From: Aquificaceae bacterium
GTDB lineage: Bacteria; Aquificota; Aquificia; Aquificales; Aquificaceae
Direction of reading: 5' to 3'
DNA: 64,000 nt
NCBI GenBank assembly: GCA_027079305.1
Contig: JALWVU010000045.1
Coordinates: forward strand, 1-64,000
Below, one piece after another: positions 1 through 64,000 of the stretch. How positions within the stretch are numbered: the stretch's first letter is position 1; each line of letters begins with the position of its first letter. The notes under the pieces are model-generated. The model did no database searches and was not told where the DNA came from. It saw only the letters and a program-made list of their open reading frames with translations. Made by a program: the position numbers and the translations under genes.

Positions 1-2847
<2,847 letters not shown>

Positions 2848-2877
2848 AGTGTATTAAGTTATGATTATGAGACCGAG

Positions 2878-3720
2878 ATGCACCCCAAGCCGGTTATAGA
2901 GCTTTCCCGGGTCAACGAGGTAAAGAAACTCCTGAGGAAAGTGAGACTAAATACGGTGTGCGAAGAGTCCAGGTGCCCTAACATATCCGAATGTTTTGGG
3001 AACAGAACCGCAACCTTCATGATCCTTGGGGACAGGTGCACGAGGGGATGCACCTTTTGTAACGTTAAGAGAAAGCATCCTATGCCTGTGGATGAAAGGG
3101 AGCCCGAAAGGATACTGGAGGCTGTTAAGGCCCTTGGGCTGAAGTATGTGGTGATAACTTCCGTAACTCGAGACGATCTGCCCGACGGAGGAGCTGAGCA
3201 CTTCGCCAGGTGTGTAAAGGTTTTGAAGGAAAACTTGGAAGGCATCAAGGTGGAGGTGCTTATCCCGGATTTCAGAGGTAGAAGAGAGTCTCTGGAGATA
3301 GTCCTGGGAGCAGGCCCGGACGTGCTCAATCACAACGTGGAGACCGTTCCGAGGCTATATCCGAGGGTAAGGATAGGGGCTAAATACGAGAGGAGTCTGA
3401 AGATCCTTGAGTGGAGTAAGAAGATCGCTCCCGGTGTTCCCACCAAGTCCGCTCTGATCCTCGGATTTGGCGAGAGCCTGGAGGAGGTGGTAGAGGTTCT
3501 CAAGGACCTGAGAGGTGTGGGGTGTGACTTTCTTACGATAGGTCAATACTACGCTCCCTCTCTGAGACACCATCCAGTGGTCAAGTATTATTCAGCGGAG
3601 GAGTTTAAAAATATAGAAGAGATCGCCTACTCTCTGGGGTTCAGGTTCGTTGCCAGCGGTCCCAACGTGAGGAGTTCATACAGAGCTATGGAGGGATACC
3701 TTCTCTCTCATATCTCCTGA
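2878..3720 (+). CDS. lipA: Lipoyl synthase (radical SAM)
   Basis: 280 aa. Inserts two sulfurs into octanoyl-lipoyl domains of 2-oxoacid dehydrogenase or glycine cleavage proteins. Both iron-sulfur motifs are present: the auxiliary-cluster motif (CEESRCPNISEC, about residues 31-42) and the radical SAM CX3CX2C motif (CTRGCTFC). Family signatures TSVTRDDLPDGGA, NHNVETVPRL, KSALILGFGE and the C-terminal SGPNVRSSYRA follow. The ATG at 2878 makes the N-terminus slightly short for the family. A TATGAT box lies 12 bases upstream of it. The last 13 bp overlap the end of convergent carB2. Confidence 0.96.
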   Translation: MHPKPVIELSRVNEVKKLLRKVRLNTVCEESRCPNISECFGNRTATFMILGDRCTRGCTFCNVKRKHPMPVDEREPERILEAVKALGLKYVVITSVTRDDLPDGGAEHFARCVKVLKENLEGIKVEVLIPDFRGRRESLEIVLGAGPDVLNHNVETVPRLYPRVRIGAKYERSLKILEWSKKIAPGVPTKSALILGFGESLEEVVEVLKDLRGVGCDFLTIGQYYAPSLRHHPVVKYYSAEEFKNIEEIAYSLGFRFVASGPNVRSSYRAMEGYLLSHIS

Positions 3721-5312
3721 ATGGGATAGACTTTGGGCCTTTCTCCTCTCTCCTTTAGCTTTCTGTAGCTCTCTATGGCCCTCAGTATGGCGTATCCACC
3801 CCTGACGGTGGTAGTGTATGCGACGCCATACTGGACCGCAGCTCTCCTTATGAAGTAGGCATCGCTCACCTCCCTCTTCCCGGTAGGTGTGTTTATTATC
3901 AGGTGTATCTGACCGTTGGTTATGTAATCTACAACGTGGGGTCTTCCCTCGGAGATCTTGAGGACGTGTTCGGTCTCTATGCCTCTGCTCTTTAAGAACC
4001 TGTGGGTTCCCGTGGTGGCAAAGACCTTAAAGCCAAGCTCTATAAAGCCTTTAACAAGATCCACCACCTTCTCCTTGTCCCTGTCCGCTACGCTTACAAA
4101 GACGTTCCCCTTCTCGGGCAGTCTGTTCCCGGCAGCGAGCTGAGCCTTATAGAAGGCAAGACCAAAGTCCTCGTCTACACCCATAACCTCCCCCGTGCTC
4201 TTCATCTCGGGACCAAGGACCGGATCCACCTCCGGGAACCTGTTCCAGGGAAAGACCACCTCCTTAACCGTGTAAATCTTCCTATCCCTCGGGACAAAGT
4301 CCGAAGCAGGGTGGTTATTCCCCCTTTTTAAAAGCTCGAAGACCTCGGGAACAAGATCTCTGAGCTTCCTCCCCAGGGCCACCTTTGTTGCAAGCTTGGC
4401 GAGGGGGTAGCCTATGGATTTGCTCACGAAGGGAACTGTTCTCGAAGCTCTGGGGTTTACCTCCAGAACATACACCTCTCCCTCAGATACCGCAAACTGA
4501 AGGTTTATGAGACCCTTTACTTGAAGAGCTTTGGCCACCTTCCTGGACTGCTCCTTAACCTCTTCAATTATCCGCTCCTCCAGGGTGTAAGGCGGTATGG
4601 AAGCGGCGCTGTCCCCAGAGTGAACGCCAGCCTCCTCTATGTGCTCCATGACCGCGCCTATAAGAACATCCTCTCCGTCCGCGACCGCGTCCACGTCCAG
4701 CTCCACGCTGTCCTGAAGGTATTTGTCTATCAGTATGGGCCTTTCGTAGCTGACGCTGACCGCCTCCTCCAGGTATTCCAGCAGGTCGCCTTCATCGTAA
4801 ACTATCCTCATCGCCCTTCCACCGAGGACGTAGGAGGGTCTTACCAGAACGGGAAAACCTATCCTCCGGGCAACCTCGAGGGCCTCGTCCTTGCTCTTGG
4901 CGGTCCCGCTCTCGGGTTGTTTGAGACCAAGCTCTATCACGAGCCTTCTGAAAAGCTCCCTATCCTCCGCCCTGTCTATGCTCTCGGGAGAGGTCCCGAG
5001 TATTCTTACCCCTTCCTCCTTAAGAGGTAGGGCGAGCTTAAGAGGAGTCTGACCACCGAACTGGAGAAGGACACCCGTTGGTTTTTCCCTCTCAATTATG
5101 GCAAGGACGTGTTCCAAGACTATAGGTTCGAAGTAGAGGCGGTCCGCGGTGTCGTAGTCGGTGGATACGGTTTCCGGATTACAGTTGACCATTATGGCTT
5201 CGTATCCCTCCTCCTGAACCGCAAAGACCGCGTGGACACAGGCGTAATCGAACTCTATCCCCTGGCCTATCCGGTTGGGACCGCTCCCGAGGATGAGTAT
5301 CTTTCCCTTCAT
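3708..5312 (-). CDS. carB2: Carbamoyl-phosphate synthase large subunit, C-terminal half
   Basis: 534 aa. It corresponds to the second ATP-grasp unit plus the allosteric MGS-like domain of the usual ~1,070-aa CarB. It opens with GSGPNRIGQGIEFDY, the signature of the second half, followed by MVNCNPETVSTDYD and LQFGGQTPLKLA. The ATP-grasp segment EVNPRASRTVPFVSKS is near residue 285. The MGS-like domain is near the end (FATTGTHRFLKSRG, INTPTGK). The other half, carB1, lies about 50 kb away on the same strand. The same split is known in Aquifex aeolicus. The two proteins should assemble with CarA to make carbamoyl phosphate for pyrimidines and arginine. Confidence 0.96.
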   Translation of the reverse strand: MKGKILILGSGPNRIGQGIEFDYACVHAVFAVQEEGYEAIMVNCNPETVSTDYDTADRLYFEPIVLEHVLAIIEREKPTGVLLQFGGQTPLKLALPLKEEGVRILGTSPESIDRAEDRELFRRLVIELGLKQPESGTAKSKDEALEVARRIGFPVLVRPSYVLGGRAMRIVYDEGDLLEYLEEAVSVSYERPILIDKYLQDSVELDVDAVADGEDVLIGAVMEHIEEAGVHSGDSAASIPPYTLEERIIEEVKEQSRKVAKALQVKGLINLQFAVSEGEVYVLEVNPRASRTVPFVSKSIGYPLAKLATKVALGRKLRDLVPEVFELLKRGNNHPASDFVPRDRKIYTVKEVVFPWNRFPEVDPVLGPEMKSTGEVMGVDEDFGLAFYKAQLAAGNRLPEKGNVFVSVADRDKEKVVDLVKGFIELGFKVFATTGTHRFLKSRGIETEHVLKISEGRPHVVDYITNGQIHLIINTPTGKREVSDAYFIRRAAVQYGVAYTTTVRGGYAILRAIESYRKLKERGERPKVYPIQEI

Positions 5313-5340
5313 TCAAAGAACTTATTTTAAACTTAAAGCT
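5313..5340. promoter_or_regulatory. Divergent promoter with overlapping -10 boxes (carB2 / comF)
   Basis: The 28 bp between the carB2 ATG and the GTG of the ComF gene contain TATTTTA. The plus strand reads TATTTT at 5323-5328, 12 bases before the GTG at 5341. The minus strand reads TAAAAT at 5329-5324, 11 bases before the ATG at 5312. The two -10-like hexamers overlap by five bases in mirror image. Use as a promoter is inferred from position and symmetry. Confidence 0.45.
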
Positions 5341-5988
5341 GTGTTGGGGAGGCTCCTCTCTCTTTCCGGTCTTTCTGAAAGCAGGTGTTCTATATGCGGG
5401 ATAGAGTTTTTGGATGAAGATCAGGACTATATATGTCCGGACTGCCTTGGAGATATAAGGCCTTTCCGTCCCTTTGAGCACACGAGGCTTGAATGGATAA
5501 GCTCGTATAGGGTCTTCGGAAGATACGAAGGTGCTCTGGCGGAGGTGATAAAGCTTGTAAAGTTCAAAAGTGCGAAACCTCTGGCAAAAGCCCTCGGAGA
5601 GATTGTGAAGGAGCATATGGAGGAGTATATAAAAGAAACTCAGCCTGACATGATCAGCTGGGTTCCGCTTCATCCCTTCAGGCTTTGGAACAGAGGTTTT
5701 GATCACAACCGGGAGATCCTCAAAGGGGTTGGTGTCGGGGCGGAGGATATTCTAATAAGGGTCAGGTATTCAAGACCCCTTGCCTCCTTAGGTAGGAAGG
5801 AAAGAGCAAAGAGGGTAAGGGGCGCATTCAGGATTAAGAAAGAGTTTATAGATGTGATAGGAGGGAAAAGGATCCTCGTGTTCGACGATGTGTTGACGAC
5901 TGGAGCGACCGCCTCAAGCGTGGCTGAGGAACTCCTTTCCCTTGGAGCGGAGGAAATTATCTTCTACTTTCTTGCCCGGGAGGAATAA
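5341..5988 (+). CDS. ComF-family phosphoribosyltransferase-like protein
   Basis: About 215 aa. An N-terminal zinc ribbon (CSICG near residue 16, then CPDC) is followed by a type I phosphoribosyltransferase fold. The PRPP-binding loop is ILVFDDVLTTGATASS near the C-terminus. The family member ComF is linked to DNA uptake in competent bacteria; other members have unknown function. The GTG at 5341 is preferred. It places about 15 residues before the first Cys, as in the family, and avoids overlap with carB2. An in-frame ATG at 5293 is an alternative that would overlap the carB2 start. Confidence 0.82.
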   Translation: MLGRLLSLSGLSESRCSICGIEFLDEDQDYICPDCLGDIRPFRPFEHTRLEWISSYRVFGRYEGALAEVIKLVKFKSAKPLAKALGEIVKEHMEEYIKETQPDMISWVPLHPFRLWNRGFDHNREILKGVGVGAEDILIRVRYSRPLASLGRKERAKRVRGAFRIKKEFIDVIGGKRILVFDDVLTTGATASSVAEELLSLGAEEIIFYFLAREE

Positions 5989-6009
5989 ATTATCAGGGGA
6001 GGTGTTTTC

Positions 6010-6150
6010 ATGGGACTCATGGACAGAGATTATTACAGGGAAAAGCCAAAACCTGATAAGGAGGGCGTTCTGGATAAGCTGAAGAGGAACCCCATCGCTG
6101 TGGTGATAGCCATTATCCTGATTCTTCTCCTGATCTCATACCTTCTGTGA
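6010..6150 (+). CDS. Small single-span membrane protein (46 aa)
   Basis: 46 aa from the ATG at 6010, with a strong Shine-Dalgarno (AGGGGAGGTG) about 7 bases upstream. The first ~27 residues are charged (DRDYYREKPKPDKEG). The rest is one hydrophobic helix (VVIAIILILLLISYLL) reaching the C-terminus, so it should be an inner-membrane protein with its N-terminus in the cytoplasm. No family recognised. It is probably cotranscribed with the ComF gene 21 bp upstream, and its last 15 bp overlap the end of convergent murC. Confidence 0.65.
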   Translation: MGLMDRDYYREKPKPDKEGVLDKLKRNPIAVVIAIILILLLISYLL

Positions 6151-7509
6151 GGCTCCGATCTCTCTCACAAACTCCTCACACAGCTTCGTTATGTCTCCCG
6201 CTCCCATGAAAAGGAGCACGTCCTTCTGGCCCAGCTCTCCAAGCAGGATCTCAAAAAGTCTCTCTTTGTCATCCACATAAACCGCTCCCGTTTTGCTGGC
6301 CAGCTGGGTGGAGCTTACATTGTAGATATTCTTTTCGCTCGCGGGATATATATCTAAAAGAAAGAGCCTGTCGGGTTTTCTGAGAACACGGACGAAGTCC
6401 TCGAACAGGAAGTGGGTCCTCGAATACCTGTGGGGCTGGAAGACCATGACGAGCCTTCTGTCCGGATACATCTCCCTTATAGTGTTTATCACCGCCTCTA
6501 TCTCCGTCGGGTGGTGGCCGTAGTCGTCGTATACGGGAACCTCTCCCCAGTATCCTTTAAGTTCCATCCTCCTCTCCGCGTTCCTGAAGCTCTCCAGAGA
6601 GTTCTTCACAGTCTCAAAGGGTATTCCAAGCTCAAGGGCAACTGCAATTGAAGCCAGAGCGTTGTATACGTTGTGCCTACCGCCTATACCCAGATGGATA
6701 CTCCCCAGCTCTTTGCCTTTCCGCAGAACTCGGAATACATACCGCCCCTTCTCTACCCTCAGATCCACTCCTCGGACCTGAGCCTTATACTCCATGCCGA
6801 AGGTTATAACCCTCTTGCCCGATCCCTCAACCGCCCTTAGAACCCTCTCGTCGTCCGCGTTGGCCACGCAGAATCCGTAGAAAGGCACAGAGCCCGCAAA
6901 CCCTGAGAAAGCCTCTATTATTTCCTCCACGTTCCTGTAGTAGTCCATGTGTTCCCTATCTATGTTGGTGATCACCGCAACCACAGGGGATAGCTTTAGA
7001 AAGGATCCGTCGCTTTCGTCCGCCTCCGAGACAAGCAGGTCTCCCTTACCCAGCTTGGCGTTCCCTCCGAGTCTATGGAGTATACCTCCTATGATCACCG
7101 TAGGGTCAAAGCCCGCCTCCTCGAGGATGTGGGCTATCATGGAAGTTGTGGTCGTCTTGCCGTGGGATCCGCTTACAGCTATACCTTCTTTGAGTTTGAA
7201 AAGCTCCGCGAGCATCTCCCCCCTCGGTATCAGGGGAATTCCCATCTCTCTGGCCTTCTTCAGCTCGGGATTATCTTCCCTGACAGCGGAAGAGTAAACC
7301 ACCACCTGAACGTCCTTCTCAACATTCTGGGGGGAGTGTCCTATGTAGACTTTGGCACCTTTCTTTCTGAGGAGTTCCGTATTCTTATTCTCCTTTATGT
7401 CGGATCCGGACACCGAGTAGCCCATCTCCAGCAGGATCTGGGCTATACCGCTCATTCCTATGCCCCCGATCCCCACGAAGTGTATCCTTCTTATCCTTTC
7501 CCTAAGCAT
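6136..7509 (-). CDS. murC: UDP-N-acetylmuramate--L-alanine ligase
   Basis: 457 aa. ATP-dependent addition of L-Ala to UDP-MurNAc, the first amino-acid step of peptidoglycan synthesis in the cytoplasm. The N-terminal Rossmann domain begins HFVGIGGIGMSGIA. The ATP loop GSHGKTTTTSM is near residue 114. The ligase signatures TNIDREHMDYY, GRHNVYNALA and YDDYGHHPTEI follow, and the C-terminal domain carries VFQPHRYSRT. Length is normal for the family. A TACAAT box lies about 12 bases upstream of the ATG, and the divergent hydrolase gene starts 46 bp away. Confidence 0.97.
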   Translation of the reverse strand: MLRERIRRIHFVGIGGIGMSGIAQILLEMGYSVSGSDIKENKNTELLRKKGAKVYIGHSPQNVEKDVQVVVYSSAVREDNPELKKAREMGIPLIPRGEMLAELFKLKEGIAVSGSHGKTTTTSMIAHILEEAGFDPTVIIGGILHRLGGNAKLGKGDLLVSEADESDGSFLKLSPVVAVITNIDREHMDYYRNVEEIIEAFSGFAGSVPFYGFCVANADDERVLRAVEGSGKRVITFGMEYKAQVRGVDLRVEKGRYVFRVLRKGKELGSIHLGIGGRHNVYNALASIAVALELGIPFETVKNSLESFRNAERRMELKGYWGEVPVYDDYGHHPTEIEAVINTIREMYPDRRLVMVFQPHRYSRTHFLFEDFVRVLRKPDRLFLLDIYPASEKNIYNVSSTQLASKTGAVYVDDKERLFEILLGELGQKDVLLFMGAGDITKLCEEFVREIGASQKV

Positions 7510-7555
7510 CCGATCTTAAATTGTATCCCAACCGATTCGCTTATAATGTAAGCTG

Positions 7556-8251
7556 ATGTTCTTCTACGATCCAAACAATCCCGAAAGGCTCTGGATACAT
7601 TTCCACGGCTTTGCCACGAACGTGTGGGGGTCCAAGATAGAGTTCGCGAGAAGCTACTTCAGAAGAACCAAAGCCTTTTCCTTCTACGCCATGGACATGG
7701 ACTACGAGAAGCACACCACCACGGAGGTCCTGGAGGTTTTGGAAGTCTTGGTCCTCGGCTTTTCAGAAAAATACGCTGAGATAGTCCTGTGCGGTAGCTC
7801 CCACGGGGCCTACATAGCGACAAACTACGTTAGGTTCAAAGAGCTGGGGAACGTGAAGAAGCTCCTCCTTCTGGCCCCCTCCTTCAGGACCCTCGACCTG
7901 GTCATAAGAGAGCTGGGGGAAGATAGGGTAAGAGGCTGGCTCGAGGGTAAGGAGGTTCTCAGGTTCAAGGAGGAGGATGTGGAGATAGAGGTGAGGGAGG
8001 ACTTTGCAAAGGATATCCTCGAGAGGGGATACGAGATAATAAGGGATGGGGAGGTTCACTTCCCGAAGGATCCTCCCGTAGAGATCTTCTTGGTCCACGG
8101 GACGGGGGACGAGATAGTTCCCGTAGAGGACTCCAGGCTCTTCGCGAGCAAGGTCAGGGTCTCGGAGTTCATAGAGGTGGAGGACGACCACCAGCTCTCG
8201 GAGAGCTTCGGAAGGGTCCTAACGGATCTCGTTGAGAAAGGCAAGCTCTGA
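7556..8251 (+). CDS. YqiA-like alpha/beta hydrolase (putative esterase)
   Basis: 231 aa. The oxyanion strand is HFHGFATNVWGSK near residue 16, and the nucleophile elbow GSSHG (Ser about residue 82) is in LCGSSHGAYIA. A late acid/histidine pair is visible in LVHGTGDEIVP and EDDHQLSES. This is the UPF0227/YqiA type of small cytoplasmic alpha/beta hydrolase. The substrate is not known. A TATAAT box at 7540-7545 sits 10 bases before the ATG with no Shine-Dalgarno. ttuA begins 16 bp downstream on the same strand. Confidence 0.75.
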   Translation: MFFYDPNNPERLWIHFHGFATNVWGSKIEFARSYFRRTKAFSFYAMDMDYEKHTTTEVLEVLEVLVLGFSEKYAEIVLCGSSHGAYIATNYVRFKELGNVKKLLLLAPSFRTLDLVIRELGEDRVRGWLEGKEVLRFKEEDVEIEVREDFAKDILERGYEIIRDGEVHFPKDPPVEIFLVHGTGDEIVPVEDSRLFASKVRVSEFIEVEDDHQLSESFGRVLTDLVEKGKL

Positions 8252-8267
8252 GTTTAGATTACTCTCT

Positions 8268-9188
8268 ATGAAGTGCAGAATCTGCGGTAAAAAGCCAATC
8301 ATCTACATGCCCCAGCACAGGCTCGCCCTCTGCAGGGAGGACTTCCTCTCCTGGTTCGAACGCTACACCGAGAGGACCATTAAAGAGTTCAGGATGTTCA
8401 CACGCGAAGACAGGATCCTCGTCGCCATATCCGGAGGCAAGGACAGCCTCGCCCTCTGGCACGTTCTCAGGAAGCTCGGATACTCAGCGGACGGCTTTTA
8501 CCTGCACCTGGGCATAGGTGAGTACTCGGAGCGCTCGAGGGAGAAGGTGGAGAAGTTTGCCCAGAAGTTGGGAGCCAAGGCGATAATATTGGATCTGAGG
8601 GAGGAGCTCGCGGGCATACCCGAGCTCAAGGACCTCACCTCGAGGGAGGCCTGTTCGGTATGCGGTCTTGTAAAGAGATACAACTTCAACAAGGTTGCCA
8701 GGGAACAGGACTACAGCGTTGTCGCGACGGGACACAACCTCGACGACGAGGCGAGCTCCCTACTTGCGAACGTAATCAACTGGAACATCAAGTATCTGGG
8801 CAGGAAGTATCCCGTCCTCGAAGAAGAAGAAGGTTTTGTAAGAAAGGTAAAGCCCTTCTGCAAGTTCACAGAGAAGGAAACCGCCCTCTATGCGCTCCTC
8901 AACAACATAGACTTCATAGAGGAGGAGTGCCCCTTCTCGGAGGATGCGAGCTCCATCTTCTACAAGGAGATCCTCAACAGCATAGAGGAGAGGTTCCCCG
9001 GAACTAAGCTGAGGTTCTACTTAGAGTATCTGAGGAAGATCTATCCCAGGTTCAGGGAGAAGGAGAAGAGGGATCTTCAGCCCTGTAAGATATGCGGTGA
9101 GCCGAGCCCCTCGGAGGTGTGTCCCGTTTGCAGGCTGAGGGAGAGGGTAGTAAACTTAAAAGGAACGGGGCGTAGCTCAACTGGATAG
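8268..9188 (+). CDS. ttuA: tRNA 5-methyluridine(54) 2-sulfurtransferase
   Basis: 306 aa. Thiolates T54 in the T-loop of tRNA, a thermostabilising modification known from Thermus. An N-terminal zinc finger (CRICG, then LALCRED) precedes the PP-loop SGGKDS (residues 55-60). The three cysteines that hold the iron-sulfur cluster in the family are at 119, 122 and 201, and the second ATP motif is GHNLDDE (135-141). A C-terminal zinc finger (CKICG and CPVC) follows. The last seven codons and the TAG stop (9186-9188) lie inside tRNA-Arg, so the frame has no stop before the tRNA gene. A TtuB-like carrier is encoded at 54863-55063. Confidence 0.93.
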   Translation: MKCRICGKKPIIYMPQHRLALCREDFLSWFERYTERTIKEFRMFTREDRILVAISGGKDSLALWHVLRKLGYSADGFYLHLGIGEYSERSREKVEKFAQKLGAKAIILDLREELAGIPELKDLTSREACSVCGLVKRYNFNKVAREQDYSVVATGHNLDDEASSLLANVINWNIKYLGRKYPVLEEEEGFVRKVKPFCKFTEKETALYALLNNIDFIEEECPFSEDASSIFYKEILNSIEERFPGTKLRFYLEYLRKIYPRFREKEKRDLQPCKICGEPSPSEVCPVCRLRERVVNLKGTGRSSTG

Positions 9189-9239
9189 AGCGCGGGACTA
9201 CGGATCCCGAGGTTGTGGGTTCGACTCCCACCGCCCCGG
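9166..9239 (+). tRNA. tRNA-Arg (anticodon ACG)
   Basis: 74 nt, complete cloverleaf. The acceptor stem CGGGGCG/CGCCCCG is seven perfect pairs and the D-arm is GCTC/GAGC. The anticodon stem CGGGA/TCCCG encloses loop CTACGGA with anticodon ACG. The T-arm GTGGG/CCCAC has loop TTCGACT. The discriminator is G and no CCA is encoded. It overlaps the last 23 bases of ttuA and ends 11 bases before the smpB ATG, so it must be cut out of a message also carrying those genes or have an internal promoter. Confidence 0.97.
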
Positions 9240-9250
9240 CTTTAAAGGAA

Positions 9251-9727
9251 ATGTCCAAGAAAAGCGATAGGTTAATCCCCATAGCGGACAACAAGGAGGC
9301 CAAGGCCAGATTCGAGATAATAGAGAGATACGAGGCGGGTATAGTCCTCGAAGGCTCGGAGGTGAAGTCCCTAAGGAACAAGGGGAACGTCTCCTTTAAG
9401 GACAGCTTCGTAAGGATAGAAAGCGGTGAGGCCTGGCTCCACAACCTCTACATAGCCCCATACAGATTTGCCACAATAAAGCCCCCGGATCCGCTCAGGA
9501 AAAGGAAGCTCCTCCTTCACAAGAGGGAGATCATGAGGCTCTTCGGGAAATCCCAGGAGAAGGGATATACCATAATCCCCACCAGACTCTACTGGAAGAA
9601 CGGGAAGGTTAAGGTGGAGATAGCCCTCGCCAAAGGAAAGAAGCTCCACGACAGGCGCCAGGAGCTCAAGGAAAGGGCCATCAGAAGAGAATTGGAAAGG
9701 GAGTTCAAGGGGAGGATAAGGCTTTAA
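9251..9727 (+). CDS. smpB: SsrA-binding protein
   Basis: 158 aa. Partner of tmRNA in trans-translation, which rescues ribosomes stalled on messages without a stop codon. Conserved features are NKEAKARFEIIERYEAGIVL, GSEVKSLR, EAWLHNLYIAPY and the C-terminal basic tail rich in Lys/Arg (GKKLHDRRQELKER). The start at 9251 follows AAAGGAA and clears the tRNA. An upstream in-frame ATG at 9215 lies within the tRNA and is rejected. It is probably cotranscribed with ttuA and tRNA-Arg. No tmRNA gene was seen in the window. Confidence 0.96.
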   Translation: MSKKSDRLIPIADNKEAKARFEIIERYEAGIVLEGSEVKSLRNKGNVSFKDSFVRIESGEAWLHNLYIAPYRFATIKPPDPLRKRKLLLHKREIMRLFGKSQEKGYTIIPTRLYWKNGKVKVEIALAKGKKLHDRRQELKERAIRRELEREFKGRIRL

Positions 9728-9758
9728 TTCGAGAACATCTTCGCTATATCATCGAATA

Positions 9759-9854
9759 CTTTCCAACTCCACACGGCAGATTAGGAACTCCGCTGGATAC
9801 TACACGGTCAACGATGGAGTAACGACTTTCAACTCCACACGGCACATTAGGAAC
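9759..9854 (-). CRISPR. Degenerate CRISPR mini-array (two repeats, one 37-nt spacer)
   Basis: Two near-identical units sit at 9759-9788 (30 nt) and 9826-9854 (29 nt). They share CTTTC, AACTCCACACGGCA and ATTAGGAAC, and differ by one inserted C and one C/G change. A 37-nt non-repetitive spacer (9789-9825) separates them. Read on the minus strand the repeats end in GTTGAAAG or close to it, like the 3' end of many CRISPR repeats that becomes the crRNA 5' handle. The more regular copy lies next to the AT-rich stretch at about 9935-9965, which could be a leader. The left copy is the degenerate one. No cas gene is present in the window. Confidence 0.7.
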
Positions 9855-9992
9855 CATTTTGACGCACCTTAAATAGCTCTCCCCCTATTCACTTGCCAAG
9901 GAGCCGGCAGGCCCTTCCGTCCTGCTAAAATTCAGATAAATAATATAATGAATTTTTTAGTGCTCGGAGTTTCTCGCAACGCCCCCGCCTGA

Positions 9993-9998
9993 TATAAT
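9993..9998 (+). promoter_or_regulatory. -10 box of the yqhA-type gene
   Basis: Perfect TATAAT nine bases before the ATG at 10008. The expected transcription start would leave a leader of only about 3 bases. No convincing -35 and no Shine-Dalgarno are visible. Confidence 0.5.
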
Positions 9999-10007
9999 TA
10001 TCCGCCG

Positions 10008-10517
10008 ATGAAAAGGCTGGAGCTTATATTCGAGTCCTTCCTGTGGAGATCGAGACTGCTTGTAATTCTGGCGGTCATAAGCTCTCTGATAGGGGCCTTT
10101 GCCCTCTTCATAGCGGGCCTGTTCGAGGTTCTGATACCTCTTCTAAAGTTCTTCAAGACCTTTGACTACGAGATCCTCTCAAAGAAGCTGGTGGCCTCCG
10201 CCATAGCCTCGATAGATATGTTCCTGATAGCCACCTTCCTGCTAATCTTTTCCCTCGGCCTGTATGAGCTTTTCATCTCCAAAATAGACATTGCGGATAG
10301 AGATCCCAGAAGCTCGAAAGTTTTATTTATCACCAACCTGGAGGACCTGAAGACTAAGCTGGGGAGGGTCGTGATAATGGTTCTTATAGTCACCTTCTTC
10401 AAGCAAGCGATAGACATGGAGTATAAGACTCCCTTAGACATCCTCTACCTTTCCGCGGGAGCCTTCGGGATAGCTCTGGCCCTTTACTTCACCCACAAGG
10501 AGGCCCACAACCATTAA
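10008..10517 (+). CDS. UPF0114 (YqhA-type) membrane protein
   Basis: 169 aa. Four predicted membrane helices (about residues 17-42, 62-85, 118-138 and 145-163). Family features are the N-terminal FESFLWRSRLLVILAVI and the loop SKIDIADRDPRSSKVLFITNL preceding LEDLKTKLG, typical of UPF0114. The function of the family is unknown; it is an inner-membrane protein. The gene stands alone, and its last 4 bp overlap the convergent alcohol dehydrogenase gene. Confidence 0.85.
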   Translation: MKRLELIFESFLWRSRLLVILAVISSLIGAFALFIAGLFEVLIPLLKFFKTFDYEILSKKLVASAIASIDMFLIATFLLIFSLGLYELFISKIDIADRDPRSSKVLFITNLEDLKTKLGRVVIMVLIVTFFKQAIDMEYKTPLDILYLSAGAFGIALALYFTHKEAHNH

Positions 10518-11677
10518 AGCCTCCCCTCGTATGCTCTCTGGTAAAGATCTCTCACGTCGTCCAGAGTAGGCTCCACGGGGTTTATCAGGAAAGAGTGCCT
10601 CGAGAGCATGTATACGTCTTCTGTGAGCCTGTCGAGCATGGATTCCTCAACTCCCACGTCCCTGAGAGTTTTCAGGAGGCCTATCCTCTCAAGGAAGTCA
10701 AGGAGGGCGTCCACCGCGAGCTCCGGCCTCTCCTCGTATCCCATAAGCCCGGCAAAGAGAGCGTATTTCTCAGGATTTCCCTTGTAGTTGAACTTGGTTA
10801 TATACGGTGCGAGGATCGCAAGGCCAAGGCCGTGGGCGACCTGTGGGTAGTGGGCGGAGATGGGGTGCTCCATGGCGTGGATAAGGGCCACACCCAGGTG
10901 GTCTATCGCCACACCAGCGAGCATGGCGGCGTATGAGAGCTTCTCCCTCGCTTCGTAGTTTTCAGGCTCCTCAACCGCTACGGGGAGCCACTTGAATATG
11001 AGCTCTATAGCTCTTACGGAGCACTCCTCCGCCATGAAGTTCTCAGCCCTGTTGGTGAGGGACTCCAGGGCGTGGGTGAGGGCGTCGAAGCCCGTGATGG
11101 CTGTAAGCTCTGGACTCATGGTTAGTGTGAGCTCCGGGTCAATTATGGCCACCTTGGGGTAGTTTAGGCTGTGGGAGAGGACGAGCTTCTCCTTCCTTAT
11201 CTCGTTCGTAACCACCGAATACTTGTTCACCTCGCTTCCGGTTCCCGCGGTGGTGGGGATGCAGATGACAGGCCTGTTCAGATAGGGAACGAGCCGAGGG
11301 CCTTCGGGATACTTGACGTAGTCCCAAACCGAGCCTTCGTTGGAGGAGACTATGGATATGGCCTTCGCGGTGTCTAAGGCACTCCCTCCTCCGAGGCCTA
11401 TTATGAAGTCCACCTTCTCCTCCACAGCTATCCTCGCTCCCTCGTTAACTATCCTGTCGGTGGGGTTCGGGATCACCTCGTTGTAAAGGACGTATTCATG
11501 TATACCGTGGGAGTTGAGGGATCTTATGACCTTATCGAGGGCTCCGCTCTTTTTGGCGCTCTCCTTTCCCGTTACTATCATGGCCTTGAAGCCGAACCTG
11601 CGGGCCACCTCCCCGGTTTTCTCCACCGCGCCTTTTCCGAAGAAGACCTCAACAGGCCTGTAGAAGTTCACGACCAT
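10514..11677 (-). CDS. Iron-containing alcohol dehydrogenase
   Basis: 387 aa, normal length for group III Fe-dependent dehydrogenases. The NAD(P)-binding motif GLGGGSALDTAKA is near residue 95. PTTAGTGSEV follows, and the metal-site region is GFDALTHALES, HAMEHPISAHYPQVAHG and LAPY. It oxidises an alcohol or reduces an aldehyde with NAD(P)H; the substrate cannot be read from sequence. A TATAAT box (11693-11688) lies 10 bases before the ATG with no Shine-Dalgarno. Confidence 0.93.
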   Translation of the reverse strand: MVVNFYRPVEVFFGKGAVEKTGEVARRFGFKAMIVTGKESAKKSGALDKVIRSLNSHGIHEYVLYNEVIPNPTDRIVNEGARIAVEEKVDFIIGLGGGSALDTAKAISIVSSNEGSVWDYVKYPEGPRLVPYLNRPVICIPTTAGTGSEVNKYSVVTNEIRKEKLVLSHSLNYPKVAIIDPELTLTMSPELTAITGFDALTHALESLTNRAENFMAEECSVRAIELIFKWLPVAVEEPENYEAREKLSYAAMLAGVAIDHLGVALIHAMEHPISAHYPQVAHGLGLAILAPYITKFNYKGNPEKYALFAGLMGYEERPELAVDALLDFLERIGLLKTLRDVGVEESMLDRLTEDVYMLSRHSFLINPVEPTLDDVRDLYQRAYEGRL

Positions 11678-11683
11678 GGGAGT

Positions 11684-11779
11684 TTAAATTATACCGATCC
11701 ACCTGAGTATGAAGTAGATCGCCACCGCAAAGCCTATGCACCCGGCACACGCTATCAGAAACCTTACAAACTTTTCCAT
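11684..11779 (-). CDS. Possible 31-aa membrane peptide
   Basis: The ORF starts at the ATG at 11779 and encodes a short basic N-terminus followed by one hydrophobic helix (about residues 6-28) ending RWIGII. It has no good Shine-Dalgarno, and its 3' end contains the TATAAT box of the alcohol dehydrogenase gene. It fills most of the gap between two divergent genes. No homologue recognised. It may be a real micro-protein or chance. Confidence 0.3.
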   Translation of the reverse strand: MEKFVRFLIACAGCIGFAVAIYFILRWIGII

Positions 11780-11796
11780 GCTAATAGAATATACAC

Positions 11797-12267
11797 ATGC
11801 TCGTCGAGCTGGAAAAACTCCTCGAAATCCTTCACAGGGAGCGTATAGGTAAAAGGGTCGTCTTCACCAACGGGTGCTTCGACATAATCCATGCGGGACA
11901 CGTGGACTACCTGGAGAAGGCCAAAAGACTCGGAGACATACTGATAGTCGGTATGAACTCGGACGACTCGGTGAGGAGGATAAAGGGAGAGAAAAGACCC
12001 ATAATCCCTCAGGAGATGAGGGCGAGGGTTCTGAGCTCTCTAAAGCCGGTGGATTACGTTGTAGTATTCGATGAGGACACACCCATAAAGCTCATAGAGG
12101 CTATCAGGCCCGATATCCTCGTGAAGGGAGGGGACTGGGAGCTGGAGAAGATAGTCGGGAGGGATTTCGTAGAGTCTTACGGGGGCAGGGTGGTAACCGT
12201 TCCCTTCGAGTTCGACATATCAACCTCAAAGATAGTGGAGAGGATTATCAGTCTTTACTGCGGTTGA
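11797..12267 (+). CDS. hldC: D-glycero-beta-D-manno-heptose 1-phosphate adenylyltransferase
   Basis: 156 aa. Transfers AMP to heptose-1-phosphate for LPS inner-core heptose. The nucleotidyltransferase HxGH motif is in FTNGCFDIIHAGHVDYLE. GMNSDDSVRRIKG, the RP/E segment, VKGGDW and the C-terminal STSKIVERI (the ISTT/S-type motif) complete the family signature. It is the stand-alone equivalent of the HldE C-terminal domain. The matching kinase hldA lies 28 kb away at 40015-40965. A TAGAAT box sits 6 bases before the ATG. The 3' end overlaps the convergent GNAT gene by 20 bp. Confidence 0.93.
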   Translation: MLVELEKLLEILHRERIGKRVVFTNGCFDIIHAGHVDYLEKAKRLGDILIVGMNSDDSVRRIKGEKRPIIPQEMRARVLSSLKPVDYVVVFDEDTPIKLIEAIRPDILVKGGDWELEKIVGRDFVESYGGRVVTVPFEFDISTSKIVERIISLYCG

Positions 12268-12742
12268 GGTCCAGGGTCATCCTTATCCAGTAGTTATACC
12301 TCCCCTTCTCTCTAAAGCCGAGCTTTCTGTAGAACTCTATCGCCCTGTAGTTCTCGTCCCCTACCCAGAGCTCCGCGGTATCGAGCCCTTTGCTTCTGAA
12401 GTAGCTTAGGATCCTCTCCATGAGGGCCTTCCCTACACCCATACCCTGATACTCGGGAAGAATTACTATCTCATGAATGGCCCCTACCTTTTTATGCTCC
12501 CTCTTGCTGAACCAGTTGGCGTCTCCGGCCACGAAGCCTGCGGTTTTCCCGTCCACCCTGGCCACGAGTATACCCTCGGGATCCCTCCTCCAGAGCCAGC
12601 TCATGTAGGACTTCACATCTTCAGGATGGGTGTAGGAGTATTCCTCAAGGCCCCTGTATCCTTCCAAATAGACCTTCGCAAGTTCTTCAAGATCTTCCTC
12701 TCTGGCATGCTCTATCAGGAAGTTTACCTTCTCCCTATTCAT
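12248..12742 (-). CDS. GNAT-family N-acetyltransferase
   Basis: 164 aa. Acetyl-CoA binding motif A is IVILPEYQGMGVGKALMERIL (about residues 94-114; the R/Q-x-x-G-x-G/A loop is QGMGVG). Motif B is AIEFYRKLGFREKGRYNYW. The layout resembles RimI or small-molecule acetyltransferases; the substrate is not identifiable. It is last in the ilvE-M28-lolA-GNAT operon; its start overlaps the lolA stop by one base. Confidence 0.86.
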   Translation of the reverse strand: MNREKVNFLIEHAREEDLEELAKVYLEGYRGLEEYSYTHPEDVKSYMSWLWRRDPEGILVARVDGKTAGFVAGDANWFSKREHKKVGAIHEIVILPEYQGMGVGKALMERILSYFRSKGLDTAELWVGDENYRAIEFYRKLGFREKGRYNYWIRMTLDLNRSKD

Positions 12743-13362
12743 CAGAGGTTTCCCGCTCTTCTGACTCTGGCGTCCGGGGGAAGATCGAGTTTGAACAGAT
12801 AGGAAGAAGGTGTATAGTTCTTGACCATGTCCACGAACTCTATTATGGTTTCCGTTCCTTCCGAATCTATAACTCTTATTCTCTTGGGACTCAGATCAGT
12901 ATCAACCTCCACATACACTTCTTTTATATTCTCGTCCCTTCTCTTTGGTCTGAGTATGACCACCTTTAGGTCTCCTTTCTGAAGCTCCCCGACCGGATCG
13001 AACACTTCCCCCAAAGGTTTTGAGAAGAAGAAGAGAGACTCTATTACAGGAGAGGTGTTGTTCTGAACGCTGTCTATGATCGCTTCCTTGTCCTCTTCAT
13101 TGTAAATTATTATTTCCTTTCCGTTAGAGACCATGATAACTCTATCCGGATACGTGTATTCGATCCTGAACTTTCCGTCCTTGGTGGCGTAGAAGATACC
13201 TTTGCTGAGCTCCGGTTTGGGATACCAGGAATACTTAGTCTTTTGCAAGAAGAAGACTTTAACGCTCCTTATACCTTTTAGCTTCTCTTCGAGCCTTTTG
13301 AAGGTGGAGGTGTCCGCAAGGGCACTTGTGATAAGAATGAGGAGAAGAGCCAGAATACGCAT
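12742..13362 (-). CDS. lolA: Outer-membrane lipoprotein carrier protein LolA
   Basis: 206 aa. Periplasmic shuttle taking lipoproteins from LolCDE to the outer membrane. A signal peptide (MRILALLLILITSALA) cleaves about residue 16. The body shows the LolA beta-barrel pattern: FKRLEEKLKGIRSVKVFFLQ, GIFYATKDGKFRIEYTYPD, SNGKEIIIYN, then IRVIDSEGTETIIEF. Its presence supports a Gram-negative double membrane with sorted lipoproteins; several lipoprotein genes and lgt are in the same window. It is translated just upstream of the GNAT gene with a one-base overlap. Confidence 0.88.
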   Translation of the reverse strand: MRILALLLILITSALADTSTFKRLEEKLKGIRSVKVFFLQKTKYSWYPKPELSKGIFYATKDGKFRIEYTYPDRVIMVSNGKEIIIYNEEDKEAIIDSVQNNTSPVIESLFFFSKPLGEVFDPVGELQKGDLKVVILRPKRRDENIKEVYVEVDTDLSPKRIRVIDSEGTETIIEFVDMVKNYTPSSYLFKLDLPPDARVRRAGNL

Positions 13363-13374
13363 GAGATCAATATA

Positions 13375-14466
13375 TCACAGCTTCTCGAACCTTCTTATGA
13401 AGGAGGAGATCACCTCGAACCACATCTCCATAATCTCCCAGTTGACCGCCTCGGGGGTGTCGTAGAAGGTGTGTCTGAGGGTGAAGGGGTTGGAAGAGAG
13501 AAACAGGGTCTCTATTCCTTTCCTCTTGAAGGGGATGTGGTCGCTCCTTCCCCTTTTGCCTTCCCTGAAGGGGATGTCTACCTTTATATCCTTTGTGTGT
13601 TTGTAGAACTTATCCATTATCCTTTCACCGTTGTAGCCTTCCGCGTCCCTGTATATTACCGCGGGATTGTCCCATCCGACGGAATCTACGTTTATAACGT
13701 ATTCGGTGAACTTGAGGTTCTTCACGTGATGCTTTGCTCCCTCGAGGCCAAGTTCCTCTGCGTCCGTTATCATGAACCTTAGCCTGTAGGGAAAGTAGTA
13801 GGTATCCTTTAGCTCCTGAGCAAGGAGCAGAAGCAGAGCTACACCAACCGCGTTGTCTATGGTTCCCTTCACGAAGGGCTTTGAATCCAGATGAGCTGTT
13901 ATGTAGAGGAAGGGACCCTTCCCTATGTCGAAATAGAGGTTCTTTCCCTTCACCTTGGTCTTTTTTACCTTCGACTCTATCCTCACCTCCTTTCCGAGGA
14001 GATCTAAGGCGGTCTCCCTGTCCACGGAGAGGGCCAGAAAGGGTTCCTCGCTTACGTTCCCTATGTAGGGAGAGACGAGCTCCTCCATGTAGAAGATGGC
14101 TCCCACCGCTCCCCTCTCCTTCAGCCTTCTTACCTTCTCCTCCTCTCTTTCACCTCCCACCTTTACGAGGGCTATCTTACCTTTAACATCTTCTTCCTCG
14201 AACACAACCTTAGCCTCCCTCTCTCCCCACAAGCTTCCTACAAAAGGGTAGGCCTTAAGTTCGGTGCCGTTAAACTTTATCCTGCCTTCCAGAGGTATGT
14301 TCTTCTCCACCTCGAAGCTCTCTTCCACAAAGGGAATTTTTAGCTTCCTCAGAAACTTCCTTATATAGTCTCTTGCCTCCTCTATACCGCTTGTAGAGGA
14401 GACTCTGCTCCGGGATGAGAGGAAGTGGGTTATCTCTCGGAGCTTTTCCAGCTGTTCACTTCTCAT
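13375..14466 (-). CDS. M28-family zinc aminopeptidase-like protein with PA domain
   Basis: 363 aa. Residues about 90-165 form a protease-associated insert (GKIALVKVGGEREEE, GAVGAIFY). The M28 catalytic residues are visible: ITAHLDSKP (His-x-Asp), GTIDNAVGVALLL (bridging Asp), DAEELGLEGAKHH (catalytic Glu and metal Glu), INVDSVGWD, and a late His (TLRHTFYDTPEAVNW). No signal peptide is evident, so it is probably cytoplasmic. It lies between ilvE (11-bp overlap) and lolA (12-bp gap). Confidence 0.88.
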   Translation of the reverse strand: MRSEQLEKLREITHFLSSRSRVSSTSGIEEARDYIRKFLRKLKIPFVEESFEVEKNIPLEGRIKFNGTELKAYPFVGSLWGEREAKVVFEEEDVKGKIALVKVGGEREEEKVRRLKERGAVGAIFYMEELVSPYIGNVSEEPFLALSVDRETALDLLGKEVRIESKVKKTKVKGKNLYFDIGKGPFLYITAHLDSKPFVKGTIDNAVGVALLLLLAQELKDTYYFPYRLRFMITDAEELGLEGAKHHVKNLKFTEYVINVDSVGWDNPAVIYRDAEGYNGERIMDKFYKHTKDIKVDIPFREGKRGRSDHIPFKRKGIETLFLSSNPFTLRHTFYDTPEAVNWEIMEMWFEVISSFIRRFEKL

Positions 14467-15391
14467 ATACGGGTGTTAGCCAACTCTTGTATCTTTCTAT
14501 GTTTCCCCTCACCGCGTTGAAGTAGAGCTCCTGAAGCTGACGGGTTATCTCCCCTATCTTTCCGCTTCCGATCTTCCTGTTGTCCACCTCCACCACGGGC
14601 GTAACCTCCGCCGCCGTTCCCGTCAGGAATATCTCGTCCGCAACGTAAAGCTCGCTCCTGGCAACAGCTCTCTCCTCAACTCTGACCACAAGATCGTTCT
14701 TCAGAAGGTTTATGACCGCCTTCCTGGTTATCCCCTCTAAGATGTGCTCGTTATAGGCCGGCGTTACCGCCTTTCCGTCCCTTATCAAAAATATGTTCTC
14801 CCCCGAGCCCTCCGAGACGTAGCCCTGGGAGTTAAGAAGCAAAGCCTCGTCGTATCCCGCCATGAGGGCCTCGGTCTTGGCCAGGGCGCTGTTTATGTAG
14901 GCTCCCGCCACCTTCCACCTGGAGGGTATGGAGTTGTCGTCGTTCCTCCTCCAGGAGGAGACCTTCACCTTTATCCCCTGGGAGGTGTCCAGGTATCTGC
15001 CGAAGTTGTAGGTGTAGATGGCTATCTCGGGGGTGTAGCCTATCAGCTTCGGAGTCAGGGCAAGATCCTTGAAGTAGACTATCGGCCTTATGTAAACGTC
15101 CTGCCTTATCTCGTTCTTTCTCAGAAGCTCCTTGGTGATCTCCACAAGCTCTTCCGCTGTGTAGGGAAGCTCCATGAAGAGGGCTCTGGCGTTTCTAAGA
15201 AGTCTTTCGAAGTGTTCCTTTGCAAACAGGATGTAGAGCTGTCCGTGTTCCTCGTTCCAGTAGGCCCTCAGACCCTCGAAGATGGCGGTTCCGTAGTGGA
15301 AGGAGTTTGTCTTTATGTTTATGTTGGCTTCCTCTATGGGGACGAACTTGCCCTCGAAAAAGGCGTGCTCCATGAGGAAAGATTCTACCAT
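14456..15391 (-). CDS. ilvE: Branched-chain amino acid aminotransferase
   Basis: About 311 aa. PLP-dependent class IV transaminase for Val, Leu and Ile. Typical N-terminus (AFFEGKFVPIEEANINI, NSFHYGTAIFEGLRAY), the PLP lysine region WKVAGAYINSALAKTEA, then GSGENIFLI and EIFLTGTAAEVTPV. Starts are possible at 15391 or 15373. The latter gives the usual family start (MEHAFFEG); the former places a TATTAT box 12 bases upstream. Upstream codons to 15496 overlap atpG and are rejected. First gene of ilvE-M28-lolA-GNAT. Confidence 0.94.
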   Translation of the reverse strand: MVESFLMEHAFFEGKFVPIEEANINIKTNSFHYGTAIFEGLRAYWNEEHGQLYILFAKEHFERLLRNARALFMELPYTAEELVEITKELLRKNEIRQDVYIRPIVYFKDLALTPKLIGYTPEIAIYTYNFGRYLDTSQGIKVKVSSWRRNDDNSIPSRWKVAGAYINSALAKTEALMAGYDEALLLNSQGYVSEGSGENIFLIRDGKAVTPAYNEHILEGITRKAVINLLKNDLVVRVEERAVARSELYVADEIFLTGTAAEVTPVVEVDNRKIGSGKIGEITRQLQELYFNAVRGNIERYKSWLTPVYEK

Positions 15392-15419
15392 AAAGTTTGT
15401 GCTATAATACCTCCCCGTT
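15392..15419. promoter_or_regulatory. Divergent promoter with overlapping -10 boxes (ilvE / atpG)
   Basis: A 28-bp intergenic region. The plus strand has TATAAT at 15403-15408, 11 bases before the atpG ATG. The minus strand has TATTAT at 15409-15404, 12 bases before the ilvE ATG at 15391. The two hexamers overlap in the 7-mer TATAATA. Both transcripts would have leaders of about 5-6 bases. Inferred from sequence only. Confidence 0.5.
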
Positions 15420-16289
15420 ATGCCGAAGCTGTCCCCAAGAGACATAAGGAGGAAGATACAGGGCATAAAGAACACGAGGCGTATCACCAACGCCATGAAG
15501 GTGGTATCCGCGGCAAAGCTCAGGCGCGCCCAGGAGCTCCTCTACTCCTCAAGGCCCTACTCGGACAAACTCTACGAGCTCGTAAAGGACCTCGCCGCCC
15601 ACGTGGACAGGGAAACGCTACCTCTTCTTGAGGAGAGGGAGGAAAAGAGTGTAGATCTGATACTCGTTACCGCGGACAGGGGCCTTGCGGGAGCCTTCAA
15701 CTCCAACATAATCAGGGAAGCCGAAAAGTTTGTGGCTGAAAAGCGGGAGAAAGGAAGGCAGGTGAGCCTGATCCTTATAGGCAGGAAAGGATACCAGTAT
15801 TTCTCCAAGAGGGACTACAGCATAGTAAAGGGCTACGACGAGGTCTTCAGGAAGGAAGTAAACTTCGGGGTGGCGAGGGAGGTTGCGGAGATAGTAAAGG
15901 AGAGGTTCACAAGCGGAGAGACGGACGCGGTCTACCTGATGAACAACGAGATGATAACGAGGGCCAGCTACAAGCCCGTTATAAGGAAGTTCCTTCCCTT
16001 CGAGCTTCCCGAAGAAGGGGCCGGAAGCGTAAGCGTATACACCTTCGAGGTGGACGAGGAGGAGTTCTTAAATCACCTGATAAACCTTTACCTCAACTAC
16101 CAGCTCTACAGGGCCATGGTGGAGTCCAACGCGGCGGAGCACTTCGCGAGGATGGTGGCCATGGACAACGCCACCAAAAACGCGGACGACCTGGTGAAGC
16201 AGTGGACCATGATCTTCAACAAGGCGAGGCAGGAGTCCATAACCCTCGAGCTTATAGATATAGTCGGTGCTGCGGAAGCTATGAAGTGA
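15420..16289 (+). CDS. atpG: ATP synthase F1 gamma subunit
   Basis: 289 aa. Central rotor shaft of F1. The N-terminal helix IRRKIQGIKNTRRITNAMKVVSAAKLRRAQ and the C-terminal helix (AEHFARMVAMDNATKNAD, NKARQESITLELIDIVGAAEA) form the coiled coil. The middle has TADRGLAGAFNSN. Length is normal for the family. Its stop overlaps a GTG that can start the next small ORF (GTGA). atpA, atpH and atpF are not upstream, so the ATP synthase genes are dispersed. Confidence 0.97.
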   Translation: MPKLSPRDIRRKIQGIKNTRRITNAMKVVSAAKLRRAQELLYSSRPYSDKLYELVKDLAAHVDRETLPLLEEREEKSVDLILVTADRGLAGAFNSNIIREAEKFVAEKREKGRQVSLILIGRKGYQYFSKRDYSIVKGYDEVFRKEVNFGVAREVAEIVKERFTSGETDAVYLMNNEMITRASYKPVIRKFLPFELPEEGAGSVSVYTFEVDEEEFLNHLINLYLNYQLYRAMVESNAAEHFARMVAMDNATKNADDLVKQWTMIFNKARQESITLELIDIVGAAEAMK

Positions 16290-16511
16290 GGGAGTATTTT
16301 AATAAAGCCATAGATGTAGAGATGCAGAGGTTCGGCCTGTTTTTCACCCTTATGGTAGCTTCTGGTGGTGGGTCTGTGGGCGCAATGCTGGGAGAGTTCA
16401 GCGCGTTCAGGGGAATCCTGGCGGTCGCTGGAGTTCTTACATCCCTGACGTCCGCTGGACTTGCCCTGAGAAGTTATATTAAGATAAACAGGCTCCTGGA
16501 GGAACTTAGAG

Positions 16512-16519
<8 letters not shown>
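16286..16519 (+). CDS. Unassigned 77-aa membrane protein between atpG and atpD
   Basis: 77 aa if started at the GTG at 16286, which overlaps the atpG stop as GTGA; an ATG at 16322 gives 65 aa. After about 15 polar residues there are two likely membrane helices (FGLFFTLMVASGGGSVGAML and ILAVAGVLTSLTSAGLALRSY) and a charged tail. The two-helix shape recalls AtpI/AtpZ-type accessory proteins, but no family motif is recognised. Spacing on both sides indicates translational coupling with atpG and the following 37-aa ORF. Confidence 0.68.
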
Positions 16520-18070
<1,551 letters not shown>

Positions 18071-18120
18071 CCTGACCTATCTCCTTTTCCCCGCTCCCCC
18101 TTTCCCTTAACCTTTCTAAG

Positions 18121-19146
18121 GTGGAAGAGAAGCTCTTAAGCGTTGCCCAGCACTTTTACGTTTACGTAGAAAAGAGGAGCCTCCCCCTCGAGGCTTCGAA
18201 GGCCCTCGTCAACTGCTACTTCGGAAAGTGCCCCAGAAACCTTGCCCTATCACTGCTCAGCAGGACAAAGAAGCACCTTCCCCTGTGGATAGAGGACAGC
18301 TCCCAGGTTCAGATATACAAGAGGTTCTTCGGACACCTTTCCAGAAAGGAAAACCTCACACTGGCGGAGTGCTTCTCTCCCTTCGTCCTTGTGGGAGCGT
18401 GGGAGAGTTTTTATGAGGTATTTATGAGCGAAAGATCCGAAAGGAGGGAGGCCTTCCAAAGGCTGAGGAGCTTCTTCGAGGAGCTTTTGTTGGACGATCT
18501 TCTCGAGGAGGGCAAGCCAGAAGTTCTCTTTTCCAATCTCCTCCGTCGCCTGAAACTGCCTGAAAACCACGGCTTTTATGTGGCGACGCATATAGCCTTC
18601 ATGATAAATCCCCACGCCTTCATACCCCTTTCAAAGAGCATGGGGGAAGCAATCTCCGTTGAGGAGCCCGAGAGCTACTTCAGGCTTATAGAGTCCACAA
18701 GGAAAAAAAGAATAAAGCCGATAGAGGCCTGTGCTCTGCTCCACCTGCTTTACGAGAGAGTGCCTTCAAAAAGGTCAGGCGCGGAATTTGTTCTCGGTGT
18801 AGACAGGGAGCTGGAATTCCTCAAGAGGGCGGAGCGCCTTTGGAATGAGGAGAAGTTCTACGAAGCCCACGAGGTTCTCGAAGAGGTCTGGGAGTTTGTG
18901 AAGGACGCTGAGAAGAGGGAGTGCTATCAGGGGGTGATCAGACTGGCCATAGCACTGCATCACCTCAAGAGCGGTGAATACAAGAAGGCGGAGAAAGTCC
19001 TGAAAAAGGCTCTTCCCCAGATGAGGAATTGTAAAGTGAGAGTTCCGCTGAACCTAAGAGACCTGTGCTCCCACGCGGAAGGGATTTTAAACAGTCTAAA
19101 GGAAGGAGAAGCCTTAAGGGTTTACCCTCCCTTTAGAGTGATATAA
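18121..19146 (+). CDS. DUF309-domain protein with unassigned N-terminal region
   Basis: 341 aa, GTG start. The C-terminal ~130 residues match DUF309: RAERLWNEEKFYEAHEVLEEVWEF, then CYQGVIRLAIALHHLKSGEYKKAEKVL, a helical fold with conserved His and Glu. The first ~210 residues are helical, with no recognised family; DUF309 proteins are usually only 100-170 aa, so this is an extended form. Function unknown. It follows atpD by 50 bp and ends 14 bp before tRNA-His. Confidence 0.75.
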   Translation: MEEKLLSVAQHFYVYVEKRSLPLEASKALVNCYFGKCPRNLALSLLSRTKKHLPLWIEDSSQVQIYKRFFGHLSRKENLTLAECFSPFVLVGAWESFYEVFMSERSERREAFQRLRSFFEELLLDDLLEEGKPEVLFSNLLRRLKLPENHGFYVATHIAFMINPHAFIPLSKSMGEAISVEEPESYFRLIESTRKKRIKPIEACALLHLLYERVPSKRSGAEFVLGVDRELEFLKRAERLWNEEKFYEAHEVLEEVWEFVKDAEKRECYQGVIRLAIALHHLKSGEYKKAEKVLKKALPQMRNCKVRVPLNLRDLCSHAEGILNSLKEGEALRVYPPFRVI

Positions 19147-19147
19147 T
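19142..19147 (+). promoter_or_regulatory. -10 box of tRNA-His
   Basis: Perfect TATAAT overlapping the stop codon of the DUF309 gene, 13 bases before the tRNA G-1 base. The sequence TTTACC at 19121-19126, about 15 bp further upstream, is a weak -35 candidate. Confidence 0.45.
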
Positions 19148-19160
19148 TTTAACTCTCTGA

Positions 19161-19234
19161 GGAGGGTGTAGCTCAGCTGGTAGAGCGGGGGACTGTGGAT
19201 CCCCATGTCGCGGGTTCGAGTCCCGTCACCCTCC
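19161..19234 (+). tRNA. tRNA-His (anticodon GTG)
   Basis: Cloverleaf with acceptor GAGGGTG/CACCCTC preceded by the extra G-1 opposite C73, the hallmark of tRNA-His. D-arm GCTC/GAGC, anticodon stem GGGGA/TCCCC with loop CTGTGGA (anticodon GTG), T-arm GCGGG/CCCGT with loop TTCGAGT. CCA is not encoded. Confidence 0.97.
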
Positions 19235-19509
19235 CTTGACATCCCTCTATTGCGAACATCTACTTTGATTACGACCTTGGAAGATAGGCACGGCCAAGAG
19301 GAAAAGTTCCCAAAGCAAAGCTCCATCCGACCACGTCAATTTTTAACCTCCAAAGATATGTAGAGAGTAATGAAAGAAGCAAGCCAGCTCCAAATATCTC
19401 CGGCGTTCCAAGGAAACCTACGAGCCTTAGAGCGCTCACACTTCAAAGTGTGAATTTCATCAGAGCACTAATGAATAAGATCTCCTATATTCCTCCGCAG
19501 GAGGTTGAA
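19235..19509 (+). other. Gene-poor 275-bp interval with two small hairpins
   Basis: No convincing protein gene. It holds a hairpin CACACT-TCAA-AGTGTG at about 19438-19453 (six pairs, tetraloop). It also holds the anti-Shine-Dalgarno hairpin listed separately. A 27-codon ORF at 19370-19453 has no strong support. The stretch before it is unstructured to the eye. It may carry the 3' end of the tRNA-His transcript and the 5' leader of the glutaredoxin-like gene. Confidence 0.4.
19492..19504 (+). promoter_or_regulatory. Hairpin masking the Shine-Dalgarno of the glutaredoxin-like gene
   Basis: CCTCC-GCA-GGAGG forms a perfect 5-bp stem with a 3-base loop. The right arm is the Shine-Dalgarno itself, 5 bases before the ATG at 19510. 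In RNA this would pair away the ribosome binding site until opened by heat, translation or a factor. Function is inferred. Confidence 0.4.
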
Positions 19510-19821
19510 ATGAAATTTCTGCTCGTTACTCAGGAAGTATGTCCTCGTTGCGATAGAGTTAAGAAACTGCTCAGAGAACTTCAGGAGGAGCTTGACTTCG
19601 AATGGGAAGAGGTGGACATGTATGAGATGCTCGATACCTTTACCTACCTGGGGATAGCTACCACACCCGTTCTTCTCGTGGCCAAGGATGAAGAGGATTT
19701 GACGGAAGAGGATATAGTATTCATGGGAGAACTTCCCCGGAAGTGGAGACTGAAGGAACTCATACAGAGCTACATTAACTCCTATGAGGTCTCTCAGGGA
19801 GCTGATAGAAGAGAGGGCTGA
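19510..19821 (+). CDS. Glutaredoxin/thioredoxin-fold protein
   Basis: 103 aa. The thioredoxin fold begins with a beta strand and the redox motif CPRC (EVCPRCDRVKKLL, about residues 11-14), followed by a helix and the strand DFEWEEVDMYE. The cis-proline loop is IATTPVLLV. The size and CPxC motif resemble glutaredoxin-like or NrdH-like proteins; the partner is not identifiable. The ATG at 19510 is chosen because it follows GGAGG at ideal spacing. The 3' end overlaps the start of mnmC2 by 38 bp, so translation is probably coupled. Confidence 0.8.
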   Translation: MKFLLVTQEVCPRCDRVKKLLRELQEELDFEWEEVDMYEMLDTFTYLGIATTPVLLVAKDEEDLTEEDIVFMGELPRKWRLKELIQSYINSYEVSQGADRREG

Positions 19822-20770
19822 GAAGCTCGGCGTAAAGCTTGGTGAAAAGGATATAGAAAGTGTTCTCAAGGATCTACTCAGGTGGAAGGTCGGAAAGTCC
19901 GAGAAAGACAAACCGATAAAGACAAAGGACGGGAGCTATACCCTGTGGAGCGGTGTCTACGGCGAGCCCTACCACAGCATAACCGCGGGCGCTGTCAGAG
20001 AGGCCCTGGAGAAGTTCGTTGTTCCTTCCAGAGTGGTCGATACGGCGGGGAAAAGAAAAAGGATAAGGATACTCGATGTGGGCTTTGGACTTGGCTATAA
20101 CGTGGCGGTGGCTCTGTCCAGGATAAAGGAAGATAATCCCGGAGCTGAGGTGGAGGTAATCTCACTCGAAAAATATGTGCGGGAGGATATCCCTCTCCTG
20201 CCGGAACCCTACAGGAGTTGGCACAAACTCGTGCTTGACCTTTTACCCTGTGGGGAGAAAGAGGGAGTGTCCCTGAAACTTCTGCTGGGAGATGCGAGGG
20301 GGAATATAAAGGAGCTTGCAGGCTTTGGAGCGGACGCGGTTTTTCACGATCCCTTTTCTCCCTACAAAAATCCGGAGATGTGGAGCGTAGACTTCCTTGA
20401 TAGAGTGAAGCAAGCTATGAGCAGGAACGGCTACTGGGTGTCCTACACCTCCGCCCTCCCCGTCAGAAAAGCCCTGCTGGAGCTCGGTTTTAAGGTTGGA
20501 TCGAGTAGGCCCGTAGGTAGAAAGAGGGGAGGAACGGTTGCCACCTTATCGGGAAGGGTTCCTCCTCTCAGTTCAGAAGAGGGTGAAAAACTGCTCACAT
20601 CTCCCTTCAGTATCCCTTTCAGGGATCCAAACCTCCGCGGAGACCCTCTCGAAATTCTTGTAGATTACAGACTCAGCGTTCTCCTGCGGGAGAGGGAGCT
20701 CTCCTCAAGAAGAACAGGAAGAACACGGACAGGACTACCATCAGGAGGGCAACTATCTGGTTCCATGTAA
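19784..20770 (+). CDS. mnmC2: tRNA (mnm5s2U34)-methyltransferase, stand-alone MnmC2 (DUF752)
   Basis: 328 aa. SAM-dependent methyltransferase of the MnmC(m)/DUF752 family, which methylates the wobble-uridine side chain. SAM motif [16 protein letters not shown] is near residue 95, with GEPYHS upstream and [14 protein letters not shown] (the D-P-F catalytic-loop motif) near 188. [21 protein letters not shown] is close to the end. A stand-alone MnmC2 lacking the oxidase domain has been characterised in Aquifex aeolicus. The last ~30 codons overlap lgt antisense by 98 bp. Confidence 0.9.
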
Positions 20771-21485
20771 GGCCTATCCCCTGAATCGTGGGAGTCACTC
20801 CCCTGTAGAACTCGAGAACGAACCTCTCCGCTCCGTAAAGTAGCATGTAAAGCCCAAAAACCTCCCCGTCAAACTTCTTTCTCTTGAACAGGAAAAGGAG
20901 TATCAGGAATATGATGAAGTTGCCTCCCGCCTCCATGAGCTGAGTGGGGTAAAGCGGTGTCCCGGGAGGGGCAACAGCTCCAGAAGGAAATACCACGTAG
21001 AAAAAGGGGAAATCCTTCATGAAGTGGATGCCTACCGTGGTGTCTTCCACAGTGGGAACCTGCCTTCCATAACAGCATCCCGCTGCGGTGCATCCGAGTC
21101 TCCCGATCGCATGGGCCAGCGCTAAGGATGGAGCGGCTACGTCCGCCACCTTCCATACGGGAAGGGAGTATCTTTTTATGGCGATCAGAACTCCAAGGAT
21201 GCCTCCTATCAATCCTCCGAAGAAGTCCACACCTCCTTTCCAGAGAGCTATTATGTCCAAGGGACTTTCGATTGTCTCGGGATGCTCTATCAGGAAGGCT
21301 ATCCTCGAACCTATAACACCGAAGACCGCCGCGTATACGAAAACCCACTCCGCCTTGTCCTCCGGTATGCCTTCAGATTTGGCCAGCCTGATGGCCAGAA
21401 AGTAGGCGGTCAGGAGTCCGAGGGCCACCAGAACTCCGTATGTGGATATCTTCACGCCGAATATCTCTATCAAAGTAGGAAACAT
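20673..21485 (-). CDS. lgt: Prolipoprotein diacylglyceryl transferase
   Basis: 270 aa. Inner-membrane enzyme that adds diacylglycerol to the lipobox cysteine of prolipoproteins. About seven membrane helices. The Lgt signature [17 protein letters not shown] is near residue 125, with GGLIGG before it and GGVDFFGG and YPTQLMEA around the active site. [13 protein letters not shown] is near residue 225. Last gene of the gatB-rpiB-ftsW-hisD-lipoprotein-lgt operon; its ATG overlaps the stop of the lipoprotein gene by one base. Confidence 0.96.
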
Positions 21486-22045
21486 CAGATTTCCACCTCC
21501 TCTATTTGAAGTTTAACCTTACCCGTGCCCGTATCAAACCTTATCTCCCGGAAGAAGCCTTCTTCAGACTCTTTTCCGAAAAAGATCTTCAATCCCTTAC
21601 TCTTTCTGGGGTTCCAGACGATTACTTCCCTGGGCCTTTCTCCCTCAAAAAGGACCTTCTTTAAGTAAGGCCCTATCCTCTCCTCAAACAGGAGGTTACC
21701 TTCCCTGCATACGTAGGTTTCTCTCCCCGACAGGAGCTTTCCGAAGATGAGGTTCTCCGGCGGGGCCGGGAGGAGGTAGCACCTGTCCTCTATGCAGAGC
21801 CTGTCCTTGTCTACGCTAACCTTCTTTGCCTTCGCTACCCGGACCGTGTAAAAGCCGTCGAACTTGGCGAGCATCATGGGAAGGCGGAGGGGCCCGTAGT
21901 AGAGAATCCCGTATACTCTGAATTCCTTAGGAACGGGTCTCGAGGAATACTCCGTCATGACCTTGTTCGGATCCGGGCATACAGGAGCTGTTTTCTGAGC
22001 ACAGGACAGAACCAGAAAAAGGCTGATGAGTAGGAGAAGCCTCAT
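21485..22045 (-). CDS. Putative lipoprotein (186 aa)
   Basis: 186 aa from the ATG at 22045, which overlaps the hisD stop as ATGA. Lipoprotein signal peptide [15 protein letters not shown] with a canonical lipobox (VLSC). Mature protein is mostly beta, with [18 protein letters not shown], a [14 protein letters not shown] segment with two cysteines, and a C-terminal strand-rich domain ([31 protein letters not shown]). No family recognised; the shape is loosely LolB-like, but this is not established. Translationally coupled to hisD and lgt. Confidence 0.8.
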
Positions 22046-23322
22046 TCTTTCCTTCTTATCCTGACAGCGAGGGCGTGGGCATCGAGTCCTTCCGCTTCCG
22101 CCAAGTATTCCGCAAGGTGAGACACCCATCTAAACCCTTCTTCAGAAACGTATAGAACAGAGCTTTTTTTCAGAAAATCGTATACGCCGAGGGGGGAGAA
22201 GAAACGGGCGGTTCCTCCCGTGGGAAGGGTGTGGTTGGGGCCGAGTATATAATCCCCCAGAGGTTCTGTTGTGTATTTGCCCAGGAAAATTGCCCCCGCG
22301 TGCTTTATGAAGGGAAGGAGGGCCATGGGCTCCTCTGTCATTATCTCCAAGTGTTCAGGAGCTATAAGGTTAGCCACTTCGCAGGCGTGATGAAGGTCCT
22401 CCACTATAAAGATGGTTCCGAACCTCTCCACGGATTTTTCAGCTATCTCCTTCCTATCGAGCTTTTCGAGGAGTTTCTTCACACTCTTTGAAACCAGATC
22501 CGCCACCTTCTCGGAGGGAGTTATCAGGATCGGGGCGGCGAGCTCATCATGCTCCGCCTGGGAAAGAAGGTCCGCAGCTACCCAGTCTGGATCCACACTC
22601 TCGTCCGCTATAACGAGAACCTCAGAAGGTCCGGCTATCATGTCTATGTCCACCACCCCGAAGAGGAGCTTCTTGGCAAGAGCCACGTATATATTTCCGG
22701 GACCGACTATCTTGTCCACTTTGGGAACTGTATCCGTTCCGTAGGCGAGAGCTGCTACCGCCTGGGCACCCCCCACCTGAAATACCCTGTCCACCCCCGC
22801 AAGGTAGGCGGCCGCGAGTGTATATTTGTTCGGTTTCGGGGAGACCATGATTATCTCTTCAACACCCGCAACCTTTGCTGGGACCGCGTTCATGAGAACG
22901 GTGGAAGGGTAAGCGGCCTTTCCTCCGGGAACGTATATGCCCACCCTCTCGAGAGGAAGGACCTTCTGGCCTAATATTATCCCTTTCTCTTCTTTAAAGA
23001 AGGAGTTCTCCAGCTGTTTTTCGTGGAAGTTCCTTATTCTCTCTTCCGCCACCTCGAGAGCTTCTCTCACATTTGCCTCTATCTCCTCGTAAGCTTCCTC
23101 AAGTTTCTCGAAGGGAATTTCGAGAGTTTCTGGAGTAAGGGAGAGCTTGTCGAACTTCTTCGTATACTCTATGAGAGCCTCATCCCCTCTCTCTTTAACG
23201 TTTCTGATTATCTCCTTTACTACACTTTCGTATTCGTCCGTGAGAATCTCCCCCCTCCTGGTCAGATACTCTATTCTCTCATCGAACTTCCAGGATCTTT
23301 TCCTGAGATCTACCACCTTCAT
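22042..23322 (-). CDS. hisD: Histidinol dehydrogenase
   Basis: 426 aa. Last two steps of histidine synthesis, NAD-dependent, zinc enzyme. Signatures: YVPGGKAAYPSTVLMNAVPAKVAG near residue 130, GAQAVAALAYGT, VDKIVGPGNIYV, DMIAGPSEVLVIAD, LLSQAEHDELA (zinc His), and LIAPEHLEI with GPNHTLPTGG near the C-terminus. Length is typical. It overlaps ftsW upstream by 4 bp and the lipoprotein gene downstream by 4 bp; it is not in a his operon. Confidence 0.97.
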   Translation of the reverse strand: MKVVDLRKRSWKFDERIEYLTRRGEILTDEYESVVKEIIRNVKERGDEALIEYTKKFDKLSLTPETLEIPFEKLEEAYEEIEANVREALEVAEERIRNFHEKQLENSFFKEEKGIILGQKVLPLERVGIYVPGGKAAYPSTVLMNAVPAKVAGVEEIIMVSPKPNKYTLAAAYLAGVDRVFQVGGAQAVAALAYGTDTVPKVDKIVGPGNIYVALAKKLLFGVVDIDMIAGPSEVLVIADESVDPDWVAADLLSQAEHDELAAPILITPSEKVADLVSKSVKKLLEKLDRKEIAEKSVERFGTIFIVEDLHHACEVANLIAPEHLEIMTEEPMALLPFIKHAGAIFLGKYTTEPLGDYILGPNHTLPTGGTARFFSPLGVYDFLKKSSVLYVSEEGFRWVSHLAEYLAEAEGLDAHALAVRIRRKE

Positions 23323-24458
23323 AATGGGTGAATTCTATCAGAGAGTAGTGTGTGGCGGGACTGTCTTTTGTAGACCGCACCCACAAGGCCGAGGGCCAGG
23401 AAGTTCACCAGGAGGTTGCTTACACCGTAGCTTACAAAGGGGAGAGGTATTCCCTTGGGGGGTAGTATGTTCACCGCCATCATAACGTTGATTATCACTG
23501 AAAAGAGGATGTTCAAAGTAATTCCTGCCACTATAAGTTTGCCGAACACGTCAACAACCTCCCTTGCCATCCTGACCAACCTTTTTATGAGGATAATGTA
23601 GAGGGTGAACAGAAAGAGTATTCCGGGAAGACCAAGCTCCTCCCCTATGGTGGCGAGGACGTAATCGGTATCCGCCTGGGTCAGCGGTCCCAGCTTCTGG
23701 AGTCCCTTTCCGTAGCCCTGACCCAAGAGACCTCCGTTCATGAAGGCGAGCATGGCCTGAACAACCTGATAACCGCTACCGAAGGAGTCCCTTATGGGAT
23801 CATACCAGGCGGAAAACCTCCTGTAAACGTAATCTCCTCCGGAGAAAAGCATGAAGGCTCCCAACACGAAGAATATCCCACCCACCGGTATATAAACTCT
23901 CGGCGAGGCCCCTCCCATCCAGAGCATCGTCCATGCCAGAAAGAGTATGAATATGGCCATTCCCTTATCTGGCTGGAGGAAAAGGAAAAGGGAGTGGGCG
24001 ACGACAACGAATATGGCCCAGCCGAAGAATCTGAGTTTGTCTATGGCTCCTTTTCTCGCAACATAGTAAGCTATGAACACGATAACTATCAGCTTGGAAA
24101 GTTCTGAAGGCTGGACGCTCGTTCCAAAGAGCCACCTCTCCACCGACTTCCCGAGAACGATCTTCTTTACCAAGACTACGAACAACATGAACAGGGAAAT
24201 TCCTACAAGGGTGTAGACCACCTTCTGATTGTTCAGTTTCCTGTAGTCCACAAAGAAGGCTATTGCGGACATGATAAACAACCCTATGAAGGTAGAAAAG
24301 AGGAAGAGTAAAGGCTTTCGTAGGTCTTGAATGTCAAAGCCGTAGAGCAGGCCGGGTGAGACCTTCACCGAGAGGACCGACAGAAAGCCCATAGTGGTTA
24401 GAAGCAGGACGGAAAAGGTTACGACCGGATCGGGGTAAAACCTGCTCAGGCGATCCAT
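23319..24458 (-). CDS. ftsW: FtsW/RodA-family lipid II polymerase, probably FtsW
   Basis: 379 aa, about ten membrane helices. SEDS-family glycosyltransferase polymerising septal peptidoglycan. Motifs: VERWLFGTSVQPSELSKL near residue 108, LFLQPDKGMAIFILFLAW, YDPIRDSFGSGYQVVQAMLAFMNGGLLGQGYGKG, DTDYVLATIGEELGL, and GIPLPFVSYGVSNLL near the end. The second family member at 53770-54885 is closer to RodA, so this one is assigned to division. Close gene spacing to rpiB (3 bp) and hisD (4-bp overlap). Confidence 0.9.
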   Translation of the reverse strand: MDRLSRFYPDPVVTFSVLLLTTMGFLSVLSVKVSPGLLYGFDIQDLRKPLLFLFSTFIGLFIMSAIAFFVDYRKLNNQKVVYTLVGISLFMLFVVLVKKIVLGKSVERWLFGTSVQPSELSKLIVIVFIAYYVARKGAIDKLRFFGWAIFVVVAHSLFLFLQPDKGMAIFILFLAWTMLWMGGASPRVYIPVGGIFFVLGAFMLFSGGDYVYRRFSAWYDPIRDSFGSGYQVVQAMLAFMNGGLLGQGYGKGLQKLGPLTQADTDYVLATIGEELGLPGILFLFTLYIILIKRLVRMAREVVDVFGKLIVAGITLNILFSVIINVMMAVNILPPKGIPLPFVSYGVSNLLVNFLALGLVGAVYKRQSRHTLLSDRIHPL

Positions 24459-24461
24459 ACT

Positions 24462-24908
24462 TTAGGGGCACCCGCTCTCTATCTCTCTTATCAGTTCAAC
24501 ACGTTTTGCGTGCCTGCCCCCTTCAAAGGGAGTTTCAAGCCAAACCTCAACTATGGAGAGGGCCAGCTCCTCTCCGAGAACCCTATCACCCAGGCACAGG
24601 ACGTTGGCATCGTTATGAAGTCTGCTCATGCGGGCCATATACTCGTTGAAGCAGAGGGCAGCCCTGACACCCCTGAATTTATTGGCGGTTATGGACATAC
24701 CTATTCCGGTTCCGCACACGAGGATTCCCCTCTCCGCCTCTCCCCTCTGAACTGCAAGTGAAACCTCCTTGGCGAAGATAGGGTAGTGGGTCGAGTCTTG
24801 GGAGGTAGTTCCAAAATCTATCACCTCGTGTCCCTTTTCTATGAGGAAGTCCTTTATCCTCTCCTTAAGGGGAAATCCCGCATGGTCCGAGCCTATGGCT
24901 ATCCTCAT
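24462..24908 (-). CDS. rpiB: Ribose-5-phosphate isomerase B
   Basis: 148 aa. Interconverts ribose-5-P and ribulose-5-P. Family features: [14 protein letters not shown] at the N-terminus, HYPIFAKEV, the active-site cysteine in [23 protein letters not shown], and the phosphate-binding region [15 protein letters not shown]. Overlaps the end of gatB by 4 bp. Confidence 0.96.
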
Positions 24909-26332
24909 CCCTTGAGGACCTCTCTCAGGATCTGGTTCACCAGCTTGGGGTTCGCTTTCCCTTTAGTCTCTCTCATGACCTGACCCACAAAAAATCCCAG
25001 CAGCTTTTCCTCCCCCTGCCTGAACCTCTCTACCTCGGAAGGGAACCTGCTGAGAACCTCCTCCACTATCCTCCTTATTTCACCTTCATCCGTTATCTGC
25101 TTAAGCCCTTTCTCCTCCACTATCTGGGAGGCACTCTTGCCGGTCTCTACCATCTCCTTTATAACCTCTTTACCAATCTTGGTGGAGATGACGTTCTCCT
25201 TTATAAGCTTTACCAGCTCCGCGAGCTTTTCGGGAGATACAGGGGACTCCTCCAGTGGGATCTGCTTTTCGTTCAGAAGGCCCAGAAGATCGTTGAGGAG
25301 CCAGTTGGCTATCATCTTGGGCTCGTTGAACTTTCTGACAGCCTCCTCGAAAAAGTCCCCAAGCTCCTTGTGTTGAACAAAGATCTTAGCTTCGTATTCG
25401 CTGATTCCATACTGGGACAGAAGTCTTTCAAGTCTCTGGTGGGGAAGCTCGGGCATGCTCTTCTTTATCTCCTCTATCCACTCCTTTTCCAGGATCAGGG
25501 GAAGGAGATCGGGATCTGGAAAGTATCTGTAGTCCTCCGCCTCCTCCTTGCTTCTCATTGGGAATGTTTTACCCGTGGCTGGATCGAAGGTTCTGGTCTC
25601 CTGAACTATCTCTCCCCCCTCCTGGATGGTCTTTATCTGCCTTTCCACTTCATACTCTATGGCCTTCTGGACGAACCTGAAGGAGTTGACGTTCTTGATC
25701 TCTGTTCTCGTCCCCAGCTTGTCTGATCCCTTAGGACGGACGGAGACGTTTATGTCGCATCTGAGCTGTCCCTTCTCCATGTCCGCTTTGGAGACACCTG
25801 TGTATCTCATTATGTTCCTGAGGGTCTCTAAGAATATCCTCGCCTCCTCCGCGGACCTTATGTCGGGCTCGGTGACTATCTCCATAAGAGGTGTTCCCGC
25901 TCTGTTGAGATCCACGTAGGACTTGGAGCCTTCGTGGATGTTCTTCCCTGCATCCTCCTCTATGTGGAGCCTCCTGATCCTGATCTTCTTTTTCTCTCCG
26001 CTCGGGAGTTCTATCTCCACCCAGCCGTTGGTGGCGAGGGGTTTCTCATACTGGGAGATCTGGTAGCCTTTGGGAAGGTCCGGATAGAAGTAGTTTTTCC
26101 TCGCGAAGATGGATTCGGTGTGAACTTCACAGTTCAGGGCAAGGGAAGCTCTCACCGCAAACTCGACGGCCCTTTTGTTGGCTACAGGAAGGGACCCGGG
26201 CATTCCGAGGCATACGGGGCATACGTTGGTGTTCGGCTCGGCCCCGAATTCCACGGGACAGGAGCAGAACATCTTTGTCTTTGTATCCATCTGAACGTGT
26301 ATCTCGAGGCCTATTACTGCTTCGTATTCCAT
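24905..26332 (-). CDS. gatB: Aspartyl/glutamyl-tRNA amidotransferase subunit B
   Basis: 475 aa. Kinase/amidase subunit of GatCAB, converting Glu-tRNA(Gln) or Asp-tRNA(Asn) to the amidated forms. Signatures: GLEIHVQM, the zinc-ribbon [67 protein letters not shown], and the C-terminal YqeY-like region ([10 protein letters not shown]-type, [20 protein letters not shown]). First gene of a six-gene operon. A TATAAT box (26348-26343) lies 10 bases before the ATG, with no Shine-Dalgarno. Confidence 0.97.
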
Positions 26333-26342
26333 ATCGCTCTAT

Positions 26343-26348
26343 ATTATA
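26343..26348 (-). promoter_or_regulatory. gatB: -10 box of the gatB operon
   Basis: TATAAT on the minus strand, 10 bases before the gatB ATG. Its expected -35 position falls at the edge of the isolated CRISPR-like repeat at 26368-26396. Confidence 0.45.
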
Positions 26349-26367
26349 AGCCCCGCTGAAGGAAAAT

Positions 26368-26396
26368 CTTTCGACTCTACACCGCAAGTTAGAAAC
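26368..26396 (-). repeat. Isolated CRISPR-like repeat, diverged
   Basis: 29 nt reading CTTTCGACTC...TTAGAAAC on the plus strand. It aligns without gaps to the repeat at 9826-9854 with 23 of 29 identical positions, including both ends. No second copy and no spacer are adjacent. It sits between gatB and the spoVG-like gene. It could be a decayed array remnant or a repeat recruited as a regulatory site. An origin by chance is less likely given the gapless full-length match. Confidence 0.5.
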
Positions 26397-26431
26397 CGAA
26401 AAGAAACTTGACTCTATAATGGATTACAAAA

Positions 26432-26701
26432 ATGAAGGTCGAGGTTCTAAAGTTCTATCCCTTTGAGCTTCCCGGAAGAAGGGGAGGGTTGGTTGGATAC
26501 GCGGACGTAAAGGTGGGAGACCTTCTGGTAATAAAGGCGGTCCGGCTCATGAGGAACCGCTACGGGGGGTATTACGTCCAGATGCCGAGCGTTCAGCTGG
26601 GGGATAGAAACTACGAGGTGGTGGAGATACTCTCGAAGGAACTCCTTGAGGAGATAAGGAGAAAGGTCAAGGACATCTACGAGGAAAGGTATAAAATATG
26701 A
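26432..26701 (+). CDS. SpoVG-like protein
   Basis: 89 aa. Resembles the SpoVG family, site-specific nucleic-acid binding proteins: an N-terminal strand VEVLKFYPFELPGR, GLVGYADVKVGDLLVIKAVRLM, then GGYYVQMPS (the family G-x-F/Y-V-x-M-P-S motif), and a C-terminal helix. The usual R-P-x-G loop is altered, so assignment is by overall pattern. A TATAAT box at 26415-26420 lies 11 bases before the ATG. Its stop overlaps the resB start by 4 bp. Confidence 0.72.
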   Translation: MKVEVLKFYPFELPGRRGGLVGYADVKVGDLLVIKAVRLMRNRYGGYYVQMPSVQLGDRNYEVVEILSKELLEEIRRKVKDIYEERYKI

Positions 26702-28347
26702 AGGCTCCTATGGGATCGGTTGTCCAGTCCTTCGGCTTCTTCGTATTCACGCTCGTTCTCTTTGCGGGTGTAGTCATATATGGCCTCTTCCACACGGAGG
26801 AGCCGGGCGTCCTTTACTGGACCTTCTTCGGGATCTCCGCAATCCTGTTCCTGATCGGACTGATCGCAACACTATATAAAGGTGTAAAGGATCTTATCAA
26901 AGACTACCGCAGGCACGGGAACTTCTGGGGCTTTTTATACGACTTCTTTGCCTCTCTAAAGCTCGCCATATTCATAATGCTCCTTCTGGGGATCTTCTCC
27001 ATGCTCGGCTCTACCTACATCCAGCAGAACGAGCCCTTTGAGGTATACCTGGACAAGTTCGGCCCGACGAAGGCGATCTGGTTCTGGAGGCTCTGGCTCA
27101 ACGACGTCTTCCACTCCTGGTATTACATAGCCCTGATAGTCCTGCTGGCGGTGAACCTGATAGTCTGCTCCATAAAGAGGCTTCCCAGGATATGGAGGCA
27201 GACCTTCGGCTCGGAGAGGATCCTCAAGCTCGACGAGAAGGCGGAGAAGCACCTGAAGCCCATAAGCGTCAGGATAAAGGATCCCCAGGACGTTATCAAC
27301 CTCCTGATAAAGAAGGGCTTTAAGGTCTACAGGGAGGAGGAAGGAGGGAAGATATACCTCTTCGCAGAAAAGGGCAGATACTCGAGGCTCGGCGTATACA
27401 TAGTCCACATAGCCCTCCTCATCATAATGCTCGGTGCTCTCATAGATGCCATCTTTGGGATAAGGGGCTTCCTCCCCGTTCCCGAAGGGGAGACCTCCAA
27501 CATAATGCTCGTAGGTCCGGAGGACAGGAGGGTGAAGCTCCCCTTTGCCGTTCATCTGAAGGACTTCAGGATAGTTACCTACGGCGAGGAAGCCCAGCGG
27601 AAGGGGATCAATGTGGCGGAGGCCTTCAGGGAGGCGGTGGCCTCTTACCAGAGCGACATAGAAATAATAAACTCGGGCAAAAAGGTGGCGGAGGGGACGG
27701 TGGAGGTGAACAAGCCCTTCGACTTCAGGAGCTACAGGATCTTTCAGGCTTCCTACGGTCTGACGGGTGGAGTTGGTGAGATGGGTGTGGTGGTGGTAGA
27801 CAAGGACATGGCCCAGAAGGATCCTGAAAAGGCCATAGTGGGAAGGTTCACTATCGGGAGCGGTAAAGTGGTCGAGTTCAAGGACATGCTCATCTCCGTG
27901 GATAGGGTTCTTCTGAATATACACAATCCCCAGGCGGGAATGGACGGAGAGCTCGCCCCAGCGGTGGTTCTCAAGGTTCTGTGGAACAGGAAGGCTTACA
28001 ACGTTCCCGTAGTATACGATCCACAGCTTACGGTCCTCGTTTACTCTGAAGTTAAGGATCTCGAGGACTTCCCCTATGTTTTCTTCATGCACGGCTTCGT
28101 CCCCCAGTTTTACTCGGGATTTCAGGTCTCATACCATCCCGGGACCAACATAATCTGGCTCGGCTCCATAATTCTTGTCCTCGGCATGGCGGTGGCCTTC
28201 TACACTGTCCACAGGAAGGTGTGGGTCAGGATAGAGGGGGATACAGCCAGGATAGCCTTCTACTCCCACAAGTTCAAGGAGGAGTTCAGAAGGAGCTTCC
28301 TGAAGGAGCTTGAGGAGATCCACGCTCATGGAACGCAGAAGGCATGA
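26698..28347 (+). CDS. resB: ResB/Ccs1-type cytochrome c biogenesis protein
   Basis: 549 aa. Membrane component of system II cytochrome c maturation, working with CcsA/ResC to bring reduced apocytochrome and heme together outside the membrane. Two extra N-terminal helices (about residues 12-32 and 40-60). Then come the ResB core (FFASLKLAIFIMLLLGIFSMLGSTYIQQNE), helices near 145 and 230, a large periplasmic domain and a last helix near 480 (NIIWLGSIILVLGMAVAFYTVHRKVW). No ccsA is in the window. At least three c-type heme proteins that could depend on it are encoded within 11 kb. Confidence 0.9.
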   Translation: MKAPMGSVVQSFGFFVFTLVLFAGVVIYGLFHTEEPGVLYWTFFGISAILFLIGLIATLYKGVKDLIKDYRRHGNFWGFLYDFFASLKLAIFIMLLLGIFSMLGSTYIQQNEPFEVYLDKFGPTKAIWFWRLWLNDVFHSWYYIALIVLLAVNLIVCSIKRLPRIWRQTFGSERILKLDEKAEKHLKPISVRIKDPQDVINLLIKKGFKVYREEEGGKIYLFAEKGRYSRLGVYIVHIALLIIMLGALIDAIFGIRGFLPVPEGETSNIMLVGPEDRRVKLPFAVHLKDFRIVTYGEEAQRKGINVAEAFREAVASYQSDIEIINSGKKVAEGTVEVNKPFDFRSYRIFQASYGLTGGVGEMGVVVVDKDMAQKDPEKAIVGRFTIGSGKVVEFKDMLISVDRVLLNIHNPQAGMDGELAPAVVLKVLWNRKAYNVPVVYDPQLTVLVYSEVKDLEDFPYVFFMHGFVPQFYSGFQVSYHPGTNIIWLGSIILVLGMAVAFYTVHRKVWVRIEGDTARIAFYSHKFKEEFRRSFLKELEEIHAHGTQKA

Positions 28348-28348
28348 T

Positions 28349-28358
28349 GCCGATATAC
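28349..28358 (+). promoter_or_regulatory. Sigma-28-like -10 sequence before the diguanylate cyclase
   Basis: GCCGATATAC, 11 bases before the ATG at 28370. The first eight bases match the flagellar sigma-28 -10 consensus GCCGATAA in seven positions. The identical 10-mer precedes the flagellar fliK-like gene at 42236-42245. The -35 element is poor here. Confidence 0.35.
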
Positions 28359-28369
28359 TTTAAAGGTAG

Positions 28370-30220
28370 ATGAGGGGAAAGCTTGTAATCAAGGTAGGGC
28401 TTTTACTTCTCGTCCTCCTGGTTCTAACCGTAGCGATAGTAGGTATATTCGTTAGAAAAAGCGTTCTTGAAAGTTCCGAGGAAACCGCCCACACGGTTGC
28501 GGAGATAGTCAGAGACAGCCTGACCTCCTACATGATTATGAATGTAATAGATAAAAGAGACATATTCCTTGAACAGATAAAAAACACCCACGGTCTCGAG
28601 TATGTGAGGGTGATAAGGGGAGAACCTGTGATAAGGCAGTTCGGTCCCGGGAGGGAAATAGAGCGCCCAGCGGACGGTCTTGAGCTTGAGGTCCTCATGA
28701 AAGGTATTCCCAAAAGCGAGCTTATAGAGACAAAAGACAAGGTCCTCTACAGGCTCGTCATACCTTACAAGGCCACATCCCGGGGACAGATAAACTGCAT
28801 GCGGTGCCATCAGGTAAAAGAAGGTGAGGTTCTCGGAGCTATAAGCCTTGGGATGGACCTTACACACAAAAGGATGGAGGCAATGATGCTCCTCGGCCTT
28901 TACACACTCACCGCGGGGGGAGTCTTCGGTTTCCTCTTCTGGGTGCTGGTAAGACACTTCGAGCCTTACAGACAGCTTTTTGAAGAGATGAAGGAGGTTC
29001 TCAACTCCTTCAAGGAGGGTGACTTCAGGAGAAGGATAAACGTGGATCTCGAGGACGAGGCAGGGGAGCTGGCGAGGGTTATAAACAGCGTGGGAGAGAC
29101 ACTCGGTAAAACTCTCTCAAGCATAAGGGAGAAGGTCTCCATGCTCATCGGCTACAACGTTCTCGAGACGGAAAACGCCCTTAAGGACACGGAGAAGATA
29201 GTGGAGGAGCTGGTGAAGATCTCCCACTTCAAGAGAACCATAGAGCAGGACATGAGCAAGAGCGACATATACACGAGGATAGAGCACGTCCTCTACGACT
29301 ACATGAGCCTGGACAAGTTCTCCATCTACGAGGTGGACGAGAGGAAGAACAGGATGGAGCTGGTGACCGTCCACGGGGAGACCATGTGGTGTTCGGAGAG
29401 TATTCTTGAGAACCCGGACGAGTGCAGGGCTAAGAGGACAGGACAGGACGTGGATTCTCAGGAGTTCCCCTGCATATGCCCCAAGTTCGCCCACAACGAC
29501 CTTTGCTCAACCCAGGGGATACAGTATTACTGTATACCCGTGAACGTGGGAGGAAAGGTGGGAAACGTGGTACAGATAGTCTACGAGAAGGACATGGACA
29601 TGTTCGTGAGAATGCTTATCCCCTACATAAAGGGCTACCTTCAGGAGGCTTCACCGGTTCTCGAGTCCAGAGGACTGATGGAACTCCTCAAACAGCAATC
29701 CTACATAGATCAGCTCACGGGCCTATACAACAGGAGGTTTTTGGAGGAGATATCGGAGAAGCTAGCTGCCCAGATAAAGAGGAGGAACAGCGTCCTCGGA
29801 GTCCTTATGGTGGATATAGATTACTTCAAGAAGGTAAACGACGAATATGGCCACGATGTGGGCGACAGGGTCCTGAAGGAGATCGCCCAGGTCATAAAAA
29901 GCACGGTCAGGGAGTCGGATTACGTGATAAGGTTCGGGGGTGAGGAGATCCTCGTTCTCCTTGTGGACGTCAAGGAAGGCAAAGCCAAGGAGGTTGCGGA
30001 AAAGATAAGGAGGGCTGTTGAGAACAAAGCGATAGAGTTCTCAGGAGGGGTAATAAAGAAGACGGTCAGCATAGGGGTTTCCGAGTTTCCCAAGGACTGC
30101 GAGGGCAAGTTCTGGCAGTGTATAAAGTTCGCGGACGTTGCCCTATACAGGGCGAAGGAGGAGGGGAGGAACAGGGTCGTGAGGTTCACCCCCGACATGT
30201 GGACGGGGGAGGAGTACTGA
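28370..30220 (+). CDS. Membrane diguanylate cyclase with periplasmic c-type heme motif
   Basis: 616 aa. Helix 1 at residues 6-28, a periplasmic sensor region with a heme attachment motif CMRCH (143-147) resembling Tll0287/DUF3365-type domains, helix 2 at about 172-194, and a HAMP-like linker to ~250. Next is a GAF-like region (about 290-420) with six cysteines (341, 352, 368, 370, 379, 388). A GGDEF domain with active-site GGEEI (523-527) and an intact RxxD inhibitory site (514-517) ends the protein. It should make cyclic di-GMP in response to redox or a heme ligand. It lies 22 bp after resB. Confidence 0.9.
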   Translation: MRGKLVIKVGLLLLVLLVLTVAIVGIFVRKSVLESSEETAHTVAEIVRDSLTSYMIMNVIDKRDIFLEQIKNTHGLEYVRVIRGEPVIRQFGPGREIERPADGLELEVLMKGIPKSELIETKDKVLYRLVIPYKATSRGQINCMRCHQVKEGEVLGAISLGMDLTHKRMEAMMLLGLYTLTAGGVFGFLFWVLVRHFEPYRQLFEEMKEVLNSFKEGDFRRRINVDLEDEAGELARVINSVGETLGKTLSSIREKVSMLIGYNVLETENALKDTEKIVEELVKISHFKRTIEQDMSKSDIYTRIEHVLYDYMSLDKFSIYEVDERKNRMELVTVHGETMWCSESILENPDECRAKRTGQDVDSQEFPCICPKFAHNDLCSTQGIQYYCIPVNVGGKVGNVVQIVYEKDMDMFVRMLIPYIKGYLQEASPVLESRGLMELLKQQSYIDQLTGLYNRRFLEEISEKLAAQIKRRNSVLGVLMVDIDYFKKVNDEYGHDVGDRVLKEIAQVIKSTVRESDYVIRFGGEEILVLLVDVKEGKAKEVAEKIRRAVENKAIEFSGGVIKKTVSIGVSEFPKDCEGKFWQCIKFADVALYRAKEEGRNRVVRFTPDMWTGEEY

Positions 30221-30222
30221 GG

Positions 30223-32382
30223 TCAGGCTTCACCGCACAGACTCTTCAAAACACTTTTCTCACTCATGGGCTTGTAGAAGTAAAAACCCTGGCACAGGTC
30301 GAAGCCAAGATTCCTCGTTAGTTCGAACTGGTCTTCCCTTTCCACACCTTCCGCGACCGTCTCCATCCCCATACCCTTCAGAGTATAAACGAGATTCTCT
30401 ACGAGAGACCTGCTTTTTGAATCGCTCTCGACCTCGCTCAAAAAGAGCTTGTCCGGCTTAACTATATCTATGGGATACCTGAATATGTATTTGAGAGAGG
30501 TGTAGCCCGAACCAAAGTCATCCATAGCAAAGCTCACACCCGCATCCTTTAGCCTGCCTATGTTTTCCCTTACGAAGTCCTCGTTCTTTATAAGAACGTT
30601 CTCAGTTATCTCAAAGGTTATCCTCTCTGGTGAAACACCGCTGTCCTTGAGAAGCCCTATCGCTCTGTTTACGAATTTGGAGTTCATCAAATTCAAAGGA
30701 GATATGTTTACCGATACCTTTACCTTGTCCTCACAGACCCCGTCGAGCTTTTCCAGGAACTCGAGAACCTCCTCTATGATCCATAGGCTGACCTCGTTTA
30801 TTGCTCCCGTCTCCTCCAGCACGGATATGAACTTCTCCGGAGACAGCCTCCTACCCTTCCATCTCAGAAGAGCCTCTAAGGATACGATCTTTCCAGAGCT
30901 TGACTCAACTATAGGCTGATACCTCAACTGAAAGCTCTTCTCCACCTCTACTCTGGCGAGATCCCCCGTTAGCTTAACTATCTCCCTTATCTTTCTTGTC
31001 ATGTTAGCATCAAACATGGAAAACCTGTTTTTCCCCTCCTCCTTAGACAGGCCCAAGGCCACGTCCGCACTCTTCATGAGTTCGGAGAGGGTTCTTCCGT
31101 GGAGTGGATAGAGAGCCACGCCCGCGCTCGCGGTTATCGTTATCTTCCTCCTGCTTACCCTGAAGGGCTCCGAGATAGCCTTAAGAACTCTTCTTGCAAA
31201 GACGGAAGCCCTCTTTTCGGAACTCACATTGGGTATAAGAACGCCGAACTCGTCGTTCCCGAGTCTTGCGAGGAGAGAACCTTTCGGCAAAGCTCTCAGT
31301 ATCCGGTCCGCCACCTCCTTGAGAACACGATTTCCGACCGAAGATCCGTAAACGTCGTTTATGAACTTGAACTGGTCTATGTCTATTATCATCAGGACGA
31401 TGCCGTCCCCGTTTAGCATTTTGGAACCTTTCTCTATGAACAGGTTCCTGTTCGGCAAACCGGTTACACTATCCACGTAAGCGAGCTGGTATATCTTCTC
31501 CTGATAAGCTCTCTGCTCGGTCACGTCTTTACCTGTGGCTATGAAGCCCACGATCTGACCGCAGGGATTCTTAATAGGCGTTATGGTCTGGTCCAGGTAG
31601 AAGAGCTCTCCGTTCTTCTTCCTGTTCACGAATGTTGCCCTGAAACTCCTGCCAGAGAGTAAAGTTTCCCAGAGCTCCTCAAAAAACTCTCTCGGGTGAA
31701 GTCCCGACTTCCACACCCTCGGGGTCTTTCCAAGAAGCTCCTCCCGTGAGTATCCGGTTATCTCCTCCACCGCGGGGTTCACATACTCTATCCTTCCGTC
31801 TCTGTCAGTCATAACCACCCAATCGGGAACCTGTTCTATGGCCTGGGACAGCTTCTTTTCCTTTTCTTTTAAGGATACGTAGCTCAAAACGTCGCTTATG
31901 GCACTACCTATAGCTCTCAGGAAGGACTCTTCTACGGGATCGTATCTGTGCCCGCTCTCGAGATACAGGTTTATAACGCCTATCACCTCCCCCTCCGTGA
32001 GCAAGGGTATGCAATAGTGGCCGTGGTCTATCATTCCCTCAAATTTGATGGTGTGTTTCTCGTCCACGTGATTGACGAAAACTATGTCCTTGTTTAACGC
32101 AGCTATACCACAGAGGCACTCGCCCAGTTTTATGCTCCTGCACCTGTTCACCACAAAGTCGGGAAGATCCCTTACCGCAACCATCTTAAGCTCATTGCCC
32201 GATCCGTTTTTCAGGAATATGGCCCCCTTCTTAGTAAAGGGGAGCCAAGGGATGGTCATCAGTATGTCCATTATCCTCTCGAGAACTTCCTGAAGTGTCA
32301 GGTCCTTAGAGGCAAGGGAGAGTATCTGGTGAATGATGTTCTGACACTCTATTATCCCTTTAATATCCCTCTCCTTCCCCAT
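30223..32382 (-). CDS. GAF-PAS-GGDEF-EAL protein, likely cyclic di-GMP phosphodiesterase
   Basis: 719 aa, soluble. Order: GAF (about 10-165, with CLCGIAALNKDIVFV), PAS with PAC (about 178-295, DRDGRIEYVNPAVEEITGYS), GGDEF (about 300-455) and EAL (about 465-719). The cyclase motif is GNDEF instead of GGDEF, so synthesis may be lost. The EAL domain keeps EALLRW, VSVNISPLNL, EITENV, MDDFGSGYTSL and ETVAEGVE, expected for active hydrolysis. It converges on the diguanylate cyclase gene with two bases between the stop codons. Confidence 0.9.
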   Translation of the reverse strand: MGKERDIKGIIECQNIIHQILSLASKDLTLQEVLERIMDILMTIPWLPFTKKGAIFLKNGSGNELKMVAVRDLPDFVVNRCRSIKLGECLCGIAALNKDIVFVNHVDEKHTIKFEGMIDHGHYCIPLLTEGEVIGVINLYLESGHRYDPVEESFLRAIGSAISDVLSYVSLKEKEKKLSQAIEQVPDWVVMTDRDGRIEYVNPAVEEITGYSREELLGKTPRVWKSGLHPREFFEELWETLLSGRSFRATFVNRKKNGELFYLDQTITPIKNPCGQIVGFIATGKDVTEQRAYQEKIYQLAYVDSVTGLPNRNLFIEKGSKMLNGDGIVLMIIDIDQFKFINDVYGSSVGNRVLKEVADRILRALPKGSLLARLGNDEFGVLIPNVSSEKRASVFARRVLKAISEPFRVSRRKITITASAGVALYPLHGRTLSELMKSADVALGLSKEEGKNRFSMFDANMTRKIREIVKLTGDLARVEVEKSFQLRYQPIVESSSGKIVSLEALLRWKGRRLSPEKFISVLEETGAINEVSLWIIEEVLEFLEKLDGVCEDKVKVSVNISPLNLMNSKFVNRAIGLLKDSGVSPERITFEITENVLIKNEDFVRENIGRLKDAGVSFAMDDFGSGYTSLKYIFRYPIDIVKPDKLFLSEVESDSKSRSLVENLVYTLKGMGMETVAEGVEREDQFELTRNLGFDLCQGFYFYKPMSEKSVLKSLCGEA

Positions 32383-32455
32383 CAGTTTGATGATAGTTTT
32401 TCAGCGGTTGGGCTTCAATAAAAGGGCTGAAAGCTACTATAACCTTTAATTTAAA

Positions 32456-33520
32456 ATGTTTAGTGTGCTAAAAGCTCAGGAAGGCGTTCACGTCTTCTCA
32501 GGATGTAGATCTCTTCTGAGGATAAAGAGATCCGCTGTAGAGCATAACGTTAGAGAGATACACCGCTTCAGCGGTAAGAAGATAATAGCGGTGATCAAGT
32601 CCGACGCCTACGGTATGGGAGTTAGATACGTGGCTCCCATCTTGAGGAACCTCGATCCGGTGGACTCCTTCGCGGTCGCCTGCGCGGAGGAGGGCGTTCT
32701 CCTTAGGGAGATGGGTGTGAAGAGGGAGATAATCATCCTCGGGGGTGTTCTGCCCGAGGAAATGGAGGCTGTGAAAGAGTTTAGGCTTACGCCCGTGGTA
32801 TCCGATCCGGAGCACATGAAGGTTATAGGCGGTGAGGATATAAAGTTCCACGTCAAGTTCGACACCGGCATGGGAAGGCTGGGCTTCATAGGTGAGCTTG
32901 TAAAGGATCCCAGGGTGGTGGGTGTTATGAGCCACCTCTCCACACCTGCGGACAGGGAGTTTTCTTTAAAACAGATAGAAGAGTTCAGAAGGATAGTGGA
33001 AGCATACAGAGGGAAAGCCCTAAAGATCCACATAGAGAGTTCCGCGGGTGTAGTGTATAAGGTCCCTTTCACCACCCACGTCAGGATAGGCCTCGCCCTC
33101 TACGGCGAAAAATCTTTGAAAGACTACCCGATTGAACTCGAACCTGCGGTAAGCATAAGCGCCCGCGTAATATCGGTGAAGGATGTTCCCGCGGGATTTC
33201 CCATATCCTACGGTAGGACCCACATAACAAAAAAGAAGACAAGGATAGCTGTAGTTGCCTTCGGATACGCGGACGGACTCATGAAGAGCCTCTCCAACAG
33301 AGGGTATCTTCTGTTCGAGGGCAGAAAGCTCCCCATACTCGGGAACATAACCATGGACATGACTATCGTGGAGGTGGGAGATCTGAAGGTGAAACCCGGA
33401 GACTGGGTCTGCGTCGTAAACGAGAGCAGGACCTTTGGGGACCTGGCCAGGGAGGCGGGAACGATCCCCTACGAGATCATGTGCAACATCTCAAGCAGGG
33501 TAAAGAGGGAGGTCATTTAA
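32456..33520 (+). CDS. alr: Alanine racemase
   Basis: 354 aa. PLP enzyme making D-Ala for peptidoglycan. The PLP lysine is in IAVIKSDAYGMG near residue 47. FDTGMGRLGF, MSHLSTPAD, RIGLALYG (PLP region), SYGRTH (catalytic Tyr) and GNITMDM follow. The first ~20 residues are poorly conserved and the start could be later. A TATAAC box lies 12 bases before the ATG. The last 8 bp overlap the convergent cytochrome c gene. Confidence 0.95.
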   Translation: MFSVLKAQEGVHVFSGCRSLLRIKRSAVEHNVREIHRFSGKKIIAVIKSDAYGMGVRYVAPILRNLDPVDSFAVACAEEGVLLREMGVKREIIILGGVLPEEMEAVKEFRLTPVVSDPEHMKVIGGEDIKFHVKFDTGMGRLGFIGELVKDPRVVGVMSHLSTPADREFSLKQIEEFRRIVEAYRGKALKIHIESSAGVVYKVPFTTHVRIGLALYGEKSLKDYPIELEPAVSISARVISVKDVPAGFPISYGRTHITKKKTRIAVVAFGYADGLMKSLSNRGYLLFEGRKLPILGNITMDMTIVEVGDLKVKPGDWVCVVNESRTFGDLAREAGTIPYEIMCNISSRVKREVI

Positions 33521-33899
33521 GGGAAAGGATCCACTTGGCAAGCTTTCTCGCCTCTTCCTCGGTAACTGGCTGGGGAGTCATCGGTATGCTACCCCACTTG
33601 CCCATACTTCCCTTCGTAATGCTCCTCACAAGCTCTTCGATCGCGTTCTCCTTGCCCGCATACTTTCTGGCCACCTCCACGTAGGCTGGCCCCACCTTTT
33701 TGGTCCTTATATCGTGGCAGGCAAAGCATCCCTTCTTATCCGCAAGGGCATACTCTTCGCTCACCGGTTTGCCGTCCTGAACATTCTGAACAACATCTCC
33801 TTGTTTCGGAGCTTCAACCTTCTCCTCCTTCTTCTCACAGGACGCAGAGAAGAGAGCTAAAACCAGAAGTCCTCCGCTCAAAAGGTATCTGAAGTTCAT
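33513..33899 (-). CDS. Monoheme cytochrome c (c551/c552 type), probably lipoprotein
   Basis: 128 aa. N-terminal signal with a Cys after LFSAS (residue ~21) suggests a lipid anchor, though the -3 position is not ideal. A linker of about 35 residues precedes a class I cytochrome domain: heme motif CFACH near residue 57, KKVGPAYVEVA, and the axial-Met region GSIPMTPQPVTEEEARKLAKWILSL. This is a periplasmic electron carrier. It follows alaS by 9 bp, likely in one transcript. Confidence 0.9.
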   Translation of the reverse strand: MNFRYLLSGGLLVLALFSASCEKKEEKVEAPKQGDVVQNVQDGKPVSEEYALADKKGCFACHDIRTKKVGPAYVEVARKYAGKENAIEELVRSITKGSMGKWGSIPMTPQPVTEEEARKLAKWILSLK

Positions 33900-33908
33900 C
33901 CTTACCTC

Positions 33909-36560
<2,652 letters not shown>

Positions 36561-36568
36561 TTAATAAG

Positions 36569-36604
36569 AAGCGGGCCCGGGAGGACTTACTTGGGCTTGC
36601 CCGG
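36569..36604 (-). terminator. Terminator-like GC-rich hairpin after the tetraheme cytochrome gene
   Basis: On the minus strand the end of the cytochrome coding region has GCCCGGG and, 18-19 bases later past the stop codon, CCCGGGC, which pair as a 7-bp GC stem. A pyrimidine-rich stretch (CCGCTTCTTATT) follows. The U run is weak, so Rho-independent termination is only suggested. Confidence 0.4.
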
Positions 36605-37330
36605 GCTTTTTTCTACTACATCCTTTATGAGCCTTTGTAGTTCTGGAGGAAGCTTTGCAGGATCAGGATTGTATATCCAGGGCTGATTCGGTACATAAGT
36701 GTAGGCTGGCGCGAGACTGTTTTTATAATCGCCGAAAGGCTTTATATAGTCAGGAGTTGGGTTCTCTATCGTAAGTTCCGGATCATTCAAAGTAAACTCC
36801 TTTGCTCCTGCTGATTCGTTCATAGATGAGAAAATCTTTATTTGGTCTTTTGAAGCTATGTTGTAATACTTCAGGTCCGCCTTAGCGGTATGGCATACCG
36901 CACAAAACTTACCTACTTGAGAACCACCTTTAGTAGAGACTCTTAGATACTTCCAGTTCGGATTCGAAGGGTGGGGGTCATGACAACTAACACACTGTAA
37001 AAGGCCATTCCTGAGAAGTTTCCTTGGAACCTGGGCTATGTTAGGGTTCGGTTTCACATTTACAGGGTGCGTCATGTGGAGGAATATTGGTCTTACGTTA
37101 GCTCCTCCGAACTTCTCAAGGTTGTGGCAACCCAAACAGAGTGCTGACACACCATCGATAGGTTTACCCGTCCTCGGATTCGGATAAACGTTGTTCTTCA
37201 CTTTGAAAAGCTTTTTGGCTTTTGCATAGTGGGGATCGTGACATCCGAGACAATCGAGAGCTTCATGAGGGCCAAAAGCATGTGCCAGCAGGACAGAAAC
37301 AGTTACCAACAGATACATCCTCTTGAACAT
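36587..37330 (-). CDS. Periplasmic tetraheme cytochrome c
   Basis: 247 aa. Signal peptide (about residues 1-19). Four heme motifs: CLGCH 27-31, CLGCH 65-69, CVSCH 113-117 and CAVCH 143-147. Extra histidines (HDPH repeated after the first and third motifs, HMTHPV in the middle) could be axial ligands. The C-terminal ~90 residues have no heme motif and are Pro-rich. The CxxCHDPH spacing resembles doubled CXXCH-motif cytochromes such as NrfH/DmsE-like electron-transfer proteins. The partner reductase is not in the window. A good Shine-Dalgarno (AGGAGGTGAG) precedes the start. Confidence 0.9.
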   Translation of the reverse strand: MFKRMYLLVTVSVLLAHAFGPHEALDCLGCHDPHYAKAKKLFKVKNNVYPNPRTGKPIDGVSALCLGCHNLEKFGGANVRPIFLHMTHPVNVKPNPNIAQVPRKLLRNGLLQCVSCHDPHPSNPNWKYLRVSTKGGSQVGKFCAVCHTAKADLKYYNIASKDQIKIFSSMNESAGAKEFTLNDPELTIENPTPDYIKPFGDYKNSLAPAYTYVPNQPWIYNPDPAKLPPELQRLIKDVVEKSPGKPK

Positions 37331-37377
37331 ACCCTCACCTCCTGCTCAGTGTCCAGTTTTATGGTTAAAATTATAAC

Positions 37378-37773
37378 ATGAGTATAAATTCACCAAACTT
37401 AGATAGCTTAAAGTCGACTCTGGAGACCCAGCGTCTCAGGATGATAGAGCAAAAGGTGAAAGCCCACGAACTCGCTCACAAGACCGCGGGAGGTGAGCTG
37501 GCGGGTCCTGTGAAGTATAAGTACACCAAGGGACCTGACGGGAAGCTCTACATAACCGGAGGTGAAGTTCCCCTGCGCCTGAAGGAGGGGAAAACTCCAG
37601 AAGAGACCATAGAGATAGCCCGAAAGATAAAGAGGGCCGCTTTGGCTCCGATGAATCCCTCTCCTCAGGACAGGGCTGTTGCTGCAAAGGCGACAGCTAT
37701 GGAGATGAAGGCACGGATAGAGATGTTCCTTAAAGGTGAAGAGGAGAAGGGAACGTTGGACCTCCACCTTTAG
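37378..37773 (+). CDS. SprA-related/CJM1_0395-type putative metalloprotease
   Basis: 131 aa. The zinc-protease-like motif HELAH is at residues 30-34 in VKAHELAHKTAGG. GGEVPLRLKEGKTPEETIEIARKIKRAALAPMNPSPQDRAVAAKA matches the short SprA-related family, in which the HE-x-x-H is conserved. Enzymatic activity is not proven for the family, and there is no signal peptide. A TAAAAT-like box lies 6 bases before the ATG. ffh starts 15 bp downstream, so both may be in one transcript. Confidence 0.8.
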   Translation: MSINSPNLDSLKSTLETQRLRMIEQKVKAHELAHKTAGGELAGPVKYKYTKGPDGKLYITGGEVPLRLKEGKTPEETIEIARKIKRAALAPMNPSPQDRAVAAKATAMEMKARIEMFLKGEEEKGTLDLHL

Positions 37774-37788
37774 TTTATACTTTTATAC

Positions 37789-39099
37789 ATGCTCGAACTA
37801 CTTACGGAAAAGTTCAGCGGAACCCTCTCCAAGCTCAGGAAAGCGAGGAAGCTAACTGACAAGGTTGTAAACGATGCCCTCAGGGATATAAGGCTCGCCC
37901 TCCTCGAGGCGGACGTAGACTACGAGGTAACCAAGAGGTTTCTGAAAAGGGTAAGGGAGAGGGCGCTTTCTTCGGAAGTAAAGAGGAACCTATCTCCCGC
38001 GGAGCAGGTGATAACTATAGTTTACGAGGAACTTGTGAACATACTCGGAAAAGAAAAAGAGGATTTAAAGAAGGGAACCGTCCTGTTCGTGGGTCTTCAG
38101 GGAACGGGGAAGACAACCACGATAGGAAAGCTGGCCCATCTCTTAAAGAAGAAGGGCTTTAAGGTTGCGGTATCTTCCACCGATATAAGGCGTCCCGCAG
38201 CCATGCTCCAGCTTGAGAAACTGGCGGAGAAGGTCGGTGTTCCATACTACTCCTTCAGCGAAGGCCTGTCCGCGGTTGAGATAGCTAAGGAAGCTGTGAA
38301 GAGGGCTAAGGAAGAAGGTGTTGACTACCTCCTCCTCGATACCGCGGGGAGGCTCCACGTAGATGAGGAGCTCATGGAGGAGCTTGAGAGGATAAAGGAG
38401 GAGGTAAAACCTTCGGAGATAATCTACGTGGCGGACGCCATGCAGGGCCAGACCGCTCTCGAAACCGCCAGGACCTTCCACGAGAGGCTCGGACTGACGG
38501 GGGTCGTCCTTACAAAGATGGACGGCGATGCGAGGGGAGGCTTGGCCCTTTCGGTAAGGGAAACACTCGGAGTTCCCATAAAGTTCATCGGCGTAGGGGA
38601 GAAGATAGAGGACCTGGAGCCCTTCTACCCCGACAGGGTGGCCCAGAGGATACTGGGCCTTGGAGACCTTCAGTCCCTCGTGGAACGCGCCCAGGAGGTC
38701 ATACCGGAGGACAAGGCCCAGCACCTTTCCACCAAGGTCATGGCGGGGGACTTCGACCTCGAGGATCTCAGAGAGATGCTCAGGATGATCCAGAACATGG
38801 GACCCCTCGACAAACTCCTGAGCATGATACCGGGTATAGGTGCCCAGATGAAGAACATAAAGGTGGACGAAAAGCAGTTCAAGAGGATAGAGGCGATTAT
38901 AAACTCGATGACCCCTGAGGAGAGGAGAAATCCCCGCATAATAAACATGAGCAGGAAGAAGAGGATAGCGAGGGGGAGTGGAACGAGCGTCTCGGAAGTA
39001 AACAAGGTTTTAAAGCGCTACGAGGAAATGAGGAAGATGATGAGGAAGCTCAAGGGGATGGCGGGTATGCCCATGCCGAGGTTTCCCTTCAAATTCTGA
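37789..39099 (+). CDS. ffh: Signal recognition particle protein Ffh (SRP54)
   Basis: 436 aa. GTPase that binds 4.5S RNA and signal sequences. N domain, then G domain with GLQGTGKTTT (near residue 105), DTAGRLHVD, TKMDGDARGG and KFIGVGEKIEDLEPF. The Met-rich M domain (about 295-436) has GPLDKLLSMIPG, the RNA-binding SRKKRIARGSGTSVSEVN and a terminal KLKGMAGMPMPRFPF. A TATACT box lies 7 bases before the ATG with no Shine-Dalgarno. Followed by rpsP and khpA. Confidence 0.98.
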   Translation: MLELLTEKFSGTLSKLRKARKLTDKVVNDALRDIRLALLEADVDYEVTKRFLKRVRERALSSEVKRNLSPAEQVITIVYEELVNILGKEKEDLKKGTVLFVGLQGTGKTTTIGKLAHLLKKKGFKVAVSSTDIRRPAAMLQLEKLAEKVGVPYYSFSEGLSAVEIAKEAVKRAKEEGVDYLLLDTAGRLHVDEELMEELERIKEEVKPSEIIYVADAMQGQTALETARTFHERLGLTGVVLTKMDGDARGGLALSVRETLGVPIKFIGVGEKIEDLEPFYPDRVAQRILGLGDLQSLVERAQEVIPEDKAQHLSTKVMAGDFDLEDLREMLRMIQNMGPLDKLLSMIPGIGAQMKNIKVDEKQFKRIEAIINSMTPEERRNPRIINMSRKKRIARGSGTSVSEVNKVLKRYEEMRKMMRKLKGMAGMPMPRFPFKF

Positions 39100-39135
39100 T
39101 ATAATAAACAGCTCAGGTTTTCAGGAGGACGGAGA

Positions 39136-39462
39136 ATGGCTGTAAGGATAAGGCTCGCCAAGTTCGGACGCAGACACCACCCCATATACAGGATAGTGGT
39201 TATGGACTCCAAATCTCCGAGAGAGGGCAACTACATCGACATCCTCGGAACATACGATCCAAAAAGGAAGGTTCTCTTGGAGATAAAGCCTGAGAAGGTA
39301 AAGGAGTGGGTATCTAAGGGTGTTGAGATAGCTGGCAGGGCTAAAGCTATACTTGAAGGTGCGGGAGTTCTTAAAGATGCTATCCCCGAAGGGTGTGAAC
39401 TCAGGCGTGTGGGAGATTACTGGGTCCTGAAGAAGAAAACCACCAAGGAGGTGCACTCATGA
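39136..39462 (+). CDS. rpsP: Ribosomal protein S16
   Basis: 108 aa. Starts [25 protein letters not shown], the S16 signature, then [19 protein letters not shown]. Longer than the ~82-aa E. coli protein, with a C-terminal extension of about 25 residues ([20 protein letters not shown]). Unlike most genes here it has a real leader: TATAAT at about 39097-39102 and a strong AGGAGG before the ATG. Overlaps khpA by 4 bp. Confidence 0.97.
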
Positions 39463-39698
39463 GCGCCATGAAGGACATAGTGGAGACCACCGCAAAGGCC
39501 CTCGTAGACAATGCGGACAAGGTTCAGGTGACTGAGATAGAGGGCGAAAAGACCATCGTTATCGAGCTTAGGGTGGACCCCGCTGAGCTCGGTAAGGTCA
39601 TAGGGAAGCAAGGCAGAATTGCAAGGGCCCTCAGGACCCTGCTCTCAGCTATGGGCAGGAAGAGTGGTAAGAGGGTAGTTTTAGAGATCCTGGAGTAA
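39459..39698 (+). CDS. khpA: KH-domain RNA-binding protein KhpA
   Basis: 79 aa. Single KH domain with GXXG loop GKQG in [36 protein letters not shown]. It lies after rpsP, as in many bacteria, where KhpA/KhpB bind RNA and affect cell-envelope growth. rimM and trmD do not follow. The stop abuts the stop of convergent yraN with no gap. Confidence 0.95.
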
Positions 39699-40028
39699 TC
39701 AATCGAAGCCTACGTTTTTGTGGTGTTCTATCTCGCCGTTGAATACGACGATGAGGTCTACCCTGAAGGGTAGGCCGAGCCCCTCTCTTTCCATAAAGCT
39801 GTAAGCACACTCTATAATCCTGTTGAGCTTCCTTTTGTCGAACCTTTCTATAGGGTGTCCGAACTCGGAGCTGATGCCTCCCTTAACCTCAACGAAAACA
39901 AGGGTATCTCCGTCCAAAGCTACTATGTCTATCTCTCCGGATCTGCACCGGTAGTTTCTCTCCAGTATACGGTAGCCGAGGCCTTTAAGATACTCAGAAG
40001 CTACATCTTCGTATTCAGCACCCCTCAT
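39699..40028 (-). CDS. UPF0102/YraN-family nuclease-like protein
   Basis: 109 aa. Restriction-endonuclease-like fold with [47 protein letters not shown] split across the catalytic pattern (E, GEIDIV, and E-x-K in VFVEVKGG), plus the C-terminal RVDLIVV. Cellular role unknown. Its start overlaps the end of hldA by 14 bp; last gene of lysC-hldA-yraN. Confidence 0.9.
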   Translation of the reverse strand: MRGAEYEDVASEYLKGLGYRILERNYRCRSGEIDIVALDGDTLVFVEVKGGISSEFGHPIERFDKRKLNRIIECAYSFMEREGLGLPFRVDLIVVFNGEIEHHKNVGFD

Positions 40029-40965
40029 TATCGAGCTCTTCTATAAGCTCCTCCGGTGTTACGCTGGCGGTTCCGAACTCTCCCACCACTATCCCTGCGC
40101 AGAGGTTCGCAAGCTCGCAGGCCTCCTCCCAGGTGGCTCCCGCGAGGTGAAAGGCGGTGAGCACTGCTACCACGGTATCTCCTGCTCCCGTAACGTCGTA
40201 AACCTCCTTGGCCCGCGCCGGGAAGTTCTCCACTTTCTCCGTAAACAAGGTCATTCCCTTCGGCCCCCTCGTGACCACGAGGGTATCCACCTCCAGCTCC
40301 TTCTTGAGCCTCAGGCCGAGAGTTTCCACGGGGTCGCCGGAGAGTATGTCCGTCATCTCTCTCAGCTCCTTCTCGTTGGGGGTTATAAGGCTCGCTCCTT
40401 TGTAGAGTTCCTTATTCACCGGACGCGGATCGACCGCCCAGAAGACCTCCTTCTCTCTGACCAGATCGGTCACCTTGTAGGTTATGGTTCCCTTAGCGTA
40501 ATCCGAAACTATTATCCCGTCGCACTCGGTCTCTGTAAGAGCTTCCCGGATCCTTTTCAGAGCCTCACCTCCCACCTTCGACCTGTCCTCCCTGTCTATC
40601 CTGAGGAGCTGCTGGGATCTGGAGACCACCCTGGTCTTCTCCGTGGTAGGCCTCGAGTCCTTAGCGAGCAAAGAGACAACACCGCTCTCCTTCAGAAGCT
40701 CCTCCACCTGCTCCCCTGCCCTGTCCTCGCCCACAACGCCGGTAAGGTATGTTTTTACTCCCAGGGAGACGAGGTTTTTGGCCACGTTTCCCGCCCCGCC
40801 GAGCCTGACCTCCTCCCTCTCAACGTCCACCACCGGAACGGGGGCCTCGGGGGAGATCCTCTCCACCTTTCCGTGGAGGTATCTGTCCAGAATCACGTCC
40901 CCCACTACGAGGACCTTTATCTCGTTGAGTTTTTCGAGAAGTTCTCTAAGCCTCTCTACGTTCAT
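40015..40965 (-). CDS. hldA: D-glycero-beta-D-manno-heptose-7-phosphate kinase
   Basis: 316 aa. PfkB-family sugar kinase forming heptose-1,7-bisphosphate for LPS. Features: [29 protein letters not shown] at the N-terminus (RfaE signature), [28 protein letters not shown] and the anion-hole [13 protein letters not shown] near residue 252. It equals the HldE N-terminal domain; the adenylyltransferase half is the separate gene at 11797-12267. Overlaps lysC by 4 bp and yraN by 14 bp. Confidence 0.95.
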
Positions 40966-42200
40966 CCCTCGTTCTCTACCTTTATCTCCTCTCCGTCCTC
41001 TATGAAGGCCTCGTGAAGGGCCCTGACCGCGAGCTCCGCGTACTTCTCGTCTATCAGACAGGAGATCTTTATCTCGGAAGTGGATATGGCCATTATATTT
41101 ATACCGTTCTTGGAAAGGACCTCGAACATCTTGGCGGCGGTCCCGTAGGAGCTTCTCATGCCAAGACCCACTATCGAGACCTTGGCCACCCTGTCGTCCC
41201 TGACAACTTCTTTAGCTCCTATCTCCTTGGCCACCTTCCTTACTATCTCCTCCGCCTTGGGAGCGTCCGTTCTGCTCACGGTGAAGGACATGTCGGTGTA
41301 GCCTTCGTGGGATACGTTCTGGACTATCATGTCCACCACTATGTGGGCTTCCCCGAGCGCCTTGAAAAGCTTCGCCGCTATCCCGGGCTGATCGGGAACA
41401 CGGACCACCGTGATCCTCGACTCTTTGGTGTCCACCGTAATTCCTCTCACAACGACCTTCTCCATGATCTCATCCTCCGGAACTATCCAGGTCCCCTCCT
41501 CCTCCTCAAAACTGCTCCTCACATGTATCCTCACCCTGTACTTTGCTGCGAACTCCACACTCCTTATCTGCATAACCTTGGCTCCGAGGGAGGCGAGCTC
41601 GAGCATCTCCTCGTAGGAGATCTTCTCTATCTTCCTCGCGTTGGGGACTATCCTCGGATCCGCGGTAAAGACTCCCGTAACGTCCGTGTATATCTCGCAG
41701 TCCGCTCCTATCGCCGCGGCCAGAGCCACAGCAGTGGTATCAGAACCTCCCCTCCCGAGGGTGGTTATCTCCCAGTCTTCCGTCACCCCCTGAAAGCCCG
41801 CCACCACCGGTATGTAGCCCTCGCTAAGAAGGTTCTTGAGCCTCTGGGTCCCTATCTTCCTTATGCGGGCCTTGGTGTGGACCTCGTCGGTTATTATCGG
41901 AACCTGCCATCCGCAGAGGCTCACCGCGGGGTATCCAAGTTTCCTGAGGGTCATCGCAAAAAGAGCTATAGCCTTCTGCTCTCCCGTTGCCAGGAGCATG
42001 TCCATCTCCCTCTCGTTGGGGAACTCGCTTATCTGTCTGGCGAGGTCTATCAGTCCGTCCGTCTCTCCCGCCATTGCGGAGGAGACCACTATGACCTTGT
42101 CCCCTTTCTCCGCCAAGGAGATCACGCGCTTCGCTGCGTTCTCTATTCTCTCCAAGCTACCTACCGAGGTGCCTCCGAACTTGCAGACTACCGTTCTCAT
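40962..42200 (-). CDS. lysC: Aspartate kinase
   Basis: 412 aa. First step of the Lys/Thr/Met pathway. Kinase domain with [48 protein letters not shown] and [12 protein letters not shown]. Two ACT domains form the C-terminal ~150 residues ([34 protein letters not shown]), which bind feedback effectors. A TATAAT box lies 14 bases before the ATG. Divergent from the flagellar operon across 57 bp. Confidence 0.97.
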
Positions 42201-42235
42201 CTCAGGAACAAAGAATTATAACACTCGGAGAAAGG

Positions 42236-42245
42236 GCCGATATAC
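42236..42245 (+). promoter_or_regulatory. Sigma-28-like -10 sequence of the flagellar operon
   Basis: GCCGATATAC, 12 bases before the fliK-like ATG at 42258. GCCGATAT matches the sigma-28 -10 consensus at 7 of 8 bases, and TATA at 42217-42220, 15 bases upstream, matches the TAAA -35 core at 3 of 4. Overlapping TATACT could instead be a housekeeping -10. Confidence 0.4.
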
Positions 42246-42257
42246 TTACCCAGTAGT

Positions 42258-43982
42258 ATGCTGAAGGGTTTAAGGCTTGAGGAGATAGGACAGCTCCTCG
42301 AAAGCTTCGGACTTAAGGCTCCTCAAACGGGGGAGGGCTTCGAGGATATACTCCTCTCCATCATGAAGGAGATGGAACTTCAGCCGGGCGCTGAGGAGGG
42401 GAGCGGTGCGGAAGAGTTGGATGTAAACAAAAAGTCCCTGAAGAGCGTCCAGCAGTTGATCGCCTTCCTTGGCGCTGCGCAGGCGGAGGGTGAAATCCTG
42501 TCCGTCACAGATCCTCCCAAAGGAGGTTTACCACAAAAGCAGAATCAGGATAGTGTGAAAATTCAAGAGGGCACGGACGAGCCAGTTCGGAGACAGATAG
42601 CTCAATCTAAGATTTTGCAAGAGGGAGATATAGGCCTATCAGAAGAGGGTTCAAAAGCAGGCCTGAGTGTAGATTCTGAGAACCAAAGCCCTGTTGTAAA
42701 CAGGAGTGCAGAGGCTTTCTTTGGAAGTTCCCCGCCGAAGGGAAGCGAGATAGACAAGTTTAACGCGGAAGTCCAAAAGAACAAAGGTATTCCGGTTCAG
42801 TCTTGGAAGACAGACAATCCCGAGCTTTTTAAAAACGGGGATAGTGTTTTGCCTCCCGATATCCAGAAGACAGCTTCTAAAGTTGAGCTCCCCGAAGATG
42901 TATCCGCTAATTCTGCAGAGATAAACAGTAGAAATCCTCTCAACGGGCGGAAACGTGAAGAGATAACATCCTCATTCAACGCGGGGGCGGAGGTAAAGAT
43001 TGAAAAAGGGAAAGCGGTCGAGACTTTATCTCCAAAGGTTTCACCTGAAAGGGCTGTGGAAACAGAAAGTAGGCCTGAACACACTATTAAGCCTGAAAAC
43101 AAGGTATTGGAGAAAAAACTTCCCAAGCCTGAATTTAAGGTTGTAGCAAAGGCTCAGAAGGGTCAGGTTAAAGAAAGCCCGAATGCTCCCAAATCCCCCG
43201 TAAACACCTTGGATCCTTTTCAGGAAAATCACACTGAGGATCTAAAAACCTCCACAAGAGAAATTCCTCGAACGCTCACGGAACACACACTACCGATACA
43301 AACCAAACCCGTAGATGGCCCTACAAGAACGGTAAAGGATCATAAGCCAGACACAAGGATAGACAAGGTGCCTCTGACCACGGATAATACAAGGGTCGAT
43401 GAACCCAAACCTGAAGAGGTTCCGGATACTCCTCAAAGAGTAAAGGAGGCTTTCCCGAAGTATGCGGATAAGGAGGTTCCTCTTCCCACAAATCACCGGG
43501 ACCCTCAAACCGGGAAGAGCCAAAAGGAGGGCTTGAAGACCGAGTTCGCCCCGCAGGTCAGGGATAGAGAAGCCTGGTTCCAGAGTCCCGAGTCTGGGGA
43601 AGAGGTCCAGACCTTGAGAACGGAAAGGAGGGAGATACCGCTCCAGCCTCAGAGGCAGGATGTGAGGCAGATAAACCTGAGAATAGAGGACGCCTTCCTC
43701 AGGTTCAGGTTCCAGAGCGAGGCCCTGAGCGTGGACATAAGGATCAAGGAGATGCTCGAGAGGAGCCTCTCTTACCTGGACGTCCAGAGGCTCAGCAAGA
43801 GCCTCCAGTCTTTGGGCCTCAGCCTTGAGGGGCTTAAGATCAACGGAACGGAGCTTTATCCGAGGGGATCCAAGTTCGGAAAGAGGGAGGAGAGGAGGTT
43901 TAATATAGAAGAGGATGCGGTTTCTGATAAGAAAGCTCCTGATAGCTCTGCTGATAGTCCTGGTCTCAACCTACTCCTTTAA
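42258..43982 (+). CDS. fliK: Flagellar hook-length control protein FliK-like
   Basis: 574 aa. The N-terminal ~90 residues are helical, a long low-complexity middle (about 90-470) is rich in Lys, Pro, Glu and Ser with no fold, and the C-terminal ~80 residues resemble the FliK hook domain (NLRIEDAFLRFRFQSEALSVDIRI, LQSLGLSLEGLKING). FliK acts as an exported ruler for hook length. Assignment rests on this architecture and on the flagellar genes behind it. The middle part looks lower in GC than its neighbours. Its 3' end overlaps the next gene by 68 bp. Confidence 0.75.
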   Translation: MLKGLRLEEIGQLLESFGLKAPQTGEGFEDILLSIMKEMELQPGAEEGSGAEELDVNKKSLKSVQQLIAFLGAAQAEGEILSVTDPPKGGLPQKQNQDSVKIQEGTDEPVRRQIAQSKILQEGDIGLSEEGSKAGLSVDSENQSPVVNRSAEAFFGSSPPKGSEIDKFNAEVQKNKGIPVQSWKTDNPELFKNGDSVLPPDIQKTASKVELPEDVSANSAEINSRNPLNGRKREEITSSFNAGAEVKIEKGKAVETLSPKVSPERAVETESRPEHTIKPENKVLEKKLPKPEFKVVAKAQKGQVKESPNAPKSPVNTLDPFQENHTEDLKTSTREIPRTLTEHTLPIQTKPVDGPTRTVKDHKPDTRIDKVPLTTDNTRVDEPKPEEVPDTPQRVKEAFPKYADKEVPLPTNHRDPQTGKSQKEGLKTEFAPQVRDREAWFQSPESGEEVQTLRTERREIPLQPQRQDVRQINLRIEDAFLRFRFQSEALSVDIRIKEMLERSLSYLDVQRLSKSLQSLGLSLEGLKINGTELYPRGSKFGKREERRFNIEEDAVSDKKAPDSSADSPGLNLLL

Positions 43983-45726
43983 CGCGGAGAGGGTAAAGGA
44001 TCCGGAGCTTGCGAAGACCTACTTCCAGAAGGGGCTCGAGAGCCTGAAGGTCCTCAACTACAGGGATGCCCTCGTTTACTTCTCCAGAAGCTACTCGGTC
44101 GCTCCCAAGTCTTACTACGGGGAGCTTTCCTTCCTGTATCTGGGAAAGAGCTACGCCCTTTACGCTTACGCCTTCGGGAGCAGGAGGGGAGTTCTCGCGG
44201 CTATAGGTTTTCTGAACCAGTATCCCTTCTACTACAAGGTCCCCAGATTCATCTACGTCCAGAGGGAGTTCATAGCGGACTCCTACCTCCTTTTGCAGTG
44301 GTATGACACGGCCAAGAACATATACGCCAACCTCTACGGGGAGACGGAGAAGGTCGAGTACATGATCAAGTTCGGCTACGCCTCCGCCCTCGGGGGGAGC
44401 ATAGAGGGCTTCAACTACCTGAGGAAGCTCTCCAAGGAAGGAGTTCCCTACGATTACCTGGACCTCTACTACGCCACGATGGGCTTTTACAACTTCAACC
44501 TGGGGAGATACAGGAGGGCGGTCGAGTACATAACTCAGGCCATGAACGTTAACTCCTACCTGAGGGAGGACGCCCACATCCTCTTCAGGCTCGGGGTCTC
44601 TTACTACAAACTGGGAGAGTGGCGGAAGGCACTACTATATCTGGAGCTTACATTAAGGAACGATCCCTTCGAGGTTTACACGGACAGAAGCAACTTCTAT
44701 CTGGCCAACATCAATCTCGAGACCAAAAACTTTAGAGAGGCCTTCTCAAACATAGAGAAGCTCACTGAGAACGGGAAGCTCTTTTACTCGAAGCTCTCCC
44801 AGATACTCTTTTCCTCCCTATGGTATTACGAGGATTTTCTGAAGGTTTACGGAGAGAAGCTGGGAAACTACAGAAACCTTCTCCTCCAGCTCGGATGGCT
44901 TAACGTGGAGGACGTCTACGGAGAGCTTCCAGCCCTCGGGATCTACTACCTATCGATAAAGAGCAGAGACCTCAAGGAGGAGGAGAAGGAGTTTTTAAGG
45001 ATAAAGAAGCTCACCCTGAGGGAGTTCATATTCGAGAACGACCTCTTCAGCACGGATCGGTTCGTTTTAAAAAACAGGGAGGTCCTGAAGGATCTTAAGT
45101 TTTACAAGGAGAAAGAGGCGAAGTTAGTATCCGAGCTTTACAAGACCAACAGACAGAACTTCCTGAGGGTCTTTTCAGATCAGGAGAGCCTCTCCCTTCT
45201 GGCCCGTTCCCTCGTGTTCCTCGGAGACGAAACGGCCTACGAGGTTATACCTCTTCTGAAAGACGAACCCCTTAAGAACTTCCTTACCGCCAAGCTCAAG
45301 ATAATCGAAGGCGACGAAAAAAAGGCTCTGGAGCTTCTCAGGGTGAGCGTGATCAAGCTCGAAGGCGACGACAAAAAAGAGGCCCAGATACTGCTGGGCT
45401 ACTTAGGAGAGGATACCGCCCTTTTGGAGAAGACCCTGAGCGAGGTAGACTTCAAAAGAGAGAGGTTTGCTCCCTACAGATCCATGCTTCTCCTGAGGCT
45501 CGCTGACCTGCACTATGAAAAAGGAAACCTGAAAAAGGCCTACGACTACTACAGACAGATCGCTCGGAGCGAAGAGAAGGGAAAAGGCTACTGGTGGGCC
45601 CTTTTCAGGCTCGCCCTCATAAGTGAGAGGATGAGGGATGAGGATACTCTAAAATGGGTTGTAAAGCGGGCGAAAGAAGAAGATAATATATGGAGCAGGG
45701 TCATCAGGACCCTTTGGGAGGGCTGA
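43915..45726 (+). CDS. Secreted or periplasmic TPR protein in flagellar operon
   Basis: 603 aa. N-terminal signal or anchor (residues about 1-24, RKLLIALLIVLVSTYSF). TPR-like helix pairs recur through the protein (AKTYFQKGLESLKVLNYRDALVYF, YNFNLGRYRRAVEYITQAM, FRLGVSYYKLGEWRKALLYLE, LADLHYEKGNLKKAYDYYRQIA). No enzyme domain. It is an unusual member of a flagellar operon, sitting between fliK and flgB and translationally overlapping fliK. It might be a periplasmic scaffold or assembly factor; this is inference from position. Confidence 0.8.
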   Translation: MRFLIRKLLIALLIVLVSTYSFNAERVKDPELAKTYFQKGLESLKVLNYRDALVYFSRSYSVAPKSYYGELSFLYLGKSYALYAYAFGSRRGVLAAIGFLNQYPFYYKVPRFIYVQREFIADSYLLLQWYDTAKNIYANLYGETEKVEYMIKFGYASALGGSIEGFNYLRKLSKEGVPYDYLDLYYATMGFYNFNLGRYRRAVEYITQAMNVNSYLREDAHILFRLGVSYYKLGEWRKALLYLELTLRNDPFEVYTDRSNFYLANINLETKNFREAFSNIEKLTENGKLFYSKLSQILFSSLWYYEDFLKVYGEKLGNYRNLLLQLGWLNVEDVYGELPALGIYYLSIKSRDLKEEEKEFLRIKKLTLREFIFENDLFSTDRFVLKNREVLKDLKFYKEKEAKLVSELYKTNRQNFLRVFSDQESLSLLARSLVFLGDETAYEVIPLLKDEPLKNFLTAKLKIIEGDEKKALELLRVSVIKLEGDDKKEAQILLGYLGEDTALLEKTLSEVDFKRERFAPYRSMLLLRLADLHYEKGNLKKAYDYYRQIARSEEKGKGYWWALFRLALISERMRDEDTLKWVVKRAKEEDNIWSRVIRTLWEG

Positions 45727-45728
45727 GG

Positions 45729-46103
45729 TTGGACCTGTTCAAGAGCGTGAAGAAACTCGAACCCCGCCTCGACTACACCTGGAAAAGGCACAAGGTGATC
45801 CTCAGCAACATCGCCAACGCGGACACACCCAACTACAGGGCCAAGGATCTCAAGTTCAGAGAGGAGGTGGAGAGAATACCTCTGAAGACCACCCGGCCCA
45901 AACACATAAAGCCCTCCGGCGGGGAGAGGTTCAAGGTGGTGGAGATAAAGAGACATCTTGTGGGGAACGACAGGAACAACGTGAGCATAGAGGAGGAGAT
46001 GGCCAAGCTGACCCAGAACAGGATAGCCTACGAGGTCTATATGAAGATGGCCACGGGAAGTATCGAGAAGCTCAACAACGTGATAAGGGGTGGTAGAAGA
46101 TGA
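45729..46103 (+). CDS. flgB: Flagellar basal-body rod protein FlgB
   Basis: 124 aa. Proximal rod component. Starts at TTG 45729, giving (M)DLFKSV like other FlgB proteins, 2 bp after the TPR gene; the upstream ATG at 45690 would lie inside that gene. The rod signature ILSNIANADTPNYRAKDLKF is present, with the C-terminal helix VSIEEEMAKLTQNRIAYEVYMKMA. Overlaps flgC by 4 bp. Confidence 0.93.
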   Translation: MDLFKSVKKLEPRLDYTWKRHKVILSNIANADTPNYRAKDLKFREEVERIPLKTTRPKHIKPSGGERFKVVEIKRHLVGNDRNNVSIEEEMAKLTQNRIAYEVYMKMATGSIEKLNNVIRGGRR

Positions 46104-46513
46104 ACGACCTTTTTAGAGCCTTCGAGATAAGTGCCTCTGGGATGCGTGCCCAGAGGATAAGGATGAACGTGGTTGCCTCGAATCTGGCCAACTACGAGTC
46201 CTACAAGCAGACAGGTGAGCCCTTCAGGAAACTGGAGGTGGTCTTCAGGGCGGTTTACGATCCCGAGAGGGTGCAAAAGGGAGAGGTTCCCGTGGAGGTG
46301 TCCGAGATAAGGGAGTCGGACGCGCCCTTCAAGCTCATCTTCGATCCTGGAAACCCGAGGGCGGACGCCCAGGGCTTTGTGAGGCTCCCCAACGTGGATC
46401 TTGTCAAGGAGATGGCGGACATGATCTCCGCGGTCAGGAGCTACGAGGCGAACCTGAACGCCTTCAACCTTACCAAAGAGATGGCCAACAGGACCATAGA
46501 GCTATGGAGATAG
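46100..46513 (+). CDS. flgC: Flagellar basal-body rod protein FlgC
   Basis: 137 aa. Rod protein. FEISASGMRAQRIRMNVVASNLAN is the N-terminal rod motif (Asn in place of the usual Asp-Thr after it), and the C-terminal NVDLVKEMADMISAVRSYEANLNAFNLTKEM is the FlgC signature. Overlaps flgB and fliE. Confidence 0.96.
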   Translation: MNDLFRAFEISASGMRAQRIRMNVVASNLANYESYKQTGEPFRKLEVVFRAVYDPERVQKGEVPVEVSEIRESDAPFKLIFDPGNPRADAQGFVRLPNVDLVKEMADMISAVRSYEANLNAFNLTKEMANRTIELWR

Positions 46514-46797
46514 GCGGGATAGATTTCGGGGCCTTCGAGGCCTTTCTGAAGGAAAGGAAGAAGGAGGTAAAGGGTCCCGAGGACTTTGCACAGGCTCTGA
46601 ATGAATTCGTTCAGTGGGTTAACTCCCAGCAGAAGCAGGCCAAGAAGATCCGTGAGGCGGTCCTCAGAGGCGAGGATGTTCCCCTCCACAGGATGGTGAT
46701 CGAGTTCGAGAAGGCTGGGCTGGCCTTGAACCTTCTGATCGAGGTCCGGAACAGACTTCTGGAAGGCTACCAGGAGCTCCTGAGGATGCAGGTCTGA
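46504..46797 (+). CDS. fliE: Flagellar hook-basal body protein FliE
   Basis: 97 aa. Adapter between MS ring and rod. Helical, with FAQALNEFVQWVNSQQKQA and the C-terminal DVPLHRMVIEFEKAGLALNLLIEVRNRLLEGYQELLRMQ, matching the conserved FliE end. Starts 10 bp inside flgC. Confidence 0.95.
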   Translation: MEIGGIDFGAFEAFLKERKKEVKGPEDFAQALNEFVQWVNSQQKQAKKIREAVLRGEDVPLHRMVIEFEKAGLALNLLIEVRNRLLEGYQELLRMQV

Positions 46798-46798
46798 T

Positions 46799-48307
46799 AT
46801 GGCTGACATCAACGAGACCCTAAAGAACCTTCAGGAGAGATTTTCAGCCCTACCGCTCACACAGAAGCTTCTCATAATCGGCCTTCCCGCGGTAGTTGTC
46901 TCACTGCTGATAACAGTCCTCATCTACGCCCTCCAGCCCGATTACGCGGTCCTATACGGGAATCTGAGCCCTGAGGACATGAACGCGGTTCTGACAGAGC
47001 TCGACAAGGAGGGGATCAAATACAAGGTGGGAAGGGACGGGAGATCCATTCTTGTTCCAGAGGACAAGGTGAGGGACATAAGGCTCAAGCTGGCCGCGAA
47101 GGGGATACCCAACAAGGGAGTAATAGGATACGAACTCTTCGACAAGAGCACGATAGGGCTGTCCGAGTTTCAGCAGAGGGTGAACTTCAAGAGGGCCATA
47201 GAGGGGGAGCTTGTAAGGACAATCCTCAGGTTCAGGAACATAGAGGACGCAAGGGTCCACATAGCTCTACCCGAGAGGTCTATCTTCCTCAGGGACGAGA
47301 GGGAACCGAGCGCCTCCGTCTTTATAAAGCTAAAGCCCGGTGCTGAGATACACCCCGACCAGGTAAAGGCGATAAGGAACCTCGTGGCCGCGAGCGTTGA
47401 GGATCTCAAGCCTGAGAATGTGGTTGTCATAGACGACAGGGGAAGGAACCTGACCGCTATGCTGGAGGACGAGGGTGAGGAGGCGGTCTCCACCAAACAG
47501 CTCAAGATAAAGAAGGAGATAGAGAAGGACATAGAGAAGAAGATCCAGACCGCCCTTGAGGAGGCACTCGGATACGGGAACGTGAAGGTTCGTGTTTCGG
47601 TGGAGCTGGATTTCTCCAAGGTCCAGAGGAAGGAAGAGATCTATGACCCCGATATGACCGCGGTGGTGAGCGAGCAGAAGAAGAAGGAAAAGACCACCGG
47701 GTTTCCCGTGGGGGGCGTTCCCGGAGCGTCCGCCAACATACCTCCCGGGACGGGAGCGGTAGCCGGGCAGACCGGAACCATCACCGAGAGGAAGGAGACC
47801 ATAACCAACTACGAGGTCAGTAAGAAGGAGATAGTCTCGGTGGACCCGACTCTCAGAATAAAGAGGCTCAGCATAGGAGTGATAGTGAACAGGGAACTCA
47901 AGGACATAGATGAGGAGAGCATAAGGAAGATAGTCTCCGCTGCGGCGGGCTTAGATCCAAAGAGGGGAGACACCCTATCGGTCGTTGCCATTCCCTTCAA
48001 GCGTCCCACAACGGGCCTTCCCACCGCTCCCGAGGTTCCTCTGTGGAAGAAGCTAATCGTTCCCGTTCTCGTCGGTTCGGTCCTGACAGCCCTGCTCCTA
48101 TTCGGGCTTCTCAGATTCCTCAGGAAGAAGGCTCCCGAGCCTGTCCCTGCCCCCGCGCCTGCGGAGGAGATGCCGACCATCACCGGGGCTGAGGTCCTGA
48201 GGGAGAAGGCCAAAGAGCTTGAAGTGGTAAAAACGGTAGTAGAGGTTGCTAGAAAGGAGCCCAAGAAGGTGGCCGCACTGATAAAGACCTGGCTCAGGGA
48301 GGAATGA
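46799..48307 (+). CDS. fliF: Flagellar MS-ring protein FliF
   Basis: 502 aa. Forms the MS ring in the inner membrane. Helix 1 at about residues 25-45, ring-building motifs (YAVLYGNLSPEDMNAVLTELDKEGIKYKV, ARVHIALPERSIF, ASVFIKLKPG), an unstructured segment near 300, helix 2 near 425-445 and a cytoplasmic tail (VARKEPKKVAALIKTWLREE) that normally binds FliG. fliG does not follow; the stop abuts the stop of convergent gspF. Confidence 0.96.
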   Translation: MADINETLKNLQERFSALPLTQKLLIIGLPAVVVSLLITVLIYALQPDYAVLYGNLSPEDMNAVLTELDKEGIKYKVGRDGRSILVPEDKVRDIRLKLAAKGIPNKGVIGYELFDKSTIGLSEFQQRVNFKRAIEGELVRTILRFRNIEDARVHIALPERSIFLRDEREPSASVFIKLKPGAEIHPDQVKAIRNLVAASVEDLKPENVVVIDDRGRNLTAMLEDEGEEAVSTKQLKIKKEIEKDIEKKIQTALEEALGYGNVKVRVSVELDFSKVQRKEEIYDPDMTAVVSEQKKKEKTTGFPVGGVPGASANIPPGTGAVAGQTGTITERKETITNYEVSKKEIVSVDPTLRIKRLSIGVIVNRELKDIDEESIRKIVSAAAGLDPKRGDTLSVVAIPFKRPTTGLPTAPEVPLWKKLIVPVLVGSVLTALLLFGLLRFLRKKAPEPVPAPAPAEEMPTITGAEVLREKAKELEVVKTVVEVARKEPKKVAALIKTWLREE

Positions 48308-49501
48308 TCACCTTCTCACCCCCGAAGTTATCTCGCTCAGCGGGAGCAGGACGCTGAGGACTATCACCCCTACCACAACCCCTATAAGCAGTATCGAGAG
48401 AGGTTCCACCATCCTTATCCAGAAGTTTATAAGCCTTATAGCCTCCCTCCTGTAGATCTGCGCTCCCAGTTCGAGCATCCTCTCAAGCTCCCCACTGCTC
48501 TCCCCTGTCTCAACGAGACTAACGAAAAGCGGTGGGAACAACCCCGATCTTCTCATTATCCAGGAGATCTCTCTTCCCCTCTCCACTTCCGGGGAAAGTT
48601 CCTCAAGAACTTTCCTCATGTGCAGGTTAGATATGCTCCTCACCGCTATACTGTAGGCGGTAGTTATAGGGACCGCGGAGGATAGGGTCATATACAGAGT
48701 GTAGGCGAACCTGGAAAGGTTGAAGTAATACCCTATCCTTCCAACCACAGGCAGTTTTAGCAGAAACTTGTCTATCCTCTCCTTGCGGAGGAGCTTTTCC
48801 CTGTAGAGGAAGAGGAAAAACAGAAGCGGTAAGAGGTAAAGGGCGTAGGTGAGCAGGTCCGAAAGGAGAATTATCGCTTTGGTTATCAGAGGTAGCTCCT
48901 TCCCGAATCCCTCCAAAACCTTGGCTATCCTGGGGACAACGAACTTTATCGCAACGAAGAGGGCCAACAGGCTGAACCCTATCACTATGGAGGGATATGT
49001 GATTGCGTTGAGGATCTTAGACTTCATATCCGCCACGGTCTCTAAATGCTTTCCCGCTATCTCGAATATCTTCTCCAGGTTCTCTCCAGTCTCCGCGGCG
49101 GAGAGCATCTCCGGGAGGAACTCCGGAAAGATACCGCTCCTCCTGAAGGCGGAGGAAAGGCTATCGCCCCTCTCTATGCCCGCCTTTATCTCCAGAAGGG
49201 CGCTCGATATCCTCTCATCCTCCGACTGGGTGGCCAGAAGCTCCAGGGCCCTCGACAGGGGAACGCCAGACTCCAAGAGTAGAGCCAGCTGGATGAGAAG
49301 GAAGGACAGCTCCTCTTCAGAGGGTCCTCTCAGATGAAACTCCCTCCTCCAGAAGGGCTTTTTCGATTTCAGCTCCTCTATATGAAGGGGAACGACGCCC
49401 TCGCTTTTGAGCATGGAAAGAGCCTCCCTCCTGCTGGAGGCCTCCAGCTTCCCCTTTACCTTCCTGCCCTCCTTCAAACCCTCGTATAGGAACTCCGCCA
49501 T
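48308..49501 (-). CDS. gspF: Type II secretion/pilus inner-membrane protein GspF/PilC
   Basis: 397 aa. Two T2SF repeats (about residues 65-185 and 265-390), three membrane helices (near 165, 215 and 370). N-terminal FLYEGLKEGRKVKGKLEASSRREAL, the G-D/E-S-L-S motif GDSLSSAFRRSGIFPEFLPEMLSAAETGENLEKI, and the second copy SWIMRRSGLFPPLFVSLVETGESSGELERML. Platform protein for pseudopilus or pilus assembly. Overlaps gspK by one base. Confidence 0.93.
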   Translation of the reverse strand: MAEFLYEGLKEGRKVKGKLEASSRREALSMLKSEGVVPLHIEELKSKKPFWRREFHLRGPSEEELSFLLIQLALLLESGVPLSRALELLATQSEDERISSALLEIKAGIERGDSLSSAFRRSGIFPEFLPEMLSAAETGENLEKIFEIAGKHLETVADMKSKILNAITYPSIVIGFSLLALFVAIKFVVPRIAKVLEGFGKELPLITKAIILLSDLLTYALYLLPLLFFLFLYREKLLRKERIDKFLLKLPVVGRIGYYFNLSRFAYTLYMTLSSAVPITTAYSIAVRSISNLHMRKVLEELSPEVERGREISWIMRRSGLFPPLFVSLVETGESSGELERMLELGAQIYRREAIRLINFWIRMVEPLSILLIGVVVGVIVLSVLLPLSEITSGVRR

Positions 49502-50358
49502 CAGTAGATCCTCTTGTAAATAACTCTGTTCTTGCTCCTATCGTAAACGATCTCGAGGGTGGTCTCAACGTCCCCGCTCTTGATAGTTGCCTTTATGCGG
49601 AAGGTGGTGCTCTTGACGTCTATCAGGTTCCTTATTCTGTGGAGTATGTCAAAGGTGAAGCCCTCCACGAGAACGAGATCCTCCACTCTTTTGAAGGGCT
49701 TGGAACTTCTGTATTCGATTATCCTGTCCGCCAGAGGTCCGTCTATCTTCGGATCGAGGGCCATGAGAACGTACTTGGGAGCGGTGTTCACATTTATCTT
49801 TCCGGAGGAGTAGGTGGTGACGAGACTCAGAAGTCCCGGGTAGCTCACATCCCCTTCCTCCCTGCCGTAAAGATCCTCATCGCTCATGCCCAGATACATA
49901 AGCTCGTAAGGGCTGTCCATAGGGGCCCCCTTTATGGGGAATTCGCTCCGGAAGTTGGGAGGCTCCCTGCCTATCCACGCCAGTAGCCTGTCAGAATATC
50001 CCGGACTTATCTTAAGAAGACCTAAGAGCCTTTCGAACACCTCCCTCTGGACCTTTCCCTTACCTACGGTGTTCAGGTTGAAGAACCTGTCCTCGTCAAG
50101 GATCACCACCTCGAGGCTTCCTCTATCGGTCTCCACCACGAAGGGGAGCGCCCAGCGGTCTTGGAGCGTATCCACCGAGGAGTCCTCCCTCCTGAGGGCA
50201 TCGAGGGCGTAGGGAAGGACAGAGGTAAGGACGTGGTAGGCCTGCTGTTTCATGTAAACCTCTCTCACAAACCTCTCCGCATAGGATACCGACTGGAGAG
50301 AGCTAAGAACGAGTCCCCCGAGGGTGAGGAAAAAGGCGAGAACCAAAAGGACTATCAC
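49501..50358 (-). CDS. gspK: Type II secretion minor pseudopilin GspK
   Basis: 285 aa, GTG start. N-terminal hydrophobic helix (residues 2-24), then the GspK globular domain: DEDRFFNLNTVGKG, LLAWIGRE, PYELMYL, LLSLVTTYSSGKINVNTAPKYVLMAL (signature), and helix-hairpin-like YRSSKPFKRVEDLVLVEGF. A stop codon lies directly before the start, so the usual basic leader and prepilin-peptidase site are absent; the protein begins where the mature pseudopilin would. Upstream is the RibD-C gene (5 bp). Confidence 0.88.
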   Translation of the reverse strand: MIVLLVLAFFLTLGGLVLSSLQSVSYAERFVREVYMKQQAYHVLTSVLPYALDALRREDSSVDTLQDRWALPFVVETDRGSLEVVILDEDRFFNLNTVGKGKVQREVFERLLGLLKISPGYSDRLLAWIGREPPNFRSEFPIKGAPMDSPYELMYLGMSDEDLYGREEGDVSYPGLLSLVTTYSSGKINVNTAPKYVLMALDPKIDGPLADRIIEYRSSKPFKRVEDLVLVEGFTFDILHRIRNLIDVKSTTFRIKATIKSGDVETTLEIVYDRSKNRVIYKRIY

Positions 50359-50363
50359 CTACG

Positions 50364-51031
50364 CTACCTTGCCACCTCCCACTCGGTTATGAGCTGGTTT
50401 CCTCTCCTGAAGTGGGATCTGAGCCTGAGGTGAAGTATGTCCTTTAGCTTCTTAAAGCCCTCTCCCCCGACCAGGGTAGGAACGTTCTCCCCTCCCACTA
50501 TAACGGGAAGGTGTATGAGCCTTATCTCGTCCACCATCCTCCTCCTTACGAACTCCCAGTTTATGGACGCTCCCCCCTCCACCATGAGGGTCTTTATGCC
50601 CATCTCGTATAGCTTGGGCAGGAGGATGTCGAAGTCCACCAGTTCATCGCCGGCCACTATCACCTCCGCTCCTCTCTCCCTTATCTTTTCTATCCTCTCC
50701 TTAGGGGCACGCTCGGTGGTGGCGATTATGGTGGGTGCCTCCTCCGTGTTCAGGACGTTGGCGTCTATGGGAACGTTGGCGGTTGAGCAGGGTATAACCC
50801 TTGTGGGGTTCTTCCCCTTAACGTATCTGACCGTGAGGCTTGGGTTGTCGGTTCTCACCGTTTCGCACCCTACCATTATCCCGTCCACTTTGGCCCTTAT
50901 CTCGTGTAGATACCTGTAAGCCTCCTCGTCCATCAGGCTCATGAGCTCTTTGGAAGAGGCACCTCTGTAGAGGGTAAGTTTCCCGTCTATACTCACCTCC
51001 GATACTATGATCACGTAGGGTCTACTGACCA

Positions 51032-51035
<4 letters not shown>
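50364..51035 (-). CDS. Stand-alone RibD-C-type pyrimidine reductase
   Basis: 223 aa. Resembles 2,5-diamino-6-ribosylamino-4(3H)-pyrimidinone 5'-phosphate reductase of riboflavin synthesis: SEVSIDGKLTLYRGASSKELM, HEIRAKVDGIMVGCETVRTDNPSLTVR, GIKTLMVEGGASINWEFV (NADPH site) and DEIRLIHLPVIVGGENVPTLVGGEGF. No deaminase domain is attached, as in archaeal enzymes. Overlaps the phosphatidyltransferase gene by 4 bp. Confidence 0.9.
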
Positions 51036-53769
<2,734 letters not shown>

Positions 53770-53773
<4 letters not shown>

Positions 53774-54885
53774 TCATAATTTACTTCCCTGACGAGAAGA
53801 GGCACCGCCCCTTTATACTCCTTGTGTATGCTCATAAGGAGCCCCACCATCACGCTGAAGGTTATCATGGAGCTCCCGCCGAAGCTGACGAAGGGAAGTG
53901 GGATACCTACCACCGGGAAAAGCCCGAGGGTCATCAGTATGTTCACCGAATACTGAAAGAGGAGAAGGGAGAAAACGCCGACCACGAACATAACCTCAGA
54001 GGAGGTCAGAACGAACCTCAGGTAGCTGAGTATCCTCAGGAGAAATAGGAATACAAGTGTTGTGAGAGTAAGTGTTCCCAGAAAACCAAGCTCCTCCCCT
54101 ATCACCGAAAAGATGAAGTCCGTCCGAGCCTCTGGCAGGAAGAGGAGCTGGGACTGGGTCCCTTTGGCTATTCCCTTGCCCGTGATACCGCCCGAACCTA
54201 TGGCTATAACGGACTGAATGAGCTGATAACCGCTTCCGAGATAATCGCTGTGTGGATCTATGACCGCGAGGATCCTCCTTTTCTGGTAATCCTTCAGGAG
54301 GTTCCAGATTAGAGGTGAGGAGATAAGACCTATAAACAGAAAGAGAAGCACGTATCGAAATCTGATACCCTTTGCAAGGATCATCATCCCGAGGGGAACA
54401 AAGTAGGTGGCCGCGGTTCCGAGATCAGGCTGTTTGAGTGTGACTATGGCGGGGATCGAGAAGGCGAGAACCAGAAGGAGAACCTTTCTGTCCCTCAGAC
54501 TCTTTATATGGGGCAACAGATAGGCTGAGAGAAGGATTAGAGCGAGCTTCATGAATTCGGAGGGCTGAACGTTTATGAAACCCAGGCTGAGCCACCTCCT
54601 GGCCCCGTAAACTTCCTTTCCGGTAACGAGAACGAGAACGAGCAGGAAGAGGACAAATAGGTATATATAAAGGGACATGTCGAGAAAGTTCCTGAACCTC
54701 TCCCTTGAAACGAGCAGGATTATCAGCCAGCTCAGGGCTATGTAGATTATGTGCTTCTTGAAGAAAATCAAGCTCCCCTCACCGACCGAGGAGCTGTAAA
54801 CACCTATGAGACCAAAGACCTGAATCAGGAAGAGCAGAGTTAGAAGAAGCCAGTCTAAGCTCCTAAGCTCCCCCAGAAATCGCAT
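53770..54885 (-). CDS. rodA: Peptidoglycan polymerase RodA
   Basis: 371 aa, about ten helices. SEDS-family glycosyltransferase for side-wall growth. RodA traits: LDWLLLTLLFLIQVFGLIGVYSSS, GARRWLSLGFINVQPSEFMKLALIL, LKQPDLGTAATYF, DPHSDYLGSGYQLIQSVIAIGSGGITGKGIAKGTQSQLLFLPEARTDFIFSVIGEELGF, and GIPLPFVSFGGSSM. Its ATG lies 23 bp inside the TtuB-like gene. No mreB or pbp2 nearby. Confidence 0.93.
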
Positions 54886-55063
54886 TTATAACCCTAATAT
54901 TATCACCCTCCTCCACGTAATCCTCCTCCGATATAACCTCCCCGTTCTTTACAACGAGAGAGGAGAGGGGCGAAAGCCCCAGCCTCTTTAAGAGCTCCTT
55001 GGCTTTAAGTTTCTTTTCTGGTATCTCTATCTCCTTGCCTCTGTAGAGAACTTTCAGGGGCAT
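54863..55063 (-). CDS. TtuB/ThiS-like ubiquitin-fold sulfur carrier
   Basis: 66 aa. Beta-grasp pattern with KVLYRGKEIEIPEKKLKAKELLKRLGL, VVKNGEVISEEDYVEEGDNIRVI and C-terminal AISGGA. The NAISGG ending is like Thermus TtuB, which is adenylated at its terminal Gly to carry sulfur for TtuA; ThiS and MoaD are alternatives. Here one Ala follows the Gly-Gly, so it would need trimming or act differently. Overlaps rodA by 23 bp and the SCP2-like gene by 10 bp. Confidence 0.82.
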   Translation of the reverse strand: MPLKVLYRGKEIEIPEKKLKAKELLKRLGLSPLSSLVVKNGEVISEEDYVEEGDNIRVINAISGGA

Positions 55064-55539
55064 CTCGATGTATCAGATTCTACCGCATCTATCGCGTCGA
55101 GGAAGGCCTCAAAGGGTCCCATGTTCCTCATGGCTACCATCTTTGGCCCCTTGAACTTCAGCCTTCCGAAAAACATGGCTCTCATGGGGCCATATTCCTT
55201 CCTGCCCATCTCCATCCATCTCTTGGTGTCCGCATACATCAGGAAATCGTTTTCAGTCCTCTCGTCCTTCTTCCATCCTCCGTATACGCACATGGCCTTT
55301 CCGTTCTCGGTCTTTATAGTTAGCTGGATCATCTTGTCCTTCCCGCAGTCCTTCCTGTAGAGGAAGAGTTTCCTCACGGGAACCTCGTTCCAGGAACTGT
55401 TCTGACCTAGGCCGTCCACCAGGGTGGGCGTGTTGTTCCACACTTCACAGAAAGCCTTGGCCCATTCAGCGTCCATAAATACGGGCTGGGAAAAACCTAT
55501 ACCTCCCGCGACGAGGGTAGCCAGAACCAGCTTCTTCAT
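55054..55539 (-). CDS. Exported SCP2-like (sterol carrier fold) protein
   Basis: 161 aa. Signal peptide (about residues 1-17). The mature part resembles the SCP2/YhbT lipid-binding fold: FLMYADTKRWMEMGRKEYGPMRAMFFGRLKFKGPKMVAMRNMGPFEAFLDAI, where the W-x-E and G-K-L-K-F-x-G pattern are typical. Three cysteines. Ligand unknown. First gene of the nine-gene leftward run ending at gspF. Confidence 0.7.
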   Translation of the reverse strand: MKKLVLATLVAGGIGFSQPVFMDAEWAKAFCEVWNNTPTLVDGLGQNSSWNEVPVRKLFLYRKDCGKDKMIQLTIKTENGKAMCVYGGWKKDERTENDFLMYADTKRWMEMGRKEYGPMRAMFFGRLKFKGPKMVAMRNMGPFEAFLDAIDAVESDTSRCP

Positions 55540-55651
55540 CTTTCCACCTCCCTGTATTCCTTAGAGCTGGAATACTATTTAATCCTTTAGCTTCGGGCTT
55601 TTGAATAAGACTTTTTAATGTCCCAAAAAGCTATAAAAATATGCTAATAAA

Positions 55652-57319
55652 CTAATCCTCGTCGAGGATAGCCCCCCCGTCCAAGGAGTAGTAAGGAACC
55701 TCGAATGAGGAGTAGTAGTAGGGTGTGTAGGCGACAAACTCACCCGCACAGGTGTCCACTCCCTTGAAGGAGACCCTAATACCCAAACTCTTCCTGAGCT
55801 CCCTTATCTCCTTCTCGTTCACACCCCTTATCTGGGCTATCTCCCTGTCCGAGTATCCAAGTTCCTTCGCCCTTCTCAGTGTTTCCTCGTCAAGCCTACT
55901 TTTTATCTCCTCCTCAAAGCTCACTATCTCCTCTATGTTGTAGAGGAACCACCTGTCTATCTTTGTCAGTTCGTAAATCTCGTCTACCGAATAGCCTCTC
56001 CTGAATGCCTCCGCTATATACCAGAGTCTATCCTCGTTGGGTGTCCTGAGACCTCTGATTAGATCTCCCTCCTGAACTTCTACCTTGGGGAAGGCAAGGC
56101 CGAACCTGTCGAGCTCTAAACTCCTTATGGCCTTCAGAAGTGCTTCCTTGAAGGTCCTTCCTATAGCCATTACCTCACCTACAGATTTCATCATGGTGGT
56201 GAGGGTTGCGTCCGCTCCGGGAAACTTCTTGAAGTCGAACCTGGGAATCTTGACCACCACGTAGTCTATGGAAGGCTCGAAGGAGGCGGGTGTGAACCTG
56301 GTTATGTCGTTCTTCAGCTCGTCGAGGGTGTATCCGATCGCCAGTTTGGCTGCAACCTTAGCTATGGGAAATCCGGTAGCCTTTGAAGCCAGAGCGGAAG
56401 ACCTGGAGACCCTCGGATTCATCTCTATTACGTAAAAATCTCCGTTCTCAGGGCTGACCGCAAACTGGATGTTGGATCCCCCTGTGTCCACCCCTATCTC
56501 CCTTATGACCGCTATCGCAGCGTCCCTCAGGATCTGATACTCCTTGTCGGTCAGAGTCTGGGCGGGAGCGACGGTGATCGAGTCCCCCGTGTGGATACCC
56601 ATGGGATCGAAGTTCTCTATGGAGCAGACTATTATCACGTTGTCCTTCTTGTCCCTTATCACCTCGAACTCAAATTCCTTCCATCCTATGAGGGACTTGT
56701 CCAGAAGGACCTGGTGTATGGGCGAGGTCTTGAGTGCTACAGAGAGTTTTTCCTTGAACTCCTCCACGTTGTAAGCTATAGAGCCTCCCGTTCCCCCCAG
56801 TGTGAAGGCGGGCCTCAGGATCACGGGAAAGCCTATCTTCTTTATAGCCTCCAAACCTTCCTCCTCTGAGGAAACGACCGCACTTTCAGGAACCTTGAGG
56901 CCTATGTTCTCCATAGCCTTCCGGAAGAGATCCCTGTCCTCCCCCTTCTTTATGGCCTCGTAGTTGGCACCTATCATCTCCACGCTGTATCTATCCAGCA
57001 CACCTTCTTCGTATAGTTGAACCGCAAGATTCAGGGCTGTCTGCCCCCCGAGGGTAGGAAGCAGAGCGTCGGGCCTCTCCCTCCTTATTATCTCTTCAAG
57101 GAACTCGATGGTAAGAGGCTCTATATAAGTTCTGTCCGCTATTTCAGGGTCCGTCATTATTGTGGCGGGGTTGGAGTTCACGAGGACTATCTCGTATCCC
57201 TCCTGTTTTAGGGCTTTGCAGGCCTGGGTTCCCGAGTAATCGAACTCCGCCGCCTGACCGATCACTATGGGGCCGGATCCTATAATGAGGATCTTCCTTA
57301 TGTCTTCTCGCTTGGGCAT
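55652..57319 (-). CDS. carB1: Carbamoyl-phosphate synthase large subunit, N-terminal half
   Basis: 555 aa. First ATP-grasp unit and oligomerisation domain of CarB. Starts [28 protein letters not shown], then [40 protein letters not shown], the carboxyphosphate-site [27 protein letters not shown] and [18 protein letters not shown]. It ends with TPYYYSSFE, a segment normally in the linker before the second half, so the break falls at the usual domain junction. carB2 is at 3708-5312. A TATAAT box lies 11 bases before the ATG. Confidence 0.97.
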
Positions 57320-57369
57320 TAAAAAATGATATTATAGTAAACGATGATTAAACAAAGGAGGGAACGGAT

Positions 57370-57630
57370 ATGAAAAGACTCGCTTCCTTTGTATCCCTGA
57401 TAGGTCTTACCGCGGTAGCGGTTTTCTCCCTGTCCTGCGCGAGCAAGTCCGAGGTAGAGGCCCTCAGGAAGGAGATCGAGAACCTGAAGAAGGACACTCA
57501 GGAGGTCAGGAAGGAAACGGAAGAGGTTAAAAAGGAAGCCCAGGAGATAAAGAAGATGGCGGAGGAGATAAGCAAGAAGATAGACGAGCACGTGAACGAC
57601 ACCACCCTGCATCCCGGTCTTAAGCAGTAG
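57370..57630 (+). CDS. Small coiled-coil lipoprotein
   Basis: 86 aa. Lipoprotein signal (AVAVFSLSC, canonical lipobox SLSC). Then a continuous coiled coil (EVEALRKEIENLKKDTQEVRKETEEVKKEAQEIKKMAEEISKKIDE, written here from visible heptads) and a short tail. Shape resembles Lpp-type outer-membrane lipoproteins without a C-terminal Lys-Tyr-Arg-Lys. Strong Shine-Dalgarno GGAGGGAACGG shared with the next gene. Confidence 0.75.
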   Translation: MKRLASFVSLIGLTAVAVFSLSCASKSEVEALRKEIENLKKDTQEVRKETEEVKKEAQEIKKMAEEISKKIDEHVNDTTLHPGLKQ

Positions 57631-57645
57631 AGAGGAGGGAACGGT

Positions 57646-58212
57646 ATGAGAAGAGAGTTAATCGCTCTCCTTCCGGTGGTAGGTCTTTCAGCCGCGTTTG
57701 TGGCTAACCAGTCCTGCGCCACCAAGTCCGCCCTCGAAGAGGTAGAGAAGGGTCTTCAGGAGCCTAAAGAGAACATAGTTAAAGCTAAGGAGAACCTGAA
57801 AGAGAGCAAAGGTCTTCTTGCGGACGCCAAAAAACTGCTCGAGTCCGCCAAAAACAAGCTCGAAAGCCACGAGGCGGATAAAAAGGCTCACACACCGCCT
57901 CCACCACCTCCACCTCCGCAAGAGGAGACCGCCAAAGAGGAGCCGGAGTTCGGGCAGGTTAAGGTGGGTTGGTGTGATACCCTGTGGGACCTTTCCGCGA
58001 GGATATACGGCAACTCCCTCTACTGGCCTTCCATATACAACCTTAACAGGGACAAGATAGGAGAGGACCCATGGATACTCTCTCAGGGTCTCGTGCTAAA
58101 ATACAAGACCACTCTCACGGAAGAGGAGAAGAACCAGGCTGTAAAAGAAGCTCTGGAGTGGGAACTCAAATTTAAAAACAGGCCCAGATCTCCCAAATGT
58201 CCGCCTGTATGA
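57646..58212 (+). CDS. Coiled-coil lipoprotein-like protein with LysM domain
   Basis: 188 aa. N-terminal signal ending in Cys (FVANQSC, a poor lipobox), a coiled coil (residues about 27-75) with CATKSALEEVEKGL resembling the preceding gene's CASKSEVEALRKE, a Pro run (about 8-9 Pro), then a LysM fold: VGWCDTLWDLSARIYGNSLYWPSIYNLNRDKIG and LSQGLVLKYK. LysM binds peptidoglycan, so the protein may link outer membrane and wall. It appears to be a tandem relative of the preceding gene with an added domain. Stop abuts guaA. Confidence 0.75.
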   Translation: MRRELIALLPVVGLSAAFVANQSCATKSALEEVEKGLQEPKENIVKAKENLKESKGLLADAKKLLESAKNKLESHEADKKAHTPPPPPPPPQEETAKEEPEFGQVKVGWCDTLWDLSARIYGNSLYWPSIYNLNRDKIGEDPWILSQGLVLKYKTTLTEEEKNQAVKEALEWELKFKNRPRSPKCPPV

Positions 58213-59745
58213 TCATTCCCACTCTATGGTGGAGGGTGGTTTAGAAGATACGTCGTAGACCACTCTCCCCACCCCTCTCACCTCGTTTATTATCCTCCTC
58301 ATCACATGGTCCAGGAAGTCGTAGGGAAATCTGAACCAGTCCGCGGTCATCCCATCCGTGCTCTCAACAGCCCTGAGAGCTATCACCTTCTCGTAGGTCC
58401 TCACATCCCCCATAACGCCCACGGAGCGTATCGGGAGAAGAACCGCAAAGGCCTGCCAGACTCTATCGTAAAAGCCGTTCTTCTTCAGCTCCTCTATGAA
58501 TATTCTGTCCGCCTTTCTGAGGATATCGAGATCCTCCTTATTGACCTCCCCTATTATCCTTATGGCGAGTCCAGGGCCCGGGAAGGGGTGCCTGCCCAGA
58601 ATCTCCTTGGGAATTCCCAGTAGCTTACCTATCTCCCTCACCTCATCCTTGAAGAGCTCCCGGAAGGGTTCGAGGAGCTTCAGCTTCATCCTCTCGGGAA
58701 GGCCTCCTACATTGTGGTGGGTCTTGATCTTGGCGGACCCTTTTATCCCCGCGCTCTCGACCACGTCCGGATACAAGGTTCCCTGAAGGAGGAACTCCGC
58801 TCTCTCCACCTTCTTAGCCTCCTCTTCGAAGACCTCGACGAAGGTGTTTCCGATGATCTTTCTCTTCTCCTCTGGATCCTCCACACCCTTTAGCCTGCTC
58901 AGGAAAAGTTCGCTCGCATCCACTACTTTAAGTGGAAGTCCCAAACTTCTTAAGTTTCTTTCAACTTCCTCCCTTTCTCCGAGCCTGAGAAGACCGTGAT
59001 CTATGAAGAAGCAGTGGAGCTGATCTCCTATGGCCCTGTGAACGAGGACGCTGGCGACCGTCGAGTCCACACCACCTGAAAGAGCCGCTATCACTTTGGA
59101 GTTCCCTACCGTTCTTCTTATCTCCTCTATCTTCTCCTCGATGAAGTCCCCCATCTCCCAGTTTCTCTCCGCCCCGCAGATCCTGTATATGAAGTTGGCC
59201 AGAAGCTCCTTTCCGTATGAGGTGTGAACCACCTCCGGATGGAACTGGAAGCCGTATACAGTTCTTTCCTTATTCGCTATAACCGCGTGGGGAGAGTTGT
59301 CGGATACCGCAAGGGTTTCAAAACCTTCAGGAAGCTCAGAGACCTTATCCGCGTGGCTCATCCAAACATCGAACTCTTCCGGAATGCCCTCGAATATAGG
59401 ATCCTTCTTTATAACCCTCAGCCTTGCCCTTCCGTATTCTTGCTTCTCGGACTTTTCCACCCTGCCTCCCAGCTGGTGGGCTATCACCTGAAGGCCGTAG
59501 CATATCCCCAGTATGGGAACGCCCAGATCGTATATCTCCTCCGATGGCAGGGGAGCACCCTCCGCGTAAACGGAGGCTGGACCTCCGGAGAATATGAGTC
59601 CGTAAGGAGACCTGTCCTTTATCTCCTCCAAAGGTGTGTCCCAGTGGACTATCTCGCTGTATACTCCCAGTTCCCTGATCCTCCTCGCTATGAGCTGAAC
59701 ATACTGGGAGCCGAAGTTCACTACAAGGATGGGCCTTCTGTGCAT
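58213..59745 (-). CDS. guaA: GMP synthase (glutamine-hydrolysing)
   Basis: 510 aa. Amidotransferase domain with Cys in [29 protein letters not shown]-loop ATP pyrophosphatase with [14 protein letters not shown] near residue 228; dimer domain with [39 protein letters not shown] and the C-terminal [11 protein letters not shown]. Converts XMP to GMP. First in sequence behind rsmG (5-bp gap). Confidence 0.98.
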
Positions 59746-59750
59746 GGATA

Positions 59751-60362
59751 TTATGATAGTCTCTTCCAGAGTATATAGGTTCTGGGAAGGCCCTTCAGAT
59801 TCACCTCGTAGGCTTCATACCCCAAACTCCTGATAGCCTCTTCATTTATCTCCTTGCCCTTCATGATGAACACCCACTCCTCCGCAAGGTTTTCCATAAG
59901 AGGAACTATCTCCTCGAACTTTCCAAGTGCCCTCGATACAGCTATATGAAACCTTCCCCCTACTCTCTCCGCCCTCCTGCATAGGACCTTCCAGTCCAGC
60001 TTCAGCTTCGCCTTCAGAAACTCGATGAAGCTACACTTCTTCCCCACAGACTCTATGAGGAAGAGGTTGAAGTCCCTCAGGTATATCTTCAGGGGAACTC
60101 CCGGAAAGCCCGCTCCGCTCCCCACGTCCGCAAGATCTTTCCCTCTCCACTCAACACCCAGATCCTCAAAACACCTTGCAAGGGACAGAGAATCCAGAAA
60201 GTGCCTGCGGACTATCTCCTCTTCTTTTTCTATCGAGGTAAGGTTATGGACCCTGTTCCACCTGATCAGCTCCTCAAGGTAGATAGCGAACCTTTGAAGA
60301 TCCTCCGCAGGTAGCCTGAAGCCCGCTTCTCCGAGAACCTTACCTATATCCTCAGGCCCCAC
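59751..60362 (-). CDS. rsmG: 16S rRNA m7G527 methyltransferase RsmG
   Basis: 203 aa. SAM methyltransferase with [43 protein letters not shown] (SAM motif near residue 78), [14 protein letters not shown] and [15 protein letters not shown]. The gene overlaps the end of pyrF by 11 bp and precedes guaA. Confidence 0.95.
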
Positions 60363-61023
60363 CCATCCTCTCCAGAACAGAGATAACTGCTCCCTTTGGA
60401 TCTTCGCTCCCGTATATGTCCCTTCCCATCACTACCATGTCCGAGCCTTCCCTGACCGCCTCCTCCGGGGTGGAAACCCTCTTCTGATCCCCGTGTTCCG
60501 AAGAGATTCTCACGCCCGGAGTTACCACAAAGAGGCCCGTCTCCTCCTTTATCCTTCTCGCCTCCCGAACGGAGCTCACCACACCGTAGAGACCGCACTC
60601 TTTTGCGGTTCTGGCAAGATAAAGGGAGAAGTCTTCAAGGTTTTTGAAGCCCGATCTCAGAAACTCCAGATACTCCTCCCCGTGGCTCGTGAGGATGGTA
60701 ACACCTATTAGCTTAGCATCACCGCAGGCGGAGACTGCCCACTCCATCATCTCCCTGCCCCCGAGAGTGTGAAGGGTAAGGTAGTCCACACCCAGCTTAT
60801 CCGCTTCTTCCACCGCCAGCCTTACCGTGTTGGGGATGTCGTGAAGTTTAAGGTCCAAAAAGACCTCCCGTCCCCTCTCCTTTATAAACTCCACCACCTC
60901 CCTTCCGCCCTCAAGGAAGAGCCTGGGGCCGACCTTGAATACAAGATCGAAAGCGGAAAGCTCCCTTACCAGCTGAAGGGCCCTCTCCTTTTCCACATCG
61001 AGGGCAACACAGAGCTTGGGCAT
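60352..61023 (-). CDS. pyrF: Orotidine 5'-phosphate decarboxylase
   Basis: 223 aa from the ATG at 61023 (an upstream TTG would add two residues). TIM barrel: LCVALDVEKERALQL, FKVGPRLFLEGG, the catalytic FLDLKLHDIPNTV, TLHTLGGREMM, VTPGVRISSEHGDQKRV and DMVVMGRDIYGSEDP. Last step of UMP synthesis. With carB1 and carB2 it is the only pyrimidine gene here. Confidence 0.96.
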   Translation of the reverse strand: MPKLCVALDVEKERALQLVRELSAFDLVFKVGPRLFLEGGREVVEFIKERGREVFLDLKLHDIPNTVRLAVEEADKLGVDYLTLHTLGGREMMEWAVSACGDAKLIGVTILTSHGEEYLEFLRSGFKNLEDFSLYLARTAKECGLYGVVSSVREARRIKEETGLFVVTPGVRISSEHGDQKRVSTPEEAVREGSDMVVMGRDIYGSEDPKGAVISVLERMGGA

Positions 61024-61032
61024 AGGCAAATA

Positions 61033-61680
61033 TTAAAGCATCAAAGGAAGAACCTTCAAAGGTTCATCCTTCATCCTATGAACAAGTTTCAGGAAGATAA
61101 GGGATGTTATGTAAGCATCATCTATGGCGGAGTGGAGGCCGGCCACAGGGATTTCGAGCTCCTCCGCAATGCCTCTTAGATCAGTTTCCTGCCCTCCCCT
61201 TTTCCTCCACAGCTGGAACACCTCGAGCCTGTAGTTTAGGAGCGGGATGCCGAAGAATCCGAGCGTGTATTTTTCTACCATCCTTCTGTCGAACTCCACG
61301 TTGAAACCCACCAGAACCGCCCCCTTAATATACTCCAAGAAACTCTCCATCACCCTTTCCGGCTCCTCACCTTTACTTTCAAGATCCTCCCAGGTTATAC
61401 CGTGGATCTCTACAGAGTTTCTGTCCAGACTGGAAGGCTTCACGAACCTGTGGAAGGCGGAAGCGAGTTCTATCCGTAGGTTTCTTATCTTCAGAGCACC
61501 TATAGATACAAGCTCCGCTCTTTTGGGATCGAGGCCCGTCGTCTCCGTATCGAACACCACGAAGGTGGCCTCACGGACAGGTGTGTTTAGATCCAGATCC
61601 CGGAAGAACTTCCCAAAGCTCTCCCGTGAGGAGAACCTCCTTACGAGAACTCTTTTTTTTATCTCGAGCAAAAGTCTCAT
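61033..61680 (-). CDS. DnaQ-like 3'-5' exonuclease (DEDDh)
   Basis: 215 aa. Exonuclease motifs: Exo I VFDTETTGLDPKRAELVSIGALKI, Exo II VGFNVEFDRRMVEKY, Exo III HSAIDDAYITSLIFLKL. A ~35-residue N-terminal segment precedes. Similar to PolC-epsilon-type exonucleases, and to the one commonly found beside DUF294/CBS proteins and acetate-type symporters. Its ATG overlaps the end of the DUF294 gene by 4 bp. Confidence 0.88.
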   Translation of the reverse strand: MRLLLEIKKRVLVRRFSSRESFGKFFRDLDLNTPVREATFVVFDTETTGLDPKRAELVSIGALKIRNLRIELASAFHRFVKPSSLDRNSVEIHGITWEDLESKGEEPERVMESFLEYIKGAVLVGFNVEFDRRMVEKYTLGFFGIPLLNYRLEVFQLWRKRGGQETDLRGIAEELEIPVAGLHSAIDDAYITSLIFLKLVHRMKDEPLKVLPLML

Positions 61681-63536
61681 CTCGGCAGGACAGAGGTATA
61701 CCTTCTCTCGATGAAATCCTGGAACTCCTCCACTATCCTGAGGGAGTCCTTGAGAAGATCTCTCTCCAGCTTGCTCAACTTCTTTGGATCGATCCCGTTG
61801 TCCGGCTCCTTGCCCTCCCTTATCTTCTCTATCTGAGTTTTTAGTCTCAGGGTTTGAAGGTAAGAGTAGGCCTCCTTCAGGTCCGCGCTCAGATCCTTCG
61901 GAAGAAGCCCCTTTTCCGTGAGTCTGTCTATCCTCCCAGCGGTAGAGGTCTCTCTGATCTTCCCTTTCAGGGATAGCGCTCTGACACCCTGCATTATAGG
62001 AAATATACCGCTCTTCTTTACATCCAGCCCCTCTCTATCCTTCATGAAGATCCGACTGAAAAAGCCCGTGGGTGGTTTGAACCTGACCGCATCCAAGAGC
62101 ATGTAGGCTACGAAGAGATCGTTGCCCTCGAGGGAAGAAAAGACGAAGTCCCTGAGATCCTCCACAAGCTCCGAACTTCCAAAGACGTTCCTGAAGTCAA
62201 AGAATATACCCAGCCTGAGGGTGTTCTCAGGTTCAGGCTTGGAGAACCACTCTCCAAGTCTTTTCTTCCATACGGAGACACCCATTCTCCATTCGGGGTT
62301 AGATACCATCACCCCTCCGGGACAGGGCGGAAAGCCCACCGCTATAAGTATCTCCGCGTATCTCTTTGAAAACTTTTCAAAGTATGCGTCTATATCGATC
62401 TCCAGCGTGGGGTAAGTGTCCTCGTATATTAGCGCGTTGTCCTGATCGGTCTTTAAGGTTTGCTCCCTCCTGCCCTCGCTACCGAGAACCATAACGCTGA
62501 AGGGCACGGGAGGCTCCATCTGGATATCCCTTATAGTCAGGAAGACAGCCCTGGCCATTATCTTGTCATTTATCTCCGATATGAGCCTGCTTATGTAGTC
62601 TACTTTCAGTCCCTCGCCGAAAAGATCTACTACCATGTCATCCAATAGGGAGTATACGTATCTGAGATCCTCCACATCCTCAGCCTTTTCGATCTCCTTT
62701 ACGAGGACGAGGAGGTTCTTGCTCTCTAAAGCTATTATGTCCTTGTCTTCCAGTGTTCCTATAAGCTCTCCTCCCCTGCTGACGCCTATCCTCCTTATAT
62801 TCCTCCTCGCCATCTCCACCAAGGCCTCGAAGAGGAAACTCTCCTCGTCCATATGGACCACAGGACTGCTCATTATCTCGCGAAGTTTTACCCTTTTGGG
62901 ATCCCTTCCCTCCGCAACTACCCTCTTTATTATGTCCCTCTCGGTAACTATACCCTTCTCCTCCCCGTCAACAAAGACACAGGATATATTTCTTTCCTTC
63001 ATCAATCTGGATGCCTCCAACACCGAGCTTTCTCCCCGCAGAGTTGGTGTGGGGGTTATCTTCAGATCCTTCAACCGAAGAGTTAGAAACCTCTCAAGAG
63101 ATCCTCCACCTCTCGAGGTCTTTACAAGGTTCACGGTAGCGGAAAGCTTCTGGGCTAGGCTTTTTGTGAAGAAAAACTCAAACTCTTCATACTTCTCCAC
63201 CAGCCTGAGAAATATCGCTTTAGGTATCAGGAAAAGTATGGTGTCCTGAAGTGCTTTTGCGGTAGCGGTAGGGGGTTCTCCGCTGAGAAGGGAAGGGTAT
63301 CCGAAGGTATCCCCCTCGTAAAGTATATCTACCTCCCTACCTCCGGCCTCGAGAACTACGGAGCCTTTACGGACCAGATAAAGATACTCTAAAGGTTTGG
63401 AGCCTTCTTCAAAGATGATCTCACCCTTAGGATGGTAGCGAACGATTATGTGAAAGGAGAGGGCCCCCAGAGCTGTGTCCGGGAGCTGGGAGAAGGGGTA
63501 GTGTTCCCTCAAGAATCTGTCTACGTCATGTATCAT
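61677..63536 (-). CDS. cNMP-binding, CBS, DUF294 nucleotidyltransferase-like protein
   Basis: 619 aa. N-terminal cyclic-nucleotide-binding fold (about 15-130: GEIIFEEGSKPLEYLYLVRKGSVVLE), two CBS domains (about 160-290: SRLMKERNISCVFVDGEEKGIVTERDIIKRV and MARRNIRRIGVSRGGELIGTLEDKDII), a nucleotidyltransferase-like domain with VLGSEGRREQTLKTDQDNALIYED (about 360-385), and a DUF294 C-terminus. Similar to GlnD-type signalling. The regulatory partner is probably the adjacent symporter or exonuclease (inferred from proximity). Confidence 0.88.
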   Translation of the reverse strand: MIHDVDRFLREHYPFSQLPDTALGALSFHIIVRYHPKGEIIFEEGSKPLEYLYLVRKGSVVLEAGGREVDILYEGDTFGYPSLLSGEPPTATAKALQDTILFLIPKAIFLRLVEKYEEFEFFFTKSLAQKLSATVNLVKTSRGGGSLERFLTLRLKDLKITPTPTLRGESSVLEASRLMKERNISCVFVDGEEKGIVTERDIIKRVVAEGRDPKRVKLREIMSSPVVHMDEESFLFEALVEMARRNIRRIGVSRGGELIGTLEDKDIIALESKNLLVLVKEIEKAEDVEDLRYVYSLLDDMVVDLFGEGLKVDYISRLISEINDKIMARAVFLTIRDIQMEPPVPFSVMVLGSEGRREQTLKTDQDNALIYEDTYPTLEIDIDAYFEKFSKRYAEILIAVGFPPCPGGVMVSNPEWRMGVSVWKKRLGEWFSKPEPENTLRLGIFFDFRNVFGSSELVEDLRDFVFSSLEGNDLFVAYMLLDAVRFKPPTGFFSRIFMKDREGLDVKKSGIFPIMQGVRALSLKGKIRETSTAGRIDRLTEKGLLPKDLSADLKEAYSYLQTLRLKTQIEKIREGKEPDNGIDPKKLSKLERDLLKDSLRIVEEFQDFIERRYTSVLPR

Positions 63537-64000
63537 ACCTCGTGGATCTTCTTAGGATACCTCAGCTCCTCAACCAGCTTCTGGATCCTCTCGGAGGGAG
63601 GTGGTGTAGCGAGGGTTACCGCTATGGTAACTATTAGGTTTGCTATAAGCCCGAAGAGACCGGAAGCTGTATGCTGTATCCCCCAGATTGAGAAGCCCTG
63701 GGTCTTGTTCAGGTAGATGTAGATTATCGTTACCAGAAGGCCCACCACAAGTCCGGATATGGCCCCCTGTCTGTTGAGACGCTTCCAGAAGACACCGAGA
63801 ACCAGCGCTGGGAAGAAGGATGCGGTAGCTAAGGAGAAGGCCCAGGCTACTATCTGGACTATGAAGGCTATCTTCTGAGCCGCTATGAAGCCACCTATGA
63901 CGCCGGCCACCGCGACCGCAGCCTTACCTATATAGACCACCTTCTTTTCGGGAGCGTTCGGATCTATAATCTTGGCATACAGGTCGTTGGAGACCGCCGC
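63533..64000 (-). CDS. Sodium:solute symporter family protein (C-terminal part, cut by window edge)
   Basis: 155 codons of the C-terminus, open at the right edge. Contains SNDLYAKIIDPNAPEKKVVYIGKAA (typical of acetate/pyruvate-type symporters such as ActP after the core), three to four membrane helices, including FSLATASFFPALVLGVFWKRLNRQGAISGLVVGLLV, and a basic tail. Substrate is not determinable from this part. Its last bases overlap the DUF294 gene by 4 bp, so translation is coupled. Confidence 0.85.
   Translation of the reverse strand, partial: AAVSNDLYAKIIDPNAPEKKVVYIGKAAVAVAGVIGGFIAAQKIAFIVQIVAWAFSLATASFFPALVLGVFWKRLNRQGAISGLVVGLLVTIIYIYLNKTQGFSIWGIQHTASGLFGLIANLIVTIAVTLATPPPSERIQKLVEELRYPKKIHEV

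Follow-up and report, generated by a model that had tools for sequence, protein, structure and literature searches.

Protein-coding genes that end at a UAG inside a downstream tRNA gene in Aquificaceae

We asked why ttuA, the gene for the tRNA U54 2-thiolation enzyme, ends inside the tRNA gene that follows it in an Aquificaceae genome, and whether processing of that tRNA could leave the ttuA message without a stop codon. The locus lies in a 64,000-nt stretch of contig JALWVU010000045.1 (assembly GCA_027079305.1, our genome G000), referred to here as the window; the features given by window coordinates are all on the forward strand. The sequence, the list of open reading frames, ARAGORN and Rfam confirm what a sequence-only reading had claimed, namely that ttuA (8271..9188, 305 aa) is open from its ATG at 8271, or from an alternative in-frame TTG at 8232, to a TAG at 9186-9188, with no earlier stop before tRNA-Arg(ACG). 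This tRNA (9166..9239, without an encoded CCA) is the only ACG copy in the tRNA survey of the genome, which, like the other surveys used here, was run on stretches of contigs. ARAGORN and Rfam agree on its boundaries except for one extra base in ARAGORN. The overlap (9166..9188) takes in the 5' strand of the acceptor stem, nt 8-9 and the greater part of the D arm, and the first 23 bases of the tRNA double as ttuA codons (the remainder of a split Thr codon, then Gly-Arg-Ser-Ser-Thr-Gly-stop). The tRNA carries one TAG at nt 8-10 (9173..9175), which is out of the ttuA frame here, and another at nt 21-23 in the D loop/stem (9186..9188), which is the ttuA stop. A 5' cut at 9166 would remove six whole codons and the stop; the seven codons counted earlier are reached only if the split Thr codon ACG (9165-9167) is included. 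When folded at 37°C, tRNA-Arg was able to form within a longer RNA; energy models are unreliable at 80°C, and folding at that temperature gave nothing decisive.

Upstream of ttuA, a gene for a UPF0227-like alpha/beta hydrolase (7556..8251) ends 19 bases 5' of the ttuA ATG. Downstream, smpB (9251..9727, 158 aa) starts 11 bases after the tRNA, as had been read before (discriminator base at 9239, ATG at 9251). A purine run, AAAGGA, ends one base short of this ATG, so that smpB has no well-spaced Shine-Dalgarno sequence; such a sequence is absent from the ttuA start as well (8240-8276 and 9230-9256 were inspected), and an SD-like 4-mer precedes the first ATG in only 12 of the 43 long ORFs of the window, with a crude choice of starts. 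Processing of tRNA-Arg at its 3' end would give smpB an 11-nt leader. Beyond smpB, at about 9760-9860, two copies of a ~29-base stretch, CTTTC(C)AACTCCACACGGCA(G/C)ATTAGGAAC, lie ~40 bases apart and resemble a tiny or decayed CRISPR repeat pair.

The TtuA protein matches Pfam TtuA_LIM_N (PF22082) and PP-loop (PF01171), both above cut-off, which gives it an N-terminal LIM-type zinc ribbon and a PP-loop domain; C-terminal CxxC pairs were read from its sequence. Against the NCBIfam TtuA equivalog, a Pyrococcus-type model, it scores 304 bits, under the cut-off of 450. Judged from these matches, the domain-family assignment of TtuA stands, and we make no equivalog claim. SmpB scores above both the NCBIfam and the Pfam cut-offs, and a tmRNA was found in the genome. 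The genome also encodes one HARP (PF08745, 237 bits), whereas a search of it for RNase P RNA with RF00010 gave no match. Among the relatives, RNase P RNA gave no match over cut-off in any tested genome of Aquificaceae or of family f2, and it was present in five of the five f3 genomes tested. The ‘RNase P-type’ 5' processing that had been proposed would here mean the protein-only kind: with HARP present and RNase P RNA not found, HARP would be the enzyme that makes the 5' cut. An ORF that we named by eye as RNA-ligase-like is convergent with the HARP gene and overlaps its 3' end (L137:409-1506 and 1477-2073). In having one HARP gene with such a neighbour and no RNase P RNA, the genome is like the HARP genomes of Aquificaceae described previously (PMC12153264).

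The sequence-only reading had suggested comparing orthologous loci, and had named relatives in which ttuA stops before the tRNA as evidence against itself. When ttuA orthologs were searched for in Aquificaceae relatives, tRNA-Arg was directly 3' of ttuA in 13 genomes (G000 included), and in the remaining relatives ttuA was located elsewhere. Overlap was found in 10 of the 13, spread over two genera: ttuA stops at nt 21-23 of the tRNA in five (G000, G004, G009, G016 and G023) and at nt 8-10 in five (G001, G003, G005, G008 and G030). Relatives of the opposite kind were found too, since ttuA stops before the tRNA in the other three, with a TGA about two dozen bases upstream in G010 and a TAA 12 bases upstream in G018 and G027. 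The linker after the last cysteine of ttuA is 34, 35 or 41 nt long, lengths that lead into one or other of the two frames with a stop; none of the genomes examined uses the remaining frame, which is open along the whole of tRNA-Arg. Mapped onto the ttuA tree, in which support for the deep forks is poor, stopping at nt 21-23 requires four changes and stopping at nt 8-10 requires two. An in-frame stop is missing from 27-41% of shuffled linkers of the same length and composition, and the overlap at this single locus is not more than chance expects. What lifts it above chance is recurrence: in ten genomes, in both stop-bearing frames, and with the same geometry at other tRNAs. This comparison marks the overlap as a lineage trait that two genera have retained or regained; it does not come from an assembly error, and it is not essential. 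We considered whether the extra C-terminal tail has a function specific to TtuA and ruled this out, as its sequence is free to vary, and many relatives in which ttuA and tRNA-Arg are unlinked have a shorter one.

A TAG occupies nt 8-10 in 30 of the 43 tRNAs of the genome, so that any ORF entering a tRNA in that frame stops there. Two further long same-strand ORFs in the survey do so, namely ispE at tRNA-Gln(UUG) and the fumarase beta gene at tRNA-Val(CAC) (names given to both genes on reading their translations rather than by a family scan). The fumarase beta overlap (L238:2190-2747, contig C33) also occurs in G014 (L265) and G009 (L267). Because a second fumarase-beta copy lies on contig C52 and the C33 copy is closest to that of G014, C33 is probably a contaminant, and we count this pair only as a case of the G009/G014 group. 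The survey of G006 gave one overlap in 43 tRNAs (ispE), and that of G078, whose family has RNase P RNA, gave one among 36 tRNAs, an ORF named by eye as endonuclease IV-like that runs into tRNA-Arg(CCG) (L222). HARP as the enabling cause of the overlaps is ruled out, since relatives with RNase P RNA overlap too (G078, and G076 at ispE). We took long ORFs that cross tRNA-Ser(CGA) and other tRNAs with a TATAAT box to be open by chance.

The pair ispE/tRNA-Gln is a stronger case than ttuA/tRNA-Arg. In 27 of the 29 Aquificaceae in which the two genes are linked, the ispE stop is the UAG at nt 8-10 of tRNA-Gln(UUG) (linked loci: L051:698-1510 on contig C1 of the genome itself; L138-L157, L162-L164, L249, L250 and L252-L254 in relatives). 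The linker in these 27 cases is 26 or 23 nt long, a three-base length change that kept the ispE frame. In the other two genomes, G024 (L156) and G031 (L155), around positions 1501-1590 of these loci, the linker is 22 nt, ispE translates the whole of tRNA-Gln and stops at nt 87, and a housekeeping tRNA is thus fully nested in a protein ORF. Downstream of tRNA-Gln, prs follows at most of the ispE loci. The relatives checked from f2, and five of the six from f3, have an ispE stop that lies upstream of tRNA-Gln by anything from a few to 17 bases; the sixth f3 genome, G076, has the overlap. A perfect -10 box is absent from all 29 linked tRNA-Gln genes, and a five-of-six match occurs at a single one of them, whereas five or six matches were found, with a slightly wider spacing allowed, at all four unlinked tRNA-Gln genes of Aquificaceae (Fisher P about 1e-4, the species not being independent). 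Moreover, tRNA-Gln(UUG) is the only tRNA-Gln in the surveys of two genomes, G000 and G006. This pattern suggests that ispE transcripts, once processed, are probably the only source of tRNA-Gln, the other possibility being a promoter that lies farther 5' within ispE. If tRNA-Gln does come only from ispE transcripts, each released tRNA should cost one ispE stop codon. A more far-reaching reading is that throughout Aquificaceae a sole tRNA-Gln without a recognisable promoter would be freed only by cutting the stop off the ispE mRNA. One transcript would then give, as alternatives, two essential products, the tRNA and an isoprenoid enzyme, in an arrangement that is family-wide and maintained with the reading frame; ttuA/tRNA-Arg would be a milder instance, and tmRNA-SmpB rescue would be routinely needed. 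We offer this reading tentatively, as a possibility that we rather doubt in its full extent.

For the overlap as a whole, the explanation that we favour, and consider probable, is that ttuA takes as its stop a UAG which belongs to the tRNA in any case, and that any non-stop message would be a tolerated by-product of tight gene packing and not part of a TtuA/SmpB circuit. With ttuA flush against a single-copy tRNA gene and lacking its own stop, the inherent UAG of the tRNA would serve instead. The tRNA, with smpB behind it, would be transcribed partly from an internal promoter and partly by read-through from ttuA, and HARP, a protein-only RNase P, would cut the read-through transcripts at the tRNA 5' end. 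Each spanning RNA would then have two alternative fates, as a ttuA mRNA that keeps its stop, or as a tRNA together with a ttuA fragment that lacks one. As ribosomes that reach the tRNA-borne stop would prevent the 5' half of the tRNA from folding, translation and tRNA release may compete on one RNA. The non-stop fragment would be decayed, and ribosomes stalled on it would be cleared by tmRNA-SmpB. The earlier proposal that a spanning transcript cut at the tRNA 5' end would give a non-stop ttuA message is thus a reasonable one that the anatomy of the locus supports.

How much of this message arises would depend on where transcription of the tRNA starts. Most tRNAs of the genome have a TATAAT-like box about 9-14 nt upstream. 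A candidate internal promoter in ttuA (9128..9156) consists of TTGCAG (9128-9133), a 17-nt spacer and TAAACT (9151-9156), and lies 9 nt 5' of tRNA-Arg; the score of its TAAACT, 3.06, is equalled by 4.6% of random window positions. The promoter-like TTGAGA-17-TAGATT (8232..8260) just 5' of the ttuA ATG is about what chance would give in that region. A -10-like hexamer (TAAACT, TAAAAT, TAAAAA or TATAAT) is present 9-14 nt upstream of tRNA-Arg in all 13 ttuA-linked genomes, and in the ten overlapping ones it stays at 9-10 nt despite varying encoded residues, although the 13 genomes are related and hence not independent. Genomes that have tRNA-Arg-smpB but no ttuA upstream of it carry a strong or near -10 box there (TATAAT, GATAAT or TATATT). 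These hexamers speak against the obligatory co-transcription of ttuA and the tRNA that had been assumed before, and a weak promoter may be embedded in the last ttuA codons, giving tRNA-Arg a promoter of its own. Codons read by tRNA-Arg(ACG) (CGT, CGC and CGA) make up 0.65% of the codons in the long ORFs of the window (Gln codons, 1.8%), and with so low a demand a low-output production of these tRNAs might suffice. This is only a possible reason, since the tRNAs of other rare amino acids have normal promoters.

Taken further, the same signals would fit a purely passive overlap with separate transcripts, in which the promoter inside ttuA makes tRNA-Arg-smpB, ttuA mRNA decays or ends past its stop, and almost no processed non-stop message arises. 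The conserved hexamers, their resemblance in position to the boxes of most other tRNAs of the genome and the rarity of the codons, for which a weak promoter could suffice, all favour such an arrangement; clean promoters and clean mRNA 3' ends would indeed leave hardly any non-stop message. However, no terminator-like site was found on the forward strand between ttuA and tRNA-Arg, so ttuA transcription should also enter the tRNA, and the hexamer of this genome is weak enough that co-transcription could even dominate. We therefore regard the fully passive overlap as unlikely, though it deserves some weight, and on the sequence signals tRNA-Arg likely comes from both sources, the internal promoter and ttuA read-through.

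The sequence-only reading had gone in the opposite direction and raised a dedicated feedback loop, in which tRNA maturation shuts off TtuA via the non-stop message while the linked smpB supplies the rescue factor, so that tRNA processing, thiolation and ribosome rescue are co-tuned. The adjacency of ttuA, tRNA-Arg and smpB in G000, G001, G003, G004, G005, G008 and G009 would suit such a loop, as would the tmRNA, the m5s2U54 found in tRNA of A. aeolicus (PMC6313347) and the equivalent alternative-expression model proposed for selB/tRNA-Sec (PMC8124441). Yet the parts separate in relatives: tRNA-Arg-smpB occurs without ttuA upstream in G002, G006, G013 and G015, ttuA-tRNA-Arg occurs without smpB downstream in G018, G023, G027 and G030, and ttuA has its own stop in some. 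A three-gene functional module is thus not what evolution kept. The same overlap at ispE, fumarase beta and endonuclease IV, and the conserved internal promoter candidate, also speak against a coupling specific to TtuA and SmpB. That this tRNA carries the T-loop targeted by TtuA had been offered in support, but has no force as an argument because this T-loop is near-universal in tRNAs. Overall, the feedback loop is very improbable. An artefact (a misassembly, a misplaced tRNA boundary, or a true ttuA stop lost to a sequencing slip) might be suspected in an assembly of 75 contigs with 2.7% estimated contamination, but is refuted in practice and retains hardly any probability, because independent relatives share the junction base for base (G004, G016) or its geometry in the other frame, and ARAGORN and Rfam agree on the tRNA boundaries.

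A comparable arrangement was described by Mukai (2021, PMC8124441), in which the tRNA-Sec gene (selC) is nested in, or partly overlaps, the selB ORF, with the selB stop inside tRNA-Sec in Dyella/Luteibacter; processing was hypothesised there to leave the upstream mRNA without a stop and the downstream ORF without a leader. As at selB/selC, the protein frame of ttuA runs stop-free into a same-strand tRNA gene, and the stop lies inside the tRNA (ttuA at nt 21-23 or 8-10, ispE at nt 8-10 in 27 genomes) or beyond it (ispE in two), with ispE/tRNA-Gln of G024 and G031 as the fully nested form. The present cases differ from selB/selC in several respects. They involve housekeeping elongator tRNAs (Arg, Gln, Val), and the frame ends at a UAG native to the tRNA, at nt 8-10 or 21-23 instead of nt 46-48. 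In Aquificaceae, 5' processing is by HARP. The upstream genes, except arguably ttuA, are functionally unrelated to the tRNA. The target of TtuA is T54 in tRNAs generally, and IspE and fumarase have no tRNA role. The tRNA punctuation of animal mitochondria, as cited in passages of PMC8124441 and PMC10941002, is similar in that coding ends overlap tRNAs in a compact genome whose messages are freed by cuts at tRNA ends. It differs in that the uncut transcript here contains a complete in-frame UAG. Mitochondrial stops are often completed by polyadenylation. In the HARP section of the review PMC10941002, Aquifex tRNAs are mentioned in tRNA clusters and rRNA operons, and not as overlapping mRNA coding ends. 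The non-stop mechanism is thus already published as a hypothesis for another pair, selB/tRNA-Sec (PMC8124441). Beyond selB, we found no bacterial stop-in-tRNA case in the literature searched, which is not proof of absence, and within that literature two things seem to be new, namely that several housekeeping genes stop at the UAG of tRNA nt 8-10 and that one such pair, ispE/tRNA-Gln, is family-wide.

The weight of the finding rests mainly on this generalisation and less on ttuA. tRNAs carry ready-made stops, such as the UAG at nt 8-10, which let genes lose their own. If processing follows the anatomy, each released tRNA costs a protein message its stop codon, a linkage that the ispE/tRNA-Gln pair makes testable by ordinary RNA sequencing in cultured Aquificaceae. 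Should this be true, tRNA supply, mRNA output and ribosome rescue would be physically linked across a bacterial family, and these genomes would contain a natural, conserved source of non-stop mRNA and, with it, a reason for dependence on trans-translation.
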